Source: Aneurinibacillus soli (GTDB lineage: Bacteria > Bacillota > Bacilli > Aneurinibacillales > Aneurinibacillaceae). Taken from it: a stretch of 64,000 nucleotides of DNA. Positions 1 through 64,000 of the stretch are shown piece by piece. The notes below the pieces were generated by a model. The model was given only the letters and a program-made list of their open reading frames with translations, was not told where the DNA came from and searched no databases. The stretch covers positions 3,472,501 to 3,536,500 of the forward strand of contig NZ_AP017312.1 of NCBI RefSeq assembly GCF_002355375.1, written 5' to 3'. A program made the position numbers and the translations under genes. Each line of letters begins with the position of its first letter. Within the stretch, counting starts at the first letter, position 1.

Positions 1-1582
1 TTTTCCCATCTGATGGGTTATATGGATTTGGCGCTAGATAGTTCAATTCCGCTTTCAGAAAACCCACAACCTTCTCCTTTGCCTGTTGGGCAGAAATTAC
101 ATTTTTTATTTCCGGAAGCGGCTGCTTAAATCCATTGAGATTGTAATCGGTAACATCCCCTGTCTCGGCATCAATCGTAACCCATGCTCCTTCGCCGATG
201 ACACGGACATCTTTTTCTTTACGCATGAACGTTACCGAGTAGTTCAAAATTTTGTCTGGATCATTATTGTACAGATTCGGTGTAACACTCGCTGTATACA
301 AGCTTGACAGGCGACCTGGAACCGCACGACGCACATACTCTTCCGCTTTCGCTTGCGCCTGTTGCTGTGTCACATTTACCTTGATTGCGGCGTTCTCTCT
401 CATTTTCATGTCGTACGACATGCCGTATACATTCGTTCTGATCACTTCGCCTGTCTCAGCATCTACCGTTGCACCTGTATATTTAGACATACCGTCTTTT
501 GCTTGCCAGGAGATGTCCCATATTTTGCGCTTATATGGCATCGTTTCTTCCCGGTAGCTTTTATTTTGCACTTCCATCTTATCATCCACCTGTACCATCT
601 GGCGCGCCCTTGCGATTGCCTGATCTGCATCAAGCTTCAAATTAGTAGGCACCGATACGGAAGTAGAAGACAACGGAGTAGCGCTTTGGATCGTATATCC
701 CGATTCCAACCCTGTGTTAATATCAAGCGGTTTACCTGTTCTAGCATCAATCACAGCCGTCGGAAGCGTGCCATAGAAAGAATCCGTCAACTGGACAGAC
801 GGGACATAAGCTAGCTCTACTTTACCATTTGGACGATCCGTATTTGGTAAATAAGCCACCTCCATTTGCAGCTTATCTGTATAGTTCTTCAAGATTTCTT
901 CCTTTGACTTTACCTGTCCTTTTTCGAAGGCAAGCTTTTTATCCCAGGAGAAATCCAGATATCGAACGTTTCCTTTGCGATCATATGAAAGGCGCAATCC
1001 CTGATTTACTACCGGAACCCCATCTTCGATCCGCTCAAAATAGAGGGATTGGTCAAAAAACTGCCCCCCTGTATTACTACGGAATTGCTTCTCCGACTCT
1101 GCATTAAGCCGTAGATTGCTGGCGTATGATCCGTATTGTTTTTTTACAAGGGAGCGAGCATCCTCGATTACTTTTTCATAGTCCCATGTTGGAGGGAGAG
1201 GACTTGCCTGTCCGTCCTGAGAAGACCAGCGCTGAATGCTCACAAGCGTTCCGTCACTTGCATCAATTGATACCGTAATCCCGCCTTGTTCCTCCGGTGC
1301 GTTAGATTGCCATGACAAATTCCACTGGGTTCGCTTCGTATAATTGTTGGTGTCAAGCTCCACGCGCTCTTCCTTGTAAGAATCAGGTATCGAAACAATT
1401 TGTTTCGCTTTCTGTATAGCCTGCTCCCGTTTAATAGCTGTATCGGTTTCTCGTGCTGTAGAGACAGAAGCGCTGTCTGCTTTTACTTCCTGTGCCATAA
1501 CATTATACGGCAGCATTCCCCCTGCTAGAATGACACCTGCGATGACTACTCGGGTCCATCGCTGCTGTTCACGTTTTCCCAT
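1..1582 (-). CDS. YcdB/YcdC-domain secreted protein, C-terminal part outside the window
   Basis: An open minus-strand frame runs from an ATG at 1582 off the left edge without a stop, about 527 residues. The start follows a good ribosome binding site (AAGGGGAGAG). The N-terminus has a short basic stretch, a hydrophobic segment and MAQE, which reads as a signal peptide cut near residue 31. The rest consists of repeated PepSY/YcdB-like units, each built around an ATIDAETG-type turn (VSIDASDGTL, AVIDARTGKP, ATVDAETGEV, VTIDAETGDV). Proteins of this group are exported and often linked to sporulation or envelope stress, but no biochemical role is settled. It is a paralogue of the gene at 15429-17015. 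I can place the family but not the function. Confidence 0.8.
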   Translation of the reverse strand, partial: MGKREQQRWTRVVIAGVILAGGMLPYNVMAQEVKADSASVSTARETDTAIKREQAIQKAKQIVSIPDSYKEERVELDTNNYTKRTQWNLSWQSNAPEEQGGITVSIDASDGTLVSIQRWSSQDGQASPLPPTWDYEKVIEDARSLVKKQYGSYASNLRLNAESEKQFRSNTGGQFFDQSLYFERIEDGVPVVNQGLRLSYDRKGNVRYLDFSWDKKLAFEKGQVKSKEEILKNYTDKLQMEVAYLPNTDRPNGKVELAYVPSVQLTDSFYGTLPTAVIDARTGKPLDINTGLESGYTIQSATPLSSTSVSVPTNLKLDADQAIARARQMVQVDDKMEVQNKSYREETMPYKRKIWDISWQAKDGMSKYTGATVDAETGEVIRTNVYGMSYDMKMRENAAIKVNVTQQQAQAKAEEYVRRAVPGRLSSLYTASVTPNLYNNDPDKILNYSVTFMRKEKDVRVIGEGAWVTIDAETGDVTDYNLNGFKQPLPEIKNVISAQQAKEKVVGFLKAELNYLAPNPYNPSDGK

Positions 1583-1659
1583 TCACACACTCTCCCCTTG
1601 TATTTTTTCCATTACACTATGTATGACGAAATTCACAAGAAATTGTTTCAATTTTTTCT

Positions 1660-1720
1660 AAAAATAAGAAAAAATCCGAACACCCTACTTTCCACAGGGA
1701 AAGGCAGGGTGTTCGGATTT
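1660..1720 (-). terminator. Rho-independent terminator of the SDR gene
   Basis: A perfect 15-bp inverted repeat (1672-1686 with 1706-1720) lies 25 bp past the stop of the SDR gene. On the minus strand it is followed by a T-rich run (TTTTCTTATTTT). Confidence 0.85.
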
Positions 1721-1744
1721 TACCAGTTCTTCTGTCCGGCCATT

Positions 1745-2629
1745 TTATCCATTCAGCACGGTTCCCCCATTTACATGAATGACCTGGCCGGTAATATAGG
1801 ATGCATCCTCTGAAGCAAGAAACACATAGCTTGGTGCCAATTCATCTGGCTGTCCTGGGCGCTTCATCGGCGTATTCTTGCCGAACTGCGCCACCATCTC
1901 CTGTGGGAAGGTAGCCGGGATAAGTGGTGTCCAGATCGGGCCTGGCGCAACAGCATTGACGCGAATGCCTTTTTCCACAAGAGATTGAGACAGAGATCGT
2001 GTAAAAGATACGATAGCCCCTTTACTTGAAGCATAATCAATCAGTACAGGATGTCCTTTGTACGCTGTAATGGATGTCGTATTGATAATTGTGCTGCCCA
2101 GTTTAAGATGAGGGAGCGCTGCTTTTGTCAAATAGAACATGGAGAAAATGTTCGTCTGAAATGTACGATGCAACTGTTCGGACGTAATGTTTTCAATCCC
2201 ATCCTGCACATGCTGCTCACCCGCATTATTCACAAGAATGTCAAGACGACCAAATTCACTCACAGCTTTTTGTACAGCATCCTCGCACACGTGCTCATCA
2301 CCCACGTCTCCGGCAATGAGCAAGCAGCGCACCCCTTCTTTTTCGACGAACTGTTTCGTTTGTTCCGCATCCTCATGCGCTTCAAGATATAAAATGGCAA
2401 CCTCTGCTCCTTCTTTTGCATACGCGATGGCCACTGCGCGCCCAATGCCGCTGTCACCACCGGTAATAAGAGCTACTTTTCCTTTCAGCTTTCCAGCTGC
2501 TTGGTATGATGTACATTCTGCCGCAGGCTGTGGCTTCATCTGCGTCTGAAGGTCCGGCTGTAGATATCCTTCTTGAGAAGGCTGTGTCGAAGGGACAACT
2601 GTGTTCTCTGGTTTGTTCATGCTTGTCAT
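1745..2629 (-). CDS. SDR-family oxidoreductase, general-stress (YdaD/YhxC-like) type
   Basis: This is a 294-residue classical short-chain dehydrogenase with a 45-residue N-terminal extension, as in the Bacillus general-stress proteins of the YdaD/YhxC group. Visible motifs are the NAD(P)-binding TGGDSGIGR (about 56-64), NNAG (about 134-137), the catalytic Ser186, and the YxxxK pair Tyr199/Lys203. The C-terminus ends in the usual ITGQVIHVNGG strand. Substrate cannot be read from sequence; an alcohol or aldehyde/ketone with NAD(P)H is the family norm. The ATG at 2629 has an AAAGGAG site 8 nt upstream. It is monocistronic, with its own terminator downstream. Being a soluble stress-type SDR is inferred from the extension and overall likeness. 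Confidence 0.85.
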   Translation of the reverse strand: MTSMNKPENTVVPSTQPSQEGYLQPDLQTQMKPQPAAECTSYQAAGKLKGKVALITGGDSGIGRAVAIAYAKEGAEVAILYLEAHEDAEQTKQFVEKEGVRCLLIAGDVGDEHVCEDAVQKAVSEFGRLDILVNNAGEQHVQDGIENITSEQLHRTFQTNIFSMFYLTKAALPHLKLGSTIINTTSITAYKGHPVLIDYASSKGAIVSFTRSLSQSLVEKGIRVNAVAPGPIWTPLIPATFPQEMVAQFGKNTPMKRPGQPDELAPSYVFLASEDASYITGQVIHVNGGTVLNG

Positions 2630-2703
2630 GCTTATCGTCTCCTTTCCAAAATACGTCTAGGCTACACTAGATGGTGTTCCCTTTTCTCCCTCTTCTGACA
2701 CAC

Positions 2704-2733
2704 AAAAAAAGGACGAAACCATGTGGCTTCGCC
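2704..2733 (-). terminator. Terminator of the hpa-liv operon
   Basis: A 10-bp stem with G-U pairs (2711-2720 with 2725-2734 approximately) and a 4-nt loop is followed on the minus strand by seven T. It closes the long operon that starts near 11.4 kb. Confidence 0.8.
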
Positions 2734-2740
2734 CTTCCTA

Positions 2741-3199
2741 CTATTTCAGCATCGCTGCATATACTTGTTCGTCAAGCGCCTTCGCTTTTTCCAAATCATA
2801 CGTTTTCTCAAACACCGGCTCCTGGGTGATTTTTGCGCCCCAGAACATCGTTTCGTACACACCTTTGATCGCAACCTCGATGTTGGATAATGGCATCGCC
2901 ACGCCTTCCATCTTGTCTTCCAGAATGGTGCAGCTTCCGGCGATAGAATACACCGTACCCAGTCCGATCACACATAACGTTACGTTTGGATTCGCCTTTA
3001 CGTTCGCCACGATTCGGGATGAATTCGTTACCGAGAAACGTACACGGTCAGCCGCCGCTGCCTTCACCCACGAAATTGCATTTACATTTGGTACACTCGT
3101 CTCTGCGTCGACCGTGCTTAAAAGCACCAATGTTTCACCGTTGAATAGCTCCATCTGCTGTTCGGTTAATGCTGTTGGAATCTCTTGTTTACCTGCCAT
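2741..3199 (-). CDS. Pyridoxamine 5'-phosphate oxidase-like FMN-binding split-barrel protein
   Basis: A 152-residue protein of the PNPOx-like split-barrel superfamily: the core LVLLSTVDAE ... PNVNAISWVKA ... VRFSVTNSSRIVANVKANPNVTL layout is that of small flavin- or haem-binding barrels. Start choice: the ATG at 3205 lies only 2 nt from AGGGGG, while the ATG at 3199 (MAGKQEIP) has 8 nt spacing, so 3199 is preferred. It is the last gene of the aromatic-catabolism/Liv operon, 12 bp after livF, and is followed by a terminator. It could supply or bind reduced flavin for an aromatic hydroxylase located elsewhere, but that is only inference from position. Confidence 0.75.
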   Translation of the reverse strand: MAGKQEIPTALTEQQMELFNGETLVLLSTVDAETSVPNVNAISWVKAAAADRVRFSVTNSSRIVANVKANPNVTLCVIGLGTVYSIAGSCTILEDKMEGVAMPLSNIEVAIKGVYETMFWGAKITQEPVFEKTYDLEKAKALDEQVYAAMLK

Positions 3200-3211
3200 A
3201 TTCATTTCCCC

Positions 3212-3940
3212 CTACATCGCTTTTTTTCCTTTGCCAAGGTAAGCGGCACGCACTTCCGGATTCGCGGCAACTTCACGAGCGGTTCCACCAATGACGATCT
3301 GGCCACGTTCAAGCACACAGGCATGATCAGCAATCCCTAAGGCAGCTTTGACGTTTTGCTCTACCAAAATAACGGTCGTACCAAATTCGTCTTTTAGCTG
3401 CCGTAACATTTCCATAATCCCTTTGACAATAAGCGGGGCTAAGCCCAGAGATGGTTCATCAAGCATAATCAACTTCGGATTGGCCATCAGGCCGCGCGCG
3501 ATCGCTACCATCTGTTGCTCTCCCCCACTTAAAAGCCCACCCGGACGGTCAAGCATTGATTTCAGGCGTGGGAATACATCGAGTACTTTTTCATAATCCC
3601 GCATAACCTGGCGATGTTCCTGACGAAATCGATGGTACGATCCTAGCATAAGATTATCTTTTACAGAAAGAGAGTCAAATATTTGTCGGCGTTCGGGAAC
3701 GAGTGCAATCCCTTTCTTTACAACACTCTCGGCCCTTATACCACTAATGTTTTCGCCTTCAAACATAATTTTCCCTTCTTTGGGAGTGTAAACTCCCGCG
3801 ATTGTTCCAAGTAATGTGCTTTTTCCAGCTCCGTTCGATCCAACAATCGCAAAAATTTCCCCTTTTTCAAGTGAGAAGGAAATCCCATTTAAGACATGCA
3901 AATAGCCGTGATACGTATGGAGACCGTTTACGCTCAGCAT
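3212..3940 (-). CDS. livF: Liv-type ABC transporter ATP-binding protein, LivF-like
   Basis: A 242-residue ATPase of the branched-chain/hydrophobic amino acid uptake (HAAT) family. Walker A is GSNGAGKST (34-42), the ABC signature LSGGE (137-141), Walker B LIMLDEP (157-163), with a switch His in VEQN-type context. The short form without the C-terminal extension separates LivF from LivG. Its ATG overlaps the end of livG by 7 nt, and its Shine-Dalgarno sequence lies inside livG, so the two are probably translationally coupled. Together with the preceding four genes it makes a complete importer. The genetic setting behind hpaD-hpaE suggests an aromatic acid rather than leucine as the ligand; this is inference. 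Confidence 0.9.
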   Translation of the reverse strand: MLSVNGLHTYHGYLHVLNGISFSLEKGEIFAIVGSNGAGKSTLLGTIAGVYTPKEGKIMFEGENISGIRAESVVKKGIALVPERRQIFDSLSVKDNLMLGSYHRFRQEHRQVMRDYEKVLDVFPRLKSMLDRPGGLLSGGEQQMVAIARGLMANPKLIMLDEPSLGLAPLIVKGIMEMLRQLKDEFGTTVILVEQNVKAALGIADHACVLERGQIVIGGTAREVAANPEVRAAYLGKGKKAM

Positions 3941-4728
3941 GGCATCTCCTCCTCTTCATCCTCTTCTTCTCCCAGGTAAGCAGCAATTACCTTCGGATTG
4001 TTGTAGATTTCCTCCGGTTTTCCCTCTGCAATCTTGCCGCCATAATCAAGTACAACAATATTGTCAGCTACCGCCATGACCGTCTCCATGTCATGTTCGA
4101 CAAAGAGGAACGTCATGCCCTGTTCGCGCATTTTCAAGATGACATTCACAAGCTCACGCGATTCTTCCGGATTCAGTCCAGCCATCGGTTCATCAAGCAA
4201 AATGAGCTTCGGCTCCGCGGCTGCGGCACGTGCAATTTCAAGCAGACGCTGGTTGCCATATGGCAGCAGAGCCGCACTCTCATATGCGTATGGAAGCAAC
4301 CCTACCGCCTCTAAGTAGCCGAGCGCCTTCTCTACCATTCGCCTTTCTTCCCGTCCGACACCAGGCAAGCGAAACCCCGCTCCAAGCAGGCCCGTACCCG
4401 TCCGCAGGTGCATGCCGGTCATCACATTTTCAATGACCGTCATATTATTAAAAACCTGTAAATTTTGAAAGGTACGAGTAATGCCGAGTTTCGCGATCTG
4501 ATGCGGCTTTTTGCCTGCAAGCTCCTGTCCCTGGAATCGAATCGAGCCCGTTGTTGGCGGCATTAATGCCGTAATCATATTAAACAGCGTCGTCTTACCC
4601 GCTCCATTCGGGCCGATAACGGCTACGATCTGCTGCGTATGCATGGCAAATGACACGTCATGAACAGCTGTAACGCCCCCGAAGCTTTTCGTTATGTTAT
4701 CCACTTCCAAGAGTATAGGTGCTGTCAT
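3934..4728 (-). CDS. livG: Liv-type ABC transporter ATP-binding protein, LivG-like
   Basis: A 264-residue ATPase with Walker A GPNGAGKTT (39-47), the degenerate LivG-type signature LPYGNQR (155-161) and Walker B LILLDEPMAG. It ends in an acidic tail (EEEDEEEE). Its start forms a TAATG overlap with the stop of livM, preceded by GGAGGAG, and it overlaps livF by 7 nt. It pairs with LivF as the heteromeric motor on the membrane. Confidence 0.9.
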   Translation of the reverse strand: MTAPILLEVDNITKSFGGVTAVHDVSFAMHTQQIVAVIGPNGAGKTTLFNMITALMPPTTGSIRFQGQELAGKKPHQIAKLGITRTFQNLQVFNNMTVIENVMTGMHLRTGTGLLGAGFRLPGVGREERRMVEKALGYLEAVGLLPYAYESAALLPYGNQRLLEIARAAAAEPKLILLDEPMAGLNPEESRELVNVILKMREQGMTFLFVEHDMETVMAVADNIVVLDYGGKIAEGKPEEIYNNPKVIAAYLGEEEDEEEEMPC

Positions 4729-5807
4729 TACTTATCTCCTCCTGCCATCCGTACCGGTGTCTCTGCCTGTTCGGCTGAAGCGGTGACTACAGGAGTTGCC
4801 GCTACCGGTTTCGCTTTCTTCGTACCAAATTGCTTGCCTACGAGCTTCTGCAGAGATGGTAGCAGACCTTCTGGCATATAGATGAGAAGCGCAACAAGCA
4901 AGATACCGAAGAATACAATCTCGAATTCCCCACCTGCATTGCTTATGACCATCGGGATCACTTCTTTTAATCCTTCGCTTAAAAAGACGAACGCCATGGC
5001 TCCGACAAGCGGCCCCCATATATTCGCCACTCCGCCAATAATAACCATGATCAAAAAATTAATCGATGCTGTCGCTTCAAACAACTGTGGACTAATAAAT
5101 GTAATATAGTGAGCGTACAGACTGCCTGCAACAGCCGCATATGCGGCACTCATCATAAAAACTTGCAATTTATACGTCTGGCTATTTACCCCGATTGCAT
5201 TCGACGCCACTTCACTGCCGTGAATCGAACGAAGCGCCCGGCCAACACGTGATTGAATGACATTACGTGCAAACAAAATGCCACAAAGTACAAGCGGCCA
5301 GACCAAATAGTAATAGTCCATATCCGTCACAAACTCTATGCCAAACACATTCAATGCCGGAATACCAGAAAACCCATCCAGCCCTCCTGTCACACTCTTA
5401 AGCTGCTTGAAAAAGATAAAAATAATCACACCAAATCCAAGTGTCGCCAGTCCAAGGTAATGCTCTGTCAGCTTCAATGCCGGTACACCTATGATGTAAG
5501 CGATCACAATTGCTACCAGGATACCAGCCAGAATACCAGCCAGAGCCGGCCAGCCCAGCTTCACCGTACAGATCGCTGACATATAGGCTCCCATTCCATA
5601 AAACGCCGCATGGCCGAGCGAAATCTGCCCGGCATACCCCATCAGCATCGATAATCCCGTCCCCACAATCGTATACAGGCCGACTAGTACCATCATGCCA
5701 TGAACGTATGGCGATGGAATGACAATCGGAAGAACGAGAAGGATCGCGAGCAGCAGGAGCGGGCCCTTAAGACTTCGATTGTACAGTAAATCAATTCCCG
5801 TTTTCAT
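4728..5807 (-). CDS. livM: Liv-type ABC transporter permease, LivM-like
   Basis: A 359-residue membrane protein with about ten hydrophobic helices and the GYAGQISLGHAAFYGMGAY motif (around 59-77), which is diagnostic of LivM permeases. The C-terminal 30 residues are a charged and Ala-rich cytoplasmic tail. ATG follows AGGGGGC. It sits between livH (12 bp upstream) and livG (1-nt overlap). It forms the translocation pore together with LivH. Confidence 0.9.
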   Translation of the reverse strand: MKTGIDLLYNRSLKGPLLLLAILLVLPIVIPSPYVHGMMVLVGLYTIVGTGLSMLMGYAGQISLGHAAFYGMGAYMSAICTVKLGWPALAGILAGILVAIVIAYIIGVPALKLTEHYLGLATLGFGVIIFIFFKQLKSVTGGLDGFSGIPALNVFGIEFVTDMDYYYLVWPLVLCGILFARNVIQSRVGRALRSIHGSEVASNAIGVNSQTYKLQVFMMSAAYAAVAGSLYAHYITFISPQLFEATASINFLIMVIIGGVANIWGPLVGAMAFVFLSEGLKEVIPMVISNAGGEFEIVFFGILLVALLIYMPEGLLPSLQKLVGKQFGTKKAKPVAATPVVTASAEQAETPVRMAGGDK

Positions 5808-5819
5808 ACATGTGCCCCC

Positions 5820-6701
5820 TTACACCCGTTTTCCAGACGATTTGGCAAAAATTCCGTTCGGCAGAAGAAACAAAACGAGCAGCAGTACCCCAAAGCTGAC
5901 CGCATCTTTGAAGCCAGTCGTCCACAATCCTTCTGTAAAAGATTCTAATAATCCAATAATCATCGCACCAAGAATGGCTGCGGGAGCATTGGAAAGCCCA
6001 CCAATCACCGCTGCAATAAACGCCTTCATTCCAAGCATCAGACCCATATTGTAAGAAGCGCCGGAGATCGGTGCGATAATAATGCCCGCAATCGCACCAA
6101 GTCCGCCGCTCACACTGATAGACAGAAACGACATTTTTTCCGGCCGGATGCCCATCAGTCTGGCGGCAAACCGATTCACAACACAAGCAATAACCGCCTT
6201 GCCGACAAATGTTTTTTCGAAAAACAAATACATGGCCACAAGGCTTAAGAGGGAGACACCTATCGCCCACACACTTTGCTGCTGAATAATCGCACCGCTA
6301 ATCGAGAAGGGCTGACCGTCCGTAAGTGGACGTAACATATGTGGCTCTGTGCCCCAGATAAATAACGCGATCCCACGAAATGCAATGGCAACACCGATCG
6401 TAATAATGATAAGAGTTGGTACACTCGAATGACGAGCCGGATAAATCGCTATCCGCTCAAATAAACCCGCGATTAGCACGACAACGAGAATGCTTATGAT
6501 GATTGCGACTCCGTACGGTAATCCAGCCCCGACCGCTGAAACGCATACGAGAGCACCAAGCATCGCAAACTCCCCCTGCGCGAAGTTGAGTACACCGGTA
6601 ATGTTATACGTAATGACAAAACCCATCGCGATTAGTGCGTATATGCTTCCAATCGTCAATCCTGAAAAAATAAGCTGAACGATCTGGCTAAGGGACTCCA
6701 C
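5820..6701 (-). CDS. livH: Liv-type ABC transporter permease, LivH-like
   Basis: A 293-residue integral membrane protein with about eight helices. It has the LivH signature NFAQGEFAMLGA (about 38-49) and the cytoplasmic EAA-like segment NRFAARLMGIRPEK. The start is GTG at 6701 with CAGGGGAG upstream. It lies 106 bp after the binding-protein gene, the only sizeable gap in this transporter cluster; that gap holds an inverted repeat. Confidence 0.9.
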   Translation of the reverse strand: MESLSQIVQLIFSGLTIGSIYALIAMGFVITYNITGVLNFAQGEFAMLGALVCVSAVGAGLPYGVAIIISILVVVLIAGLFERIAIYPARHSSVPTLIIITIGVAIAFRGIALFIWGTEPHMLRPLTDGQPFSISGAIIQQQSVWAIGVSLLSLVAMYLFFEKTFVGKAVIACVVNRFAARLMGIRPEKMSFLSISVSGGLGAIAGIIIAPISGASYNMGLMLGMKAFIAAVIGGLSNAPAAILGAMIIGLLESFTEGLWTTGFKDAVSFGVLLLVLFLLPNGIFAKSSGKRV

Positions 6702-6756
6702 GCTGTATCACTCCCCTGTATTGTTTTTTACCGAAATGTTATTGAAAAGAAAGGAA

Positions 6757-6799
6757 GGCCGACCCCCGCTCCACCGGAAAGCGGATGCCGGAATCAGCC
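6757..6799 (-). other. Intercistronic hairpin between binding protein and permease genes
   Basis: Between livK and livH, nested inverted repeats (CCGCT/AGCGG inside GGCCGA/TCAGCC) could fold in the mRNA without a T run. Such hairpins often protect the upstream, highly expressed binding-protein message from decay. The role here is inferred. Confidence 0.4.
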
Positions 6800-6807
6800 T
6801 GCCTCTA

Positions 6808-7989
6808 TTAGTTCTCTTTCAATGTCCACTTGCCGTCTTTGATTTCAATAATCGCCAGGGAGTCAGACTTCAGACCGTTATGATCTTGTGCTGACATATT
6901 GAATGTGCCCGTTACCCCAATAAACTCTTTTGTACCTTCGATCGCAGCAACAATCTTCTCCGGATCGTCTCCTGCTGTCTTCAGCGCATTTGTGAGAATT
7001 TCAAACGCATCCCATGCGTGACCGCCGAATGTACCTGGCGAATAGCTGTGTTTTTCGGTGAACAGCTTGTTGTAAGAATCTAAAATCGACTTTTGCTTGC
7101 TATCAGCCGGTATTTGATCGGCTACAAGCAAACGACCTGCCGGAAGGATAACACCGTTGGCAGCTGGACCTGCCAGCTCGATGAATTTGTTGTTAGCGAT
7201 GCCATGTGATTCAACAATCGGCATCTTCATGCCCAACTCGCGGACGTTCTTCGTTACAACTGCTGATTCCTGCGCCGTTCCCCAGATTACGACAGCCTGC
7301 GGATTCGCCTGCTTCACACGCGTCAGCATCGGTTTCGCATCATTAACGGTGGCTTCAAATACTTCTCTGCTTACAATTTCGATACCGGCTGTTTTCGCCA
7401 GTGCCACGAATTCTTCTTCCCCGCTAGAACCGAACGGATTATCTACACCGAGCCATGCTACTTTTGTCAGCTTGTTCGCTTTCAAATATTCGACTACACG
7501 CGGCACTACAACATCGTCGCCCTGAGCCGTTTTAAATACATACTTTTTCACCGGCTTGTTAACTTTCTTGCTCGCCGCGAGGGAAATGTATGGAATTTTT
7601 GATTTTTCTACCTGCGGAATCATCGCAAGCGAGTTACCGGATATTGTTCCGCCAATAACAGCTACTACTTTGTCCTGCTCGATTAACTTCTTCACCGCAA
7701 TAACGGCTTCATTCTGGTCAGACTTGTCATCATACGCCACAACTTCAATTTTCCGACCATTAATGCCGCCTTCTGCGTTTACTTTGTCTGCCATCATCTT
7801 AATCGTATCCATCTCCGGCTTGCCGAGTGAACTTGCACTGCCAGATGCGGAGAATACACCGCCAATTTTGATCGTATCGCCCGCTTTTGCATCACCGGAT
7901 GCTGGTTTTGTTTCTGTTCCTTTACTTGAACAGGCTGTGATGGAGGAAGCCAGGAACAAACTGCATACTACTAAAGGCCATTTCTTCAT
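6808..7989 (-). CDS. Liv-type ABC transporter substrate-binding lipoprotein
   Basis: A 393-residue extracytoplasmic binding protein of periplasmic-binding fold type I. A 19-residue lipoprotein signal ends in the lipobox ITAC with the lipidated Cys20, followed by a Ser/Lys/Thr linker. The mature part begins IKIGGVFSASGSASSLGK, the typical LivJ/LivK opening, and has the GxxxSxxxLA-type ligand loop (GTISGNSLAM) and GGHAWDAF near the C-terminus. It lies 26 bp after hpaD and before livH, so it is co-transcribed with aromatic degradation genes. Binding proteins of this family also serve aromatic acids in other bacteria, so a hydroxyphenylacetate-like ligand is a reasonable inference. Confidence 0.9.
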   Translation of the reverse strand: MKKWPLVVCSLFLASSITACSSKGTETKPASGDAKAGDTIKIGGVFSASGSASSLGKPEMDTIKMMADKVNAEGGINGRKIEVVAYDDKSDQNEAVIAVKKLIEQDKVVAVIGGTISGNSLAMIPQVEKSKIPYISLAASKKVNKPVKKYVFKTAQGDDVVVPRVVEYLKANKLTKVAWLGVDNPFGSSGEEEFVALAKTAGIEIVSREVFEATVNDAKPMLTRVKQANPQAVVIWGTAQESAVVTKNVRELGMKMPIVESHGIANNKFIELAGPAANGVILPAGRLLVADQIPADSKQKSILDSYNKLFTEKHSYSPGTFGGHAWDAFEILTNALKTAGDDPEKIVAAIEGTKEFIGVTGTFNMSAQDHNGLKSDSLAIIEIKDGKWTLKEN

Positions 7990-8015
7990 GTGATAAATTC
8001 CCCTTTTCTTCTCTT

Positions 8016-9002
8016 TTATTTTTTATGATTGCTGTGCAGCAGCGGTTCTGTGATCTCCATCAATTCTCCTGTTAGAATGTGCTGCACAGGCATGGCTTCT
8101 GTTTTCCAGCTATAAGGTGGTTCTGTTCCCCAGAATGTTGCCCGCTGCGGATCACTGAGATGCCACTTTACAGGCTCCCAATCCGGGTCATTCGTGAAGT
8201 AATCTCCGGTGTACAATTCAATGCGATGCCCGTCCGGATCACGCACATAAACAAAAAAAGCATTAGACGTACCGTGACGCCCCGGGCTGCGCTCAATATT
8301 GGCCGAATATCCGGCCGCCGCCAAATGATCACACGCATCAAGAATCGTTTTCGCATCGTCAATCCAAAAACCAATATGATGCAAACGTGGGCCGCTCTCA
8401 CTAATGAGGGCAAGATCATGCACGCTCGGTTTGCGGTGCAACCAGGAGGCCCATAATGTCTCTTCTTCTGCTGCTCCCGTTACGGTATACTCCGAACAGC
8501 GGAAGCCCAGATTGTTCATATACCAGCCATTAATCATGTTGATGTCGGTCACAAGGCAGTTTGCATGGTCAATCCGCTTCACACGCGCGGCCCGGTGATG
8601 GGTGAACTTCTGCAGCATCCGCTCCACTTTCTCCATCTCACAAAAGAACTCAACAGGTATGCCAGACGGATCTTGAATCCGAATCGCTCGTCCCTGCCCT
8701 CGCTCTTCATCCTTTGCCAGCCAGCGCAATGGCAGATTATTCTCCAGGAAAAGCTGTGCCAGACGATCCAGCTCGTCTTCCGAACCGACGCGATACGAAA
8801 TATGATGCAAGCTTGCCTCATCTGCTTTCGTCAGAATGAGACAATGATGGTTCGCGTCTTCTAATGCACGCAAATATATATGATTGGCATCTGACTCGGT
8901 TTCAATGAAACCGAGTCCACCCACATAAAAGTCACGTGCTTTTTCCAGATCTGTTACGTAAAATTCTGCATGAGCAAGCCGAATAATATCAAACTGGGCC
9001 AT
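8016..9002 (-). CDS. hpaD: Extradiol ring-cleavage dioxygenase, probable 3,4-dihydroxyphenylacetate 2,3-dioxygenase
   Basis: A 328-residue type I (vicinal oxygen chelate) extradiol dioxygenase with two domains. The metal-binding set is His146 (RIDHAN), His209 (GPRLHH) and Glu262 (GHRIELYTGDY). The whole reads like the Brevibacterium/Arthrobacter homoprotocatechuate dioxygenase group, which opens 3,4-dihydroxyphenylacetate to 5-carboxymethyl-2-hydroxymuconate semialdehyde using Fe or Mn. Start: the ATG at 9002 has AAAGGAG six nt upstream; an in-frame ATG 18 nt earlier has no site. It overlaps the end of hpaE by 14 nt, so translation is likely coupled. HpaD product feeds directly into HpaE. Confidence is high for the enzyme class, moderate for the exact substrate. 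Confidence 0.85.
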   Translation of the reverse strand: MAQFDIIRLAHAEFYVTDLEKARDFYVGGLGFIETESDANHIYLRALEDANHHCLILTKADEASLHHISYRVGSEDELDRLAQLFLENNLPLRWLAKDEERGQGRAIRIQDPSGIPVEFFCEMEKVERMLQKFTHHRAARVKRIDHANCLVTDINMINGWYMNNLGFRCSEYTVTGAAEEETLWASWLHRKPSVHDLALISESGPRLHHIGFWIDDAKTILDACDHLAAAGYSANIERSPGRHGTSNAFFVYVRDPDGHRIELYTGDYFTNDPDWEPVKWHLSDPQRATFWGTEPPYSWKTEAMPVQHILTGELMEITEPLLHSNHKK

Positions 9003-10512
9003 ATGTTTGCTCCTTTGCACCCGTACGCGGTTTTTTGCCGAACTGTGGAATATGATGATCGCCTGTCGCTACGTGAACAACCTGTGTTTCGGTATAGAAT
9101 TCGAAGCTGTAATGTCCTCCTTCTCGCCCGATCCCGCTTGATTTGGATCCTCCGAACGGAATACGAAGATCGCGCACATTTTGTGAATTCAGCCATACCA
9201 TGCCGCTTTCTATTCCTTGAGCCATCCGGTGGCCTCGCTTAATATCGTTCGTCCAGATATACGCCGCCAGCCCGTATTTACTATCATTTGCCATACGAAG
9301 CACGTCTTCTTCAGTCGTAAATTTCATAACGGCCATTACAGGTCCGAAGATCTCTTCCCTGGCTACGCGCATGTCATTTGTGCAGCCTAACAGAAGTGTC
9401 GGTGCTACATAGTTCCCCTCTTTATATGTTTCTGGGATGTATCCGCTTACAACTTCTGCCCCTTCTGTCTGGGCAATGGCGATATAGTTCATGACATTCT
9501 CCCAGTGTTTGCGATGAATGAGCGGTCCTACTTCTGTCTCTTTCTCCATTGGATCACCGACTACGATGTTTGCTATCCGCTCTTTAAGCGCATCAACGAA
9601 CGTGTCATGAATCGATTCGTGAAGAAACAAGCGGGAGTTTGCGGTACACCGTTCACCATTAAAAGAGAATATCCCCCAAACGACCGCATCCAGCGCACTT
9701 TCGATATCCGCATCTTCAAATACAATAGCTGGAGACTTACCACCAAGTTCCATCGAGCAGCGTTTTAATGTATCAGCACTGTTTTTAATAATTTCTGAAC
9801 CGGTTGTGGTCTCACCAGTAAATGAGATCAGTTGAACATCCGGGTGCGCCACAAGTGATGCACCTGCTGTCTCACCGAACCCATGCACGATATTAAATAC
9901 ACCTGACGGAAGCCCGGCTTCATCTATAATGTGCGCTAGCTTATTCGCCGTAAGCGGTGACCATTCCGCCGGTTTGAGCACGCACGTATTACCGGTTGCA
10001 AGCGCGGGTGCGACTTTCCATGTCTCCAACATGAACGGTGCATTCCATGGCGTGATGAGACCTGCCACGCCCACCGGTTTATGAATGGTGTAGTTAATGA
10101 ACGATTGGTCTACTTGATACGCCTCTCCAATCATGCGGCTTTTGACCATCTCCGCATAAAAGCGGAAGTTCTCCGCCGCACGAGCCGCCTGCTTCTTGGT
10201 CTGACTGACTGGAAGCCCTGTATCAAGCGATTCCAAATACGACAGTTCTTCTGCATTCGCTTCGATTAATTCAGCAATTCTGATGATATAACCGAGACGT
10301 TTTTCCACACTCATCGTACGCCACGGCCCTTCATCAAACGCCCGCCGTGCTGCCTGAACAGCCCGATCAATATCTTCCCGGAACCCTTCTGCTACCTCGT
10401 TGATTGGCTGATTATTAAACGGGCTGATATTCGTGAAGCTCTTGCCTGCTAGCCCCTCGACAAATTGGCCGTCTATATAATGAAGAACACGCTCAATGTT
10501 GTATGTGCTCAT
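8989..10512 (-). CDS. hpaE: Aldehyde dehydrogenase, probable 5-carboxymethyl-2-hydroxymuconate semialdehyde dehydrogenase
   Basis: A 507-residue NAD-dependent aldehyde dehydrogenase. Key residues are Asn157 (TPWNAPF), Lys180 (VLKPAEW), the FTGETTTG nucleotide loop (231-238), the general base Glu255 (MELGGKSP) and the nucleophile Cys289 (NGERCTANS). The extended C-terminus is that of the HpaE/HpcC group. It would oxidise the ring-opened semialdehyde to 5-carboxymethyl-2-hydroxymuconate. It lies 4 bp after the aldolase-like gene and overlaps hpaD by 14 nt. Substrate assignment rests on the hpaD neighbour. Confidence 0.85.
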   Translation of the reverse strand: MSTYNIERVLHYIDGQFVEGLAGKSFTNISPFNNQPINEVAEGFREDIDRAVQAARRAFDEGPWRTMSVEKRLGYIIRIAELIEANAEELSYLESLDTGLPVSQTKKQAARAAENFRFYAEMVKSRMIGEAYQVDQSFINYTIHKPVGVAGLITPWNAPFMLETWKVAPALATGNTCVLKPAEWSPLTANKLAHIIDEAGLPSGVFNIVHGFGETAGASLVAHPDVQLISFTGETTTGSEIIKNSADTLKRCSMELGGKSPAIVFEDADIESALDAVVWGIFSFNGERCTANSRLFLHESIHDTFVDALKERIANIVVGDPMEKETEVGPLIHRKHWENVMNYIAIAQTEGAEVVSGYIPETYKEGNYVAPTLLLGCTNDMRVAREEIFGPVMAVMKFTTEEDVLRMANDSKYGLAAYIWTNDIKRGHRMAQGIESGMVWLNSQNVRDLRIPFGGSKSSGIGREGGHYSFEFYTETQVVHVATGDHHIPQFGKKPRTGAKEQTYGPV

Positions 10513-10516
10513 AGGC

Positions 10517-11437
10517 TTATTCCGCTCCTACTTTCTCGTTCAGCATCCCATACCCTACTAGCGTCTGGCGAATCTCCTCCTGTAGAGCATTAGATGGCGG
10601 TCCCATCGGCAGGCGCAAAGCCGGATTAATCTTGCCCATCATGCCCATCGCTGCTTTTAACGGTCCTGGATTCGTGTCTTTAAACAATACATCATTGAGC
10701 GGCATAAGCTTGTAGTGCAGGTCAATCGCCGCTTCTACATCTCCCGCAGCCCACAAATTATAGATATCTGCCACTTCCTTCGGAGCAACATTAGCCGTAG
10801 CGCTTACATGTCCCGCTCCTCCAATGGCGAGCATCGGATAGCAAAGAAGTTCAATCCCTGAATACAGCAGGAAATCACGGCCACAGTTAAGCAGTACCCG
10901 ATTGATATGCTCAAAGTCTTTATTCGATTCTTTCACACCAATGATGTTTTTGCAGTCTTCTGACAGGCGCGCAAGCGTTTTCACTTCTAGGTTTGTAGCG
11001 GTACGTCCCGGAATATTGTAGATAATAACCGGAATATCAACCGAGTTCGCGATAATTTTGAAATGGTTATACAGCGCCTGCTGGTTCGGCTTGTTGTAAT
11101 ACGGCACGATAACCATGGCAGCATCCGCTCCCATCTCCTGTGCACGCTTCGTCAAATGCAGCGCTTCGGCATGATTGGTCGAGCCTGTTCCCGGAACAAC
11201 AGGTACACGTCCTGCAGCCGTCTTGATCGCCGTCTCCATAACCTGCTCCCGCTCCTCGATGGTAAGCGAACTCGGTTCACCAGTTGTTCCTGTTACAGAA
11301 ATTCCATGGCTGCCGCTTTCAATGTGCCATTCGATCAGGCTTTTGATTGCATCGTAGTCCACATTCATTTTTTCATCAAATGGTGTCACGATCGGTGCAA
11401 TAGATCCTCGAAGTTTTTGTTTTGCTTCTTGGTACAT
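10517..11437 (-). CDS. DapA-family aldolase/lyase of the aromatic-acid operon
   Basis: A 306-residue (beta/alpha)8 enzyme of the dihydrodipicolinate synthase/N-acetylneuraminate lyase family. The carboxylate-binding loop GTTGEPSSL (50-58), catalytic Tyr140 (IIYNIPGRT) and Schiff-base Lys169 (GVKESN) are present. It is the first structural gene behind a GntR operator and precedes hpaE and hpaD. In the homoprotocatechuate route the last step is a retro-aldol cleavage of 4-hydroxy-2-oxoheptane-1,7-dioate, done by the unrelated HpaI in enterobacteria. This DapA-type protein may replace HpaI; a true lysine-pathway DapA is less likely because of the setting. ATG at 11437 follows GGAGG. Confidence 0.75.
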   Translation of the reverse strand: MYQEAKQKLRGSIAPIVTPFDEKMNVDYDAIKSLIEWHIESGSHGISVTGTTGEPSSLTIEEREQVMETAIKTAAGRVPVVPGTGSTNHAEALHLTKRAQEMGADAAMVIVPYYNKPNQQALYNHFKIIANSVDIPVIIYNIPGRTATNLEVKTLARLSEDCKNIIGVKESNKDFEHINRVLLNCGRDFLLYSGIELLCYPMLAIGGAGHVSATANVAPKEVADIYNLWAAGDVEAAIDLHYKLMPLNDVLFKDTNPGPLKAAMGMMGKINPALRLPMGPPSNALQEEIRQTLVGYGMLNEKVGAE

Positions 11438-11453
11438 GTATAGAACCTCCTAT

Positions 11454-11467
11454 AATCATATATTATT
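11454..11467 (-). promoter_or_regulatory. Predicted GntR operator before the catabolic genes
   Basis: AATCATATATTATT matches the palindrome AATCATATATGATT found twice before the regulator gene in 13 of 14 positions. It lies 16 bp upstream of the DapA-like start, in an AT-rich region, where a bound repressor would block promoter clearance or translation start. Confidence 0.65.
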
Positions 11468-11515
11468 ATAAAATATTATATTTTCAGATATTTAATCTGA
11501 AAAAAATTTATTTTT

Positions 11516-12202
11516 TTATGGCATGCTTATATCTGTTGTCTTTTTCTCTGACGTTTCCTGTCGGTTCTGAAAAGCGCGAACCGTATTCATCTTATGCTTT
11601 CGAACTACTTCTTCAATCTTGGAAGGACTCGCTTTCTCTCGCAGCAGTTGAATAATATGCCGATGCTCCTCGATAGAGCGGCGCATACGCTGAGGGACAA
11701 ATGTAAAAGCAGAGCGACGCAATGTGTCCATCCGGTTAGCCACTCGTTGAATCTCATCTCGCACATAATCATTCTGGCATTTGTCACAAATAACCCGATG
11801 GAATTCCTGGTTCAAATTCCCGAACACTTCAAATTCAAAGTCGTTCAGTGCCTCATTCATCTGTTCATTCAACGTTTCGAGTCTGGTCAAATCCGCTTCT
11901 ATAAGATACTGCGCGCTAAGAGATGTTGCATATCCCTCCAGAACTGCCCAGACAGATAGCGTTTCAATGTATTCTTTCTCATTGATTGTGCTGACGATCG
12001 CTCCACTATACGGCTTATACTGGATAAGTCCATCAGACTCTAACTGTCGAATCGCCTCCCTCACTGGTATAATGCTTAATCCGAGGTCTTTCGCGATCTG
12101 GTCAATCACAAGCCGATGACCAGGACCGTATGTTCCTTCGAGAATTCCAGAACGAATCGAGTTGTACGCATACTGTGTTTTGCTCATCGTATTCTTTTTC
12201 AT
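11516..12202 (-). CDS. GntR-family regulator with FCD effector domain
   Basis: A 228-residue regulator. Residues about 8-72 form the winged helix-turn-helix (IRSGILEGTYGPG ... VREAIRQLESDGLI). The rest is an all-helical FCD domain with probable metal ligands His135 (NQEFHRVI), His180 (EEHRHII) and His203 (VRKHKMN). It lies just upstream of the catabolic operon in the same direction, with palindromic sites both in its own leader and before the first catabolic gene. The likely role is a repressor of itself and of the hpa-liv operon, released by a pathway acid. The ATG at 12202 gives an N-terminus MKKNTMSKTQ; the ATG five codons later is an alternative start. Confidence 0.88.
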   Translation of the reverse strand: MKKNTMSKTQYAYNSIRSGILEGTYGPGHRLVIDQIAKDLGLSIIPVREAIRQLESDGLIQYKPYSGAIVSTINEKEYIETLSVWAVLEGYATSLSAQYLIEADLTRLETLNEQMNEALNDFEFEVFGNLNQEFHRVICDKCQNDYVRDEIQRVANRMDTLRRSAFTFVPQRMRRSIEEHRHIIQLLREKASPSKIEEVVRKHKMNTVRAFQNRQETSEKKTTDISMP

Positions 12203-12219
12203 GCCTTAATCATATACAA

Positions 12220-12233
12220 AATCATATATGATT
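12220..12233. promoter_or_regulatory. GntR operator palindrome 1
   Basis: AATCATATATGATT is a perfect 14-bp palindrome 18 bp upstream of the gntR start. A further half-like copy (TAATCATATA) lies at 12208-12217. It is probably an autoregulatory site. Confidence 0.75.
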
Positions 12234-12251
12234 TCAATCTATTTTTCACAA

Positions 12252-12265
12252 AATCATATATGATT
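12252..12265. promoter_or_regulatory. GntR operator palindrome 2
   Basis: This is an identical copy of AATCATATATGATT whose centre is 32 bp, about three helical turns, from that of palindrome 1. Two dimers could therefore bind on the same face of the DNA. Confidence 0.75.
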
Positions 12266-12303
12266 CGTCCATTCACACGTTTGGCACACTTTCGCTTTTA
12301 CAG

Positions 12304-12339
12304 CGGTCGGAATAAGGGAACTCCCCTATTCCGACTGCG
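12304..12339. repeat. Long inverted repeat between gntR and the small membrane peptide
   Basis: Two arms of about 16 bp with few mismatches (core GTCGGAATA ... TATTCCGAC) flank a short AAC/T loop. There is no T run on either side, so it is not a standard terminator. It lies upstream of the small gene at 12412 and might be part of its leader. Confidence 0.45.
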
Positions 12340-12411
12340 GCAGAAATATAGTAATTTTGAAAGCATAAGACAAAGGAAAAAGTCAAAACAATAAAGGAGA
12401 ACTCATACGAC

Positions 12412-12501
12412 ATGAACATGTTTGTAGTTATGTTTATCATTTTTAAACTTGGTCTGATCGCAGGCATTGTATATTTCTATCGTTTAATTAAAAACGCGTA
12501 A
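12412..12501 (+). CDS. 29-residue single-span membrane peptide
   Basis: ATG at 12412 opens a 29-codon frame whose product is almost wholly hydrophobic (residues 3-23, rich in Val, Phe, Ile, Leu) and ends in a basic tail (RLIKNA). AAAGGAG lies at 12393-12399, 12 nt upstream. Stop is followed at once by a hairpin terminator. The arrangement ribosome site, membrane span, positive C-terminus and private terminator argues for a real small protein. The family is not recognised. Confidence 0.55.
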   Translation: MNMFVVMFIIFKLGLIAGIVYFYRLIKNA

Positions 12502-12531
12502 AAAGCAGGTCTCTATGCTTTATACGCGTTT
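12492..12531 (+). terminator. Hairpin after the small membrane peptide
   Basis: A nine-bp perfect stem (AAACGCGTA/TACGCGTTT) with partly paired inner arms overlaps the stop of the small gene and is followed by a pyrimidine-rich tract. Confidence 0.6.
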
Positions 12532-12545
12532 CTTCCCTTATAACT

Positions 12546-12589
12546 AACCCCGGAACTCTATGTTTACGTAAGAGAGTCCGGGGTTTTTT
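12546..12589 (+). terminator. Rho-independent terminator between convergent genes
   Basis: A strong stem (AACCCCGGA...CT with AG...TCCGGGGTT) is followed by TTTTTTCATTTTTTC on the plus strand. It also closes the moaC message in the other direction, though the minus side lacks a T run. Confidence 0.8.
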
Positions 12590-13092
12590 CATTTTTTCGC
12601 TTCAATTAACACTTCAATATCGTTCACAAAGGTACCACTTTTTCCACCTTCCTTGGCTACAAGGTATGTCGGACCGATGATCATTTCCTTATCCATCGCT
12701 TTGCACATGTCATACACCGTAAGTGCTGTAACGGAAGCAGCAGTCAGAGCTTCCATCTCGACTCCAGTCATTCCTTTTGTTTTCGCCGTTGCTTCGATTT
12801 GCAGTGTGTCCACTCCGTTATCGGTGAACTGAATATCGACTCCAGTCAGCGGAAGCGGATGGCACATCGGAATGAGATCGGCTGTTTTTTTTGCTGCCAT
12901 AATACCGGCTACCTGCGCTACTGCAAGCACATCCCCCTTGCTTATCTGCCCTTCCTTAATACGTGTAAGCGTCTCCGGCTTCATAATCACACGGCTGTGC
13001 ACAACAGCAGTCCGGTGTGTGACCTGTTTTTCCGTAATATCTACCATGCGAGCGCGGTTTTGTTCATTAAAATGTGTTAACTCCTCACTCAT
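12589..13092 (-). CDS. moaC: Cyclic pyranopterin monophosphate synthase MoaC
   Basis: A 167-residue MoaC. The conserved blocks [39 protein letters not shown] and [24 protein letters not shown] are all present, including the catalytic Lys and Asp region. It turns the MoaA product into cyclic pyranopterin monophosphate, the first stable molybdopterin precursor. The first of two adjacent ATGs (13095) overlaps the moaA stop as TAATG but lies only 3 nt from the AGGGGG site; the second (13092) has 6 nt and is preferred. Confidence 0.93.
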
Positions 13093-13094
13093 CA

Positions 13095-14096
13095 TTAGCC
13101 CCCTATTTGCGACATGCGCCGTACTGTCGGCTTGTGCGACTGCGTCTCCTGATTTAATGCCAGTGCCATCTCATGGTTTTCCGGCTTCGTATTAATGGAG
13201 CGAACGAATACGTCCTGAATCGCTTTCTCATCTCCGACAAGAGGGCGCACATTCCATTCGTCATCCCAGTATAAACATGATTTAATGTGACCATCTGCTG
13301 TCATACGCAGACGGTTGCAGTTCCCACAAAAGTGGTCGCTTACGGGATGAATCAACCCAAATGTGCCTGCCGCTCCCGGGATGCGGTAATTTTCTGCCGG
13401 ACCGTTGCCGTATACATTCTCGACTTGCTCATACGTGAGTCCCATCTCTGCTACGCAGTCAAACACCGTCTGAAGCGACAAATAGCTCGTACGCCAGCTA
13501 TCGTCATTATGTCCAATCGGCATGTATTCAATAAAGCGCACCTGTAGTGGCTTATCCATAGAAAGACGAATAAAGTCTGCGATCTCATCATCATTCTGCC
13601 CCTGCATGAGTACCACATTCAGCTTCACGGGACCAAGACCGACGCGCAGTGCCTCGTCAATTCCTGCTAGCACACGCGCAAGCTCCCCACCTCGCGTAAT
13701 CATGGCAAAACGGTCTGTACGCAACGAATCAAGACTGATATTAACCCGCGTCAATCCAGCTTGCTTAAGCGCTTCTGCTTTCTGTGCGAGAAAAATTGCA
13801 TTCGTTGTTAATGCGATATCATTAATGCCCGGGATTGCGGACAACATTCCAATCAACTTTTCAATTTCTTTGCGCACAAGTGGTTCCCCGCCTGTAATGC
13901 GTAACTTACGGACACCCATTTTGGCTACAGCTTCCACCACCGCAGCTATTTCTTCATAGCTCATAATCTTTTCATGTGGTTCAAACTGCATGCCTTCAGC
14001 GGGCATACAGTACACACAACGCAAGTTACAGCGATCTGTGACCGAAATCCGCAAGTAATCATGGACGCGATCGAATCGATCAACGAGGGTATTCAC
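13095..14096 (-). CDS. moaA: GTP 3',8-cyclase MoaA (radical SAM)
   Basis: A 333-residue radical SAM enzyme with the first cluster at Cys23, Cys27 and Cys30 (CNLRCVYC) and the second cluster at Cys257, Cys260 and Cys274. The GTP-binding region and the C-terminal Gly-Gly dipeptide needed for catalysis are present. It makes 3',8-cyclo-GTP for molybdenum cofactor synthesis and hands it to MoaC, whose gene follows directly. The start is GTG at 14096 with AAGGAG upstream. It is transcribed divergently from the MoeB/ThiF gene. Confidence 0.95.
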
Positions 14097-14250
14097 AAGG
14101 CATCCAGCTCCTTACTCCATTCTTTATACAACAACCAATACTATACCATTTCTCCTATCAGAAAAGAAGAGTTCTCAATGCTTGCCGCAAGCGTAAGCCT
14201 ACGCTACACTAAAAACATTCACTGGATAGAAAAGCTAAGGAGATACAAAA

Positions 14251-15270
14251 ATGGACACACGCTACTCACGACAACTATTATTCGCTCCAATCGGACGCAT
14301 CGGACAGGAGCGCCTTAGTAAAAGTCGGGTCGCGGTCGTCGGCATGGGGGCGCTCGGCACGGTGCTTGCCAATCATATGGTACGAGCAGGCGTCGGCTTC
14401 GTTCGTCTCATTGACCGTGACTTCGTGGAGCCGAGCAATCTACAGCGCCAGATGCTGTACGACGAGAACGATGCGCGGAATCACCTGCCGAAAGTAATGG
14501 CTGCCTATGAAAAACTTCACCAGATTAATAGTGAGGTCACTATTGAACCGATGATCGCTGATGTCACCGCAGTCAACGCCGAAGAACTGCTGCAAGACTG
14601 TGATCTTATTCTAGATGGAACGGATAATTTTCAAATTCGCTTCTTGCTTAACGATGTCGCCGTCAAGCACCGCATCCCGTGGGTGTACGGGGGGGCGGTC
14701 AGCTCTAAAGGCATGTTCGCTGCCATTCGTCCGCATGAGACACCATGCTTGCGCTGTCTATTCCCGAATCCGCCAGAAGGTGGAGAAACGTGTGACACGG
14801 CAGGCGTCATCGGTCCGATCATTCATATCGTCGCATCGTATCAAGCAGTGGAAGGACTAAAGCTTTTGCTTGGGGATGAGAAAAACTACAATCCGAATCT
14901 CGAACATATGGAAGTGTGGCGTAATCTTCATACGCAGATGAATATCGGGGGTTCCCGCAATTCGGACTGCCCGGCATGCGGACATGAACAGTTTGATTTC
15001 TTAACGCTAACAGGAGACGAAGATACAGTTACCTCAATGTGCGGGCGTAATAGTGTCCAGATCAGTCCCGTAAAAGAGCGCTCGCTTGATCTGGAACGAT
15101 TAGAAGTGCAGTTCCGTCCACTCGGAGAAGTTGAACGTAATCGCTTCCTGCTGCGGTTTCATGTTGGGGAGCATACGCTTGTCATCTTCCCAAACGGGCG
15201 AGTGGTGATTCAAGGAACGGACGATATTTCGATGGCGCGGACGTTGTATGCACGGTATATCGGGATATAA
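14251..15270 (+). CDS. MoeB/ThiF-family E1-like adenylyltransferase
   Basis: A 339-residue E1-like enzyme. GMGALG (31-36) binds ATP, the DGTDN motif is at 122-126, the zinc pairs are Cys166/Cys169 and Cys240/Cys243, and a reactive Cys181 (TCDTAGV) is present. A C-terminal region of about 85 residues after the second zinc pair is not a rhodanese domain but is common in Bacillus homologues. It activates the Gly-Gly end of a sulphur carrier: MoaD next to moaA, or ThiS. Because the thi operon at 53.9 kb has no thiF, this enzyme may serve both pathways. ATG has GGAG 8 nt upstream. Confidence 0.88.
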   Translation: MDTRYSRQLLFAPIGRIGQERLSKSRVAVVGMGALGTVLANHMVRAGVGFVRLIDRDFVEPSNLQRQMLYDENDARNHLPKVMAAYEKLHQINSEVTIEPMIADVTAVNAEELLQDCDLILDGTDNFQIRFLLNDVAVKHRIPWVYGGAVSSKGMFAAIRPHETPCLRCLFPNPPEGGETCDTAGVIGPIIHIVASYQAVEGLKLLLGDEKNYNPNLEHMEVWRNLHTQMNIGGSRNSDCPACGHEQFDFLTLTGDEDTVTSMCGRNSVQISPVKERSLDLERLEVQFRPLGEVERNRFLLRFHVGEHTLVIFPNGRVVIQGTDDISMARTLYARYIGI

Positions 15271-15287
15271 CATAGCATACGAGATCA

Positions 15288-15322
15288 AAGAAAGCTGTCC
15301 TGAATTTAGGGACAGCTTTCTT
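15288..15322 (+). terminator. Terminator of the MoeB/ThiF gene
   Basis: A 13-bp stem (AAGAAAGCTGTCC with GGACAGCTTTCTT) and an 8-nt loop lie 18 bp past the stop. The stem resembles the recurrent GCTGTC terminator family of this window. Confidence 0.75.
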
Positions 15323-15428
15323 ACTAATAAAAGTATCTAAAGTAAAAACAAGGATAAAAAATGGAACATTTTTCTTGATGATTGCGTCTTATATATATGC
15401 AAGCATATTTTATGTAGGAGGTTGCTCA

Positions 15429-17015
15429 ATGAAAAAACCGATGTTCATGTTATCAGCAATATTAGCTAGTAATTTACTTCTGATTCCTGCCGTACTAGCA
15501 GAAGTACGCGAACCATCTGCTTCTATGGAAACAGAGCACGTACTATCCATTCAGGAATTGCCCAAGCCCGTAAAGGATTCACTTGATAAGCTGTATGTAT
15601 ATAAGCCAGAGTTGAAAGGACTACCCATCAAGATTACCCAAACAAAAGACCCGGTTTCTTCGATAAATCAATATTCCTTAGATTTCAAGAACGACCCCAA
15701 CATGATACACGCTATTATTGGACAAGATGGAACCTTACATTATTTTCAGATAAGCAAACCCGGTGAAAAGTCAGAACGTCGCCCATCCGATGAAGAGGCA
15801 ACTAAAAAGGCAAAAGAATTCTTAACGGCTATACATGGTAGCAACAATAACTATATAGTCTCACATGTTACAAATGGAGGTTATACCACCACCGATCGAG
15901 ATGGAAAAGAGTCCGTAACAGCCTATGCAAGCGTTACGTTTATTCCACTTATAAACGGAATACCATATAAAAGTTCTTTTTTCCTTCAAATCGATGTCAA
16001 TCAAGCCGGGGAAGTCGTTAACTACTTTAACCATAATGATCCTATTAACCCAAAAGACTTTCCTATTGCAAAAAATGTCCTGTCTAAGGAAGATGCCGAA
16101 AAAGCTTTTTTACAGTCTCTCACTATGAACTTATATTACGAGGATGAAGAAACCGTCCGTGGAACAACCGATCCGAAAAACATTAGAACCATACTAAAGT
16201 ATCAGCATCAAATGAAACCTATTGATGCAGTGAGTGGTAAGCCTGTTGAGGAAAATGTATACACCCAACACACAATCAGTAAGCCTGTTACAGGTCAAGG
16301 TAAAGTTTTACGAGCATCGAATGCTAAAGAAGCTGCTGCACTACTAAAATCAGAACTTGGTATTCAAGTAGATGGACTTACCTACAGAGAAGATGGAGAT
16401 GGAATTAAACAGGCAAAGTTATATGAATGGACAACGAAAGATAATCTAGTCTATGCTGTCCAGACAACGGATAAAGGTGAAGTCATACGATTTGGAGCGT
16501 TGTCTGTACATAATCCTGACAAAATGAAAGGGGAAGAAAAGATACCTCGGGATAAAGCCGCTGCCCAAGCACTGGACAAGATTAAGAAGTACCTACCAAC
16601 TTATGCAAAAGAAGTTCAGGTCGATTATACAGAAGAGAATTATCCACATTGGGTAGATAAAAACAACATTCCCAAAAACAATATTCTATTAGTAAGCTTT
16701 CGGGAGTTGCATGATAATATTCCGATTATGACCCGTTCAATTGATGTATGGGTCAATCTTGGTACAGGTGCTGTTGAACAAGTTTCCTTACCACCTTTGA
16801 TAAACTCGGAGTTACCAGACGCGAGCAAACGAATTACTAAAGAAGAAGCTGTCAAATCATATCTGGATCATCATCCACTACAGCTCCAATATGTATGGCC
16901 TCATTATTTTGACCAGAAGGCAGAAAAACCAATTTTGGTTTACGCGCCACAAACTGAATCTTTTGTTGAATACGTAGATGCACTAACCGGCAAGATTGTT
17001 AGGCCATACGAATAA
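15429..17015 (+). CDS. YcdB/YcdC-domain secreted protein
   Basis: A 528-residue exported protein. The start is the ATG at 15429, which follows TAGGAGG by 8 nt; an upstream in-frame ATG lacks a site. Residues 1-26 form a signal peptide ending VLAE. The mature protein carries several PepSY/YcdB-like modules with recurring EAxxxAxxFL helices (for example DEEATKKAKEFL) and a strand with TGxxVxxxLPP. It is paralogous to the partial protein at the left edge. Function is unknown; family members are linked to the envelope or spore coat. A terminator follows. Confidence 0.8.
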   Translation: MKKPMFMLSAILASNLLLIPAVLAEVREPSASMETEHVLSIQELPKPVKDSLDKLYVYKPELKGLPIKITQTKDPVSSINQYSLDFKNDPNMIHAIIGQDGTLHYFQISKPGEKSERRPSDEEATKKAKEFLTAIHGSNNNYIVSHVTNGGYTTTDRDGKESVTAYASVTFIPLINGIPYKSSFFLQIDVNQAGEVVNYFNHNDPINPKDFPIAKNVLSKEDAEKAFLQSLTMNLYYEDEETVRGTTDPKNIRTILKYQHQMKPIDAVSGKPVEENVYTQHTISKPVTGQGKVLRASNAKEAAALLKSELGIQVDGLTYREDGDGIKQAKLYEWTTKDNLVYAVQTTDKGEVIRFGALSVHNPDKMKGEEKIPRDKAAAQALDKIKKYLPTYAKEVQVDYTEENYPHWVDKNNIPKNNILLVSFRELHDNIPIMTRSIDVWVNLGTGAVEQVSLPPLINSELPDASKRITKEEAVKSYLDHHPLQLQYVWPHYFDQKAEKPILVYAPQTESFVEYVDALTGKIVRPYE

Positions 17016-17037
17016 TAACAAGATTACTCCATATTCG

Positions 17038-17063
17038 ATACTCTCTTAATGGGAGTATTTTTT
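17038..17063 (+). terminator. Terminator of the YcdB-like gene
   Basis: A short stem ATACTC/GAGTAT with a 9-nt loop is followed by TTTTTT. Confidence 0.75.
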
Positions 17064-17095
17064 CATGTAAAATACAGAAAAAATAGGTGGCGGTT

Positions 17096-17740
17096 ATGAA
17101 AAAATACATTTTCTTATTTACCCTAGTATGTATGGTTTTTTTAACAGTCTGTAATCAACAAGAAAAAGAAGTTGTAAATACACAAGAACCAGAAAAATCA
17201 ATTACAGCTAGTGAAGCCAAACTACATCAAGCAGGGTTTACATACTCAGTAAATGAAGTAAAAAACAGACTTTCCAATCCATCATCACACTACAAAGGGA
17301 AGAATACGAATCCCGAGATCAAAGCAGGTGAATGGTCATTTACACCAATGAAAAATGATAAGGAAGGAAAAGTTATCTCCTCTGCTAATTCAGTAAATAC
17401 ATACCAAAGATTCATTATTACGCCTAATAAGAAAAATAAAGTGACTATCATATGTGCTACTACATACTTTTCAGGTGAATTAACAGATACAACATTAGAA
17501 GAAGCGATTAGAGCAGCAGAAATAACGGCTTCTGCTATGGGAATAGCAGGCGACGAAATAAAGAAAAAAATCCGTGAGTTACTTGTATCAGAGAATGAGT
17601 ACAATCTAATCGAATTCGGGGACCTCGGACTAATGAAGCGTGTAAGAAAAGATGATCAATTAGGTATAACCGAATTTTCATTCATTCTCGTTACAAAAGA
17701 AAAACTTTCAAAAACCCATCTTATGGATTACACTAAATAG
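17096..17740 (+). CDS. Putative lipoprotein of unknown function
   Basis: A 214-residue protein from the ATG at 17096 (MKKYIFLF), preceded by AGGTGG. The hydrophobic signal ends in LTVC, a plausible lipobox with Cys19. The mature part is Lys/Glu/Asn-rich with no motif I recognise. The gene begins an AT-rich stretch (17.0-19.1 kb) of orphan genes. Confidence 0.65.
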   Translation: MKKYIFLFTLVCMVFLTVCNQQEKEVVNTQEPEKSITASEAKLHQAGFTYSVNEVKNRLSNPSSHYKGKNTNPEIKAGEWSFTPMKNDKEGKVISSANSVNTYQRFIITPNKKNKVTIICATTYFSGELTDTTLEEAIRAAEITASAMGIAGDEIKKKIRELLVSENEYNLIEFGDLGLMKRVRKDDQLGITEFSFILVTKEKLSKTHLMDYTK

Positions 17741-17794
17741 CGAACGAACGTTTCTATAATGCTTACTAATCCATAAAAAGGTAGGATTTTTCAT

Positions 17795-18646
17795 ATGAAA
17801 AACCAACATTACCAAGAAAAAATTTCAGAAACAATTTTAAATCGAAAGGGAGCAAATAAAATTTCGAACATCCCCTCCGAGGTAGTAAATCTATTAAATA
17901 TGGGGAAAATTGAAAGTGTAAATCTGACGGAATGGTTAGCTGTTAATCATATCTCTCTGCTACACAACACTCTTCCTGAAATTTGTTTACAGAATTACAT
18001 AGATGAAATATCAAATACAGTCAATAACTTAAAAGAAAAGACAATAATGAAAATTATCCCGACTATCGGAGGGAAGCTACTCGAAATACTTAGCAGAAAA
18101 AGTGAAGAAGATTATTCTGCTTATTTCCTTCCGCTTGCCATGCATAGATCAGATAGCGTTCGCTGCTGGGCAGCCTATGTAATTGGATTAAACCGTGATC
18201 TATCTATTACTGAAAAGCTTTCGCAAATTAAACCCTTTGCTGCGGATAAACATTTTGGTGTAAGAGAGATTGCCTGGATGGCAGTGCGAGAATCGATTAC
18301 ACAAGAGTTAACAGAGTCCATCGCTATTTTAGAAAAATGGACTGTCGAAGATGATGAGAACATCAGGAGGTTTGCTATTGAATCAACACGTCCCAGAGGA
18401 GTTTGGTGTAAACATATTACTCAATTAAAACAATGCCCTGATTTGGCGATATCATTATTAGAACATGTAAAATCTGACCCGAAAAAGTATGTTCAAGATT
18501 CGGTCGGCAATTGGTTAAATGATGCCAGCAAATCACATCCTGAATGGGTCAGCGTTCTTTGTGACGAATGGCTAAGAACTTCTGATATAAAGGAAACAAA
18601 GCGGATTGTGACCAGAGCCAGAAGAACGATCACGAAAAACATGTAA
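17795..18646 (+). CDS. HEAT-repeat protein of the AlkC/AlkD DNA alkylation repair superfamily
   Basis: A 283-residue all-helical protein made of tandem HEAT-like repeats. The segment with RRFAIESTRPRGVW (about residues 191-205), followed by VQDSVGNWLNDASKSHPEWV (about 230-249), matches the layout of AlkC/AlkD-type glycosylases, where the SEGTRPR and SVANxLND blocks line the DNA-binding groove. Members remove N3- and N7-alkylpurines without base flipping. AT-rich codon use and orphan neighbours suggest recent gain. The superfamily call is fairly secure; activity is not proven by sequence. ATG follows AAAGGTAGG. Confidence 0.7.
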   Translation: MKNQHYQEKISETILNRKGANKISNIPSEVVNLLNMGKIESVNLTEWLAVNHISLLHNTLPEICLQNYIDEISNTVNNLKEKTIMKIIPTIGGKLLEILSRKSEEDYSAYFLPLAMHRSDSVRCWAAYVIGLNRDLSITEKLSQIKPFAADKHFGVREIAWMAVRESITQELTESIAILEKWTVEDDENIRRFAIESTRPRGVWCKHITQLKQCPDLAISLLEHVKSDPKKYVQDSVGNWLNDASKSHPEWVSVLCDEWLRTSDIKETKRIVTRARRTITKNM

Positions 18647-18743
18647 GGCTTTTTCGAATACCTTTATGTTACAAAAGAGGAAAAAGCATTGCAAAGTAGA
18701 TGTATGAAAAATATAGAAAATAGAAGGATGGTTAGGTGAGATC

Positions 18744-19064
18744 GTGAAGGTAATAACAAAATGGTATCAAAATCTACAAGAAAAGAGTGAGCGTAGACGC
18801 GATACTTTAGGTCAGTTACTGCATACTTGTATTTTCTTTCCTTTATTGATGACAGCAATGATGTATCTTATGAATAACTACGGGTGGAAAAGTGCGATTC
18901 CACTTCTTATTATTACGATTATCTTCGGACATAAAACAGAGGATGCCGTTTTTCGTGTGCTTGGTCCATTTGGTTTGAAGATTATAAAGCAGCCGTATCA
19001 CTTCCTGATTTCTCTACTTGTTGTGTTTAGCTATATGTATTTTGTATTAGACATGTATCACTAA
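18744..19064 (+). CDS. Small multi-span membrane protein of unknown function
   Basis: A 106-residue protein from a GTG start with TTAGGTGAG upstream. A basic N-terminal helix (residues 1-22) is followed by three hydrophobic stretches (about 25-45, 49-63 and 85-103). No family is recognised. It is the last gene of the AT-rich patch. Confidence 0.55.
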   Translation: MKVITKWYQNLQEKSERRRDTLGQLLHTCIFFPLLMTAMMYLMNNYGWKSAIPLLIITIIFGHKTEDAVFRVLGPFGLKIIKQPYHFLISLLVVFSYMYFVLDMYH

Positions 19065-19094
19065 CATTAAAAATAGCCATCCCCCTCAAGACGA

Positions 19095-19130
19095 AAAGGA
19101 TGGAAAATTCGTTCGTCTTTTCCATCCTTT
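19095..19130. terminator. Inverted repeat between convergent genes
   Basis: A 13-bp perfect stem (AAAGGATGGAAAA with TTTTCCATCCTTT) lies between the membrane-protein gene and sftA. T runs are short, so it may act weakly in both directions. Confidence 0.55.
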
Positions 19131-19163
19131 CCCCCGTTCTCATATTTTCTCTCTTCTCTCCCT

Positions 19164-21611
19164 TTACTCCAACTCCCCACTTTCAAACAACTGGTTATAC
19201 TCACTTCGGCTCAAGAACACATCTCGTGGCTTGCTGCTTCCGGTATAGCCAGAAATAAACCCTTTCTCCTCCATCATATCGATCAGGCGTGCCGCCCGGT
19301 TATACCCAATCTGGAAGTTGCGCTGCAATAGGGAAGCTGATGCCTGTCCATTCTCCACACAGAACCTCACCACTTCCGCAAACAACTCATCCAGATTCTC
19401 ATTCATCACCGCATGGTTCAAATCTTCTTTCTCAAACAAATACTGCGGTTCACCCTGGCTGCGTACGTATTCAGTGACCATTTCAATTTCTTCATCCGAT
19501 ACATATGGTCCCTGTAGACGCTGTGGTTTTGAACTACCACTTGAATATAACATATCGCCGCGACCTAGCAGACGCTCGGCTCCCCCCATATCAAGAATCG
19601 TACGCGAATCAGTCTGCGACGATACCGAGAATGCTACGCGAGTTGGAATATTCGCTTTGATTAGCCCGGTAATAACATCGACGGACGGTCGCTGCGTTGC
19701 AACGAGCAGGTGAATGCCGCAGGCGCGTGCTTTCTGAGCGATGCGGCAGATCGATTCTTCTACATCCCCTGGTGCCACCATCATCAGATCCGCCAACTCG
19801 TCAATAATAATGACAATACTCGGCAGCACAAGATCCGGCTGGTCTGGATAGTTGCGGCGCATCAATTCATTGTAGCGCTTCATATCACGAGCACCCGCTT
19901 CTGCCAACTTTTCGTAACGGCTATCCATCTCCTGTACCGCCCACTTCAGCGCCGCAGTCGCCTGCTTCGGATCGGTTACAACCGGTGTAATCAGGTGCGG
20001 CAGACGGTTGTACGGTGCGAGCTCGACCATTTTCGGGTCAATGAGCAAAAGACGTACTTCCTGCGGTGTCGCCTTATACAACAGGCTGACAATAATGGAG
20101 TTGATACATACACTTTTACCGGAACCCGTAGCTCCTGCAATAAGACCGTGTGGCATTTTAGCAAGATCTACCACAACAGGTTCCCCACCGATGTCGACGC
20201 CAAGCGCCACCGTAAGCGGTGCTTCCGGCTCCTGGAACACCGGTGTCTCCAGAATGGAACGCAGGTAGACCGGCATACTATGCGCATTCGGTACTTCGAT
20301 CCCGACTGCCGAACGGCCTGGAATTGGTGCTTCAATCCGAATATCACGGGCGGCTAAGCTCAGCTTAATATCGTCGATCAGATTGGTAATTTTGTTCACC
20401 TTTACACCCGGAGCAGGCTGAATCTCATAACGTGTCACGGTCGGTCCTTGCACAGCTCCAATTACTTCAGCGTTCACATTGAAATTAGCCAGTGTACGCG
20501 CCAACACATCCTGTTGATGATACACAAACGCCGTATCATGCGGCTCTGCGTCCGGAACCGCAGCTAGCAGTGCAAGTGACGGTTTATCATAGACAAGTGT
20601 CTCCTGATGTGCCGGATGCAGAGGTGATTCCAAAACCTGTGGCGACGAAACCGTTCTCTCCGGCACAAAAGGCTGTATGGCCGGCGCTTCTTTCTTCTCC
20701 GGTATCACTATCGAAATCTCAGGAACAGCAGGCAGGATAGTACTCATCTCTTCCTCTGGCTCAGGAGTTATCGGTAATGATTGTACGACGATCTCAGCAG
20801 ATACAGATGCTTGTTCTATCGGTGTAGGTGGCGCTACATATGTAATTCGCACGTCTGGAGCTGCTGCTACAGGCGTTTTCGACTTCGTTTCCACTGTTGG
20901 CATCTCTGGCTCTGGAACCGACGCTGCTACTATTTCTGTAGTAGGGGCAAGCTCACGCTCAACATTCCCAGTCTGCACCGGCATTGAGGCGCTCTTGTGC
21001 TCCGGCTCAGTCGGGTGCTCTATGGCCGGTGGCGTACGATTTGAAGTAGGCTCAAGCGGCGTCTCCTTGAATGACATCGGATGCCGAAGTGACGGAGTGA
21101 GCGCCGTCGGCTTCCAGCGCTCGGTCTCTTCTTCTGATTGATCCGGTCTGCGGCGCCCATATACAGGGGAGATCACTTCGGTCGGTCGGAACGGTCGCCT
21201 CTCCTCCCGCTTGACAACGGAACGGTTCGGCGTCTGCGTATCTGCCTGTTTTTGCGGTTCCACAGACGGACGAGATGTGGAACTTGAAGAAACCGGACGG
21301 CGTGCCGATTTTTCCTGCACTGACTCAGCCTGTTTCGGCTCATCCGGAATCAGCGGAAAACGAAACGCTTCATTACGACGCGTCTGCTGCGTCCCACCTT
21401 GCTCTTCTATCTGCGGATGTTCGCGCCGAGAATCCGATGAGTAGCGCCCTCCTTTGTTCTTCGGATAAATCGTAGCCGTACGGATGGTCAGATTACGATT
21501 GGCAATCGGCACGGAAGACGGCGCGTCCGTCTCTCTTCTGAATTCTTCTGTTTCAACTTCTTCTTCATCTATTTGAAACCACTTTTTAAATCGCTCTATC
21601 CAGTTTTTCAC
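19164..21611 (-). CDS. sftA: FtsK/SpoIIIE-type DNA translocase, soluble SftA-like
   Basis: An 815-residue translocase without N-terminal membrane helices, which points to SftA rather than FtsK or SpoIIIE. Residues about 35-350 are a Pro/Glu/Thr-rich linker; then come the alpha and beta motor domains with Walker A GATGSGKS (near 495) and Walker B VIIIDELADLMM, and a C-terminal gamma winged helix (ASLLQRNFQIGYNRAARLIDMMEEKG) that reads KOPS/SRS-type DNA. SftA works at the closing septum to clear chromosome DNA. Start: GTG at 21611 (VKNWIERF) has GGAAAGGAAGAG upstream; a GTG ten codons earlier has none. Confidence 0.9.
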   Translation of the reverse strand: MKNWIERFKKWFQIDEEEVETEEFRRETDAPSSVPIANRNLTIRTATIYPKNKGGRYSSDSRREHPQIEEQGGTQQTRRNEAFRFPLIPDEPKQAESVQEKSARRPVSSSSTSRPSVEPQKQADTQTPNRSVVKREERRPFRPTEVISPVYGRRRPDQSEEETERWKPTALTPSLRHPMSFKETPLEPTSNRTPPAIEHPTEPEHKSASMPVQTGNVERELAPTTEIVAASVPEPEMPTVETKSKTPVAAAPDVRITYVAPPTPIEQASVSAEIVVQSLPITPEPEEEMSTILPAVPEISIVIPEKKEAPAIQPFVPERTVSSPQVLESPLHPAHQETLVYDKPSLALLAAVPDAEPHDTAFVYHQQDVLARTLANFNVNAEVIGAVQGPTVTRYEIQPAPGVKVNKITNLIDDIKLSLAARDIRIEAPIPGRSAVGIEVPNAHSMPVYLRSILETPVFQEPEAPLTVALGVDIGGEPVVVDLAKMPHGLIAGATGSGKSVCINSIIVSLLYKATPQEVRLLLIDPKMVELAPYNRLPHLITPVVTDPKQATAALKWAVQEMDSRYEKLAEAGARDMKRYNELMRRNYPDQPDLVLPSIVIIIDELADLMMVAPGDVEESICRIAQKARACGIHLLVATQRPSVDVITGLIKANIPTRVAFSVSSQTDSRTILDMGGAERLLGRGDMLYSSGSSKPQRLQGPYVSDEEIEMVTEYVRSQGEPQYLFEKEDLNHAVMNENLDELFAEVVRFCVENGQASASLLQRNFQIGYNRAARLIDMMEEKGFISGYTGSSKPRDVFLSRSEYNQLFESGELE

Positions 21612-21807
21612 TGTTCTGTTCTCTTCCTTTCCCCACAGCACTGTACGATGTGTTGCTATATTATTGTAGCATGCCTTTACTTGCTTTTCCTATCTCCTCC
21701 TGGTATATGAGTGAAATTGGGCCATTTTTTCCTCGAATTCTTTTTGTGTATAATGAACGTACAAAAAATTTTTAAGTAAAGTTAAGCATAAAAGAACGGT
21801 CTTTTGT

Positions 21808-22492
21808 ATGAAACATATACAGGGCAAGTATAATATTAAAGCGGTTTCTACCATTGTGAGAATTACAACACATACACTTCGTGCCTGGGAACGACGCTAC
21901 GGAATCATTGAGCCGCAGCGCACTGAATCCGGACATCGATTATACACCGAGGAAGACGTTGCTGCGCTGGCTCAAGGAACAAGTGGACAAAGGACTTCAT
22001 ATTAGTAAAGCTGTCGATCTGCTCAAAAATGGAGAGATGCATCATCCACGTAAACCAGCTCTCCGATCCAAACATGCTGCTCACACTGAGCACCCGCTGA
22101 TCACACGCAAACAACACGAACTAATCGAGGCCCTACTTGCGTTTAACGAATCAGAAGCTCACCATTTTCTTGATTTATGCCTGACCTTGTGGGATATGGA
22201 ATCTGTGCTACACGATATCATCATGCCGGGAGAAGAATTACACACCATCCTGACTGCAATTCAACCTCATGCTGTCTGTCTATCTGTTACAATAGAAGAA
22301 AATCTCTCACAACTGTCGCAACGTGTTCATGACCTTTGGAAAGCCTACCCCACTCTCGTCATCAGCATCGGTGGACAAGCAACTCAACTACCTGCTTTCC
22401 CGGAAAACCTTGCTCCTTATGTAATCGGAACGACACGAATTGATTGGGAAGTTTGGCTATCTAACCTGCTTGATGTATTTTATCATTCGTAA
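21808..22492 (+). pseudogene. MerR-type regulator with B12-binding-like C-terminus, frameshifted
   Basis: Two frames make one gene. From 21808 a MerR DNA-binding domain reads to EEDVAAL (65 codons in this frame, stop at 22005). Near 21965 the homology moves to the next frame, giving LLRWLKEQVDKGLHISKAVDLLK, the normal continuation of the MerR helix, and runs to 22492. Beyond it a cap-like helix set (ELIEALLAFNESEAHHF) jumps directly to a Rossmann-like part (DAVCLSVT-type strand, VISIGG). The central segment that would hold the histidine of a B12-binding domain is missing. So the gene shows a frameshift plus an internal deletion. A TATAAT at 21749-21754 may be its promoter. A sequencing error could explain the frameshift but not the deletion. 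Confidence 0.75.
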
Positions 22493-22512
22493 CAGATGGA
22501 GGCTGATAGACG

Positions 22513-22911
22513 ATGAAAATACCTCGCATGACTGTTTTCCTGTTCCTACTTGCTTGCCTACTTCTTACCGCCGGGTGTAAGGAATATAGTACCCAAACTG
22601 TAGAAGCGCTCGGTGAAAAAGAATTAATCGGTTCATATTCTACCTATAACAAAACAATAGATAAATCGTTTACTATTGACATGGACACAACGCTTGCCAT
22701 ACAGATCGAAGAATTGAGTTTTAAAAAAGGGACGATGTCACTCATTGTCACCGATCCAGCGGGAACACCAGTCCTGACCAAAACGTTTCAGCCTGGTTCC
22801 TATCAAGATGGCTACATTGTACATATGAACAAAAAAGGGTCGTATACGATGACATTTTCCTTCAATCATGTAGAACAAGGAAAGCACACGATCCACTGGG
22901 AAACAGACTAA
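22513..22911 (+). CDS. Putative lipoprotein
   Basis: A 132-residue protein with a signal ending in the lipobox LTAGC (Cys22). The mature 110 residues look like a small beta-sandwich (alternating strands, SYQDGYIVHMNKKGSYTMTFSF). There is no recognised family. GGAGG lies 10 nt before ATG, and it follows the broken regulator by 20 bp. Confidence 0.7.
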   Translation: MKIPRMTVFLFLLACLLLTAGCKEYSTQTVEALGEKELIGSYSTYNKTIDKSFTIDMDTTLAIQIEELSFKKGTMSLIVTDPAGTPVLTKTFQPGSYQDGYIVHMNKKGSYTMTFSFNHVEQGKHTIHWETD

Positions 22912-22987
22912 TCATTTCTAGTTACATGTACATGCGACTATCCTATTATGGAATACATCCGTATGTACGATAAGGAGGCATGGTACT

Positions 22988-23371
22988 ATGAATCCTGATT
23001 TCATTCATGTGAAAGAGATGGAAGGAACGCTCTTGCTTTCCCAAACGCTAAGAAATCATAGCTGTCGCGTCACAACAAAAGAAATTATTTTGCAGCGTCC
23101 GCATTGTACGTATCAGATTTTATTTGCCGACATTATTAGCATACTGCCGCATGAAGTGCCTAGCAAAAGCATGTTGCTGCCAACGCCAGGCAACTCGGTC
23201 GAAAAAGTTCCGACCTATCTGGTAGCCGACTACTACAAGATCCGGGCAGAAAAAATTCGTATTTATAATCGATCCGGCATCCATGAGACCGCCGAGACGG
23301 ATTTCATTCTGCCACTACATGCACGCTTTTTCCCGTATGTGCAGAAATACAGCAATTTGACCGCCATTTAA
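22988..23371 (+). CDS. Conserved-looking hypothetical protein
   Basis: A 127-residue soluble protein; a strong AAGGAGG site precedes the ATG. The pattern of strands (RVTTKEIILQR, YQILFADIISILPHE, YYKIRAEKIRIYNRSG) resembles a small PH-like barrel of the kind that senses or binds lipids, but this is only a guess from alternation of residues. No motif is known to me. Confidence 0.65.
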   Translation: MNPDFIHVKEMEGTLLLSQTLRNHSCRVTTKEIILQRPHCTYQILFADIISILPHEVPSKSMLLPTPGNSVEKVPTYLVADYYKIRAEKIRIYNRSGIHETAETDFILPLHARFFPYVQKYSNLTAI

Positions 23372-23394
23372 CAGGCGGTCTTTTCTTTGAAAAG

Positions 23395-23558
23395 AGATGA
23401 ACACATAAGGGCGATCTGAGGACAGAGGCTGTCCCCATAGCCATCAAGTTAAGAAGTTTGATAAGATGGTGGCATGAGACATTTTTCGTTTCCTCCTCTG
23501 GTAGGGTGGTTGTGGTGACTTATCTATACCACAGGAAAGGGAAAATGTCTCTTTTTAT
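23395..23558 (+). other. Possible relic of another insertion sequence
   Basis: This noncoding stretch starts with GGACAGAGGCTGTCC, then an inverted CCATC...GATGG, and ends with GGAAAGGGAAA before an ATG that opens a short frame (MSLFMMEEKW...) closing within the TnpB element. It looks like the left end and first codons of a transposase gene cut by the TnpB element. The parent IS is not identified. Confidence 0.3.
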
Positions 23559-23662
23559 GATGGAAGAAAAGTGGGAGATGAATTTCGGTTGGCGTAAGCC
23601 AAAGATATCAGAATTATGATAGAATAGAACGAACGTTCCTTATAGAAATGAGGTGATTGGAT

Positions 23663-24769
23663 ATGGCAAATAAAGCATACAAGTTCCGTTTGTACCCAAC
23701 ACAGGAACAGAAGTATTTTCTTGCAAAAACATTCGGTTGTGTACGTTTCGTTTACAACAAAATGCTGGCTGAACGAAAAGAAATGTATGAGCAATTCAAG
23801 GACGATAAAGAAACGCTAAAGCAGCAACCGTTTCCGACTCCTGCTAAATATAAAGATGAGTTTGCATGGCTCAAAGAAGTAGATAGCCTTGCATTAGCGA
23901 ATGCCCAACTAAACCTGCAAAAAGCATACAAAAATTTCTTTTCAGGTCGTGCGGAATTTCCGAAGTTCAAAAATCGTAAGGCGAGACAGTCCTATACAAC
24001 TAACGTGGTCAACGGTAATATTATGCTTTTGGATGGCTATATCAAATTACCGAAACTCAAGCTTGTAAAAATCAAACAGCATCGAGAAATTCCATCGCAT
24101 CATATCATTAAGTCTTGTACGATTTCTCGAACAAAAACAGGAAAATACTATGTGTCGATTCTTACCAAATATGAACACAAACCTGCACAAAAAGAAGTAC
24201 AAGCTGTCGTGGGCTTAGATTTTTCCATGAAAGGCTTATTTGTCGAGAGTGAAGAAGGTAAGACAGCCAATTACCCTCGCTTCTATCGTCAAGCTTTGGA
24301 AAAACTAGCAAAGGAACAGCGTATTTTATCACGCAGAAAGAAAAGTTCTAATCGTTGGCACAAGCAGCGACTGAAAGTAGCCAAGCTACACGAAAGAATT
24401 GCGAACCAACGAAAAGACTTTCTTCATAAAGAATCGCATAAATTGACGAAGCAGTATGACTGCGTGGTGATCGAAGACCTCAACATGAAAGGAATGTCAC
24501 AAGCCCTCAACTTTGGAAAAAGTGTTGCGGACAATGCATGGGGCATGTTCACGACACTCCTCAAATATAAGTTAGAGGAGCAAGGGAAAAAGCTGATCAA
24601 GATAGATAAGTGGTTTCCCTCATCAAAAACTTGCTCATGTTGTGGTCAAGTAAAGGAGTCTCTATTTCTTTCTGAGCGTACATTCCACTGTGATTGTGGT
24701 TTTGTAGCAGACAGGGACTGGAACGCCTCGATCAATATCAAGCGTGAAGGACTGCGACGATTAGCATAA
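23663..24769 (+). CDS. tnpB: TnpB RNA-guided nuclease of IS200/IS605 type
   Basis: A 368-residue TnpB, ancestor-type of Cas12. The N-terminal WED/REC part starts KAYKFRLYPTQEQ. The split RuvC site has the first Asp near 186 (GLDFSMKG), Glu near 271 (VIEDLNMKGM) and a final DRDWNAS box near 350. A zinc ribbon has Cys324, Cys327 (CSCCG) and Cys343, Cys345 (CDCG). All catalytic positions look intact, so it may be an active nuclease guided by RNA from the element's right end. The ATG at 23663 follows GAGGTG by 7 nt; an upstream TTG is less likely. It helps keep the element at its site by cutting empty donor DNA in studied relatives. Confidence 0.92.
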   Translation: MANKAYKFRLYPTQEQKYFLAKTFGCVRFVYNKMLAERKEMYEQFKDDKETLKQQPFPTPAKYKDEFAWLKEVDSLALANAQLNLQKAYKNFFSGRAEFPKFKNRKARQSYTTNVVNGNIMLLDGYIKLPKLKLVKIKQHREIPSHHIIKSCTISRTKTGKYYVSILTKYEHKPAQKEVQAVVGLDFSMKGLFVESEEGKTANYPRFYRQALEKLAKEQRILSRRKKSSNRWHKQRLKVAKLHERIANQRKDFLHKESHKLTKQYDCVVIEDLNMKGMSQALNFGKSVADNAWGMFTTLLKYKLEEQGKKLIKIDKWFPSSKTCSCCGQVKESLFLSERTFHCDCGFVADRDWNASINIKREGLRRLA

Positions 24770-24881
24770 TCATATACAGAGCATGGAACAGGCTCGATAG
24801 CTAAGTGCATTTCGTACCAGTAGGTGTGATTACCTTAGAAGCCCCCACCTCTAAGCGAAGCGTAGGTGGCGGATAGTTCAC
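24640..24881 (+). ncRNA. Predicted omegaRNA (reRNA) overlapping the 3' end of tnpB
   Basis: In TnpB elements the guide RNA covers the end of tnpB and the right end, with the guide taken from DNA just outside. Here the region ends with the hairpin CCACCT/AGGTGG and TTCAC at 24881, so the guide would start at 24882 (AATAGTGGTACAATAATTG). The 5' limit is approximate. No RNA family search was possible. Confidence 0.5.
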
Positions 24882-24938
24882 AATAGTGGTACAATAATTG
24901 AAATTTAAAAAAGTTTTAGTAATGTGGAGGGATTTATC

Positions 24939-26615
24939 GTGGCAGAGTTACGCAGCAACATGATTAAAAAAGGGTTTGACCGTGCGCCGCACCGCAGCCT
25001 GCTCCGTGCAGCCGGTGTAAAAGATGAAGATTTCGATAAACCATTTATTGCGGTGTGCAATTCATATATTGATATCATTCCGGGCCACGTTCACCTTCAA
25101 GAATTCGGAAAAGTCGTAAAAGAAGCAATTCGTGAAGCAGGTGGCGTTCCATTTGAATTTAATACAATCGGCGTAGATGATGGCATTGCGATGGGCCATA
25201 TCGGCATGCGTTATTCGCTGCCAAGCCGTGAAATTATCGCGGATTCTGTTGAAACCGTAGTAGCGGCACACTGGTTTGACGGCATGATCTGCATTCCGAA
25301 CTGTGACAAGATCACGCCAGGGATGATGATGGCAGCGCTTCGTCTGAACATTCCAACGATCATGGTCAGTGGTGGTCCAATGGCAGCTGGTAAAACAAGC
25401 GATGGACGCAAAATCTCGCTTTCTTCCGTATTTGAAGGTGTAGGCGCGTACCAGGCCGGCAAACTTGACGACAAAGGGCTGCAAGAACTTGAACAGTACG
25501 GCTGCCCAACGTGCGGCTCCTGTTCCGGTATGTTTACCGCTAACTCAATGAACTGTCTCGCCGAAGCACTCGGCCTCGCACTCCCGGGCAATGGTACGAT
25601 TCTGGCTACTTCTCCAGAGCGTAAAGAATTGGCTAAGAAAGCGGCGAAACAATTGCTTGAACTGATCGACAAAGACATCAAACCACGTGATATCGTAACC
25701 GAAAAAGCAATCGACAACGCATTCGCGCTCGATATGGCACTTGGCGGTTCAACGAATACCGTGCTCCATACACTCGCTCTCGCTAACGAAGCAGGGGTAG
25801 AATACCCACTTGAGCGCATTAATGAAGTAGCAGCACGCGTGCCACATCTGTCCAAGCTCGCTCCGGCATCAGACTGGCATATCGAAGATTTGCACGCAGC
25901 AGGTGGCGTATCTGCTGTCCTGAATGAGCTCTCGAAAAAAGAAGGTGCCATCCATCTCGACACAATGACCGTTACTGGCAAAACACTCGGGGAAAACGTA
26001 GCGGGACACGATGTTACCGACCACAATGTTATCTACCCGCTTGATAAGCCATACAGCGAAACTGGCGGTCTGGCTGTTCTGTTCGGCAACCTCGCTCCAG
26101 ACGGTGCGATCATCAAAACAGGCGGCGTTCAAGGCGGCATCACGCGCCATGAAGGTCCAGCCATCGTATTTGACTCGCAAGAAGAAGCACTGGAAGGTAT
26201 TTCTGCAGGGCGTGTAAAAGAAGGCCATGTCGTCATCATCCGCTACGAAGGTCCAAAAGGCGGACCAGGTATGCCGGAAATGCTGGCACCAACGTCGCAA
26301 ATCGTCGGCATGGGCCTCGGCCCGAAAGTTGCGCTTGTAACAGACGGACGTTTCTCTGGCGCATCCCGTGGTCTCTCAATCGGTCATGCTTCTCCAGAAG
26401 CAGCTGAAGGTGGACCGCTCGCATTCGTACAAGATGGCGACCATGTTGTGATCGACATTGCGGCACGTCGTATGGATGTAGACGTACCAGAAGACGAATG
26501 GGCACGTCGTAAAGCGGAATGGAAAGGCTTCGAGCCAAAAGTGAAAACTGGCTATCTGGCTCGCTATTCTAAACTCGTAACATCTGCTAGTACAGGCGGC
26601 ATTATGAAAATCTAG
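24939..26615 (+). CDS. ilvD: Dihydroxy-acid dehydratase IlvD
   Basis: A 558-residue enzyme of valine, isoleucine and pantothenate synthesis; it dehydrates 2,3-dihydroxy acids to 2-keto acids using an Fe-S cluster and Mg. Seen: the cluster region with Cys in [22 protein letters not shown] and [11 protein letters not shown], the metal/substrate motif GGSTNT, and the C-terminal GRFSGASRG with HASPEA. The start is GTG at 24939 with GGAGG 8 nt upstream; the GTG five codons earlier overlaps that site. Its upstream region is only 57 bp from the TnpB element end, so the element may have replaced or moved the native promoter. Confidence 0.95.
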
Positions 26616-26631
26616 TTTTCTGCCGATAATG

Positions 26632-26676
26632 AAGGTACGTGATCCGGAACTTTTTCCTGATTGCGTACCTTTTTTG
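26632..26676 (+). terminator. Terminator of ilvD
   Basis: An eight-bp stem AAGGTACG/CGTACCTT with a 24-nt loop is followed by TTTTTTG, 16 bp past the ilvD stop. Confidence 0.8.
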
Positions 26677-26692
26677 TATGTAAGGAGGAACC

Positions 26693-27799
26693 ATGAAACG
26701 CCTTGTTCAAATTATCAGTATTCTGTTTTTATTTTTTTATTTTCAACTTCTTCCGGCTGAGCCCGCTGCTGCTCCCACGTCGGATCGCAAACCATTTTAT
26801 GAACTAATCGCGGTTCCGACAGGACTGACACATATACAACTAGAAGCGCAGCTTGAGATGTATAAGAAGGAGAGACACTATCCGCCCGGTGAGGAACCGA
26901 TTATTGTAGCCGTACCGCAAGTCCGCTACATTCCGATATATACGCCAATTCCTTTCCATCAGCCAGAGACCTTATACTATATCGCGCCGCCCGGTGGTCC
27001 TGTGAAGTTTTTTGACCCGACATGTATGTGTGAGTCTGATCCAGAAGTCAGCCGCCTAAAAAAAGCGCTTGAGCAGCAACGTCTGCAGCTTGAACGCCTG
27101 CTCTCGGTGCGCAGTGCGCTGTACAACTATTATTTATACAACAAGAAGCTGCCCGCTTCTCTCACTGAGCTAACGGAGCCGTTTCCGAATAACTATCTGT
27201 CCGAGATTCCGTTTCAGTCTTCTATTCATGGAAATGTTCCTGCCCTCGAAGAGACCGGGGTGATATACAGGCCAGAACTATTCAATCCGACACAGGCGTG
27301 GCAAACACTAGATGAGGTGTTTCGTGTCGGCGGCATGCGAGAGCCTACCTTTCCACTTATGCCGCTTGAAGTAGTAGTCTACCAATCGTCCTTCCGCATG
27401 ATTGTCTACACAGGCACGATTCCGGTACGCTCTTATTACATCGGACTCGGCGCGGAAAACCGGACGCCGCTTGGCACGTATTTCATTAAACTGAAAGTTA
27501 ATGAGCCATTATCACAAAGCAAAGTATACGGAACACGGGGACTTGTACTAAGTGATACAGACTATGCGATTCATGGCACGAACAATCCAGCTTCCATCGG
27601 ACAAGCAATATCCAAAGGCTGCGTGCGGCTGCACAACTTCCAGGTAGAAGAGCTGTTCAGCATTGCTCCCATCGGCACTAAAGTCACCATCACGAACAAT
27701 GCCGCACCCGAATTCCGCCAGCCGAATGCGCGTGGCTACTACTTGAAAGCCCGCGAGAATGAGAAGAATCCGACGCAAGTCTATCACTGGAAGGGATAA
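26693..27799 (+). CDS. L,D-transpeptidase (YkuD domain) with a pseudopilin-like segment
   Basis: A 368-residue exported protein. A signal peptide (residues 1-27, ending PAAA) is followed by a LysM-like stretch, a Pro/Tyr/Ile-rich region and a short coiled coil (VSRLKKALEQQRLQLERLL). Next comes RSALYNYYLYNKKLPASLTE, which resembles the C-terminal part of GspG-type pseudopilins. The YkuD domain (about 225-335) carries the catalytic IHGTNN ... SKGCVRLHN motif with Cys about 307. Such enzymes make or edit 3-3 peptidoglycan crosslinks, often in spore coats or cortex. ATG follows TAAGGAGG. Confidence 0.85.
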   Translation: MKRLVQIISILFLFFYFQLLPAEPAAAPTSDRKPFYELIAVPTGLTHIQLEAQLEMYKKERHYPPGEEPIIVAVPQVRYIPIYTPIPFHQPETLYYIAPPGGPVKFFDPTCMCESDPEVSRLKKALEQQRLQLERLLSVRSALYNYYLYNKKLPASLTELTEPFPNNYLSEIPFQSSIHGNVPALEETGVIYRPELFNPTQAWQTLDEVFRVGGMREPTFPLMPLEVVVYQSSFRMIVYTGTIPVRSYYIGLGAENRTPLGTYFIKLKVNEPLSQSKVYGTRGLVLSDTDYAIHGTNNPASIGQAISKGCVRLHNFQVEELFSIAPIGTKVTITNNAAPEFRQPNARGYYLKARENEKNPTQVYHWKG

Positions 27800-27812
27800 T
27801 AAAAACTAACCT

Positions 27813-28277
27813 ATGAAGAAATTCCGAGGAAAAAAAAGATATTACCGAAATCTCTGGAAAAGAGTCAACCATTATTCACTCTATCTACAGGAAGATTCAT
27901 GGTACGACGTTTGGCATACTCATATTGATTGGAATGGTGTAAGTATACGGGGAGTAAAGCATAAAAAAGAACACCGCAGAGCGCTTCTTGCATTGTTTCA
28001 AACAATTCTTTCCCAATTAAAATTCTATAAAAAAGAGTATCAGACATGGGTTTGTATACATGAGAATGAGCCGACAGCAGATGCCGTGTACCTTCATACC
28101 TTCAACCCGAATCAAAATAATTTCCCGTTAACGTTCAAGAAGATATGTTGGTTAGAACAAATCCCCGGTACACTAAGCGGATTTATTGATTCAAATGCGT
28201 ATAAAGTTGGCTTTCAAAAAGCAGAAACAGGAACCATATACTGGATGTGCTCCAAGCAGCAAGGAGTTCCTCTATAA
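27813..28277 (+). CDS. Conserved hypothetical protein
   Basis: A 154-residue soluble, basic and Trp/Tyr-rich protein starting MKKFRGKKRYYRNLWKR. It has the look of a Firmicutes-wide uncharacterised family, with WYDVWHTHIDWNG and the middle block HTFNPNQNNFPL. It is 13 bp after the transpeptidase gene with a weak ribosome site, so it may be coupled to it. No function is known to me. Confidence 0.6.
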   Translation: MKKFRGKKRYYRNLWKRVNHYSLYLQEDSWYDVWHTHIDWNGVSIRGVKHKKEHRRALLALFQTILSQLKFYKKEYQTWVCIHENEPTADAVYLHTFNPNQNNFPLTFKKICWLEQIPGTLSGFIDSNAYKVGFQKAETGTIYWMCSKQQGVPL

Positions 28278-28320
28278 CTACAAGGTCTTCCATTTAGTGT
28301 TGAATTGCAACCTTTTTAAA

Positions 28321-28659
28321 GTTGCGGCCCGAGCAAATCAGTTCTGGCGTCGCATGTTTTTTGTAAACCGAAACGTTGTGCGGGGAGCGGGAGAAGGAAG
28401 GAGTAAGAGAGCGCCTGTACGCGCCTACTCAGCGAAGGGAGGACGGCGAACGGGCCTTTGCCCGCAATCCTTCGGTGAATCAACTTCGCAGGCCTTTCTT
28501 TGCGGGCGAGTTCGTCGGGCTCTCGGAGCGGACAGCCTCCACTTCCTTGCAAGCGTACCGAAGCGAACGGCTCCTTCCTTCTCCCGCTCCCTCACCACCA
28601 CACGTTGTCGATATCACGAAAAGCTGTCCTGTTCGCCCCGCTCTGGCTTTTGTGATATC
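28321..28659 (+). repeat. Fold-back repeat, copy 1
   Basis: This 340-bp noncoding block matches copy 3 along nearly its full length. It has a perfect 20-bp inverted repeat (28384-28403 with 28571-28590), a central hairpin (GCCCGCAA 28460-28467 with TTTGCGGGC 28499-28507) and internal GTACGC/GCGTAC arms. Its right end merges with the terminator hairpin of the EamA gene. It occupies the whole 388-bp gap between the hypothetical gene and eamA. Apparent frames inside it run across the palindromes and are not genes. Confidence 0.8.
28610..28659 (-). terminator. Terminator hairpin of the EamA gene, at the repeat edge
   Basis: A near-perfect 15-bp stem (GATATCAC.AAAAGC with GCTTTT.TGATATC) carries a loop shared with the right ends of repeat copies 3 and 4 (TGTCCT ... 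CGCC ... TGG). It lies 6 bp past the eamA stop; the T run is weak. Confidence 0.6.
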
Positions 28660-28665
28660 TCCCTA

Positions 28666-29622
28666 TTATAACGCCACACTTTTAGCTTCCCCAGAAGACT
28701 GTACCTCTCCACTATCTTCCACCGGCTTCTTAATCGCCAACAACGTTACCGTCGCGATAATACATAAGCCCCCAACTCCTTGCCACAGACCAAAGGCAAC
28801 ATGCAGCCATAGACAGGCTACAATGACTGCAGCAAGCGGCTCGGCACTCGATAACACACTCGCTTCTGTCGATGTAATATAACGTAAACTTTCGATAAAC
28901 ATATAGAACGGCACAAGTGTCCCAAATAGTATCACAAACGCAACATACGAGGCAGACAAAAGCGTCCAGTGCTGTCCCGCTACATCCCACAATGGGTTAA
29001 ATGTTGCAAGACACATGCTCCCAAGTACCATCGACCAGCCCACAACAATTGCCGAATTCCATCTCCCCAGAAGGCGGACCGGATACACTGTATAGAATGC
29101 CGCTGCAAGTGCTGAAACAATTCCCCAGATAAACGCATCAACCGGAATCGATATCCCTTGAAACGATCCATTTGTAATAAGCAAAAATGCCCCTATAAGT
29201 GCCAGCACAAGCGCACTGATTTCCCATCGATTCGGCAAGCGGCGGCATTTCCATGCTACATACACCGTAATAAATATCGGACCCAGATACTGCAAGAGTG
29301 TCGCGGTTGCCGCATCTCCTGTACCAACTGCCATAAAATATGTATACTGTACCCCTACCATACCGCCCACAGCAAAAATAAACAGGCGTACTCGATCTTC
29401 TGTATGACGGAAAATCTGCCATATCTCCTGCTGACCACTTTTCGCGGCAGTCCAGAGAAGCAACAATATACCCGCTACCATCATTCGCACCGTTACAAGC
29501 CAGCCGGGCTGAAACCCTTCGCTTGCAAATAATTGCTGTGCCACTGTCCCCGATATGCCCCATAGAGCGGCTCCGACGACAATCATCATAATTCCTTTGT
29601 ATCGCTTCTGTGTTATATTCAT
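28666..29622 (-). CDS. EamA-family (drug/metabolite) transporter
   Basis: A 318-residue permease with ten predicted helices arranged as two EamA repeats (GAALWGISGTVAQ ... and ... FIWGIVSALAAAFYTVYPV). The second repeat has the typical EPLAAVIVA end. Such proteins export metabolites or amino acids; the substrate is not readable. The C-terminal tail is hydrophilic. It is a single gene whose 3' end abuts repeat copy 1. Confidence 0.85.
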   Translation of the reverse strand: MNITQKRYKGIMMIVVGAALWGISGTVAQQLFASEGFQPGWLVTVRMMVAGILLLLWTAAKSGQQEIWQIFRHTEDRVRLFIFAVGGMVGVQYTYFMAVGTGDAATATLLQYLGPIFITVYVAWKCRRLPNRWEISALVLALIGAFLLITNGSFQGISIPVDAFIWGIVSALAAAFYTVYPVRLLGRWNSAIVVGWSMVLGSMCLATFNPLWDVAGQHWTLLSASYVAFVILFGTLVPFYMFIESLRYITSTEASVLSSAEPLAAVIVACLWLHVAFGLWQGVGGLCIIATVTLLAIKKPVEDSGEVQSSGEAKSVAL

Positions 29623-29710
29623 GCTGTTTCCACTTTTCGCCCCTTCCTTATGACTTACTATTTCTACTGTACTGTATTTTCTCGTGCCCGCCTACCCTTC
29701 TTACACTTAC

Positions 29711-29755
29711 AAAAAAAGCTGCCTTCTCCCCAAAAGGGAAAATGCAGCTTTTTTC
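29711..29755. terminator. Bidirectional terminator between eamA promoter region and feo operon
   Basis: The stem AAAAAAAGCTGC/GCAGCTTTTTT with an inner CCCC/GGG hairpin has A and T runs on both sides, 3 bp past the last feo gene. Confidence 0.85.
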
Positions 29756-29757
29756 TG

Positions 29758-29955
29758 CTATTTCAAAGAATGTTCCTCACGGTAACGGGTGTAAAATGTC
29801 ACTTCAGCCGGCTTACTCTCATCGCAGGCAGGAGCGCAGCCTTTTTTTGACGAGCAGCTGACACATTTTCCTTCCTTGCTTTTGACGGTAAATCGATACA
29901 GGGACCAGCCCGCATAACCGAAAATCACAGCCCCTATCATAATGTTGATAAGCAT
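29758..29955 (-). CDS. FeoB-associated Cys-rich membrane protein
   Basis: A 65-residue protein with one N-terminal membrane helix (residues 2-20), then a Cys-rich cytoplasmic part (CVSCSSKKGCAPAC). It is the third gene of the feo operon, 20 bp after feoB, the usual place for this small family. It probably assists or stabilises FeoB; a role in iron handling is inferred from the four cysteines. ATG follows AGGGAG. Confidence 0.8.
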   Translation of the reverse strand: MLINIMIGAVIFGYAGWSLYRFTVKSKEGKCVSCSSKKGCAPACDESKPAEVTFYTRYREEHSLK

Positions 29956-29975
29956 AGCTCTCCCTCATTTCTCAC

Positions 29976-31988
29976 TTACTGGAGACCGAGCAAGCGGCCA
30001 CCCTGATAGATTACAAGTGCAATGATATATGCGATCACAAGCGCGTAGCCAATCGAGAACCATGTCCAACGTGCAGACCCGGTCTCTTTACGAATAACAC
30101 CGACTGTAGCCAAGCACGGTACGTACAGCAGAATGAATGCCATAAAGCTGTAGGCCGAAAGCGGTGTGAAATGTGTCGCCAAAATCTTCTGCAGCGAACC
30201 TTCATCTGGTGCTGCATAAATGATGTTCATTGTCGCAACTACAACTTCTTTCGCCATGAATCCAGGTATAAGCGATGCGCCCGCTTGCCATGTTCCAAAC
30301 CCAAGCGGGGCAAATAACGGTGCCAAAAACCCACCAATCATCGCCAAAAAACTATGATCCATGTTTACATTCAGTCCGCCTGGCCCTGCATAGCTTAAGA
30401 ACCAGATCGCAACCGATCCTCCGAAGATGAGCGTACCCGCTTTTTTCACGAAGCCTTTGCCCTTCTCCCACGTACTGCGCAGAAGTGTGCGCCACTGTGG
30501 AAAACGGTACGGTGGAAGTTCAACAACAAACATCGAGCCTTCTTGCTTCAACAATGTGGACGAGAATAGCTTGGCAAGCAGAAGCGCTACTACAACCCCC
30601 AGCACATACATCGACAGCACGACCAGCGCCTGATTATGTACGAAAAACATCCCAACAAACAAGCTGTATACGGGAAGACGAGCCGAGCACGACATAAGCG
30701 GTGTCAAAAGAATCGTTAACAGTCGCTCTTTCGGCTGCTCAATCGTCCGGGCCGCCATAACACCTGGTACGTTGCAGCCAAAGCCGATAATCATCGGGAT
30801 GAATGCTTTACCGTTAAGACCGATCGCTTGCATGAGCCGATCCATTACCATTGCCACACGTGCCATATAACCGGAGTCTTCAATAAACGAAATCAAGAAG
30901 AACAGAATAAAAATTTGTGGTACAAATACGAGCACGCCACCCACACCGGCCACAATACCGTTGAGCACAACCGCCTGAATAAAATTAGATGCGCCCGCTG
31001 CTTGTAACGAACTTCGAAGCATATCAGCAAATGTACCGTTTAAAAATCCATCAATCTGATCGGACAATGGGGTGCCCAGCCAGTCGAACGTTAATTTAAA
31101 CATCAAAAACATAAACAACAGGAAAATCGGAATGCCAAGCACCCGGTTGGTTACAATGTGATCAATACGCTCGGATAACGTATACGTTTCGTTTTGGGTC
31201 CGGGTTACCGCACCCTCCATTACTCCGGTGATAAACGCCCCGCGTACAAGCCGGATATAATGCGGCAGTGAACGCGCATCAGAGGATGATGCACACACAT
31301 CCCGCTCCGTATCAGTCTGTAATTGAGCAAGCTGTTCTGCTGTAATATGAGATTCGAGAAGCTCGCGAATTAGCGCATTCCCTTCAAACAACTGAATCGC
31401 AAGCCAGCGCTTCGGCAGTGTAACCCCATCAGGTATCATATCCACCAGACGCTTAATCGCACGCTCGAGTACCGGACCGTAATCAAGCGCAAACGTAAGC
31501 GCCTGCTGATGCTCAGTGTGGGCAAGCTCTGCTCCGAGTTCCTGACATCCAGCTCCTGTTCGCGCCACAATCGGCAGCACAGGGACGCCAAGACGTGCCG
31601 ACAGTTCAGTTTCATTAATCATAAAACCTCGTCCACGGGCTACATCCATCATATTCAATCCGATAATAACCGGTTTCCCATATTCGAGAAGCTGTACTGT
31701 TAAATAAAGATTGCGCTCAATCTGGGACGCATCGACAATATTAAGAACCGAGGTAAATGATTCTGCAATCAGAAACTGTGTCGCTACCCCCTCATCACGC
31801 GAAAGGGGATTCAGCGAATAAATGCCCGGCAAGTCAACCAGCTCACCCTTTTTGTTCCGCAATGTTCCAACTTTCTTCTCAACCGTTACACCTGTCCAGT
31901 TCCCCACATATTCGTATGATCCAGTCAGAATGTTAAACAGTGATGTCTTTCCTGTATTCGGGTTTCCGGCAAGCGCAACGTGAATCAT
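29976..31988 (-). CDS. feoB: Ferrous iron transporter FeoB
   Basis: A 670-residue Fe(II) transporter. The N-terminal G domain has G1 GNPNTGKTS (8-16), G3 DLPGIYSL and G4 NMMD. A helical GDI-like part follows, then the membrane region with two Gate motifs (the first near FIPMIIGFGCNVPGVMAAR, with the conserved Cys). Start: the ATG at 31988 forms an ATGA overlap with the feoA stop; an in-frame start 17 codons upstream lies inside feoA. It imports ferrous iron and is expected to be Fur-regulated. Confidence 0.95.
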   Translation of the reverse strand: MIHVALAGNPNTGKTSLFNILTGSYEYVGNWTGVTVEKKVGTLRNKKGELVDLPGIYSLNPLSRDEGVATQFLIAESFTSVLNIVDASQIERNLYLTVQLLEYGKPVIIGLNMMDVARGRGFMINETELSARLGVPVLPIVARTGAGCQELGAELAHTEHQQALTFALDYGPVLERAIKRLVDMIPDGVTLPKRWLAIQLFEGNALIRELLESHITAEQLAQLQTDTERDVCASSSDARSLPHYIRLVRGAFITGVMEGAVTRTQNETYTLSERIDHIVTNRVLGIPIFLLFMFLMFKLTFDWLGTPLSDQIDGFLNGTFADMLRSSLQAAGASNFIQAVVLNGIVAGVGGVLVFVPQIFILFFLISFIEDSGYMARVAMVMDRLMQAIGLNGKAFIPMIIGFGCNVPGVMAARTIEQPKERLLTILLTPLMSCSARLPVYSLFVGMFFVHNQALVVLSMYVLGVVVALLLAKLFSSTLLKQEGSMFVVELPPYRFPQWRTLLRSTWEKGKGFVKKAGTLIFGGSVAIWFLSYAGPGGLNVNMDHSFLAMIGGFLAPLFAPLGFGTWQAGASLIPGFMAKEVVVATMNIIYAAPDEGSLQKILATHFTPLSAYSFMAFILLYVPCLATVGVIRKETGSARWTWFSIGYALVIAYIIALVIYQGGRLLGLQ

Positions 31989-32212
31989 ACGGCCTCCACC
32001 TGAATCAGACCAGCTTCCTGGCGACGAATGCCGACCCACTGTCCACTTGCTTCAAGTGCACACGGTCCACCGAATGGCAACAATCGCTTCATGCAAACTA
32101 CTGTTCCTTCCATAATCCCCATATCAAGCAGGCGACGGCGCACCACCTCTGTCACTTTGGTAATGTCCGTAATTTTCACTTTACTACCTGGTTCGATTTC
32201 CGATAACCACAT
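31985..32212 (-). CDS. feoA: FeoA, SH3-like partner of FeoB
   Basis: A 75-residue SH3-like protein (RRRLLDMGIMEGTVVCMKRLLPFGGP ...), the usual FeoA length. It overlaps feoB by 4 nt (ATGA), a sign of translational coupling. It is the first gene of the operon, preceded by GGGGG and by two Fur-box-like sites. Confidence 0.92.
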   Translation of the reverse strand: MWLSEIEPGSKVKITDITKVTEVVRRRLLDMGIMEGTVVCMKRLLPFGGPCALEASGQWVGIRRQEAGLIQVEAV

Positions 32213-32257
32213 TCCGCATTCCCCCTCTTACGGTACTTCTTCTTTATATCGAAGTAA

Positions 32258-32308
32258 TGATATTGATTTTCATTTATCTCTACTTCTATTATATGAGATG
32301 GATTCTCA
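32258..32308 (-). promoter_or_regulatory. Two Fur-box-like palindromes before feoA
   Basis: TGATATTGATTTTCA (32258-32272) matches the 7-1-7 Fur consensus TGATAATNATTATCA in 12 of 14 positions. TGAGATGGATTCTCA (32294-32308) matches in 10 of 14 and is itself nearly palindromic. Iron repression of feoAB is the expected role. Confidence 0.7.
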
Positions 32309-32363
32309 TTCGTAAAGGATATATGCGGAAAAAATTATGACAAATCAATTGCAATTTGTGAAA

Positions 32364-32612
32364 GTTTTCTCCAAAGTGTGGTGGAGGAGCGGGATCGGGC
32401 GTGGCCTCGTCACTTCGGTACGCTTACAGAGAAGCTAGGACTGTCCGCTCCAGGTGCCAACCGAACTCGCCCACAAAAGAACGCCCACGATGTATTTCTG
32501 AAGAAGCATTGTGGGCAAAAGCACGTTCGTCTGCCCCCTTCCGCTGGGAAGTCGCGTACAGGCGTTCCGTTGCCCCACCCGGTCCCGCTCCTAACACAGT
32601 TTGGAGAAACCC
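32364..32612 (-). repeat. Fold-back repeat, copy 2 (inverted orientation)
   Basis: Arms 32364-32400 and 32577-32612 are inverted copies of each other with few mismatches (core GGAGCGGGA.CGGG). The reverse complement aligns with copy 3 through the central modules (CGCCTGTACGCG, AGCGGA, TGGAGCGGACAGT, AAGCGTACCGAAG). It lies between the feo promoter and copy 3, so copies 2 and 3 form a pair of opposite polarity. Confidence 0.75.
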
Positions 32613-32682
32613 TTCCCGTATGATCAAGAGGATAAGCTTTGCTATGTAGGTAAAAAGCAAGGAAGCAAGCTTCAAAAAGCCA

Positions 32683-33017
32683 GTTGCAGCCCGAGCAAAT
32701 CCGTTCTAACGTAGCATGTTTTTTGTAAATCGAAACGTTGTGCGGGGAGTGGGGCAAGAGAGCTTTTGTACGCGCCTACTCAGCGGAGGGAGAACGGCGA
32801 ACGAGCCTTTGCCCGCAATCCTTCGACGAATCAACATCATCGGCTTTTCTTTGCGGGCACGTTCGTCGGGCTCCTGGAGCGGACAGTCACCACTTCTCTG
32901 CAAGCGTACCGAAGCGAACGGCTCCTCCCTTCTCCCACTCCCTCACCACAAACTTTCGATTCTACAACAAAACGAAGCTGCCCTGATTCGCCATGTTCTG
33001 GCTTTTAGGGCAGCTTC
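32683..33017 (+). repeat. Fold-back repeat, copy 3
   Basis: This copy matches copy 1 from GTTGCAGCCCGAGCAAAT to the terminal hairpin, about 335 bp, with the same inner hairpin and the same outer arms (GGGGAGTGGG / CCCACTCC). Together with copy 2 and the Fur boxes it accounts for the 808-bp gap between feoA and the dehydrogenase gene. Confidence 0.8.
32974..33017 (-). terminator. Terminator of the dehydrogenase gene, at the repeat edge
   Basis: A perfect 11-bp stem (GAAGCTGCCCT/AGGGCAGCTTC) lies 4 bp past the stop. The loop (TTCGCCATGTTCTGG) recurs in copies 1 and 4. On the minus strand CGTTTTGTTG follows. Confidence 0.75.
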
Positions 33018-33020
33018 TTC

Positions 33021-33908
33021 TTATTTTTTCGACACACCCGACTGATTAAGCAACTCGGCAAACACCACTGCCATATCCTGCTCGTCTAAGCCATGATTCA
33101 TCGCAGCCGTATAGCTTTGATACGCCGCTGCTGTGGCTGGCAAGATGCTACCGTTATGGCGTGCCTGCTCTAATACAAGACCAAGGTCTTTATGCATATG
33201 CTTGAGTGCAAAAGCAGCCGGATACGCTTCCGTCTCAAGCGACGGTCGCTTAAATCCAAGGAACGGAGACGACACCGCCGCCTGCTGCATCATATCAAGC
33301 ACTGTTGTACGTTCAAGTCCGAACTTTTCTGCCAGCACAAGCGATTCTGAGATTCCCTGCATAGTCATGCCGAGAAGCAAGTTAATCACAAGCTTCGCCT
33401 TCGAACCGCTTCCGTTTTCTCCAAAATACAGCGAGGCTTTGCCCATCGCAGCAAACATCTCCGCAAGTTCGTCAAATACATCTCGCGGACCACCATATAG
33501 AATCACAAGCCCGGCACTCTCCGCCGCATTCGTACTGCCGGACACAGGAGCGTCCACCATCGTAATCCCCATCTCGCGAGCCGCTTCTGCTAATGTGCAA
33601 GATGTATCCGGGGAAATGGTGCTCATATCGACGAGAATAGTCGGTGCTTCCATATAATCAAGAACACCGCCATCTCCCACAATCATCTGCTCAACCGCTT
33701 CATCATTAGATAGCATTGTAATGACTACATCTTTTTCTCGCACTGCGTCTTCAAGCGACTCCGCTACCTGCAATCCTTGCTCGCCCAGCACCTTTGCTTT
33801 ATCTGCCGTCCGGTTGTATACGGTTACGTCAAATCCTGCTTTATGGAGATTTATCGCCATCGGACTTCCCATGTTGCCCAGGCCGATGAACCCGATTCGT
33901 TTGCTCAT
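33021..33908 (-). CDS. Beta-hydroxyacid dehydrogenase, 3-hydroxyisobutyrate dehydrogenase type
   Basis: A 295-residue NAD(P)-dependent enzyme with the Rossmann motif GFIGLGNMG (6-14), the substrate-binding block DAPVSGST (about 119-126) and the catalytic Lys172 in GSGSKAKLVIN. Possible substrates are 3-hydroxyisobutyrate, tartronate semialdehyde or related short hydroxyacids; neighbours do not decide. Start: the ATG at 33908 (MSKRIGF) has GAGGAG about 10 nt upstream, and an in-frame ATG 12 codons earlier has none. Confidence 0.85.
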   Translation of the reverse strand: MSKRIGFIGLGNMGSPMAINLHKAGFDVTVYNRTADKAKVLGEQGLQVAESLEDAVREKDVVITMLSNDEAVEQMIVGDGGVLDYMEAPTILVDMSTISPDTSCTLAEAAREMGITMVDAPVSGSTNAAESAGLVILYGGPRDVFDELAEMFAAMGKASLYFGENGSGSKAKLVINLLLGMTMQGISESLVLAEKFGLERTTVLDMMQQAAVSSPFLGFKRPSLETEAYPAAFALKHMHKDLGLVLEQARHNGSILPATAAAYQSYTAAMNHGLDEQDMAVVFAELLNQSGVSKK

Positions 33909-33977
33909 CCTCTGCCACTCCTCTGCTTGCACATAGTTTTTCACACTTTTCTTATTATAGCGTAGGTGACTATATTC

Positions 33978-35462
33978 TTAATAGCCCTCGCTGTGCAAGC
34001 ATCCAAGCATGTACGATTTCAGGTCAACCAGGCGAGGATGCGCAAAAGCAGCCTTTGTCTCTCCCGTAATGATAAGCGGCACAAGCGAATCGGTGTGATG
34101 CAAAGAACCGTGGCTTGCCCCGCCCTGATGAGTCGGATCGCTCGGTGTGTAAAACTCGGCACCTGGCTGCGCCGTAATGGCAATTACCTGTCCATCTCGT
34201 GCATAAAGTGCCCCATACAACCTGGAGAATGCATCCGGATACTGTCCGAAATGCACAATCTGTTTTCCTTCCTTCTCGGCAAGAGATCCATCAAGCAAAG
34301 TGAGATCTCCGTCAATCGTCCAACGTACGCCATACACGTCCCGCACCTGACCCCCGCGAGTAAAAAACAGTGCTCGCTCGCCCCGCCCCACGCGGACGCC
34401 AGCTCCTTCTTTCCAGGCAAGCACATCAATGCGCGACTCACCTAGAAGCCGCTTGATCACCTCTTCCTGTACCCCTTCTTTGAGTGGATATAAAAAGCAC
34501 ATCCGCTCGTTGTTGCAAATCACCAGATCATCTTGTTCTGGGTTCACCTTCTCCGGACACGATGCCCGCATGCCAATGAGTGAGTCCAAAACCGCAATGA
34601 GCGCCTCCCTCTCCACCCCGATCTTTGTCTGTCCATGATCGCCTGTGATAATAAACCGGCACTGCCGCACTGCTTCTTCCCAGCTACCGAACGCATCAAG
34701 TAGACGTCCAATCTGGCGGTCAGCCCGAGCCAAAATATCGACACCTTTATCAGGATGACGATGATACGTATAGTCATTATCTGGCATGTATGCAACTGTT
34801 AGCGCAGGCAGACGCCCTTCTTGAACTAACCGAATCGCCATATCGGTCACAAATGAATCATTGATTCCATATTTCTTAAACACACTAGCGTTCCACTGAC
34901 CAAAGCGAGCTCGTAGTCCATTTGAATGAAAAAAGCGCCCTTGCAGTGCCAGCTCCGGCCCTGTGACGCTATCAAATTTTGTACCAAGCAGTGCGAGCTT
35001 CATCAAGCCGGGTTTCTGCACCGAATAGCGAACAGGTCCACGGTGAATGCTAAAATTCAAAGACGCGCTTGTACGATGATGGCGGGCCGCCTCTTCAAAT
35101 ATCGTCTTCACATCCCGGCTTAGGTGCTGCTCATTCAGGCTTACTAGCACATCCTGCGCACATTTACGTGTACCAAGGCGCCAGACTGCCTTTCCCCCAT
35201 TAATATAATTCACTACTCGCTGCTTATCCCGATCATACCAGACCAATCCAGGAACGTAGTGCTCGTCTGGATACGTCCCCGTCATCAAGGAAGCATCTAT
35301 ATTTGCTGACATGGTTGGGAACACGGTGACGCAATCATTCCAGTATGCACCGTTCGCCTTCAGAAAAGACAGTGCTGGCACTTTTTGCTGTGCCTCTGCC
35401 TCCTCGAATACATGTGGCATAAACGAGTCAATCAAAATGAAAATTGTCTTCTTCCACACCAT
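33978..35462 (-). CDS. Alkaline phosphatase superfamily protein (phosphodiesterase/nucleotide pyrophosphatase type)
   Basis: A 494-residue cytoplasmic-looking protein without signal peptide. Metal and nucleophile positions expected for the type I phosphodiesterase fold are visible: Asp in FILIDSF (about 12), Thr in FPTMSANIDASLMTG (about 49), Asp/His in MPDNDYTYHRH, Asp-His in TGDHGQTK, and a late His in SHGSLHHTD. Family members hydrolyse phosphodiesters or phosphonates; the substrate is unknown. ATG follows AAAGGAG by 10 nt. It is a single gene divergent from the efflux operon. Confidence 0.8.
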   Translation of the reverse strand: MVWKKTIFILIDSFMPHVFEEAEAQQKVPALSFLKANGAYWNDCVTVFPTMSANIDASLMTGTYPDEHYVPGLVWYDRDKQRVVNYINGGKAVWRLGTRKCAQDVLVSLNEQHLSRDVKTIFEEAARHHRTSASLNFSIHRGPVRYSVQKPGLMKLALLGTKFDSVTGPELALQGRFFHSNGLRARFGQWNASVFKKYGINDSFVTDMAIRLVQEGRLPALTVAYMPDNDYTYHRHPDKGVDILARADRQIGRLLDAFGSWEEAVRQCRFIITGDHGQTKIGVEREALIAVLDSLIGMRASCPEKVNPEQDDLVICNNERMCFLYPLKEGVQEEVIKRLLGESRIDVLAWKEGAGVRVGRGERALFFTRGGQVRDVYGVRWTIDGDLTLLDGSLAEKEGKQIVHFGQYPDAFSRLYGALYARDGQVIAITAQPGAEFYTPSDPTHQGGASHGSLHHTDSLVPLIITGETKAAFAHPRLVDLKSYMLGCLHSEGY

Positions 35463-35551
35463 GCTTCATCCGCTCCTTTATGCCTTTCTACATAGTATGA
35501 GCGTTTTCGATTTCTCTTATTTACAAACTATACGTATCCACCTAAAATAAT

Positions 35552-35567
35552 AGTGAGTAATCACTCA
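35552..35567 (+). promoter_or_regulatory. Predicted TetR operator of the efflux operon
   Basis: AGTGAGTAATCACTCA contains two overlapping palindromes (AGTGA-GTAA-TCACT and TGAGT-AATC-ACTCA) about 20 bp before the first efflux gene. It is a natural site for the TetR protein encoded at the end of the operon. Confidence 0.6.
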
Positions 35568-35587
35568 TTTTGAAAGGAGTGAAATTA

Positions 35588-36778
35588 ATGAAACCTATTC
35601 AAAAAGCATGCTCTATCTTTCTTTGCCTACTCCCACTGCTCGGCTGTCAGCCAACTGAACAAGTACATGTCTATAGTGGAACGATCGAAGGACAGGAACG
35701 ACTCGTACAGAGCGAAGCAGGCGGGATTCTCATCAAAACAACAGCCGAGGAAGGTCAGTCTGTAAAAGAAAACGACATTCTCGCCCGCCTGGATGATCGC
35801 GATGAACAACTCCGTATCAAGGAAGCAAAAGCAGCCGTTGCCATCGTCCAGGCAAAGCTGGATGAATCCGGTGCCGGAACGAGACCAGAAAAAATAAACG
35901 AAGCGTTCGCCCGAGTGGAACAGGCACATGCCACAACCGGACAAGCAGTCGCTAAACAAAACGCAACCGCTGCACAACTGAAAATCTTGCAAGCAAAAAA
36001 AGCGGAACTCAGCAAGCTTCTTGAAAGCGCACGCAGTACCGTTGTCTATCAGCAGAATCGTCTCAAGCGAGCACAGTCACTGCTTGAAGCCGGTGCCTCC
36101 TCCCGTCAGGAAGTGGATACATTACAGGAAGCCGTCAATCAGGCACAAGAAGTTGTGAATGACTTGATTCAACAGGGCTATACCGTTGATGCCCAGATCA
36201 ATCAGGCACAGCAAGAAGTGGAAGCGGCTCGTGCGGCTCGTGATTCCTCTGCAGCAGCAGAAAAAGCAGCCCAGGCAAACCTTGATCTGCTGCGCACCGG
36301 AGACACCAACTATACGGTGCAAGGTCTGCTCGCCCAAAAAGAACAGACAGAAAGCTTACTTGAGCAGATGGTACTCCAGAAAAACAAAAAAACAATTACC
36401 GCACCCGAGAGCGGGATCATTATTCGCCAACATTTCCATAAAGGAGAAGTCATCAAGCCAGGTGCTACCTTGTATACGTTGCTGCAAGCAAACCGTCTTG
36501 AAGTCGTCATCTACGTGCCCGAAGCAGAATTAAACCGGGTCAAGCTCGGTCAGACTGCTCAAATCAAAGTCGATGCCTATCCAGATCGCACGTTTGCCGG
36601 TAACATAACCAAAATCGCGAGCAAAGGAGAATTCACGCCGAAAAATGTTCAGACACCGGAGGAACGCACGAAGATCGTATTTGCTGTCACCATCCGGCTT
36701 ACAGAAGGATTGGATCAGGTAAAACCAGGTATGCCGGCAGATGTTACCCTTACCGAAAACAAGGCAGGTGGTAAGTGA
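35588..36778 (+). CDS. HlyD-family membrane-fusion lipoprotein of an ABC efflux system
   Basis: A 396-residue protein with a lipoprotein signal ending LLGC (Cys20), a split biotinyl-lipoyl domain (GTIEGQERLVQSEAGG ... and ... ITAPESGIIIRQ), a long alpha-helical hairpin (residues about 85-265, Gln/Ala/Glu-rich) and a beta-barrel. It is like YbhG/MFP proteins. The ATG at 35588 has AAAGGAG 8 nt upstream; an earlier in-frame start overlaps that site. It links the ABC exporter to the cell exterior, here in a Gram-positive envelope. Confidence 0.88.
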   Translation: MKPIQKACSIFLCLLPLLGCQPTEQVHVYSGTIEGQERLVQSEAGGILIKTTAEEGQSVKENDILARLDDRDEQLRIKEAKAAVAIVQAKLDESGAGTRPEKINEAFARVEQAHATTGQAVAKQNATAAQLKILQAKKAELSKLLESARSTVVYQQNRLKRAQSLLEAGASSRQEVDTLQEAVNQAQEVVNDLIQQGYTVDAQINQAQQEVEAARAARDSSAAAEKAAQANLDLLRTGDTNYTVQGLLAQKEQTESLLEQMVLQKNKKTITAPESGIIIRQHFHKGEVIKPGATLYTLLQANRLEVVIYVPEAELNRVKLGQTAQIKVDAYPDRTFAGNITKIASKGEFTPKNVQTPEERTKIVFAVTIRLTEGLDQVKPGMPADVTLTENKAGGK

Positions 36779-37548
36779 TGGATGATACATGCGTAATCTC
36801 CTGCCAGAACTTGACCAAAACATTCGGCAAACGTACCGTTGTCGATCAAGTATCTATGACCGTACCCAAAGGGAAAATCGTCGGCTTCCTTGGCCCGAAC
36901 GGCTCTGGCAAATCAACCGTCATTCGCATGATAAGCGGGATTCTTTCTCCTACATCCGGGTCGGGTCAGGTACTCGGCTACGATATTCTTACCGAATCAG
37001 AAACCATTAAACACCGAATTGGCTACATGTCGCAAAAATTTAGTCTATATGAAGAATTAAGTGTCGGAGAAAATCTTGATTTTTATGCAAGCATCTACGG
37101 GCTGTCTGCTGCCGAATCAAAGGAGCGCAAGCAGGAACTCATTGCAATGGCCGGGTTAACCGGTCGGGAAAAACAGGCAGCTGGCTCACTATCCGGCGGC
37201 TGGAAGCAACGATTAGCCCTTTCCTGCGCCTTGATTCATGAGCCAGAACTGCTCATTCTCGATGAGCCAACCGCAGGCGTTGATCCAGTCTCCCGCCGGA
37301 TTTTCTGGGAAGTCATCCACAACCTTGCCCGCGAAGGTACCACCGTTCTTGTAAGTACACATTATATGGATGAAGCAGAAACATGCGATTTAATTCATTT
37401 TATTTTTTTCGGGAAACTGCTCGTATCCGGTACTCCTCATCAATTGAAAGAACAGCATGCGACTGCCACACTCGAAGATGTATTCATCCAACTGGTAGAA
37501 TCACAGGAGAAAAATTTACTGTACGGGGAGGATCAGTCCCGTGTCTAG
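36778..37548 (+). CDS. ABC exporter ATP-binding protein
   Basis: A 256-residue ATPase with Walker A GPNGSGKST (39-47), signature LSGGWKQR and Walker B LLILDEPTAGVDP, then the switch His in STHYMDEAE. The ATG overlaps the preceding stop by one base (TGATG). It belongs to the DrrA/YbhF-like exporters for drugs or lipophilic compounds. It overlaps the permease gene by 8 nt. Confidence 0.9.
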   Translation: MDDTCVISCQNLTKTFGKRTVVDQVSMTVPKGKIVGFLGPNGSGKSTVIRMISGILSPTSGSGQVLGYDILTESETIKHRIGYMSQKFSLYEELSVGENLDFYASIYGLSAAESKERKQELIAMAGLTGREKQAAGSLSGGWKQRLALSCALIHEPELLILDEPTAGVDPVSRRIFWEVIHNLAREGTTVLVSTHYMDEAETCDLIHFIFFGKLLVSGTPHQLKEQHATATLEDVFIQLVESQEKNLLYGEDQSRV

Positions 37549-38695
37549 ATCACATAGTGAACGGTTTAGCCTGCTTCGCTTCAAAGCGATCGTACGGAAA
37601 GAAATTCTACAAATCCGCAGAGACCGAGCAAGTATGGTTATTGCTATCATGATGCCACTTATGATGCTACTTATTTTTGGCTATGCCGTGAATACGGATG
37701 TCGACCACTTGCCAACCGCTGTCTGGGATCAGGCCAAGTCAAAAGACAGCCGGGTACTGTTACAAAATTTCACTAATACGCTTTATTTTGATACCGTATA
37801 TACCGTAGAAAGCTATAAAGAAATGCAAGCTCTTATGGACACAAATAAAATAAAAGTCGGCATCGTCATTCCAGCTGATTACAGCTATCGACTTGATATG
37901 GGACAAAAGACGTCTATTCAGGTCGTATTAGATGGCAGTGACCCAGGAGCAGCGCGCACCGCACTTGCCAACGCGCAAATGATTGTTCAGAATCGAGCAC
38001 TCGATTTGCAGCAGGATACACTTGCTGCACAGGGAATGGGAAAGATTGAGCCTTTGATTACAGCCGAAACCCGTGTTCTATACAATCCGGATATGAAAAG
38101 CAGGGTGTTTAATATCCCGGCGCTCATCGGGCTCATTATGCAGAATGTCACGGTTATCCTGACGGCATTTTCCCTTGTACGCGAGAAAGAACGAGGAACA
38201 CTCGAACAACTCATGGTTACCCCCATTCGCTCCGCTGAACTAATCATTGGGAAGCTCGTGCCGTATGTCTTTATCGGCCTGTTCTCATTTAGCATCGTAC
38301 TCATTACCGGCGTAGCCTGGTTTAGCGTTCCGGTGAAAGGAAGTATACTGCTTCTGATCCTGTTAAGTTTGTTGTTTCTTATTACGTCACTCGCGATCGG
38401 CATTTTAATATCTACGGTCTCCAAAACACAAATGCAAGCGATGCAGCTTTCGTTTGCAACCATTTTGCCAGCTGTATTATTGTCAGGCTTCATGTTCCCA
38501 CTTGAGACAATGCCTACTGTGCTACAATTGTTTAGTGCAGTCATTCCACTTACTTATTTTATGGATATTTTACGTGGGATTTTCCTGAAAGCAGTCACGA
38601 TACAGGAGTTGTGGCATCAGACCGCTATGCTGGCAGGATTTGCTACTTTATTTTGCTTCCTTGCGATTATCAAATTCCGCAAGAAAATTGATTAA
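37541..38695 (+). CDS. ABC-2 type permease
   Basis: A 384-residue permease with one N-terminal helix, a large extracytoplasmic domain (about 55-190) and five more helices, the YbhS/YbhR and DrrB-like layout. The cytoplasmic coupling segment EKERGTLEQLMVTPIR is typical of ABC-2. The start is GTG at 37541 after GGGGAGG. Only one permease gene is present, so it probably acts as a homodimer. Confidence 0.88.
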   Translation: MSRSHSERFSLLRFKAIVRKEILQIRRDRASMVIAIMMPLMMLLIFGYAVNTDVDHLPTAVWDQAKSKDSRVLLQNFTNTLYFDTVYTVESYKEMQALMDTNKIKVGIVIPADYSYRLDMGQKTSIQVVLDGSDPGAARTALANAQMIVQNRALDLQQDTLAAQGMGKIEPLITAETRVLYNPDMKSRVFNIPALIGLIMQNVTVILTAFSLVREKERGTLEQLMVTPIRSAELIIGKLVPYVFIGLFSFSIVLITGVAWFSVPVKGSILLLILLSLLFLITSLAIGILISTVSKTQMQAMQLSFATILPAVLLSGFMFPLETMPTVLQLFSAVIPLTYFMDILRGIFLKAVTIQELWHQTAMLAGFATLFCFLAIIKFRKKID

Positions 38696-38709
38696 TGGAG
38701 GAACCTCAT

Positions 38710-39381
38710 ATGGATAAAATTCCTTCCCCCCTATTTGATGAAGCGATCAAAAATATGCTTGATTCCTTAAAAGATGAAGAAGAGATGACGGACAAACAGC
38801 GTCGCATTCTCGAATCTGCGATCAAAATCTTTGCCGAAAAAGGGTTCCATGGCAGCTCAACAAGCGAAATTGCCCGGGATGCCGAGGTCGCAGAGGGCAC
38901 CATTTTCCGCCATTTTAAAACAAAAAAAGACTTACTGTATGCCCTTATTGCACCGATGATGATCAAATTCGCCTCCCCGCTTCTGCTTAAAGACGTACAG
39001 CGCATCATCCAGGAGGATCTGGCCGCTGATGAAACGCTTCACAGGCTATACAAGAATCGGCTAGATATAATCGAAGCCAATTGGCCGCGCATGCGAATCA
39101 TTGTGCAGGAAGCATGGTTTCACCCGGAAATTATGGACGCGCTGATCCAGAACATTACGTGGCAGGGGCGTAGTCTGGGAGATTCCTTCGTCCGAGCACG
39201 CATTGAATCTGGTGAATTCCGTGATCTTCCCGTTCATGCGATAACACGCGCTGTCTTTTCCACATTGTTCGGCTACGTGTTGTTCAGCCACATGTTCACG
39301 AGTAGTACCGAGTCAATGAACACGGAAGACGACATTCGCCTAGCCGTTGATATTTTATTGAACGGCATTCGCAACCGATAA
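38710..39381 (+). CDS. TetR-family regulator of the efflux operon
   Basis: A 223-residue regulator. The helix-turn-helix (about 24-70) reads RRILESAIKIFAEKGFHGSS ... AEGTIFRHFKTKKDLL. The C-terminal ligand domain is of the TetR_C group common beside multidrug exporters. The ATG at 38710 follows GGAGG by 7 nt; an ATG overlapping the permease stop is a weaker option. As last gene of its own target operon it would give autoregulated induction by the exported compound. Confidence 0.88.
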   Translation: MDKIPSPLFDEAIKNMLDSLKDEEEMTDKQRRILESAIKIFAEKGFHGSSTSEIARDAEVAEGTIFRHFKTKKDLLYALIAPMMIKFASPLLLKDVQRIIQEDLAADETLHRLYKNRLDIIEANWPRMRIIVQEAWFHPEIMDALIQNITWQGRSLGDSFVRARIESGEFRDLPVHAITRAVFSTLFGYVLFSHMFTSSTESMNTEDDIRLAVDILLNGIRNR

Positions 39382-39384
39382 AAA

Positions 39385-39419
39385 GAAGCCCCCGAAGATC
39401 GTCTTCTTCCGGGGGCTTC
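39385..39419. terminator. Terminator between convergent tetR and rsuA-like genes
   Basis: A strong GAAGCCCCCG/CGGGGGCTTC stem with inner GAAGA/TCTTC pairing. The minus side continues TTTTTAT, so it mainly ends the pseudouridine synthase message. Confidence 0.8.
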
Positions 39420-39434
39420 CTACTTAATTCCGTA

Positions 39435-40166
39435 TTATTCTACATCTTTTGAAGCAGCCGATGGACGAAGCAGAAGAAGCTCCTCCTCTGTCAATTCACG
39501 ATACTCACCAGGCTCAAGCTCCGGGTCAAGTTCGAGTTCTCCCATCGCTAGACGCTTTAAGTACACAACCTTCTTGCCCACCGCTTCAAACATACGCTTC
39601 ACTTGATGATATTTGCCTTCATAGATTACAAGCTCAATCTCCGATACGTCTCCTGATTCCAAAATGGTTAATTCAGCTGGCATCGTATGATAGCCATCAT
39701 CGAGTACAACTCCTCGCTTGAATGCCTCTCCGTCTTTTTCCGTTACCACACCACGAACTTGTGCATAATATCGCTTTGGCACGTGCTTTTTCGGAGACAA
39801 CAATTCATGGGCAAGCTTCCCATCGTTTGTCAGCACAAGCAACCCTTCCGTATCTTTATCCAGACGTCCGACCGGAAATACTTCGAAGTTGTAGTAATAC
39901 TCGTCCAGCAGATCAACAACCGTTTCTTCCAGCATGTCTTCCGTAGCCGAGATTACGCCGTCCGGCTTATTCATCATAATATAGACAAACTCGCGATAGA
40001 TCACACGCTCTCCTTCGATCTCTACCACCTGTACATCCGGGTCTACATGCATGCTGCTGTCTTTTGCCGGTTTTCCATCTACGGTTACCATTCCGGTTCT
40101 GCATATTTTCTTAATTTCCTTGCGCGAACCGTATCCCATGTTCGCAAGCAGCTTATCCAGCCTCAT
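39435..40166 (-). CDS. RsuA-family 16S rRNA pseudouridine synthase
   Basis: A 243-residue enzyme. An N-terminal S4 domain (MRLDKLLANMGYGSRKEIKK) is followed by the catalytic domain with GRLDKDTEGLL and the nucleophile Asp103, then KRYYAQVRG and the KYHQVKRMF block. RsuA-type enzymes modify U516 (E. coli numbering) in 16S rRNA. A short acidic C-terminal tail is the only addition. Target site is inferred from the family. Confidence 0.88.
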   Translation of the reverse strand: MRLDKLLANMGYGSRKEIKKICRTGMVTVDGKPAKDSSMHVDPDVQVVEIEGERVIYREFVYIMMNKPDGVISATEDMLEETVVDLLDEYYYNFEVFPVGRLDKDTEGLLVLTNDGKLAHELLSPKKHVPKRYYAQVRGVVTEKDGEAFKRGVVLDDGYHTMPAELTILESGDVSEIELVIYEGKYHQVKRMFEAVGKKVVYLKRLAMGELELDPELEPGEYRELTEEELLLLRPSAASKDVE

Positions 40167-40251
40167 TCGTCATCCTCGCTTCTCTACTGTGTATATGAAA
40201 AAAGAAGGGAGACACAAGCTCCCCTCCTTCTCCTGTTAATCGTACGGTCCT

Positions 40252-40593
40252 TTATTCGTCAGCGCCAACTTCTTCTTCAAGCTTTTGCTTGTCATCCTGA
40301 TACCAGTGGTCAAGTACACGCGCTTCCAGCACTTTACACTCTACATACTGGACTTGTGCAGCTGTAAACCATTGCTTCCACTCTACTTCCAGCTCACCGG
40401 CCAATCGTACAACCGTCAGGAGTTCCTGCCATGCCACATAGCGTTTGTACCAGAAAAACTGCGGATGCTCATTCATGTACGGATACAAGTCATCAAACTC
40501 TGTATGTTTACAGTCAAGCGCGCGCTCGAAATGCGTTTTGGCATTTGCGATCTGTGTTTCAAAAAAACTGGACATATCTCGACTCGTGGTCAT
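40252..40593 (-). CDS. Hypothetical protein
   Basis: A 113-residue acidic, mainly helical soluble protein, with many Trp and aromatic residues (HPQFFWYKRYVAWQEL, EWKQWF). AAGGAGG lies upstream of the ATG. Family not recognised. It sits between the pseudouridine synthase and PBP1A genes, in the same direction as both. Confidence 0.6.
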   Translation of the reverse strand: MTTSRDMSSFFETQIANAKTHFERALDCKHTEFDDLYPYMNEHPQFFWYKRYVAWQELLTVVRLAGELEVEWKQWFTAAQVQYVECKVLEARVLDHWYQDDKQKLEEEVGADE

Positions 40594-40671
40594 AACAACC
40601 CCTCCTTAAATTCTCCTTACCTTTTATTATACCAGAACATCAGGCGGTTGCAGAGAATTCTTGCGGTTTAC

Positions 40672-43197
40672 TTACGGATTTACTCCTGTAGGAGCTTGCT
40701 GATTGTGGCCATTCCCCTGTCCTTCTGTTTTGTCCTTTTTTCCTTTTGCCGGCTGCTGTTCCGGATTCGTCTGGGTTGCTCCTGGCTGCTGATTCGTATC
40801 ACCCGCCCCCGTAGTACCCGGATTCTGCTGATCAGGCTGCGGCTGCGTACCATCCGGATTCGGAGCAGTCGGGATCTGTTGATTCGAATTCTGCTGATTC
40901 GAATCAGCAGGCTTTTGCGGTTGGCTATTCGAGTCTGCCGGCTGCTTCTGATTCTGCGAATTATCTGAAACCGGGGTATCCGGTATCGCCGTGTTGGCCA
41001 TATTCGACATGCCGCCTTCTTCCCCTGTATCCGCATTATATGGCACAACCACATATGTGTATAACTGATTTGGATCAAAAGGTGCTGTAAAACTTGTAGC
41101 TGATGTGTCCGCAATCAGCTGCTTCTCAGACGGAGAGCCCAGGAATTGATACAGGCGATACTTAATATTATTCCCGCCACCACTCCATGTGATCTTTACG
41201 AACTTGTTTCCATTTCCCTCTGCTACAACAGCAGATAGACCAGATGCGGACGGAGCTGTAACCTGCGGCGCCGGGTCCTGTGTAAGCCCTTCTGGACGCC
41301 CAAAGTCTTTGCGCTCCTTGTCTTTCATCGCTTTCTCCATGACACGACTGAACAGCTTCGCCGGGTATCCACCCCCGGTTGTTTTTAAATAGTGAGTTTT
41401 GTCCGTTGTATCAAAACCCATATATACCGCACCTACATAGTCTGGCGTATAGCCAACAAACCAGGCAAATCGATTGGCTCCACTTGCCCCGTCATACTGC
41501 TGGGTTCCGGTTTTACCAGCAAGCGGGTACCCGAATGCTGCGGCACGTCCAGTACCACTGTTGACTACACTCTGCAACATTTCAGTCATATAGTACGCGC
41601 TCTTCGGCTTAACGACTGGTGTTGTTTCTGCATGCTCTTTCATGATAATCGCATCGTCTTTCGATCTGATCTCCTTAATCACATGACCAGTCGGACGATT
41701 CCCATTATTAGCAAATGTCGCATACGCCTGTGCCATCTGGATCGGACTTGTTCCTTTTTCCATACCACCAAGCGCTAAAGACAAGTTGTTCTCTTCGGTC
41801 GGCTCTGGTGTAATACCGAATTTCTTCAAATAGCTCACACCTTTGTCCAGACCCACTTCATTCAACGTCCATACGGCAGCGGCATTACGAGAGTCCACAA
41901 GCGCCCTCTCCATCGTAATGCCACCTGCGTATCCTTCTCCCGGGAAGTTACGTGGCGTCCAGCCACCATACTTTCTGTACGTCACACGATCATCACGCAC
42001 CGTTGAATTAGGTGTCCACCCTTTTTCGAGCGCTGGCGTATAGTCAACGAGCGGCTTAATGGTAGAACCTGGTTGGAAGTGAAGCTTCGCGCGGTTTGTG
42101 CCTTTAGGCGCGTAGTCCCGTCCACCGACCATTGCTGTAATACCGCCGGTTTTCGTTTCCATGATGACCATCGCAGACTGCACTTTTTTGCCGTCTGAAG
42201 CATCGTGCGGGAAGTTTTCCTCTTTTTGATACTCATCAAACATCGCCTTTTGGGCATCCTTATCCATATACGTAATGATTTTGTATCCACCTTGGTACAG
42301 TTCTTCTCCGCTAATACCAAGATCGTTTTCCGCTTCTTCCACAAGGTAATCCAGATATGCCTGATACGCCACGTCTGTTTTTTTCTTTTCTGTTTTGATA
42401 ACATTCAATGGCTTCTGCTGCGCTTCTTTCATTTGTTGCTCGGTGATGTATCCGTTTTTCTCCATCAAACCAAGCACCAGATTACGACGCTTCAGTGCAG
42501 CATCCGGATGATCAACCGGTGAATACGAGTTCGGTGCTTTCGGCAAAGCGGCCAGCATGGCCCCTTCCTCAAGTGACAGCTGACTAACATCTTTTCCAAA
42601 GTAATATTTGGATGCAGTCTGCACCCCGAATACACCTTTCCCTGCATAGATGACGTTCAAATACATCTCCATGATCTGTGTTTTTGAATATTTACGCTCA
42701 AGGTTCATCGCAATCATCATTTCTTTCGTTTTGCGCATGAATGTTTTGTCTTTAGACAAAAATACGTTACGGGCGAGCTGCTGAGTAATCGTACTTGCAC
42801 CTTCCGCTTTGCTTCCCGTTACAATGTCTTTAAAAATAGCGCGTCCGATCCCGACCGGGTCAATTCCGTTATGTTCATAAAACCGATTGTCCTCTGTTGC
42901 GACAAAAGCATCTACGACGTGTTTCGGAATTTTATCAAATGAGACTTTCTCTCGGTTTTCCGACGGTGCAAGCTTGGCAATCAATGTCTTGCCATCTGCG
43001 GCGTATACGGTGGATGTCTCCATCAGATCAAGCTTCTTCTCGTCAATCATCTGGTTGCCCGCTACATACAGAGCGGAGCATCCTGCAATGCTCAACGTCA
43101 TAAACAAGCCCGTCATCAGGAAAACAAGCAGCCACGGTTTACGTTTTGCTCTCCGCTTTTTCCGTCTCGCCGGTTGTGTTGCTTTATTTTTATCCAT
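40672..43197 (-). CDS. ponA: Class A penicillin-binding protein 1A (PonA-like)
   Basis: An 841-residue bifunctional peptidoglycan synthase. A basic cytoplasmic tail and one membrane helix (about 22-47) precede the glycosyltransferase (Glu102 in ATEDNRFYEHNG). The transpeptidase has Ser378 in STIK, the SRN motif (436-438) and KTGT from Lys562. A fibronectin-III-like module (about 650-740) follows, and then a low-complexity tail of about 90 residues rich in Gln, Asn, Pro and Thr. It polymerises and crosslinks the wall on the outer face of the membrane and is a target of beta-lactams. Confidence 0.93.
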   Translation of the reverse strand: MDKNKATQPARRKKRRAKRKPWLLVFLMTGLFMTLSIAGCSALYVAGNQMIDEKKLDLMETSTVYAADGKTLIAKLAPSENREKVSFDKIPKHVVDAFVATEDNRFYEHNGIDPVGIGRAIFKDIVTGSKAEGASTITQQLARNVFLSKDKTFMRKTKEMMIAMNLERKYSKTQIMEMYLNVIYAGKGVFGVQTASKYYFGKDVSQLSLEEGAMLAALPKAPNSYSPVDHPDAALKRRNLVLGLMEKNGYITEQQMKEAQQKPLNVIKTEKKKTDVAYQAYLDYLVEEAENDLGISGEELYQGGYKIITYMDKDAQKAMFDEYQKEENFPHDASDGKKVQSAMVIMETKTGGITAMVGGRDYAPKGTNRAKLHFQPGSTIKPLVDYTPALEKGWTPNSTVRDDRVTYRKYGGWTPRNFPGEGYAGGITMERALVDSRNAAAVWTLNEVGLDKGVSYLKKFGITPEPTEENNLSLALGGMEKGTSPIQMAQAYATFANNGNRPTGHVIKEIRSKDDAIIMKEHAETTPVVKPKSAYYMTEMLQSVVNSGTGRAAAFGYPLAGKTGTQQYDGASGANRFAWFVGYTPDYVGAVYMGFDTTDKTHYLKTTGGGYPAKLFSRVMEKAMKDKERKDFGRPEGLTQDPAPQVTAPSASGLSAVVAEGNGNKFVKITWSGGGNNIKYRLYQFLGSPSEKQLIADTSATSFTAPFDPNQLYTYVVVPYNADTGEEGGMSNMANTAIPDTPVSDNSQNQKQPADSNSQPQKPADSNQQNSNQQIPTAPNPDGTQPQPDQQNPGTTGAGDTNQQPGATQTNPEQQPAKGKKDKTEGQGNGHNQQAPTGVNP

Positions 43198-43260
43198 TTT
43201 GCTGTATTACCCCCTAAAAATGTGCAGAAGGACATCTGTACATACTCTAGTACTGTCTGA

Positions 43261-43294
43261 AAAAACAAAAGGTTGCACCAAAAGCGCAACTTTT
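43261..43294 (-). terminator. Second terminator between yqgQ and ponA
   Basis: A GTTGC/GCAAC stem with flanking AAAAG/CTTTT pairing is followed on the minus strand by TTTTGTTTTTTC. It backs up the terminator at 43331-43360. Confidence 0.65.
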
Positions 43295-43330
43295 GCTTTT
43301 CCTACATGATTCTACTCCCTTTTACTAAAA

Positions 43331-43360
43331 GAAAAAAGAGCCTATATAATACAGGCTCTT
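43331..43360 (-). terminator. Terminator of the que-yqgQ unit
   Basis: An AAGAGCCT/AGGCTCTT stem with a 9-nt loop, then TTTTTTC on the minus strand, 6 bp past the yqgQ stop. Confidence 0.85.
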
Positions 43361-43365
43361 CCTCA

Positions 43366-43581
43366 TTACGTTCCGAGGTAGGGAATTTTCGCCCGCTGGA
43401 TAACCGCCATCGACTGGCGGAACTCTTCCACCGTGATCAACTTCTCCATGTATAGCTCACGCAACTCATCTTCCCACATCTCATAATCGGCAAGCGGGCT
43501 GCCCATATAGATGACAATCCCGAAACGACGCAACAGCGCCTTCACATCCAGAACGGTGGTAATTTGATCCACTACCGGCAC
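43366..43581 (-). CDS. yqgQ: YqgQ-family protein
   Basis: A 71-residue helical protein resembling B. subtilis YqgQ (DUF910): DVKALLRRFGIVIYMG ... ELMEDELRELY-like layout, here ADYEMWEDELRELYMEKLIT. Function is not established. The start is GTG at 43581, inside 2 bp of the queF stop, so it is the last gene of the que cluster although unrelated to queuosine by sequence. Confidence 0.75.
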   Translation of the reverse strand: MPVVDQITTVLDVKALLRRFGIVIYMGSPLADYEMWEDELRELYMEKLITVEEFRQSMAVIQRAKIPYLGT

Positions 43582-43582
43582 G

Positions 43583-44011
43583 CTACCCTTCGTATCCTTC
43601 TTTCCGGTATTCTACAACAACTTCTGTGCCAAGTCCACCACGGGCATTCCACAACGCCGTAATCTTCATATACAATGGATCGCACAGCGCTACCAAGTCA
43701 TTTAGAATACGATTGGTCGCATGTTCCTGATAAATGCCGACATTGCGGTACGATGTCAGATAAAATTTGAGGGACTTCATCTCAACCAGCTTCTCATTTG
43801 GCACAAATGCAATCTGAATATCAGCAAAATCTGGCAGGCCCGACCACGGGCAAACCGACGTAAATTCATTCGTCGGAATTACGATCTCTGTCTTTTTGCC
43901 TGCATACTCGTAAGGAATCGTCTCCAGAATATCGACGAGAATCGCTGTCTCATCCTGTGTATCAAACCGAATTTTGTTATATTTTTCATGGTTATGTTCT
44001 ACTGTGCTCAT
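43583..44011 (-). CDS. queF: NADPH-dependent 7-cyano-7-deazaguanine reductase QueF
   Basis: A 142-residue single-domain (YkvM-type) QueF with the catalytic Cys54 and Asp61 in FTSVCPWSGLPDFAD, and the NADPH-related block EMKSLKFYLTSYRN. It reduces preQ0 to preQ1, the last free-base step of queuosine synthesis. ATG follows AAAGGGAG. It is the fourth que gene in order queD, queE, queC, queF. Confidence 0.95.
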   Translation of the reverse strand: MSTVEHNHEKYNKIRFDTQDETAILVDILETIPYEYAGKKTEIVIPTNEFTSVCPWSGLPDFADIQIAFVPNEKLVEMKSLKFYLTSYRNVGIYQEHATNRILNDLVALCDPLYMKITALWNARGGLGTEVVVEYRKEGYEG

Positions 44012-44042
44012 GATCGTATCTCCCTTTTGTTTGGATTATATT

Positions 44043-44741
44043 CTATCCTCTGTTGTGGTAGGCAATCGGATCTACCGCTCCAGCCTCTCTAAATCCTTGC
44101 AAACGCAAGCGACAGCTATCGCATACGCCACACGCTACCTCTTCTCCCTGATAGCAAGACGTGCTTAGTTCATACGGCACACCAAGGCGTAAGCCAAGCT
44201 CAACGGTTTCTTTCTTAGACAAGTGCGAAAGCGGCGCTTCAATGCGTAGATTCGTGCCTGTTGCCCCTGCTTTCGTCGCCAGTCGGATCGTCTCGCTCAT
44301 GGAAGCAATGAATTCCGGGCGGCAGTCCGGGTACCCACTATAATCAACCGCGCTCACTCCAATATAGATAACCTCTGCTCCTACAACTTCCGCATAGGCT
44401 GCAGCAAGCGATAGAAAAATCAAGTTGCGTGCCGGGACGTATGTGGCTGGAATCTCTCCCGACTCCTCATGGGTTCCCGCTTCAGTTGGCACGGCAATCG
44501 AACGGTCTGTCAGCGCACTGCCACCGATCTGGCTTAAGAAATCCATCTTTACAATTCGATGATCGGCCACTTCAAAGTGGTGGGCAATTCTTTTGGCCTG
44601 CTCAATCTCACGGCTATGTCGCTGGCCATAGTCAAACGTAAGCGCATGAAGTACATACCCCGCATCTCGGGCAATCCCCATGCATGTTGTGCTATCGAGG
44701 CCTCCGCTCAATACGACGACTGCTTTTTTTGCTGTATCCAT
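44043..44741 (-). CDS. queC: 7-cyano-7-deazaguanine synthase QueC
   Basis: A 232-residue ATP-dependent enzyme with the PP-loop LSGGLDSTT (11-19) and a C-terminal zinc site CGVCDSCRLR with an upstream Cys. It makes preQ0 from 7-carboxy-7-deazaguanine and ammonia. ATG follows GGAGGGGG; it starts 11 bp after queE. Confidence 0.95.
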   Translation of the reverse strand: MDTAKKAVVVLSGGLDSTTCMGIARDAGYVLHALTFDYGQRHSREIEQAKRIAHHFEVADHRIVKMDFLSQIGGSALTDRSIAVPTEAGTHEESGEIPATYVPARNLIFLSLAAAYAEVVGAEVIYIGVSAVDYSGYPDCRPEFIASMSETIRLATKAGATGTNLRIEAPLSHLSKKETVELGLRLGVPYELSTSCYQGEEVACGVCDSCRLRLQGFREAGAVDPIAYHNRG

Positions 44742-44752
44742 TGTTCCCCCTC

Positions 44753-45478
44753 CTATACACCACGCTGCTGCGGGTCCCAGATGATTTTGTGCAATTGTAG
44801 ACTCAACCGCGCCCGGCCTTCATTCGGGCGGTGCACAAGAAGCAGCTCCACCAGGCGTGCTGGCGGCATCGATTCCCATACCGGGCTGAATGATACAACC
44901 GCTTCGGTGGGATAATCGGTAAGCACAGTCAGCGCATGACTGAAGTCTTCTTCACTCGCTACAACAAACTTCAACTCATCACGTTCTGCAAGCAGTGCCA
45001 TGTTTGGGAGATGCATACGGGCCGTCTCTCCGCTGTCAGGCAGCTTATAATCCATAATGAAGCGAATCGGCGTACCTGACTCTCTCATCTCTTGACGTAA
45101 GCGTACAAATGGTTCCAGATCAATCGCGCCATTCGTCTCTACATGCACGTCACGAACGTACGGCTGCCTGGCAAGATGGTACAATAGCGCCTGCGACTTC
45201 TCGCCATGCATCAACGGCTCTCCGCCTGTCAAACAGATAACACCGTGTCCGTATTCCTGTACACGCGCTACAATCTCCTTAATGCTTGCCACAAATTCTG
45301 GTTGCGCAGGAGCGTAGCTGTACGGCGTGTCGCACCACGTACAGCGCAAATTACAGTGAAAGACGCGGACGAATGTCGTCGGATAGCCCGCCATCATTCC
45401 TTCGCCCTCCACTGTCTCAAACACTTCCACAAACGGCAGCTCCCATGTATCAGGGAAGCTTATCGCACTATCGGTCAT
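44753..45478 (-). CDS. queE: 7-carboxy-7-deazaguanine synthase QueE (radical SAM)
   Basis: A 241-residue radical SAM enzyme with the cluster cysteines Cys42, Cys46 and Cys49 (CNLRCTWC), then TGGEPLMH. It contracts the 6-carboxy-tetrahydropterin ring to 7-carboxy-7-deazaguanine. The start is the ATG at 45478, overlapping queD by 11 nt with GGGAG upstream; a longer frame would run deep into queD and has no site. Confidence 0.93.
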   Translation of the reverse strand: MTDSAISFPDTWELPFVEVFETVEGEGMMAGYPTTFVRVFHCNLRCTWCDTPYSYAPAQPEFVASIKEIVARVQEYGHGVICLTGGEPLMHGEKSQALLYHLARQPYVRDVHVETNGAIDLEPFVRLRQEMRESGTPIRFIMDYKLPDSGETARMHLPNMALLAERDELKFVVASEEDFSHALTVLTDYPTEAVVSFSPVWESMPPARLVELLLVHRPNEGRARLSLQLHKIIWDPQQRGV

Positions 45479-45947
45479 CTTGCATCCACTCCCGTTTGAG
45501 TGTAGCATAGCTGGTCGGCGTCTCATATAGCACCAATTCTTCAAGGCGTGTGCCTTTCTCTGTAAGCCCTTCTTCTATAAGGCGGCGATCTAGTTGTTCC
45601 CAGATCCAGACAATCATATTTTCCGCCGTCGTATTCATCAACGGCATGACATCATTTAAATAACGATGATCCAGGCGCTGCTTAATCGTTTCTTCGTATA
45701 TACGCTTCATATCAGAAAAATCAACACAGATGCCAATCTCGTTCACATATCCGCTCAACGTCATCACAAGCTTATACGTGTGTCCATGCATGCTCTTGCA
45801 TTTACCTTCATATAGGTGAAGATGATGGGCGGAATCAAATGTGAATTCTTTCGTCAGTGCCACGCGGCGGGTATGATACCGAAGATCTGAGGGCTGAATG
45901 TCTTCATACAGGCGCTGGACTTTTTGTGGAATCTCATAACCGGACAT
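45468..45947 (-). CDS. queD: 6-carboxytetrahydropterin synthase QueD
   Basis: A 159-residue PTPS-family enzyme. Zinc ligands are His41, His54 and His56 (FDSAHHL, CKSMHGH) with the catalytic Cys50; DHRYLND and the late ENMIVWIWE and YETPTSY motifs are present. It converts dihydroneopterin triphosphate to 6-carboxytetrahydropterin. ATG at 45947 follows AGAGGGGA. It is the first que gene, behind a 147-nt leader with a terminator. Confidence 0.93.
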   Translation of the reverse strand: MSGYEIPQKVQRLYEDIQPSDLRYHTRRVALTKEFTFDSAHHLHLYEGKCKSMHGHTYKLVMTLSGYVNEIGICVDFSDMKRIYEETIKQRLDHRYLNDVMPLMNTTAENMIVWIWEQLDRRLIEEGLTEKGTRLEELVLYETPTSYATLKREWMQDDR

Positions 45948-45991
45948 AAGTGGTCCCCTCTCTTTCTCACAATGATCACACCATCCGGAAA

Positions 45992-46094
45992 ACAAAAAAT
46001 CCCCTTCACCAGGGGATTATACTTGAATACTCAGTATAAGCTTGCTCCGGTGGTATTTTTAACGTTGGTTGACCCACATAACAACGTGCCCTTA
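45992..46094 (-). promoter_or_regulatory. Structured leader with terminator before queD, class not recognised
   Basis: In transcript order the leader has GCCCT...AGGGC, then ACGTTG...CAACGT, a possible GTGG...CCAC pairing across it, a TTATACT...AGTATAA hairpin, and finally a terminator (AATCCCC/GGGGATT then TTTTTTG, 45992-46017) 44 nt before queD. This could be a riboswitch or simply the 3' end of the upstream gene. The preQ1-I core was looked for and not seen. Confidence 0.5.
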
Positions 46095-46904
46095 TTATAC
46101 AGGGCGGGTTTCCAAAAATTCAAGTACAGATTTATACAAATACGGATTCACCGCCAGAATACTGCTTCGGGCAGCGAATGGGATGTCTGTGCCGTCAATC
46201 TGTGTAATGATTGATCCCGCTTCTTCGATAAGTAAGCGCCCGGCCGCATAATCCCATGGATTCAAGCCAAGGCTGAGATAGGCATCCAGTCTTCCTGCTG
46301 CCACGTATGCTAGCTCCAGAGCAGCCACGCCGTACACACGAGTGCCGCGCACCCGCTGTGCTAGCCGCTGTGCTCGTTCCGATAACCCGCTCTGCATGGC
46401 ACGTCGGTTCCAGAACAAGCTCGTGGAGAATATCATCTCATGCATTTTGATTGTACGCGGGGGCGCAAGTCTTGCCTCGTTGAGAAAGGCGCCCACACCA
46501 CGTTCTGCATAGAACAACTCATTGCGCGTCGGATCATAGACGACACCAAGCTCGCAGACTCCCTGATGGCATACGGCAATGGATACACAATAGTTGAGCT
46601 GCTGGTGTACAAAATTCGTTGTTCCATCAATCGGATCAATGATCCATACGGTATCAAATTCGGCCGGGTTGCAGGTGACAATCCCTTCTTCCCCAAGAAT
46701 TCCGTGATCCGGATAGGCTTGTAGAATTGCATCGGTTATGAGTTGTTCAACTGCCCGATCCACACTTGTCACGAGGTCAGATGCCGATGATTTATACATC
46801 ACTTCAAGGGGCCCCGCCAGCATGCGTTCAATCAGCTCGCCTGCGTCCTGTGCACACTGCTTTGCGAACGCTCCCCATTCTTGTGTTTGGTTGCTTGTTT
46901 GCAC
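46095..46904 (-). CDS. Inositol monophosphatase-family phosphatase
   Basis: A 269-residue Mg/Li-type phosphatase with the metal motifs GEEG, DPIDGTTNFVHQ and WDYAAGRLLIEEAG. Members act on inositol phosphates, NADP, or fructose-1,6-bisphosphate; the substrate is undecided. The start is GTG at 46904 with GAGGCGAG upstream. The gene ends just before the queD leader, so the leader's terminator may also serve it. Confidence 0.88.
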   Translation of the reverse strand: MQTSNQTQEWGAFAKQCAQDAGELIERMLAGPLEVMYKSSASDLVTSVDRAVEQLITDAILQAYPDHGILGEEGIVTCNPAEFDTVWIIDPIDGTTNFVHQQLNYCVSIAVCHQGVCELGVVYDPTRNELFYAERGVGAFLNEARLAPPRTIKMHEMIFSTSLFWNRRAMQSGLSERAQRLAQRVRGTRVYGVAALELAYVAAGRLDAYLSLGLNPWDYAAGRLLIEEAGSIITQIDGTDIPFAARSSILAVNPYLYKSVLEFLETRPV

Positions 46905-47038
46905 GTCTTCTCGCCTCGCACTTCTAATGATCCTGTCCCCTTAACTTTACCCCATTTTTACTCTGGACATAAAGTTTTTTTCTATCGTGCTGATCGAATA
47001 TTCTGATAAGATAGAAGAAAATGGAGAGGATGCTGTTT

Positions 47039-47728
47039 ATGTCATTCAACTGGCACACCGCATGTGCGGCACACTGGAGTAAAATGTCAGATAATTGGAA
47101 AGCAAATAGTAAAGAAATGTGGGATACAGGAAGTCGACAGACCATTATTCCGAAGCTTGTAGAATGGATCTCACCGGACGCTGGCCCCGTACTGGATATC
47201 GGGTGCGGGGATGGCTATGGAAGTTCAAAGCTAGCCGCGCTCGGGTACGAAGTCGTTGGGCTGGATATTTCAGAAGAGATGATTCAGAAAGCAGCGGAGC
47301 ATACAACGCCGCATCTGTCTTTCGTCTGCGCAGATGCACGTGAGCTCCCGTTCGAGAAACATTCGTTTCAGGCAATGATGGCAATTAATGTGCTTGAATG
47401 GACAGACTCGCCGCGCGACATGTTGCTTGCCTGGAAATCATTTCTGAAACCAAACGGTATCATCGCACTCGGCATTCTCGGACCGACCGCCGCCCCGCGT
47501 GAACACGGCTATCGCCGCCTGTACGGGGATGATGTTGTCATCAATACGATGATGCCGTGGGAGTGCGGACGCCTGCTTGAAGAGAGTGGCTATACAATTA
47601 TTCACCAGGAAGGGGTATACAAGCGCGGCGTTACGTCGGACATGGTCAATACGCTATCACTGGAGCTGTGCCAGTCTCTAAGTTTTTTGTGGATGTTCTA
47701 TATCCGGCCCAATACAATCATTGAATAA
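47039..47728 (+). CDS. Class I SAM-dependent methyltransferase
   Basis: A 229-residue methyltransferase (Methyltransf_11/25 type). Motif I is VLDIGCGDGYGSS, with the acidic end of strand 2 in VVGLDIS, motif II/III around DARELPFEKHSF, and NVLEWTDSP. The substrate is unknown. The ATG at 47039 (MSFNWHTA) follows GGAGAGG by 8 nt; an in-frame ATG six codons earlier lacks a site. Confidence 0.85.
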   Translation: MSFNWHTACAAHWSKMSDNWKANSKEMWDTGSRQTIIPKLVEWISPDAGPVLDIGCGDGYGSSKLAALGYEVVGLDISEEMIQKAAEHTTPHLSFVCADARELPFEKHSFQAMMAINVLEWTDSPRDMLLAWKSFLKPNGIIALGILGPTAAPREHGYRRLYGDDVVINTMMPWECGRLLEESGYTIIHQEGVYKRGVTSDMVNTLSLELCQSLSFLWMFYIRPNTIIE

Positions 47729-47808
47729 AGCTCCCTAAAACGCAACAAATCAGCGTGCCAACCGTTTAACTGAATAGAGAAAAACGGTATTGGGAGGAAT
47801 CACGCATA

Positions 47809-48321
47809 ATGAGAGTAGGAAAAAAGATCGCAGCCGTTCTGCTCAGCATGACAATGCTAAGCGGAGCAGTCGGTTGCTCTACAGCTGATTCCGGTACATC
47901 CACTGTCCAGAGCCAGGAATCCAAGCAGTGGATCAGCAAACAGACGGCTGTCCGCCAGCAATCCATCACTCAATGGAAAAAAACCGCAGCAGACAAAACC
48001 AGAACTTCATCAGAACGTGCCTTAGCATCATTTGCTGTCAATGCACTTTCAAACGATATGAAACCTTTGATCGAGGCCAACGATGTGGACAGGCAGGCAC
48101 TTTTGCGCAGTCTGGCAAGCCAAAAGCCACCTTCAGCTCCAACCGGACTCCCGGCTTTATCCAGCCTTACAATTGAGTCGGTAAACCAGCTTGATCAAGG
48201 CAAAACGATGTATACCATTCGTGGTACAATTTTCACATCTGTTCCGGATAAACTGTATCCCATCACCCTTCAGATACGGATGAATAAGTCGGGACAGCTC
48301 GAATTCTCTACAGTTGGTTAA
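47809..48321 (+). CDS. Putative lipoprotein
   Basis: A 170-residue protein with a lipobox AVGC (Cys23) followed by a Ser/Thr/Gln linker. The mature part is helical then ends in a small beta domain (TIRGTIFTSVPDKLYPITLQIRMN). Family not recognised. GGGAGG precedes the ATG; a terminator follows the stop. Confidence 0.65.
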   Translation: MRVGKKIAAVLLSMTMLSGAVGCSTADSGTSTVQSQESKQWISKQTAVRQQSITQWKKTAADKTRTSSERALASFAVNALSNDMKPLIEANDVDRQALLRSLASQKPPSAPTGLPALSSLTIESVNQLDQGKTMYTIRGTIFTSVPDKLYPITLQIRMNKSGQLEFSTVG

Positions 48322-48323
48322 AA

Positions 48324-48358
48324 AAGCAGGCGGAAAGCATCCGTCTGCTTCTTTTTTT
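48324..48358 (+). terminator. Terminator of the lipoprotein gene
   Basis: AAGCAG.CGG/CCG.CTGCTT stem, then a T run with one C, immediately after the stop. Confidence 0.85.
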
Positions 48359-48390
48359 ATTATCATATATCTACCTTTTTTCAAAATAAA

Positions 48391-48433
48391 GAAGCTGTCT
48401 CAATCGCCGGATTTCGACTCTTGAGACAGCTTC
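48391..48433 (-). terminator. GCTGTCTCAA-type terminator
   Basis: A perfect 13-bp stem (GAAGCTGTCTCAA/TTGAGACAGCTTC), 50 bp past the stop of the next minus-strand gene. It belongs to the recurrent terminator family also seen at 52102 and 61371. Confidence 0.8.
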
Positions 48434-48483
48434 TCTCCTGCCTTTCACTTATGCACACCTCAAAGAGGCTATTGCCAGGCAGG

Positions 48484-49293
48484 CTACCGCCTGTTTTTCC
48501 GCTTCTGTCTGAGCGGCAGGTCGCTGTCAGCTGCCCGGGTCTGCACCTGCTGATAATTCGGATGCTCCTCGACAATGCGACGCATACTTTCAAACCAGGC
48601 ACGGATTCCCGCAACCCTGTCCATGTCACGATTCGTCAGAACCGTCCGCTGAAAATACGGCTGCAGATCATATATCTGCTCCTCAAGCATCCGATCAAAT
48701 CCGTTCCAGACCATCATCTGCCGTACATCTTCATGATTGTCCATCACGTCACGAATCCAATAATAATCCGATTGGGTATCTCGAATCATCTCCAGTACCT
48801 GCCGCTGCTCCCGTGCGTATTCTTCCTCTTCCTGTATCTTCCGCTCCCCTTTGCCGAATGCAAAACGGGCAAAGTAATGCACAATCGTCACAAGTAGAAG
48901 TCCAAGTGTAAAGACAAACCCTCCATAATATACAGCATCCGGCAACACTCGTGAAGTGAGCAAACCCATGCTCAGGTGATAAATCACCGACAATACCCAG
49001 CACGCAATAATGAACGGATTTGGCCTGAAAAATCGCTCCACCTGATTCGTCGGACGCATCGACAGAACCGCAAACGCCTGCATATACATATCAAGCAAAA
49101 TTACACTTAGAAAAAAGAGACCCGCTTCCAGCCCAATACGCATCGCATAACTTGTCGGCACTTTTACAAAATAAAAAACAAGACCAAAGCTTGCAGCATA
49201 TAACAGGCCCAATATAGACCAGAATACAGGGCGGCCCGCCCTCCCTGTATCATGTCGCTTTCGATATGTATCCATCCGAGATAATGGCTCCAC
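48484..49293 (-). CDS. Membrane protein of unknown function
   Basis: A 269-residue protein with about four or five helices (residues about 25-160), then a charged cytoplasmic helical part (EEEEYAREQRQVLEMIRDT ...) with a basic C-terminus. Family not recognised. The start is taken at GTG 49293, 7 nt after GAAGGT; a GTG three codons upstream overlaps that site. Confidence 0.6.
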   Translation of the reverse strand: MEPLSRMDTYRKRHDTGRAGRPVFWSILGLLYAASFGLVFYFVKVPTSYAMRIGLEAGLFFLSVILLDMYMQAFAVLSMRPTNQVERFFRPNPFIIACWVLSVIYHLSMGLLTSRVLPDAVYYGGFVFTLGLLLVTIVHYFARFAFGKGERKIQEEEEYAREQRQVLEMIRDTQSDYYWIRDVMDNHEDVRQMMVWNGFDRMLEEQIYDLQPYFQRTVLTNRDMDRVAGIRAWFESMRRIVEEHPNYQQVQTRAADSDLPLRQKRKNRR

Positions 49294-49415
49294 TCTGTAC
49301 ACCTTCTTTCTTTCTCTCTTCTACTCTTAATATATTTGGCCTATGGTTGTAAAGGACAAAAAGCACGAATTATGATGCCATTTGCCTCATATCAGTCCAT
49401 ATATAAGCAATATGT

Positions 49416-49454
49416 ACAAAAAAAAACAGGGGAAGACGGAACCTCCACCTGTTT
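49416..49454 (-). terminator. Terminator of the TerC gene
   Basis: An AAACAGG/CCTGTTT stem with extra inner pairs, then a long T run on the minus strand, 25 bp past the stop. Confidence 0.8.
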
Positions 49455-49478
49455 CTTACCCAATTCTACAACTTCATT

Positions 49479-50162
49479 CTACACAGAAGCAGCTGTCGTA
49501 GACTGTTTGTCTTTTTTCAGTTTACCTGCTACCAGAACACCCACTACCATGATTGCTACAATTACCCAATACATAACCGGATTATCGTCAAGCAGATTCT
49601 TGATGAATGTTTCCTCAAGAATCATCCTGGTCGCTGTGAAAGCAAGTACACCGCCTCCGACATAAATAAGCAGCGGAAACCGATCAAGCAATTTCACAAT
49701 CATCTGGCTGCCCCAGACAACAAGCGGAACACTGATCAAAAGACCAATAATGACCAGTCCAGTATGCCCTTTGGCCGCTCCTGCGATCGCCAGCACATTA
49801 TCTAAACCCATCATCACATCTGCCACGATAATTGTGCGGATGGCACCGATTAGAGAGGAACTGCTTTCGATGTTCTCCTCTTCATTCTCGCCAATGAGAA
49901 GCTTGTAGGCGATCCATATGAGAATAACGCCTCCGATTGCGTGTAGCCCCGGAACTTTGAGAAGCCATACTACAAAAATTGTGGCGATCGCCCGGATCAT
50001 AATCGCGCCGGCTGTTCCCCAGATAATCGCCTTCTTCTGCTGTTGCTTTGGAAGATTGCGTGAGGCAAGACCGATTACAAGCGCGTTATCACCTGCAAGT
50101 ACAAGGTCAATAATAATAATGGACAGCAGCGTTGAAAACATTTCTGCCGACAAGAATTCCAT
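49479..50162 (-). CDS. TerC-family membrane protein (YceF/YkoY/YjbE-like), probable Mn exporter
   Basis: A 227-residue integral membrane protein with about seven helices and the two TerC signature acidic motifs, LAGDNALVIGLA and MGLDNVLAIAG. Members of this group protect against manganese excess, including metallation of exported enzymes. The ATG at 50162 has AAGGAGGG upstream; the longer reading runs back through the riboswitch terminator. Its leader holds a yybP-ykoY riboswitch, which supports the Mn link. Confidence 0.88.
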   Translation of the reverse strand: MEFLSAEMFSTLLSIIIIDLVLAGDNALVIGLASRNLPKQQQKKAIIWGTAGAIMIRAIATIFVVWLLKVPGLHAIGGVILIWIAYKLLIGENEEENIESSSSLIGAIRTIIVADVMMGLDNVLAIAGAAKGHTGLVIIGLLISVPLVVWGSQMIVKLLDRFPLLIYVGGGVLAFTATRMILEETFIKNLLDDNPVMYWVIVAIMVVGVLVAGKLKKDKQSTTAASV

Positions 50163-50224
50163 CGGCCATCCCTCCTTTTTTGTGCGTACTATACAGCATG
50201 TTCCATCCTGCCTGTTTATCCAAT

Positions 50225-50360
50225 AAAAAAAGACCCCTGCCGAATAAACATAAACGGCAAAGGTCTTGCTTACAACACAGAACATGCTGTCGATAGAGCC
50301 GGGGTTCCTATGCAGGTTCCCGTAATGACGACACTATCGTTCTCAAAGCTACTCCCCTTT
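50225..50360 (-). promoter_or_regulatory. yybP-ykoY (Mn2+) riboswitch with terminator/antiterminator
   Basis: On the minus strand the leader reads AAAGGGGAGTAGC near 50350, then GGGAACC ... CCGGCTC, and ends in GCAAGACCTTTGCC ... GGCAGGGGTCTTTTTTT (50225-50266). These are the hallmarks of yybP-ykoY aptamers with an intrinsic terminator. Mn binding is expected to prevent termination and turn on the TerC gene. This covers most of the 346-bp gap up to the peptidase gene. Confidence 0.88.
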
Positions 50361-50508
50361 GGAAATATGCTGTTACTGTTACTCTACACCGCATATTTCT
50401 CCTTGTCAATGAAATCTCAAATGGGAAAAAGATTGAATAAGCACTTTCTTTATCATACGATAAAGAGGATAGAACTCCATTTTTTTGTAACGGAAAGGGT
50501 GAGATTCG

Positions 50509-52098
50509 ATGGTTACAGCAGCACAATTCCTCGGTACGCGCCAGGAGCGAATCGAGACACTCTCCAAAGCAGCAGCGGAAGCCTATTGGAAGGCAACGAC
50601 AACCGGAGAAGAACAGTATGAACAAGAATACATCAAAATGCAGCATGAACTGATTGAACTATTCTCCAGCAAAGAAGACTATGCGGCGCTCAAAGAGTTG
50701 CTCGCTGACCCGAAATGCCAGCGTAATGGAGTCGTACTCCGTCAGCTTATCCTACTCGATCACGAATACACGCCGAATCAGCCGGATAAGACGCTACTCA
50801 CTGCCATTGTGGAGACAGAAACGGAAATCGAAAGCGAGTTTACCCGTTTCCGTGCACAGATCGATGGACAGGCTGTATCGGACAATGAAATTCTCGGAAT
50901 TTTACAAACAGAAATCAAAAGCGAGCCTCGTCGTCAAGCATGGGAAGCAAGCAAACAAATTGGCAACCAGGTTGCAGAGCGAGTCATTGAACTAGCTCGC
51001 ATGCGCAACCGAATTGCAGCAGAAGCGGGATACAAAAATTACTATGCAATGTCACTTGCGATGCAAGAATTGGACGGGCGTGAGCTGTTCACCATTCTCA
51101 AGCGTCTCGAAGAATTGACCGATGAACCTTTCCGGCGTATGAAAGCAAAGCTTGACGAACAGTTGACCCGGAAGTTTGGCATCGCAGAAAGCGATTTAAT
51201 GCCATGGCATTATGCTGACCCATTCTTCCAGGAAGCGCCGACACTTGAGGAACTTGACCTTGATCCGTATTTCAAGGGGAAAGATATTGAAGCGCTCGCT
51301 TGTCAATTTTTCCAGGATATCGGGCTTAATGCGGCGGATATTCTTGCACACAGCGACTTATATGAGCGGGAGAACAAAAATCAACACGCCTACTGCATTG
51401 ACATTGATCACGCAGGGGATATACGCGTGCTCGCTAACATCCGCGACAACGAGTGGTGGATGAGCACGATGCTGCATGAAATCGGGCATGGTGTATATGA
51501 CAAGTACATTGATCGAACGATGCCATATCTTCTTCGCACCCCGGCTCACACACTGACAACAGAAGCAATTGCCATGCTCATGGGCCGCCTGACGAAAAAC
51601 ATAGACTGGCTGATCCGCTACACAGATATTTCAGCAGAAGAAGCCGAGCGCCTTACGCCACTCATTGACGAGCAGCTTGGCATGGGGATGCTAATCTTTA
51701 TCCGTTGGAGTCTTGTTATGGTCCATTTCGAGCATGAGATGTACCATAATCCTGATCAGGACCTGAATGCGCTCTGGTGGTCACTTGTCGAACGGTTCCA
51801 GCTGATCCGGAAACCAGAAGGCCGCAGCGCACCGGACTGGGCCGCCAAAATTCATATCGGTACCGCACCGGTATACTACCAGAATTATATTCTGGGTGAG
51901 TTGATGGCCTCCCAACTGCACTACAGCATTCTCGATGAGCTTGGGCGCCCATCATATATCGGAGAGCGTAGCACAGGCGTCTTTTTGATCCGACGTATTT
52001 TTCATCCAGGAGCCAGTGTGACATGGAATGAACTTCTGAAAAATGCACTCGGCGAAGGATTGAATCCGGATTATTTTATTCAACAGTTCATTGACTGA
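50509..52098 (+). CDS. Zinc metallopeptidase of the M2/M3 (gluzincin) type
   Basis: A 529-residue, mostly helical, cytoplasmic enzyme with no signal peptide. The zinc site is HEIGH (about 323-327) with the third ligand Glu in TTEAIAML about 25 residues on. Late motifs YYQNYILGELMASQL and the C-terminal FFHPGASVTW-like block suit the ACE/oligopeptidase fold. It probably trims short peptides. Choice between M2 and M3 is open. ATG follows AAAGGGTGA. Confidence 0.85.
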   Translation: MVTAAQFLGTRQERIETLSKAAAEAYWKATTTGEEQYEQEYIKMQHELIELFSSKEDYAALKELLADPKCQRNGVVLRQLILLDHEYTPNQPDKTLLTAIVETETEIESEFTRFRAQIDGQAVSDNEILGILQTEIKSEPRRQAWEASKQIGNQVAERVIELARMRNRIAAEAGYKNYYAMSLAMQELDGRELFTILKRLEELTDEPFRRMKAKLDEQLTRKFGIAESDLMPWHYADPFFQEAPTLEELDLDPYFKGKDIEALACQFFQDIGLNAADILAHSDLYERENKNQHAYCIDIDHAGDIRVLANIRDNEWWMSTMLHEIGHGVYDKYIDRTMPYLLRTPAHTLTTEAIAMLMGRLTKNIDWLIRYTDISAEEAERLTPLIDEQLGMGMLIFIRWSLVMVHFEHEMYHNPDQDLNALWWSLVERFQLIRKPEGRSAPDWAAKIHIGTAPVYYQNYILGELMASQLHYSILDELGRPSYIGERSTGVFLIRRIFHPGASVTWNELLKNALGEGLNPDYFIQQFID

Positions 52099-52101
52099 AC
52101 A

Positions 52102-52147
52102 AAAAGGCTGTCTCAATCGTTAGCATACGATTTTGAGACAGCCTTTT
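52102..52147. terminator. GCTGTCTCAA-type bidirectional terminator
   Basis: Stem AAAAGGCTGTCTCAA/TTGAGACAGCCTTTT between the convergent peptidase and helicase genes, with A/T runs on both sides. Confidence 0.88.
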
Positions 52148-52150
52148 ATC

Positions 52151-53524
52151 TTAGCTCTTACTATTCTTCTTGCGATATGAAGCTTGAATGTTTTTCCGAC
52201 GCTGGCGGCGCTGTTCCTTCTCACGCTCCACCTGAACTTTCTTCTTATACCCCGGCTTCACCTTCGGAGTCTTCGCCTTCGCACGACCGCCCTGATCAGC
52301 GGATGGCTGTGCGGCAGATGAACGTGATGACTTCTTCTCTTCGCCACTCTCTGCTACTTTCTTCCCCTCTGCTTCCGGGCGAACTGGTTTTTCCTTGCGG
52401 CGTACTTTCTTCGCGCCACCGAGGAATTTCTCTTCCGCTCCCCCACTAATCGCGCGCGTAAAACGGCTGAAAATCTGACGCTGGCGCGGGGAGATTAGTG
52501 AAATTGCTTCTCCTTCTTGCCCTGCGCGACCTGTCCGGCCAACCCGATGAATGTAGCTTTCTACATCAGACGGCAGATCATAGTTGAATACATGTGTAAT
52601 GCCTTCCACATCAAGACCGCGTGCGGCAATATCGGTCGCAACAAGATACTGAAAGCGAGCTTCCCGGAAGCGGTCCATAATCTGCTCGCGCTTCTTCTGA
52701 CTCAAATCGCCGTGCAGCGCTTCCGCTTCGATCCCATTCTCTTGCAAGCGGCGTACGAGTTCATTAACACGCTGCTTCGTATTAGCGAAAATCACAGCCA
52801 GATACGGGCGTGCATCCGCCACAAGCTTGACTAGCATGTCCGTTTTATCACTCTGGTTGACAACATAGTACGATTCTTTTGTATTCTCCGCCGTCATCTG
52901 GCGCTTCTCTACTTTGACGATCTGCGGCTGGTTCATGAAGTTATGTGACAGCTTGCGCACACCGTCTGGTACAGTTGCCGAGAATAGTAGCACCTGCTTC
53001 TTCTGTGCGGTCTGGATAAAGACTTCCTCCACTTCCTGCACAAAGCCCATCTCAAGCATTTTATCTGCTTCATCGAGTACCATCGTATGAATGCGACCAA
53101 AGTGCAACGTCTCGCGGCGCAGGTGATCGAGAATCCGGCCCGGTGTACCGACTACAATCTGAATACGTCCGGACAGCTTGCTAATCTGGCGCATGATGTC
53201 CTGTCCACCGTGCAGTGATAGTACTTGTACGTTCAGATGTTTACCCAGTTCGGCAATATCATCAGTAATCTGGATTGCCAGCTCACGTGTCGGTGTCATG
53301 ACCAGTGCCTGCACATCGCTTGTATTCGGGTCAAGCTTCTGAAGAATCGGAATTACAAACGCTGCGGTTTTTCCCGTTCCCGTCTGTGCCTGTCCAAGCA
53401 CATCTTTTCCTTCAAGAGCCAATGGAATTGCCTGTTCTTGAATCGGAGTCGGCTGTTTATAATACAGGTCAGCAATACCCTGCATAATTTCCGGTTTTAA
53501 ATTAAACTGCTCAAATGATTTCAT
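52151..53524 (-). CDS. DEAD-box RNA helicase
   Basis: A 457-residue ATP-dependent RNA helicase. Q motif and AQTGTGKT (motif I), PTRELA, TPGR, DEAD (in LDEADKMLEMGF), SAT, then ARGLD and HRVGRTGR are all present. A basic, Lys/Arg/Gln-rich tail of about 90 residues follows the core, as in CshA/CshB-type cold-shock helicases, and probably gives RNA or ribosome binding. Which Csh type is uncertain. Confidence 0.92.
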   Translation of the reverse strand: MKSFEQFNLKPEIMQGIADLYYKQPTPIQEQAIPLALEGKDVLGQAQTGTGKTAAFVIPILQKLDPNTSDVQALVMTPTRELAIQITDDIAELGKHLNVQVLSLHGGQDIMRQISKLSGRIQIVVGTPGRILDHLRRETLHFGRIHTMVLDEADKMLEMGFVQEVEEVFIQTAQKKQVLLFSATVPDGVRKLSHNFMNQPQIVKVEKRQMTAENTKESYYVVNQSDKTDMLVKLVADARPYLAVIFANTKQRVNELVRRLQENGIEAEALHGDLSQKKREQIMDRFREARFQYLVATDIAARGLDVEGITHVFNYDLPSDVESYIHRVGRTGRAGQEGEAISLISPRQRQIFSRFTRAISGGAEEKFLGGAKKVRRKEKPVRPEAEGKKVAESGEEKKSSRSSAAQPSADQGGRAKAKTPKVKPGYKKKVQVEREKEQRRQRRKNIQASYRKKNSKS

Positions 53525-53667
53525 ACGTTTCTTCCTTTCTTAATGCCCAAAAAAAGCATACTGTTCCTATTGTACCCGAACTTTCTCATTTAGACTACTT
53601 CGCATTTTTCCCTTGCATTATGTATTAGGTGCAGTATAATAAAATCAAAATTTGATACACTTCGTAA

Positions 53668-53768
53668 ACTGCTGGGGGATCCCGATGAGTCGGGCTGAGA
53701 ATGAAACGCGATGAAGTTTCTAAACTCCTGGGACCTGATCTGGTTTGTACCAGCGTAGGAAAGCAGAC
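53668..53768 (+). promoter_or_regulatory. TPP riboswitch (THI element)
   Basis: The aptamer shows GGGCTGAGA, then ACCTGATCTGG ... ACCAGCGTAGGAAAGC, the highly conserved thi-box halves. It precedes a terminator and the tenI-thiO-thiS-thiG operon, so thiamine pyrophosphate should stop transcription. With the terminator it fills the 344-bp gap after the helicase gene. Confidence 0.95.
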
Positions 53769-53812
53769 GGCCATCACCATAAACAGCGCCTCAAGCGTTC
53801 GTAAGCCGGGTC

Positions 53813-53836
53813 CCAATAACGGGACCCGGCTTTTTG
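53813..53836 (+). terminator. Terminator of the TPP riboswitch
   Basis: AGCCGGGTCCC/GGGACCCGGCT with a short AATAAC-type loop and TTTTTG, 32 bp before tenI. Confidence 0.9.
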
Positions 53837-53868
53837 TGCATATGGAATGAAGAAAGGAGCAGGCATTC

Positions 53869-54495
53869 ATGCGTAAACTTCATGTGATCAGCACCGGGAG
53901 ACAGACACCTGGGCAGGTAGCACATATCGTTCGGGCCATCGCACCATATGTGGATGTGTTTCATCTGCGGGAGAAACACCTGGCCGCCCGTGATTTGTAT
54001 ACCCTGGGGCAGACACTTTTGCTCGAAGCAGACCTGCCTCCCTACAAGCTCGCCATAAATGATCGACTGGATGTAGCCATAGCATTGGGTGCTGGCACTG
54101 TACATCTCGCCGGACATAGCCTGCCACCGGATATCGCACGCCGCGTCGCACCTGACATGCGAATCGGAGTCTCGGTTCACAGCCTGGAAGAAGCGCAAAC
54201 GGCACAAGCAGCCGGTGCAGACTATCTTCTGTTTGGGCATGTATTTCCGTCTGGCTCCAAGGTAGGACTTGCGCCGCGCGGAATAGAAGCACTGCGGACG
54301 GTAGCAGATGCCTGTACGATTCCCGTGCTTGCACTCGGGGGGATCACCCCGGCTGTCCTGCCAGATGTAATCGAGTCTGGTGCCATGGGGGCGGCAGTAC
54401 TGTCCGCTGTCATGGATGCCACGCAGCCGGCAGAGATCACGCGACAGCTCTACACCATTTTGAGACAAGGAGTGAATGACTATGACAACATATGA
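53869..54495 (+). CDS. tenI: Thiazole tautomerase TenI
   Basis: A 208-residue TIM-barrel protein of the ThiE/TenI family. Features typical of TenI rather than ThiE are the IGVSVHSLEEA and DYLLFGHVFPSGSK blocks with His in the active site, and the gene order tenI-thiO-thiS-thiG as in B. subtilis. It aromatises the thiazole carboxylate made by ThiG. Thiamine phosphate synthase activity is the alternative. ATG follows AAAGGAG. Confidence 0.85.
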   Translation: MRKLHVISTGRQTPGQVAHIVRAIAPYVDVFHLREKHLAARDLYTLGQTLLLEADLPPYKLAINDRLDVAIALGAGTVHLAGHSLPPDIARRVAPDMRIGVSVHSLEEAQTAQAAGADYLLFGHVFPSGSKVGLAPRGIEALRTVADACTIPVLALGGITPAVLPDVIESGAMGAAVLSAVMDATQPAEITRQLYTILRQGVNDYDNI

Positions 54496-55606
54496 TGCAG
54501 TAATTATTGGCGGCGGTGTCATCGGTGCGGCGATCGCATACTATGCGGCGAAACGCGGACAAAAAGTAGTTCTGCTGGAAAAAGACAGCCTGGCTGCCCA
54601 TTCTTCTCGTGCGGCAGGCGGTATGCTCGGCGCACAAGTGGAATTCCCTGAACCAGGACCGCTTGTTGAGCTATCCCTGTACAGCCGTACAATGTTCCGG
54701 GAGCTTGCAGTGGAACTCCAACAAGCGTCAGGCATTGACATTGGCTTCAATGAAGCTGGGATGCTGCGTACTGCCTGGACAGACGAAGAGAAGCAAACAC
54801 TGCTCAAACAGGCGACCTGGCAGCGAGCCGCAGGGCTTAAAGCTGACTGGCTTGAGACTTCAGACGTGCGAGTGCTTGAACCGGCTGTCAGCTCAGAAAT
54901 CAAAGGAGCGCTTTCGCTGCCGGATGACACGCAAGTATCCGCTCCTCATCTGTCACGCGCCTTTGCTGTAGCCGCAGCTCGGCTGGGGGCGGTACTGGTT
55001 GAGCGATGTGCCGCAACCAATTTTCGAATGAAAGGATTTCGTATTGAAGCTGTGCAGACCAATCAGGGAGAATTCAGCGGCGAACAGTACATCATCGCAG
55101 GTGGAGCATGGAGCGGTGAGCTTACGAAATTGCTGGGTGCCCCCCTCTCTGTTTTCCCGCTAAAAGGGGAAGCCTTCTCCGTGCTTGCTGTGCCGCAGCC
55201 TATCACCCACACGGTATATTCACACGGCTGCTATATTGTTCCAAAAGAAGGCAATCGCCTGCTTGTCGGCGCATCCGTGCAGGACTGTGGTTTTGACGAC
55301 CGACTGAGCATTGGCGGACTGCACCAGCTGATGGCTAAAGCTGTGCGACTTCTGCCTGACATTGCAGCATACCCGCTCGAACAAACCTGGGCAAGCTTGC
55401 GCCCGCAGACCGCAGATGGCCTGCCGTATCTTGGACGAATGGCTTCCGTATCGAACGCCATTGTTGCATCTGGCCATTTCCGCAATGGGATTCTGCTTAG
55501 TCCGGCCACGGGTGAGATTGTGTCTCGCCTGCTCACTGGCGAGGCGCCAGGACTTGACCTTTCGGCATTCGCACCAGACCGCCACCAGTCGATTCCAGCA
55601 TCGTAA
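54482..55606 (+). CDS. thiO: Glycine oxidase ThiO
   Basis: A 374-residue FAD enzyme with the dinucleotide motif AVIIGGGVIGAAIAYYAAKRG-type fold at the N-terminus and the late GHFRNGILLSPATG block. It oxidises glycine to the iminoacetate used for the thiazole ring. Of two nearby ATGs, 54482 (MTTYDAV) has 9 nt from AAGGAG, and 54476 only 3. It overlaps tenI by 14 nt. Confidence 0.92.
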   Translation: MTTYDAVIIGGGVIGAAIAYYAAKRGQKVVLLEKDSLAAHSSRAAGGMLGAQVEFPEPGPLVELSLYSRTMFRELAVELQQASGIDIGFNEAGMLRTAWTDEEKQTLLKQATWQRAAGLKADWLETSDVRVLEPAVSSEIKGALSLPDDTQVSAPHLSRAFAVAAARLGAVLVERCAATNFRMKGFRIEAVQTNQGEFSGEQYIIAGGAWSGELTKLLGAPLSVFPLKGEAFSVLAVPQPITHTVYSHGCYIVPKEGNRLLVGASVQDCGFDDRLSIGGLHQLMAKAVRLLPDIAAYPLEQTWASLRPQTADGLPYLGRMASVSNAIVASGHFRNGILLSPATGEIVSRLLTGEAPGLDLSAFAPDRHQSIPAS

Positions 55607-55618
55607 GGAGGTGAGTAC

Positions 55619-55822
55619 ATGAATATTGTCATTAATGGAGATGCTCAGACCGTTCCGGACCATATCGAGACTGTGCAGCAGCTTCTCGCATATTTGCACC
55701 TGCAAGATCGGATTGTAGTTGTAGAGATTAACCGTGATATTTTACAAAAAGACGCGCATGCAGCAACGCCGGTGCGCGAGGGAGACGTATTTGAGCTTGT
55801 ACATTTCGTAGGGGGAGGTTGA
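55619..55822 (+). CDS. thiS: Sulphur carrier protein ThiS
   Basis: A 67-residue ubiquitin-like protein ending in Gly-Gly-Gly after VHFVGGG; the terminal glycine is thiocarboxylated. The strong AAGGAGGTG site fits a high-level carrier. It lies 12 bp after thiO and 6 bp before thiG. Its activating enzyme ThiF is not in this operon. Confidence 0.93.
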   Translation: MNIVINGDAQTVPDHIETVQQLLAYLHLQDRIVVVEINRDILQKDAHAATPVREGDVFELVHFVGGG

Positions 55823-55828
55823 TTTACT

Positions 55829-56596
55829 ATGTTACAAATTGGACCGTATTCATTTACATCACGCTTACTGCTTGGCACAGGCAAATTCCCGGATTTCGCC
55901 ACTCAACGTCAGGCTGTTGAAGTATCCGAAACCGAAATTCTCACATTTGCAGTACGGCGCATGAACATCTACGACCCGGCACAGCCGAATTTTCTGGAGC
56001 AGCTTGATCTGAGTCGCTTCAAGCTGTTGCCAAATACGGCTGGAGCGTCTACCGCAGAAGAAGCCGTGCGCATCGCACGCCTCTCGAAAGCATCTGGCTT
56101 ATGCGACATGATTAAAGTCGAAGTCATTGCCGATAGCAAAACCCTTCTGCCGGACCCAATCGAGACGCTAAAAGCGACCGAGCAACTTGTACAAGAAGGA
56201 TTCATTGTTCTGCCGTATACAAATGATGACCCGGTACTTGCACGCAAACTGCAAGAAGCAGGCGCTCATGCGGTTATGCCAGGTGCATCTCCGATCGGCA
56301 GCGGACAAGGCATTCTCAATCCGCTTAACATCAGCATCATTATTGAAGAAGCACGTGTTCCGATTATCGTCGATGCCGGCATTGGTACGCCGTCTGATGT
56401 GGCAATCGCGATGGAGCTTGGTGCAGACGGTGTATTACTGAACACCGCCGTTTCAGGCGCGTCCGATCCGATCAAAATGGCCGAAGCGATGGGCCTGGCT
56501 GTAAAAGCCGGACGGCTTGGGTTTGAAGCCGGACGCATTCCGAAGAAACGATACGCACAGGCAAGTAGCCCTGTGGAAGGCATGGTGCAATCTTAA
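55829..56596 (+). CDS. thiG: Thiazole synthase ThiG
   Basis: A 255-residue TIM barrel. The Schiff-base lysine is Lys96 (DMIKVEVI). Other blocks: [44 protein letters not shown]. It joins deoxyxylulose phosphate, the ThiO product and ThiS sulphur to form the thiazole. It is the last gene; thiF and thiD do not follow here. Confidence 0.95.
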
Positions 56597-56611
56597 TTCA
56601 ATACTAATGAA

Positions 56612-56660
56612 AAAAAGAAAGAACATCGACCTAGATATCAGATCGATGTTCTTTCTTTTT
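56612..56660. terminator. Bidirectional terminator between thiG and the GGDEF-EAL gene
   Basis: An 18-bp stem (AAAAAGAAAGAACATCGA/TCGATGTTCTTTCTTTTT) overlaps the last codons of the minus-strand gene. Confidence 0.85.
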
Positions 56661-58343
56661 ATTGCGTAGCATCTCTTCGAATTCATCAGCTGCGATCGGT
56701 TTGCTAAATAAATACCCCTGCCCTTCATGACAGCCTTCCTGCCGCAAAAAATCCCACTGATGTTCCGTTTCAACCCCTTCTGCAAGAACCTTGAGCTGCA
56801 GTGCATGTGCCATGGAAATAATCGCACTTACAATCGCTTCATCGTTAGTATTAGGCAATCCACTTACAAAAGATCGGTCAATCTTCACGACATCAATCGG
56901 CAGATTTTTGAGGTGGTTAAAGGAAGAATATCCCGTTCCAAAATCATCAATCGAAATATAAATCCCCATCGCCTTTAAAGCATTCAGCTTTTTAATAATT
57001 TCACGATCATAATTGATTAACACGCTTTCTGTGATCTCAATCTCTAGCCAGCAGGCTTCTAAATCCGCCTCCCTCAGCGCGTCCGCAATCATCTCCACCA
57101 GATTTTCCTGCTTAAACTGTAGTGTGGACAAGTTCACCGACATCACGAATGGAGCATATTCTTGGTCCTGCCATTTTTTGTTTTGTTTACACGCCGTCCG
57201 AATGACCCATTCACCAAGCGGAATAATCAGTCCAACATTTTCAGCGATCGGAATAAAGCGGTCAGGTGGAATAAATCCAAAGTCCGGATGATTCCATCTG
57301 AGCAACGCTTCTACTCCGAGCATCTCTCCCGTTTTAATATCGATTTTGGGTTGATAGTGCAGATACAAGTTGTTGTCCTTTAGCGCCCGGCGAAGCTCCT
57401 GTTCAATCGTAAGTCGACTAATAAACTCTTTCTCCATTTCGATTGTATACATTTCATAGCGATTTTCACCTTTGTCTTTAGCGCAGTACATCGCTGTATC
57501 TGCACGGCGCAGCAGACTTTCTGCATCTTTACCATGAAGAGGATACACAGAAATACCGAGACTTGGCGTCATCGTAATCTGATATCCCTTACTATCAAAA
57601 GGCGCTTTGAATAGCTCCAAAATGTGCAGAGCGGCCTGTCGCGCGTCTTCCTCATATTGCATACCAGACCAGACAACCGTAAACTCATCTCCACCAATCC
57701 GGAATACCGCAGTCGACTCAGACTCCAGATGTTGCTCCATTCGACAGGCGATTGCTTCAAGCAACCCGTCCCCTATTTTATGTCCGAGTGTATCATTCAC
57801 ATGTTTAAAGCGATCCAGATCAATGAAGATAGTCGCAAACATAGAGCATGAATTCTCCGCTTCTTCCACTGCTTCTTCCATAAATTCATGGAATCCCCGA
57901 CGGTTCCGCAAATTTGTTAACGGATCATAGTAAGCAAGGCGGTAAACTTGAGCCTCTGCTTCTTTCTGTACAGTAATATCACGCCGGATGGAAACATAAC
58001 TGGTGGGTGTGAGCGAACCTTTTGGAAATGGTACAATAATTGTATCTACCCAATAAAAAGAGCCGTCTTTCTTTTTGTTTTTGATTTCTCCCCGCCAAAT
58101 ACCTCCCTTGCTGATTATTTTCCATATATTCCCAAAAAAATTCTGATCGTGATAGGCTGCGTTTATTATGCGATGGGTTTTCCCAAGCAACTCTTCCTGG
58201 CTGTACTGGGAGATCTCACAAAACTTATCGTTCACATATGTGATCACACCGTTTGCATCCGTAACTGCAAGTATAGAAGACTGGTCCAATGCATATTTAA
58301 TGTCTACTAATGTTTCTATAAAATTTTCAGAATTATCAATCAT
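56631..58343 (-). CDS. PAS-GGDEF-EAL protein, cyclic di-GMP turnover
   Basis: A 570-residue soluble protein. A PAS/PAC sensor (about 15-125) includes NAAYHDQNFF, the aerotaxis-like PAS type. GGDEF is intact (217-221). The EAL domain has EAL (344-346), and late DDFGTGYSS, so phosphodiesterase activity is plausible; which activity dominates is not clear. There is no membrane helix. The ATG at 58343 follows GAGGGAAG; an in-frame start five codons upstream is less likely. Confidence 0.9.
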   Translation of the reverse strand: MIDNSENFIETLVDIKYALDQSSILAVTDANGVITYVNDKFCEISQYSQEELLGKTHRIINAAYHDQNFFGNIWKIISKGGIWRGEIKNKKKDGSFYWVDTIIVPFPKGSLTPTSYVSIRRDITVQKEAEAQVYRLAYYDPLTNLRNRRGFHEFMEEAVEEAENSCSMFATIFIDLDRFKHVNDTLGHKIGDGLLEAIACRMEQHLESESTAVFRIGGDEFTVVWSGMQYEEDARQAALHILELFKAPFDSKGYQITMTPSLGISVYPLHGKDAESLLRRADTAMYCAKDKGENRYEMYTIEMEKEFISRLTIEQELRRALKDNNLYLHYQPKIDIKTGEMLGVEALLRWNHPDFGFIPPDRFIPIAENVGLIIPLGEWVIRTACKQNKKWQDQEYAPFVMSVNLSTLQFKQENLVEMIADALREADLEACWLEIEITESVLINYDREIIKKLNALKAMGIYISIDDFGTGYSSFNHLKNLPIDVVKIDRSFVSGLPNTNDEAIVSAIISMAHALQLKVLAEGVETEHQWDFLRQEGCHEGQGYLFSKPIAADEFEEMLRNKKKEHRSDI

Positions 58344-58429
58344 ACACTTCCCTCTCATTATATATATGTGAAATCAAGTATATAGCACTATTTCTAGTAA
58401 AATAAAGCTAAAATTACAACCCTGCTTCT

Positions 58430-58468
58430 TTTTTTGACAAAAAAGAAGCCGTCTTGTCAAAAGACGGT
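58430..58468 (-). terminator. Terminator of cimA
   Basis: A CCGTCTT/AAGACGG stem, with CTTCTTTTTTGTC following on the minus strand, 17 bp past the stop. Confidence 0.8.
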
Positions 58469-58484
58469 CTCCTCTGCTTTTTCC

Positions 58485-60110
58485 TTAGTGGTTCACAATT
58501 CCCTGGCGCTCTATTTCATCGCCTGACAGATCTACCGCTTCATTCTGGCGACCCATCAATGCATATCGCATACTATCAATCAGCGCCTCCCAGCTTGCTT
58601 CAATCACATTCGTCGATACGCCGACCGTGCTCCAGCTTTCTTCTCCGTCTTTTGTCGATTCAACCAGCACACGAACTTTAGATGCAGTCGCATCCTGCTC
58701 GCTCAGCACCCGAACTTTATAATCTGTCAGATACATCTGGCTGATATCCGGGAAGACTGCTTCGAGTGCCTTGCGCAGCGCGTTATCAAGCGCATTAACT
58801 GGACCGTTTCCTTCGGCGACAGTATGCACCGTCTGGCCGCCTACATGTAGCTTCACGGTCGCTTCGGTCGTACTGTCCGACTCGCCATGCTTCTCCATCA
58901 GAACTTTGAACGACTCTATCGCAAACACTTCCTCATAATCGCCAAGCCCCTGATGCAGCAACAGTTCAAATGATGCTTCCGCTCCTTCGTACTGATAGCC
59001 CTGGTGTTCCATTTCTTTAATTTTTTGAATAATCGTCCGACCTTCCGGCTTCGTTTTATCAAGCTCAATATTTAATTCCTGCGCTTTAAACAGCAAGTTG
59101 CTTTGTCCTGATAATTCTGACACTAATACACGGCGCGTATTGCCTACGGACTCCGGACGAATGTGTTCATACGTTTCCGCCGCTTTCAAAATCGCGCTCA
59201 CGTGCATACCACCTTTATGAGCAAACGCACTATGGCCAACGAACGGCTGCAAGTTCGGCGGATTGATGTTAGCAATCTCATATACGTAGCGTGACGTGTT
59301 CGTCAACTGTTTCAATTGCTCAGGCGGCACACATTCATACCCGAGCTTCAGCTGCAGGTTCGGAATAATCGAGATCAAATTCGTATTGCCACATCGCTCG
59401 CCAAAGCCATTGATTGTACCCTGTACCTGACGTGCTCCTGCTCCTACAGCCGCGAGCGAGTTTGCTACCGCCAGTTCCCCATCATTATGGCAGTGAATCC
59501 CAACTGGTGTCGCAAACTCTGTACAGACACGGGCCACGATCTCACTGATCTCATGCGGCAGGGAGCCGCCATTCGTGTCGCACAGCGCAAGCCAGTCCGC
59601 TCCCGCTTCGGACGCCTGGCGTAGCGTTGCCAGTGCATAGTCCGGATTATGTTTGTAGCCATCGAAGAAATGCTCTGCATCATAAATGACTTCCAGCCCA
59701 TTTTCTTTTAAGAAGCGGACAGAATCATAAATCATGCTCAAATTCTCATCAAGTGTTGTACCGAGCGCCTCCGTTACGTGAAAATCCCAGCTCTTGCCGA
59801 AGATGGCTACCGCCGTAACCCCGCTTTCCAGAATCATGCGCAGATTATCGTCCGCTTCTGCAGTCACACCGAAGCGACGCGTGCTGCCGAATGCCGTAAC
59901 TTTGGCATGTTTTAAATCCAACTCTTTGACACGCAGAAAAAACTCCATATCTTTCGGATTGCTTCCTGGCCAGCCACCTTCAATATACGAAACGCCCAGC
60001 TGATCAAGCTTCCGGGCGATTTTGATTTTATCATCCACTGACAGACTGATTCCCTCTCCTTGTGTCCCGTCTCGAAGTGTTGTGTCATACATGTATACGT
60101 GCTTGTTCAC
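58485..60110 (-). CDS. cimA: (R)-citramalate synthase CimA
   Basis: A 541-residue enzyme of the isopropylmalate synthase family with TTLRDGTQGEG at the N-terminus, GIHCHNDGELAVANS, and NGFGERCGNTNL, followed by the LeuA dimer/regulatory domain (about 400-530). The reading of the DRE-TIM part with ARKLDQLGVSYIEGGWPGSN is that of CimA rather than LeuA. It condenses pyruvate and acetyl-CoA, a threonine-independent route to isoleucine; ilvD in this window works later on that path. The start is GTG with GGAGG. Confidence 0.9.
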   Translation of the reverse strand: MNKHVYMYDTTLRDGTQGEGISLSVDDKIKIARKLDQLGVSYIEGGWPGSNPKDMEFFLRVKELDLKHAKVTAFGSTRRFGVTAEADDNLRMILESGVTAVAIFGKSWDFHVTEALGTTLDENLSMIYDSVRFLKENGLEVIYDAEHFFDGYKHNPDYALATLRQASEAGADWLALCDTNGGSLPHEISEIVARVCTEFATPVGIHCHNDGELAVANSLAAVGAGARQVQGTINGFGERCGNTNLISIIPNLQLKLGYECVPPEQLKQLTNTSRYVYEIANINPPNLQPFVGHSAFAHKGGMHVSAILKAAETYEHIRPESVGNTRRVLVSELSGQSNLLFKAQELNIELDKTKPEGRTIIQKIKEMEHQGYQYEGAEASFELLLHQGLGDYEEVFAIESFKVLMEKHGESDSTTEATVKLHVGGQTVHTVAEGNGPVNALDNALRKALEAVFPDISQMYLTDYKVRVLSEQDATASKVRVLVESTKDGEESWSTVGVSTNVIEASWEALIDSMRYALMGRQNEAVDLSGDEIERQGIVNH

Positions 60111-60273
60111 CTGAACGTATCCTCCCTCATCGTACTCTCTCCAACGAAACTTATTAGAGTTTTCGTAATATATTATTTTTTTCTATAAATCATACCATAC
60201 GATGAACAGGCTGGCTAGCTGGACCGTTTTCCGCTATGATGAAGAAAAATCTGCACGGAGAGGAGGCATGGAC

Positions 60274-61023
60274 ATGCGAAGCCGTTATTATGGCACAGCG
60301 GAAGCTCTCGGATTCCAGGAAGCACTGGCTGCCTACCACTATCTCACATCACGGATTGACCGAACCATCCTCCGCTATGGACGCTTTCTCATTGATACGG
60401 AGGCGCTACTCGTTCCTGTAAATCTCGACTGCTTTCACTGTCATCTGGTACACGGGCAGACATGCTGTGAGCAAGGACAACCATATTCCATGACAGGTAC
60501 GAATCTGTCGCTGTTTGAATCGCACGCTCTGCCAATTCTGGATCGACATGCTCAAGATGAACGTGTGGAGACAGCACGAGTACGCGGCGTTTTCGAGGCG
60601 ACAGCGGCTACGGATCATCATTCATGCATTCGCAAGTTTGATGGCGACTGTCTGTATCTTGTGAAGCAAGGCGGACAGCACATCTGCTCCATTCATCGCT
60701 ACGCGCTTGAGGAAAAGATCGAACCTGCACAACTTAAACCGTTCAGCTGTTCCCTGTTCCCACTCGAAATTATTGAGATGGACGAAGGCATACTGCTTAC
60801 GGCAGTTACACCGGATACGATGGACTTCAGTCGTTGGGGTGATTTTTATCATAAGCATTACTCATGTGTAAACCCGGCACGACGGCCTAAGGGAACACCT
60901 GCGCACTATTTTTCTGCTCGGGACTACCGACCCGCCTGGCTATGGGCACGCGATCTGCTTGTGTCATACTGGGGAGATGCGGACGTTACCAGCATCGAAT
61001 CCAAACTGTCGCTTCCGGTGTAA
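60274..61023 (+). CDS. DUF3109-family Cys-rich protein
   Basis: A 249-residue soluble protein with a run of cysteines (CFHCHLVHGQTCCEQG, then CIRKFDGDCLY, CSIHRYAL, FSCSLFPLE) like the YkgJ/DUF3109 group, which may hold a zinc or Fe-S cluster. Function is unknown. Start: ATG at 60274 lies 7 nt after AGGAGG; the ATG two codons earlier is too close to it. Confidence 0.8.
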   Translation: MRSRYYGTAEALGFQEALAAYHYLTSRIDRTILRYGRFLIDTEALLVPVNLDCFHCHLVHGQTCCEQGQPYSMTGTNLSLFESHALPILDRHAQDERVETARVRGVFEATAATDHHSCIRKFDGDCLYLVKQGGQHICSIHRYALEEKIEPAQLKPFSCSLFPLEIIEMDEGILLTAVTPDTMDFSRWGDFYHKHYSCVNPARRPKGTPAHYFSARDYRPAWLWARDLLVSYWGDADVTSIESKLSLPV

Positions 61024-61093
61024 TCTGCTTCTTTTTTTCAGGTAGTAGGCGTATAATGAAAGTAACTAGGCAAAGAAAGGGAGTAAATCATTC

Positions 61094-61348
61094 ATGAAAT
61101 GGCAGGACGAATCTTCCGCACTGCTGGACGAGCTTCTTAAGCCGCTTCCAGTATTCGTGCGCCCAATGGCGAAGAAATCAATCAAAAGCAAAATTGAACA
61201 AGTAGCCCAGGAAAACGGTGCTGAGGAAATCAGTCATGACCACGTAGTTCGCGGTTACATTTTGGCTGCTCCGGACAAGGATCGTGCCGTAACGGCTCTG
61301 GAAGCTCATAATATCGACCTGGCTCCTTATGAGGAATTATTAAAATAA
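61094..61348 (+). CDS. PCP_red-like small protein
   Basis: An 84-residue soluble helical protein. Its core, FVRPMAKKSIKSKIEQVAQE followed by GAEEISHDHV, matches the short PCP_red domain first seen at the end of light-independent protochlorophyllide reductase, where it resembles an iron-sulphur-linked module. Here it stands alone in a non-photosynthetic setting. Role unknown. ATG follows AAAGGGAG. Confidence 0.65.
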   Translation: MKWQDESSALLDELLKPLPVFVRPMAKKSIKSKIEQVAQENGAEEISHDHVVRGYILAAPDKDRAVTALEAHNIDLAPYEELLK

Positions 61349-61370
61349 GTAGCACACATTAAAGAGAAGG

Positions 61371-61422
61371 AGGCTGTCTCAAAGCCGTAACATGGCGACT
61401 GAGACAGCCTCTTCTTTTTCTT
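61371..61422 (+). terminator. GCTGTCTCAA-type terminator
   Basis: Outer AGGCTGTCTC/GAGACAGCCT with inner GCC.TAACATGGC pairing, then CTTCTTTTTCTT. Its inner loop is the near-reverse complement of the hairpin at the other end of repeat copy 4. Confidence 0.85.
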
Positions 61423-61430
61423 GGTGTAGG

Positions 61431-61622
61431 TTTTCTCTCCAAAGCGTGGTGAAAGAGCGGGATCGGGCGGAGCCTCGTCACTTTGGTACGCTTGCTAAGA
61501 AGTGAGGACTGTCCGCAAGCGTACCGAAGCGAACGGATTATCCCTTCTCCCACTCCCTCACTACCACACGTTGTCGATATTACGAAAAGCTGTCCTATCC
61601 GCCATGTTATGGCTTTTGGGAT
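61431..61622. repeat. Fold-back repeat, copy 4 (centre deleted)
   Basis: The left half (TTTTCTCTCCAAAGCGTGG ... GGACTGTCCGC) matches the left arm of copy 2; the right half (AAGCGTACCGAAGCGAACGG ... CACACGTTG) matches the right arm of copies 1 and 3. The middle 100 bp or so is missing, leaving an 11-bp perfect stem GGTACGCTTGC/GCAAGCGTACC (61485-61495 with 61515-61525). It ends at the terminator hairpin of the MFS gene. Confidence 0.75.
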
Positions 61623-61653
61623 AACCGCTTCTGTGCTCGGCATGGGCGTTGCC

Positions 61654-62853
61654 TCACACACAGTCTGCTTTTTGTCTATGCAGTTTTCCTCTCACCCACA
61701 AAGCATTCCCAAAGAACAATACAGCAGCAAGCAAGAACAATCCATGTAGGCCAACCCAGCTACTCAACGGGCCACCGATTACAGGTCCTAGGAGATTGCC
61801 GAGATTCATCGCACTCGTGCTGTATGCAAACGTCCGGCTTTCCATGCCCTTCGGCGCGTACTGGCGAATTAAATTATGCACAGAAGGTACAAGCCCACCC
61901 AGGCATATCCCAAGTAAGAAGCGAAGACCGATCAAGAGCCAGACTGAATGTACGAACGCCTGTGGGATTAGCAAAACAACCGTTCCAAGCAAGCAAATGA
62001 GCAACACATTATGTGAACCGACCTTATCCCCCCATTTACCAAGCAAAGGCGCGACCAACACGGTAGAAATTCCGGCCGCAGACACCGTCAACCCGATCAC
62101 AAACGATAACAAATTCTGCCCTTGCCACAGCTCCTGTACATAGGAAGACAAAAACGGATTCGTGCTCATCATCGCATACTGGATTAAAAATCCGACCAAA
62201 AACAGCGCAAGCAGCGGCTCTGTATGCAAAATACGGTGAAACCCGCCTTCCTCACCTTCTACCATCTGTTTCGGCTGTGGACGGTTCACTTCTTTTACAA
62301 ACAAAATGACAAAGATTGATGCAGTAAGCAGCATGCTGCCGGTCACCAGAAACACATGACGGAACCCTACCCACTCTGCCAACAATCCGCCTAATAATGG
62401 TCCAAGAATCGTACCAGCGACCGCCCCTGACTGCAGCAAGCCAAGCGAATACCCAGCATGCTCTTTCGGTGTGTTGGTTGAGACAAGCGCGACTGCGGCC
62501 GGAATGAAGCCCGAGATCATCCCATTCAGAAGCCTAAGTCCAAGCAACTGCTCCGGTGATGTCACCATTCCCATAAGAACAGTAACAGTGGCCATGCCAA
62601 TACCGGAACGAATGAGCATCACTTTACGCCCAGTACGATCCGCTAATCGTCCCCATACCGGGGCCATTAGAAATGCGGTTAAGAAATTCGCGCCAAAAAT
62701 CCAACCCGTCCAGCGATGTACCGCATCCATGTCTGTCATTCCCATATCATGCTGAAGATACATCGGCAAAAACGGTATAATCAAACTCATAGCCGCCGTT
62801 ACAATAAACTGTGCAGCCCATAAAATATACATGTTACGCTTCCAAATTGGCAT
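61654..62853 (-). CDS. MFS transporter, multidrug type
   Basis: A 399-residue permease with 12 predicted helices. The loop 2-3 motif GRLADRTGRKVML (MFS motif A) and the middle VALVSTNTPKEHAGYSLGLLQSG region place it among drug:H+ antiporters (MdtG-like). The ATG at 62853 follows AAGGAGAC; an earlier in-frame ATG would add 41 residues of non-membrane sequence and has no site. Its 3' end abuts repeat copy 4. Confidence 0.88.
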   Translation of the reverse strand: MPIWKRNMYILWAAQFIVTAAMSLIIPFLPMYLQHDMGMTDMDAVHRWTGWIFGANFLTAFLMAPVWGRLADRTGRKVMLIRSGIGMATVTVLMGMVTSPEQLLGLRLLNGMISGFIPAAVALVSTNTPKEHAGYSLGLLQSGAVAGTILGPLLGGLLAEWVGFRHVFLVTGSMLLTASIFVILFVKEVNRPQPKQMVEGEEGGFHRILHTEPLLALFLVGFLIQYAMMSTNPFLSSYVQELWQGQNLLSFVIGLTVSAAGISTVLVAPLLGKWGDKVGSHNVLLICLLGTVVLLIPQAFVHSVWLLIGLRFLLGICLGGLVPSVHNLIRQYAPKGMESRTFAYSTSAMNLGNLLGPVIGGPLSSWVGLHGLFLLAAVLFFGNALWVRGKLHRQKADCV

Positions 62854-63089
62854 CGTATCTGTCTCCTTCTGCTGAAAACAACAAAATCCCCGGCATAACA
62901 CGCGCGAGGACCTACCGTACAATAAATAAGTAACTTTTTCATTATACCCTTGTTGTTTTCTAAACAGAATAGGCATTTTTTAAGGTAGATCCTATTTCAT
63001 CCTCCGTCGCGTTTCAGCAAAAAATACGCTACTATGTACTAGAGAAACTATATGCAACAATGATTCTAAATACAAGGAGTGCCCTTCAT

Positions 63090-63467
63090 ATGACAGAACA
63101 AGACATTCGCCGCTTACTTGATCAGGCGCGACACGCCATTTTTCTCGGAGAAGAACTGCTAGCCGAAACACCTGCACTCACACAAGAGGACTATCTAGAT
63201 CAGTATGAAGCACGTACAGAGCGTAACCCGCTCCGTGAAAAAGAGCTGCTCAGACAAGCAATCACCCCACTGCTTGCTACATACCAGCATACATGGAAGA
63301 TGGATAACGCGGCAGCGGCCCTTATGACCGGAGACTCGCTCCCGGAGCCAGAAGACGAAACGGAGTGGCTAATGGAAATATACGATGAAATGATGAATAC
63401 TGATACCGAAGAGGAATGGGAACAACTCATCGGGCGTTTTATGCCTCGTTCCGATAAGGAGGCGTAA
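63090..63467 (+). CDS. Hypothetical acidic protein
   Basis: A 125-residue helical, Glu-rich soluble protein with many acidic clusters (PEPEDETEWLMEIYDEMM). No family recognised. The ATG at 63090 follows AAGGAG by 10 nt. It ends 9 bp before the PCYCGC lipoprotein and is probably co-transcribed with it. Confidence 0.6.
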   Translation: MTEQDIRRLLDQARHAIFLGEELLAETPALTQEDYLDQYEARTERNPLREKELLRQAITPLLATYQHTWKMDNAAAALMTGDSLPEPEDETEWLMEIYDEMMNTDTEEEWEQLIGRFMPRSDKEA

Positions 63468-63476
63468 AACATAAAA

Positions 63477-63992
63477 TTGAACCGGTTCTTTCACACAACA
63501 ACCATTTTACTTCTGCTTGCCACAGCCGGACTAACCGGCTGCTCGTCAGAGTCCGCTTCTAAAAGTCAGGACGAACATACAACGCATGACACCGGGCATG
63601 TCGCAGGAGATCTGATCGAGGAAACATCCGGTGCGAACAAGCTCCCCTCATTCCTTTCCAACATGGACCCACAGATTGCCCAGGTATATCAAGCAGTTGG
63701 TTACAACTATCAAACGGTTGAACATATGGCCTGCTACTGCGGCTGCGGCGAGAGCGTTGGCCACAAAAGCAACCGTGACTGCTTCATTCAGGAGATAAAG
63801 CCAAGCGGAGCCATCGTATGGAACTCACACGGAGCAACTTGCAATAACTGTCTTGAGATTGCTGCCGAATCGATCCTTATGAAATCCGAAGGCAAAAATC
63901 TGCGCGAGATTCGCACACATATCGATAATAAATACAAAGAAGGGTATGGTAAACCTACACCTACTCCTCTTCCAAACGAATCCAGTCTATAA
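63477..63992 (+). CDS. PCYCGC-motif lipoprotein
   Basis: A 171-residue exported protein from a TTG start, the GGAGG site overlapping the previous gene's end. A lipobox LTGC (Cys22) is followed by a His/Asp/Thr linker. The core ACYCGCGESVGHKSNRDCFI and later CNNCLEIA give the cysteine pattern of the PCYCGC family, found in Bacillales and probably binding metal or taking part in redox at the cell surface. Function is not established. Confidence 0.85.
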   Translation: MNRFFHTTTILLLLATAGLTGCSSESASKSQDEHTTHDTGHVAGDLIEETSGANKLPSFLSNMDPQIAQVYQAVGYNYQTVEHMACYCGCGESVGHKSNRDCFIQEIKPSGAIVWNSHGATCNNCLEIAAESILMKSEGKNLREIRTHIDNKYKEGYGKPTPTPLPNESSL

Positions 63993-64000
63993 ATAAGAGC

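Follow-up and report, generated by a model that had tools for sequence, protein, structure and literature searches.

Fold-Back Repeats in the Window and Their Position Relative to Genes

The window, i.e., the whole stretch of 64,000 nucleotides from Aneurinibacillus soli (genome G000) that was analyzed, carries long fold-back repeats on the forward strand at 28321..28659, 32360..33025 and 61370..61625. The first of these, copy 1, is flanked on both sides by 3′ ends, those of the convergent open reading frames 27813-28277 (plus strand, without Pfam match) and 28666-29622 (minus strand, EamA-type transporter). It contains a structured module (28408..28570, plus strand) recognized by a covariance model with 181 bits over 163/163 model positions, outer arms at 28383..28403 and 28571..28591 and a right-end hairpin (28610..28659), with 6 nt separating it from the EamA stop codon. 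This hairpin has the loop typical for the family, but a different outer stem (GATATCAC/GTGATATC in the aligned ends). A sequence-only reading of the same DNA had described perfect 20-bp arms for copy 1 and expected the blocks to form a very stable RNA or cruciform. The arms in fact form a perfect 21-bp pair, and the stretch 28383-28591 folds better than shuffled sequences (z -5.17, 0/200 as low).

The near-complete element at 32360..33025 has one flank in the region upstream of feoB and the other at the 3′ end of a minus-strand gene for a protein with NAD-binding dehydrogenase domains (33021-33944). Its left half contains the structured module on the minus strand (32406..32568, 176.1 bits) and its right half on the plus strand (32759..32921, 176.7 bits), followed by a right-end terminator-like hairpin (32966..33025, plus strand) the distal arm of which overlaps the stop codon of gene 33021-33944, while the left-end hairpin of the family is missing. 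The sister species (G006) has a counterpart at this position. Copy 4 (61370..61625) is located between the convergent open reading frames 61094-61348 (plus) and 61654-62976 (minus) and features a left-end hairpin (61370-61411), a truncated module (30.7 bits with the covariance model) and a degraded right-end hairpin (~61586-61625).

Four fold-back blocks had originally been proposed, and all are present at the places given for them, albeit not as four independent units. Copy 2, described as inverted, is indeed an inverted left half, belonging to the same element (~32360-33025) as copy 3, its direct right half; the same two halves recur in the same order in other copies. Copies 2 and 3 are one element of ~660 bp, copy 1 is a solo right half and copy 4 is an internally deleted copy, the left-end hairpin of which falls outside the interval originally assigned to it. 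Copies 1 and 3 agree from end to end, as had been noted (88% over 77 nt, 87% over 199 nt and 71% over a 38-nt right-end stretch). The outer arms are perfect in copy 1 and partly lost in copy 3 (alignment gap; arms 83% over 18 nt). The supposedly common centre occurs exactly as GCCCGCAA/TTGCGGGC in right halves, takes the compensated form GCCCACAA/TTGTGGGC in left halves and is absent from copy 4. The terminator-like hairpins with which complete elements end had been missed.

Pattern searches for copies matched 63 right halves and 53 left halves in the A. soli genome (reversed control pattern: 0) and 31 right and 22 left halves in the sister species. Among the copies with both ends, 14/19 have a length of 718-728 bp and the other five of 380-630 bp. 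A transposase gene is absent inside the element; inserts in some copies (IS110, L076 and L077) are foreign DNA and constitute exceptions to the gene-less rule. Indels between copies speak against a coding capacity of the module, as judged from the aligned sequences.

Elements sit close to gene ends: 33/59 of those analyzed are placed between two gene 3′ ends (a raw share), and 75/87 flanking gene 3′ ends lie within 60 nt of the element (median 14 nt), compared with a median of 77 nt for 5′ flanks (n = 31). A promoter scan of 28200-33150 returned 10 promoter-like sites vs. 5.6 ± 3.0 in shuffles, two of them at the complete element's left edge and zero within its spacer. The same scan, with its loop limit of 8 nt, calls none of the end hairpins terminators, so that the label "terminator-like" rests on hairpin sequence and location. 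An exact 18-base pattern gave one match in a genome contig collection that may omit A. soli and near genomes, namely in an unrelated MAG and at chance level by estimate; plasmid and phage collections gave zero matches for four queries.

Conservation and Strand Preference of the Folded Module

Each half of the element contains a fold of ~163 nt with many compensatory changes. A covariance model built from it detected the module in 40/299 Bacilli genomes representing 20/118 genera; in a 398-genome sample of the phylum, the A. soli genome alone matched. Complete elements carry two divergent modules in A. soli and one in some relatives, and unpaired motifs are kept alongside the base pairs across Bacilli. 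The copies are related by descent, and covariation counts represent non-independent events. Furthermore, RNAalifold adopted a shifted outer helix on the gapped alignment A1, and one count of compensatory changes used that structure; refolding was done on cleaned rows (43/53 kept for A1, 53/55 for A2).

Consensus folds reached -101.1 on the plus vs. -60.9 on the minus strand for right halves, and -37.5 on the plus vs. -78.7 on the minus strand for left halves. When folded singly, 26/43 right halves were lower on the plus strand and 39/53 left halves on the minus strand. The strand preference is clear in the consensus folds and unclear in single folds of right halves. One-sided changes in the 24 pairs found on both strands comprised 31 G-T and 8 A-C. 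With a strand-neutral structure devoid of G-U pairs, a comparison of low power, right halves showed 29 G-T vs. 14 A-C (p 0.03) and left halves nothing significant.

At gathering score, Rfam returned only a TPP riboswitch for the whole window, located elsewhere within it. At E ≤ 1, the module had no match in any of six loci, next to a sub-threshold SR1 match beside the module (E 0.065, 27.8 of 45 bits). The module is likewise not described in the accessible parts of the literature on Aneurinibacillus repeats, IS1182 targeting and MITEs, bcr1 and terminator targeting. The original designation as undescribed stands for Rfam 15, within the searches performed, and for this literature. The idea of structured RNAs is supported by covariation as far as the folded module is concerned, which would be a putative RNA. 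We take it that the module acts as RNA, or else as a single strand of one particular polarity, and that reading proceeds outward from the centre of the element; we infer that it is transcribed and that it has a function.

Insertion Sites in A. soli and Its Sister Species

At 14 inspected A. soli loci a full copy is lacking in the sister species. These empty sites harbor a hairpin of the element-end type standing alone (5), an unrelated hairpin in place of the element (4), a hairpin nearby (2), no hairpin (2) or a short decayed copy (1). About a dozen other loci hold a copy at matching positions in the two species. Among the four apparent replacement sites, a fit that is flush at both edges is seen at 2773756 alone, and the weakest, 2775247, involves -9.8 kcal/mol and a 96-bp fragment in A. 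soli. The solo end-type hairpins may be targets or remnants; 3/7 inspected (L124, L125, L128) look like remnants, as they have pieces of the inner right end attached.

Flanking repeats indicative of target duplication were found in 0/19 A. soli copies. An interpretation of the end hairpins as direct target duplications was rejected for this genome, the loops of left and right hairpins being mutually inverted. In A. soli, insertion seems to replace the host hairpin, as published for IS1272. Presumably A. soli gained elements rather than its sister having lost them, as judged from a comparison of these two species.

Hairpin Duplication and an IS1182-Family Partner in Relatives

Target duplications do occur in two relatives from another family (G204 and G240), where direct repeats flank 11/12 distinct complete elements. 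The aligned stretches of 19-30 nt are mostly whole terminator-like stem-loops, with scores of 27-58 as compared with a maximum of 19 in 132 mismatched control pairs. In further loci of other genomes, hairpin duplication was seen in just 2/34 cases (L140 and L158). G204 also possesses a partner element encoding an IS1182-family transposase (NF033551, 1.2e-142). One end of this IS, TCAGC(C/G)TGTAGACAAA, resembles the element ends in G204, the other end being TCAGATTGCAGACAAA, and the hairpin is duplicated at 4/6 subgroup-B copies of the partner.

A match to known IS ends, named earlier as an observation that would refute the proposal, exists in part, namely for IS1182-family ends in the family of these relatives, and not for the A. 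soli copies. An IS1182 transposase was not detected in A. soli (E ≤ 0.001), and the sister species has a single decayed one without an end hairpin of the element type nearby. End hairpins of the A. soli type (GAGGCTGTC..AAAGCC) are absent from the transposase-bearing elements examined, and IS1182 elements of congeners were ruled out as parents for those examined, none having such end hairpins near. The module was found in none of the IS1182 copies (0 in 12 loci, E ≤ 1). The local mover is accordingly putative; we infer that an IS1182 transposase moved the A. soli copies. As the match to IS1182 ends fails in A. soli, the copies there are said to work like an IS1182-family MITE rather than to be one.

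Interpretation and Alternative Explanations

The blocks probably represent copies of a mobile element that is non-autonomous, behaves in the manner of an IS1182-family MITE, seeks terminators and carries a conserved folded module. The suggestion of nonautonomous mobile units made from the sequence is well supported by the high copy number, by sites left empty in the sister species and, in a relative, by hairpin duplications together with a transposase-bearing partner with similar ends. The gene-less element with its inverted ends would insert at intrinsic terminators, that is, at hairpins just after stop codons. In A. soli, each end of a complete copy brings its own terminator-like hairpin and the host hairpin seems to be replaced, while in G204 and G240 the host hairpin is duplicated instead. 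With either outcome neighboring genes would retain a terminator, which may allow spread at low cost.

Published systems offer several precedents. IS1272 (IS1182 family) and TnSha1 of staphylococci are described as targeting stem-loops, several of which were shown to be terminators; no target duplication arises, and the target hairpin disappears completely or partly (PMC5678879, PMC4923244). The A. soli element resembles them in its 0/19 copies with flanking repeats and in the four sites at which the sister species shows an unrelated hairpin. As far as these sources go, it differs in that IS1272 encodes a transposase whereas the element is gene-less and has a conserved folded module, and in that the hairpin is duplicated in G204 and G240, an outcome drawn as possible pathway (b) in the IS1272 model (PMC5678879). 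MITEPye1 of Paracoccus yeei, present in 1-3 copies per chromosome and with direct repeats, is likewise non-autonomous and preferentially intergenic, with IS1182-like ends and long stem-loops predicted for its RNA; a cross-genus module and targeting of terminator hairpins are not described for it in the part of the report available (PMC11578231). Also found in Bacilli are the bcr1-type repeats of Bacillus cereus, likened here by description. The bcr1-type repeats, too, fold.

Could the fold be kept as DNA, a cruciform or hairpin recognized by a stem-loop-seeking transposase and devoid of any RNA function? Target choice by stem-loop shape in IS1272, as given in PMC5678879 and PMC4923244, would fit this idea, as would long perfect arms such as those of copy 1 and the little strand preference in single right-half folds. 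We consider it rather improbable, since consensus folds favor plus for right and minus for left halves, G-T changes exceed A-C changes (31 vs. 8) and the IS1182 copies are without module match (12 loci, E ≤ 1). Less probable still is a structured RNA or 3′-end element that serves the host and is under host selection, with mobility incidental or long past. Deep covariation with conserved unpaired motifs, the dozen or so loci shared in place by both species and terminator-like end hairpins beside stop codons agree with such a role; the 14 inspected loci without full copy in the sister species, the patchy presence in 40/299 genomes and, in G204, hairpin duplications at element ends plus a transposase-bearing partner with similar ends argue against it.

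Two further origins are very hard to reconcile with the data. Derivation from, or mobilization by, the IS110-family element inside the repeat might be surmised from the fact that all of the identical IS110 copies (7/7) lie within the repeat, at one site. IS110 was, however, not found in the sister species and eight other relatives searched, yet the repeat is abundant in the sister; the insertion interrupts the module and leaves the element ends untouched, and the IS110 copies show no differences among themselves, in contrast to repeats with a similarity of roughly 80-90%. Just as improbable is that the repeat is of the REP/BIME kind and owes its mobility to a RAYT (Y1) transposase. The repeats are palindromic, intergenic and numerous. 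REP/BIME sequences also host IS110-type guests at a fixed target inside palindromic repeats, according to the passages available (PMC1525189, PMC11208160). Nevertheless, a unit of ~720 bp with two large modules far exceeds the 20-40 bp stated for REP in the portion consulted (PMC3733652), so that the initial term "large REP-like elements" is not upheld, and replacement or duplication of hairpins suits the IS1182 kind.

Significance

Hairpin-targeted insertion appears with two natural outcomes, apparent replacement in one lineage and duplication of the whole hairpin in another, and the spread of the repeat over gene ends is compatible with each gene keeping a terminator. In addition, the repeat doubles as landing site for a second mobile element of the IS110 type. 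Between the ends of a non-autonomous element, sequence drift is to be expected. The interior of this one keeps its fold and its unpaired motifs across genera, and therefore the module probably does something; one would not usually see a DNA parasite supposed to lack any function maintain its shape throughout many Bacilli genera. It is conceivable, although we would not yet favor it, that the module constitutes an undescribed RNA family of ~20 Bacilli genera which rides IS1182-type elements that seek hairpins and takes part as RNA in the life cycle of these elements. It might, for instance, bind the transposase, or else shape or protect transcripts whose terminators receive the element. Bacterial transposons depending on folded RNA include those with IS110 bridge RNAs and IS605-type omega RNAs. 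If the RNA reading is true, the module would add a further way in which transposons depend on folded RNA.

Layout and distribution of the element

The repeat is present at three places in the window, i.e., as a solo right half (28321-28659, copy 1), as a near-complete element (approximately 32360-33025) and as an internally deleted element (61370-61625, copy 4). The sequence-only reading had treated copies 2 and 3 as separate units; the DNA it singled out stands, and the two blocks are the inverted left half and the direct right half of one element. From left to right, the parts are the left hairpin, a left half whose module is on the minus strand, the spacer, a right half whose module is on the plus strand, and the right hairpin. 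In the window's genome (G000), 19 copies possess a hairpin at either end; their length is 718-728 bp in 14 cases and 380-630 bp in the remaining five. Possession of both hairpins is not universal, and the window's complete element is devoid of the left one. At locus L076 (G000 1955239-1958361), ORFs judged by eye as a TetR-type regulator and a transporter lie between element halves that are adjacent in the sister species G006. At L077 (G000 3213549-3215108), ORF fragments occupy this position, two of which were checked against Pfam without a match for either; we presume that they resemble ISXO2/IS1595 transposase. Elsewhere in the window, a TPP riboswitch is located at 53664-53778 (Rfam RF00059, 64 bits).

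A right-half pattern of 28 bases with up to three mismatches matched 63 times in G000 and 31 times in its congener G006, and a left-half pattern of 24 bases 53 and 22 times, respectively. Neither matched in G003, and a reversed control pattern gave no match in any genome so scanned. A DNA search covering G000 and 60 relatives, 61 genomes in total, yielded strong matches confined to G000 and G006 and two weak ones in G003. The end-hairpin loop pattern was found 53 times in G000 and 33 times in G006; genomes G001-G005 have 0-1 occurrences each, compared with 0-2 for the control.

The repeat itself hosts an IS110-family element of 1642 bp (PF01548, PF02371). All seven copies in G000 are identical and are inserted into the repeat at one identical point, on the right module's loop side between GGCTTT and TTTCTT; no match was found at E ≤ 1e-10 among nine relatives searched. 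Palindromic repeats are already known as targets of IS110-type elements (PMC1525189, PMC11208160).

A conserved folded module

Alignment of 53 right-half sequences revealed 50 pairs, with double changes in 16. None of 500 shuffles attained any of five measures, and 97.8% of cells pair vs. 38-55% after sliding by 1-3 columns, which left double changes in 2-11 pairs. Combined module units (25 right, 28 left) gave 33 pairs, 17 with double changes. R1, a covariance model of 163 positions built from these 53 units, yields rough E-values. With a cutoff of E ≤ 0.01, 40 of 299 Bacilli genomes and 20 of 118 genera had matches, including G000 and the congeners G003, G005 and G006, under strict filters and with scoring limited to the best nine candidates per genome. 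At E ≤ 0.001, G000 itself was the sole match among 398 genomes of a phylum sample. Thirty-five units from other genomes, absent from the building set but found by R1 and therefore biased towards paired columns, aligned with 24 pairs, 21 of which show at least two Watson-Crick types, and 88.8% of cells were paired; their motifs include AGCGGA (5' side), AGCGGACAGT (3' side) and CAA..TTTTG, which surrounds the loop. Seven loci in other genomes (L151, L152, L154, L155, L157, L163, L170) likewise have a divergent pair of modules, the first on the minus and the second on the plus strand, with an E-value of 0.007 for the weakest second module. Rfam 15 gave no match on the module, and no record of it was found in the available portions of literature on Aneurinibacillus repeats, IS1182, MITEs, bcr1 and terminator targeting.

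Elements that have lost their inner hairpin were observed in genome G204 (L199, L202, L204); the breaks lie close to the two AGCGGA motifs. The ends of single-module elements in G005 (L171-L173) are of a third type, TCTACA..CAAA..TGTGCTTGAC.

Consensus folding favored the plus strand for right halves (-101.1 vs. -60.9) and the minus strand for left halves (-78.7 vs. -37.5); relative to the unit, this is a single strand, which reads outward. In single-sequence folds, the preference was clear for left halves (lower on minus in 39 of 53) but not for right halves (lower on plus in 26 of 43). In the 24 helix pairs common to both strands, 31 departures were G-T vs. 8 A-C; with a fold lacking G-U pairs, right halves gave 29 vs. 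14 and left halves nothing significant. This asymmetry lends moderate support to the module acting as RNA or as a specific single strand.

Position relative to genes

Merging of 69 hit clusters in G000 resulted in 62 elements, 59 of them with ORFs called on both sides. In raw counts, 33 of these lie between two 3' ends, 13 and 8 have a 3' end on one side and a 5' end on the other, and five lie between two 5' ends. Three-prime flanks (n = 87) are at a median distance of 14 nt, 75 within 60 nt; for five-prime flanks (n = 31) the median is 77 nt, with 13 within 60 nt. The simple ORF calling is partly wrong: it assigned a 3'/3' setting to the complete element of the window, which on its left adjoins sequence upstream of feoB. 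Convergent ORFs flank copies 1 and 4 of the window.

Occupied and empty sites

The compared tiles show G000 and G006 to be collinear; at located loci, the best-matching flanks share about 82-93% identity. About a dozen loci carry a copy in both genomes, so these insertions are old. One of the shared loci (L087, G000 2072217-2072870; L065, G006 1615238-1615939) has the element in opposite orientation; either the whole element was inverted or a single terminator was invaded twice, independently.

Fourteen loci with an element in G000 and no full element in G006 were examined. Five have a single hairpin in G006 whose loop is the one seen at the ends of the element (G000 3430753, 3500820, i.e., window copy 1, 2800686, 2048953 and 1995237). 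At four others an unrelated G006 hairpin stands in place of the G000 element (2771638, 2773756, 2775247 and 3542576; -26.3, -14.7, -9.8 and -18.0 kcal/mol, respectively). At 2773756, the G000 bases outside the element directly continue those flanking the G006 hairpin on both sides; at 2775247, the G000 copy is a mere fragment of 96 bp, next to a diverged left flank. A G006 hairpin lies nearby at two loci (2021733, where G000 also retains it, and 2974321), two have none in G006 (2183275, 3018351), and 2189042 has a short decayed G006 copy. Flanking direct repeats were absent around the 19 two-ended G000 copies (scores 8-15; control mean 11.0, 95th percentile 15).

Insertion in other genomes and mode of movement

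In G204 and G240, both from genus g50 of a family other than that of the window's genome, the module resides inside a 261-bp element with the ends GCGTGTAGACAAA and TTTGTCTACAG. Direct repeats with aligned stretches of 19-30 nt flank 11 of 12 distinct complete elements, L162 being the exception; the count leaves out L181, a duplicate of L162, and 14 loci where the match was incomplete. The direct repeats fold as stem-loops, weakly at L187 and L205, often beside T or A runs. A sequence very similar to the element end, TCAGC(C/G)TGTAGACAAA, was found on G204 insertion sequences whose transposase matches NCBIfam IS1182 (1.2e-142). Alignments of 423 or more residues to the IS1182-type transposase were obtained at 14 places. 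Around four of six copies of subgroup B a palindrome is directly duplicated; subgroup A (four copies), whose far end was not located, lies outside this count. No module was matched inside IS1182 copies at 12 loci. Beyond G204 and G240, hairpin duplication was found in two of 34 tested loci, one in each of two genomes (L140, L158), with a score reached by none of 111 control pairs.

According to two reports (PMC4923244, PMC5678879), IS1272, a member of the IS1182 family, targets stem-loops, several of them confirmed terminators; the target hairpin is lost upon insertion without duplication, and duplication of the whole hairpin is sketched as an alternative pathway. The window's species fits the former outcome and the G204/G240 elements the latter. 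Since the search of G000 for an IS1182 gene gave no match, what mobilized the copies in the window's species is a matter of inference. The element is likely a mobile, gene-less, terminator-seeking unit of IS1182-like type, and the conserved folded module that it carries is the new part of the finding.
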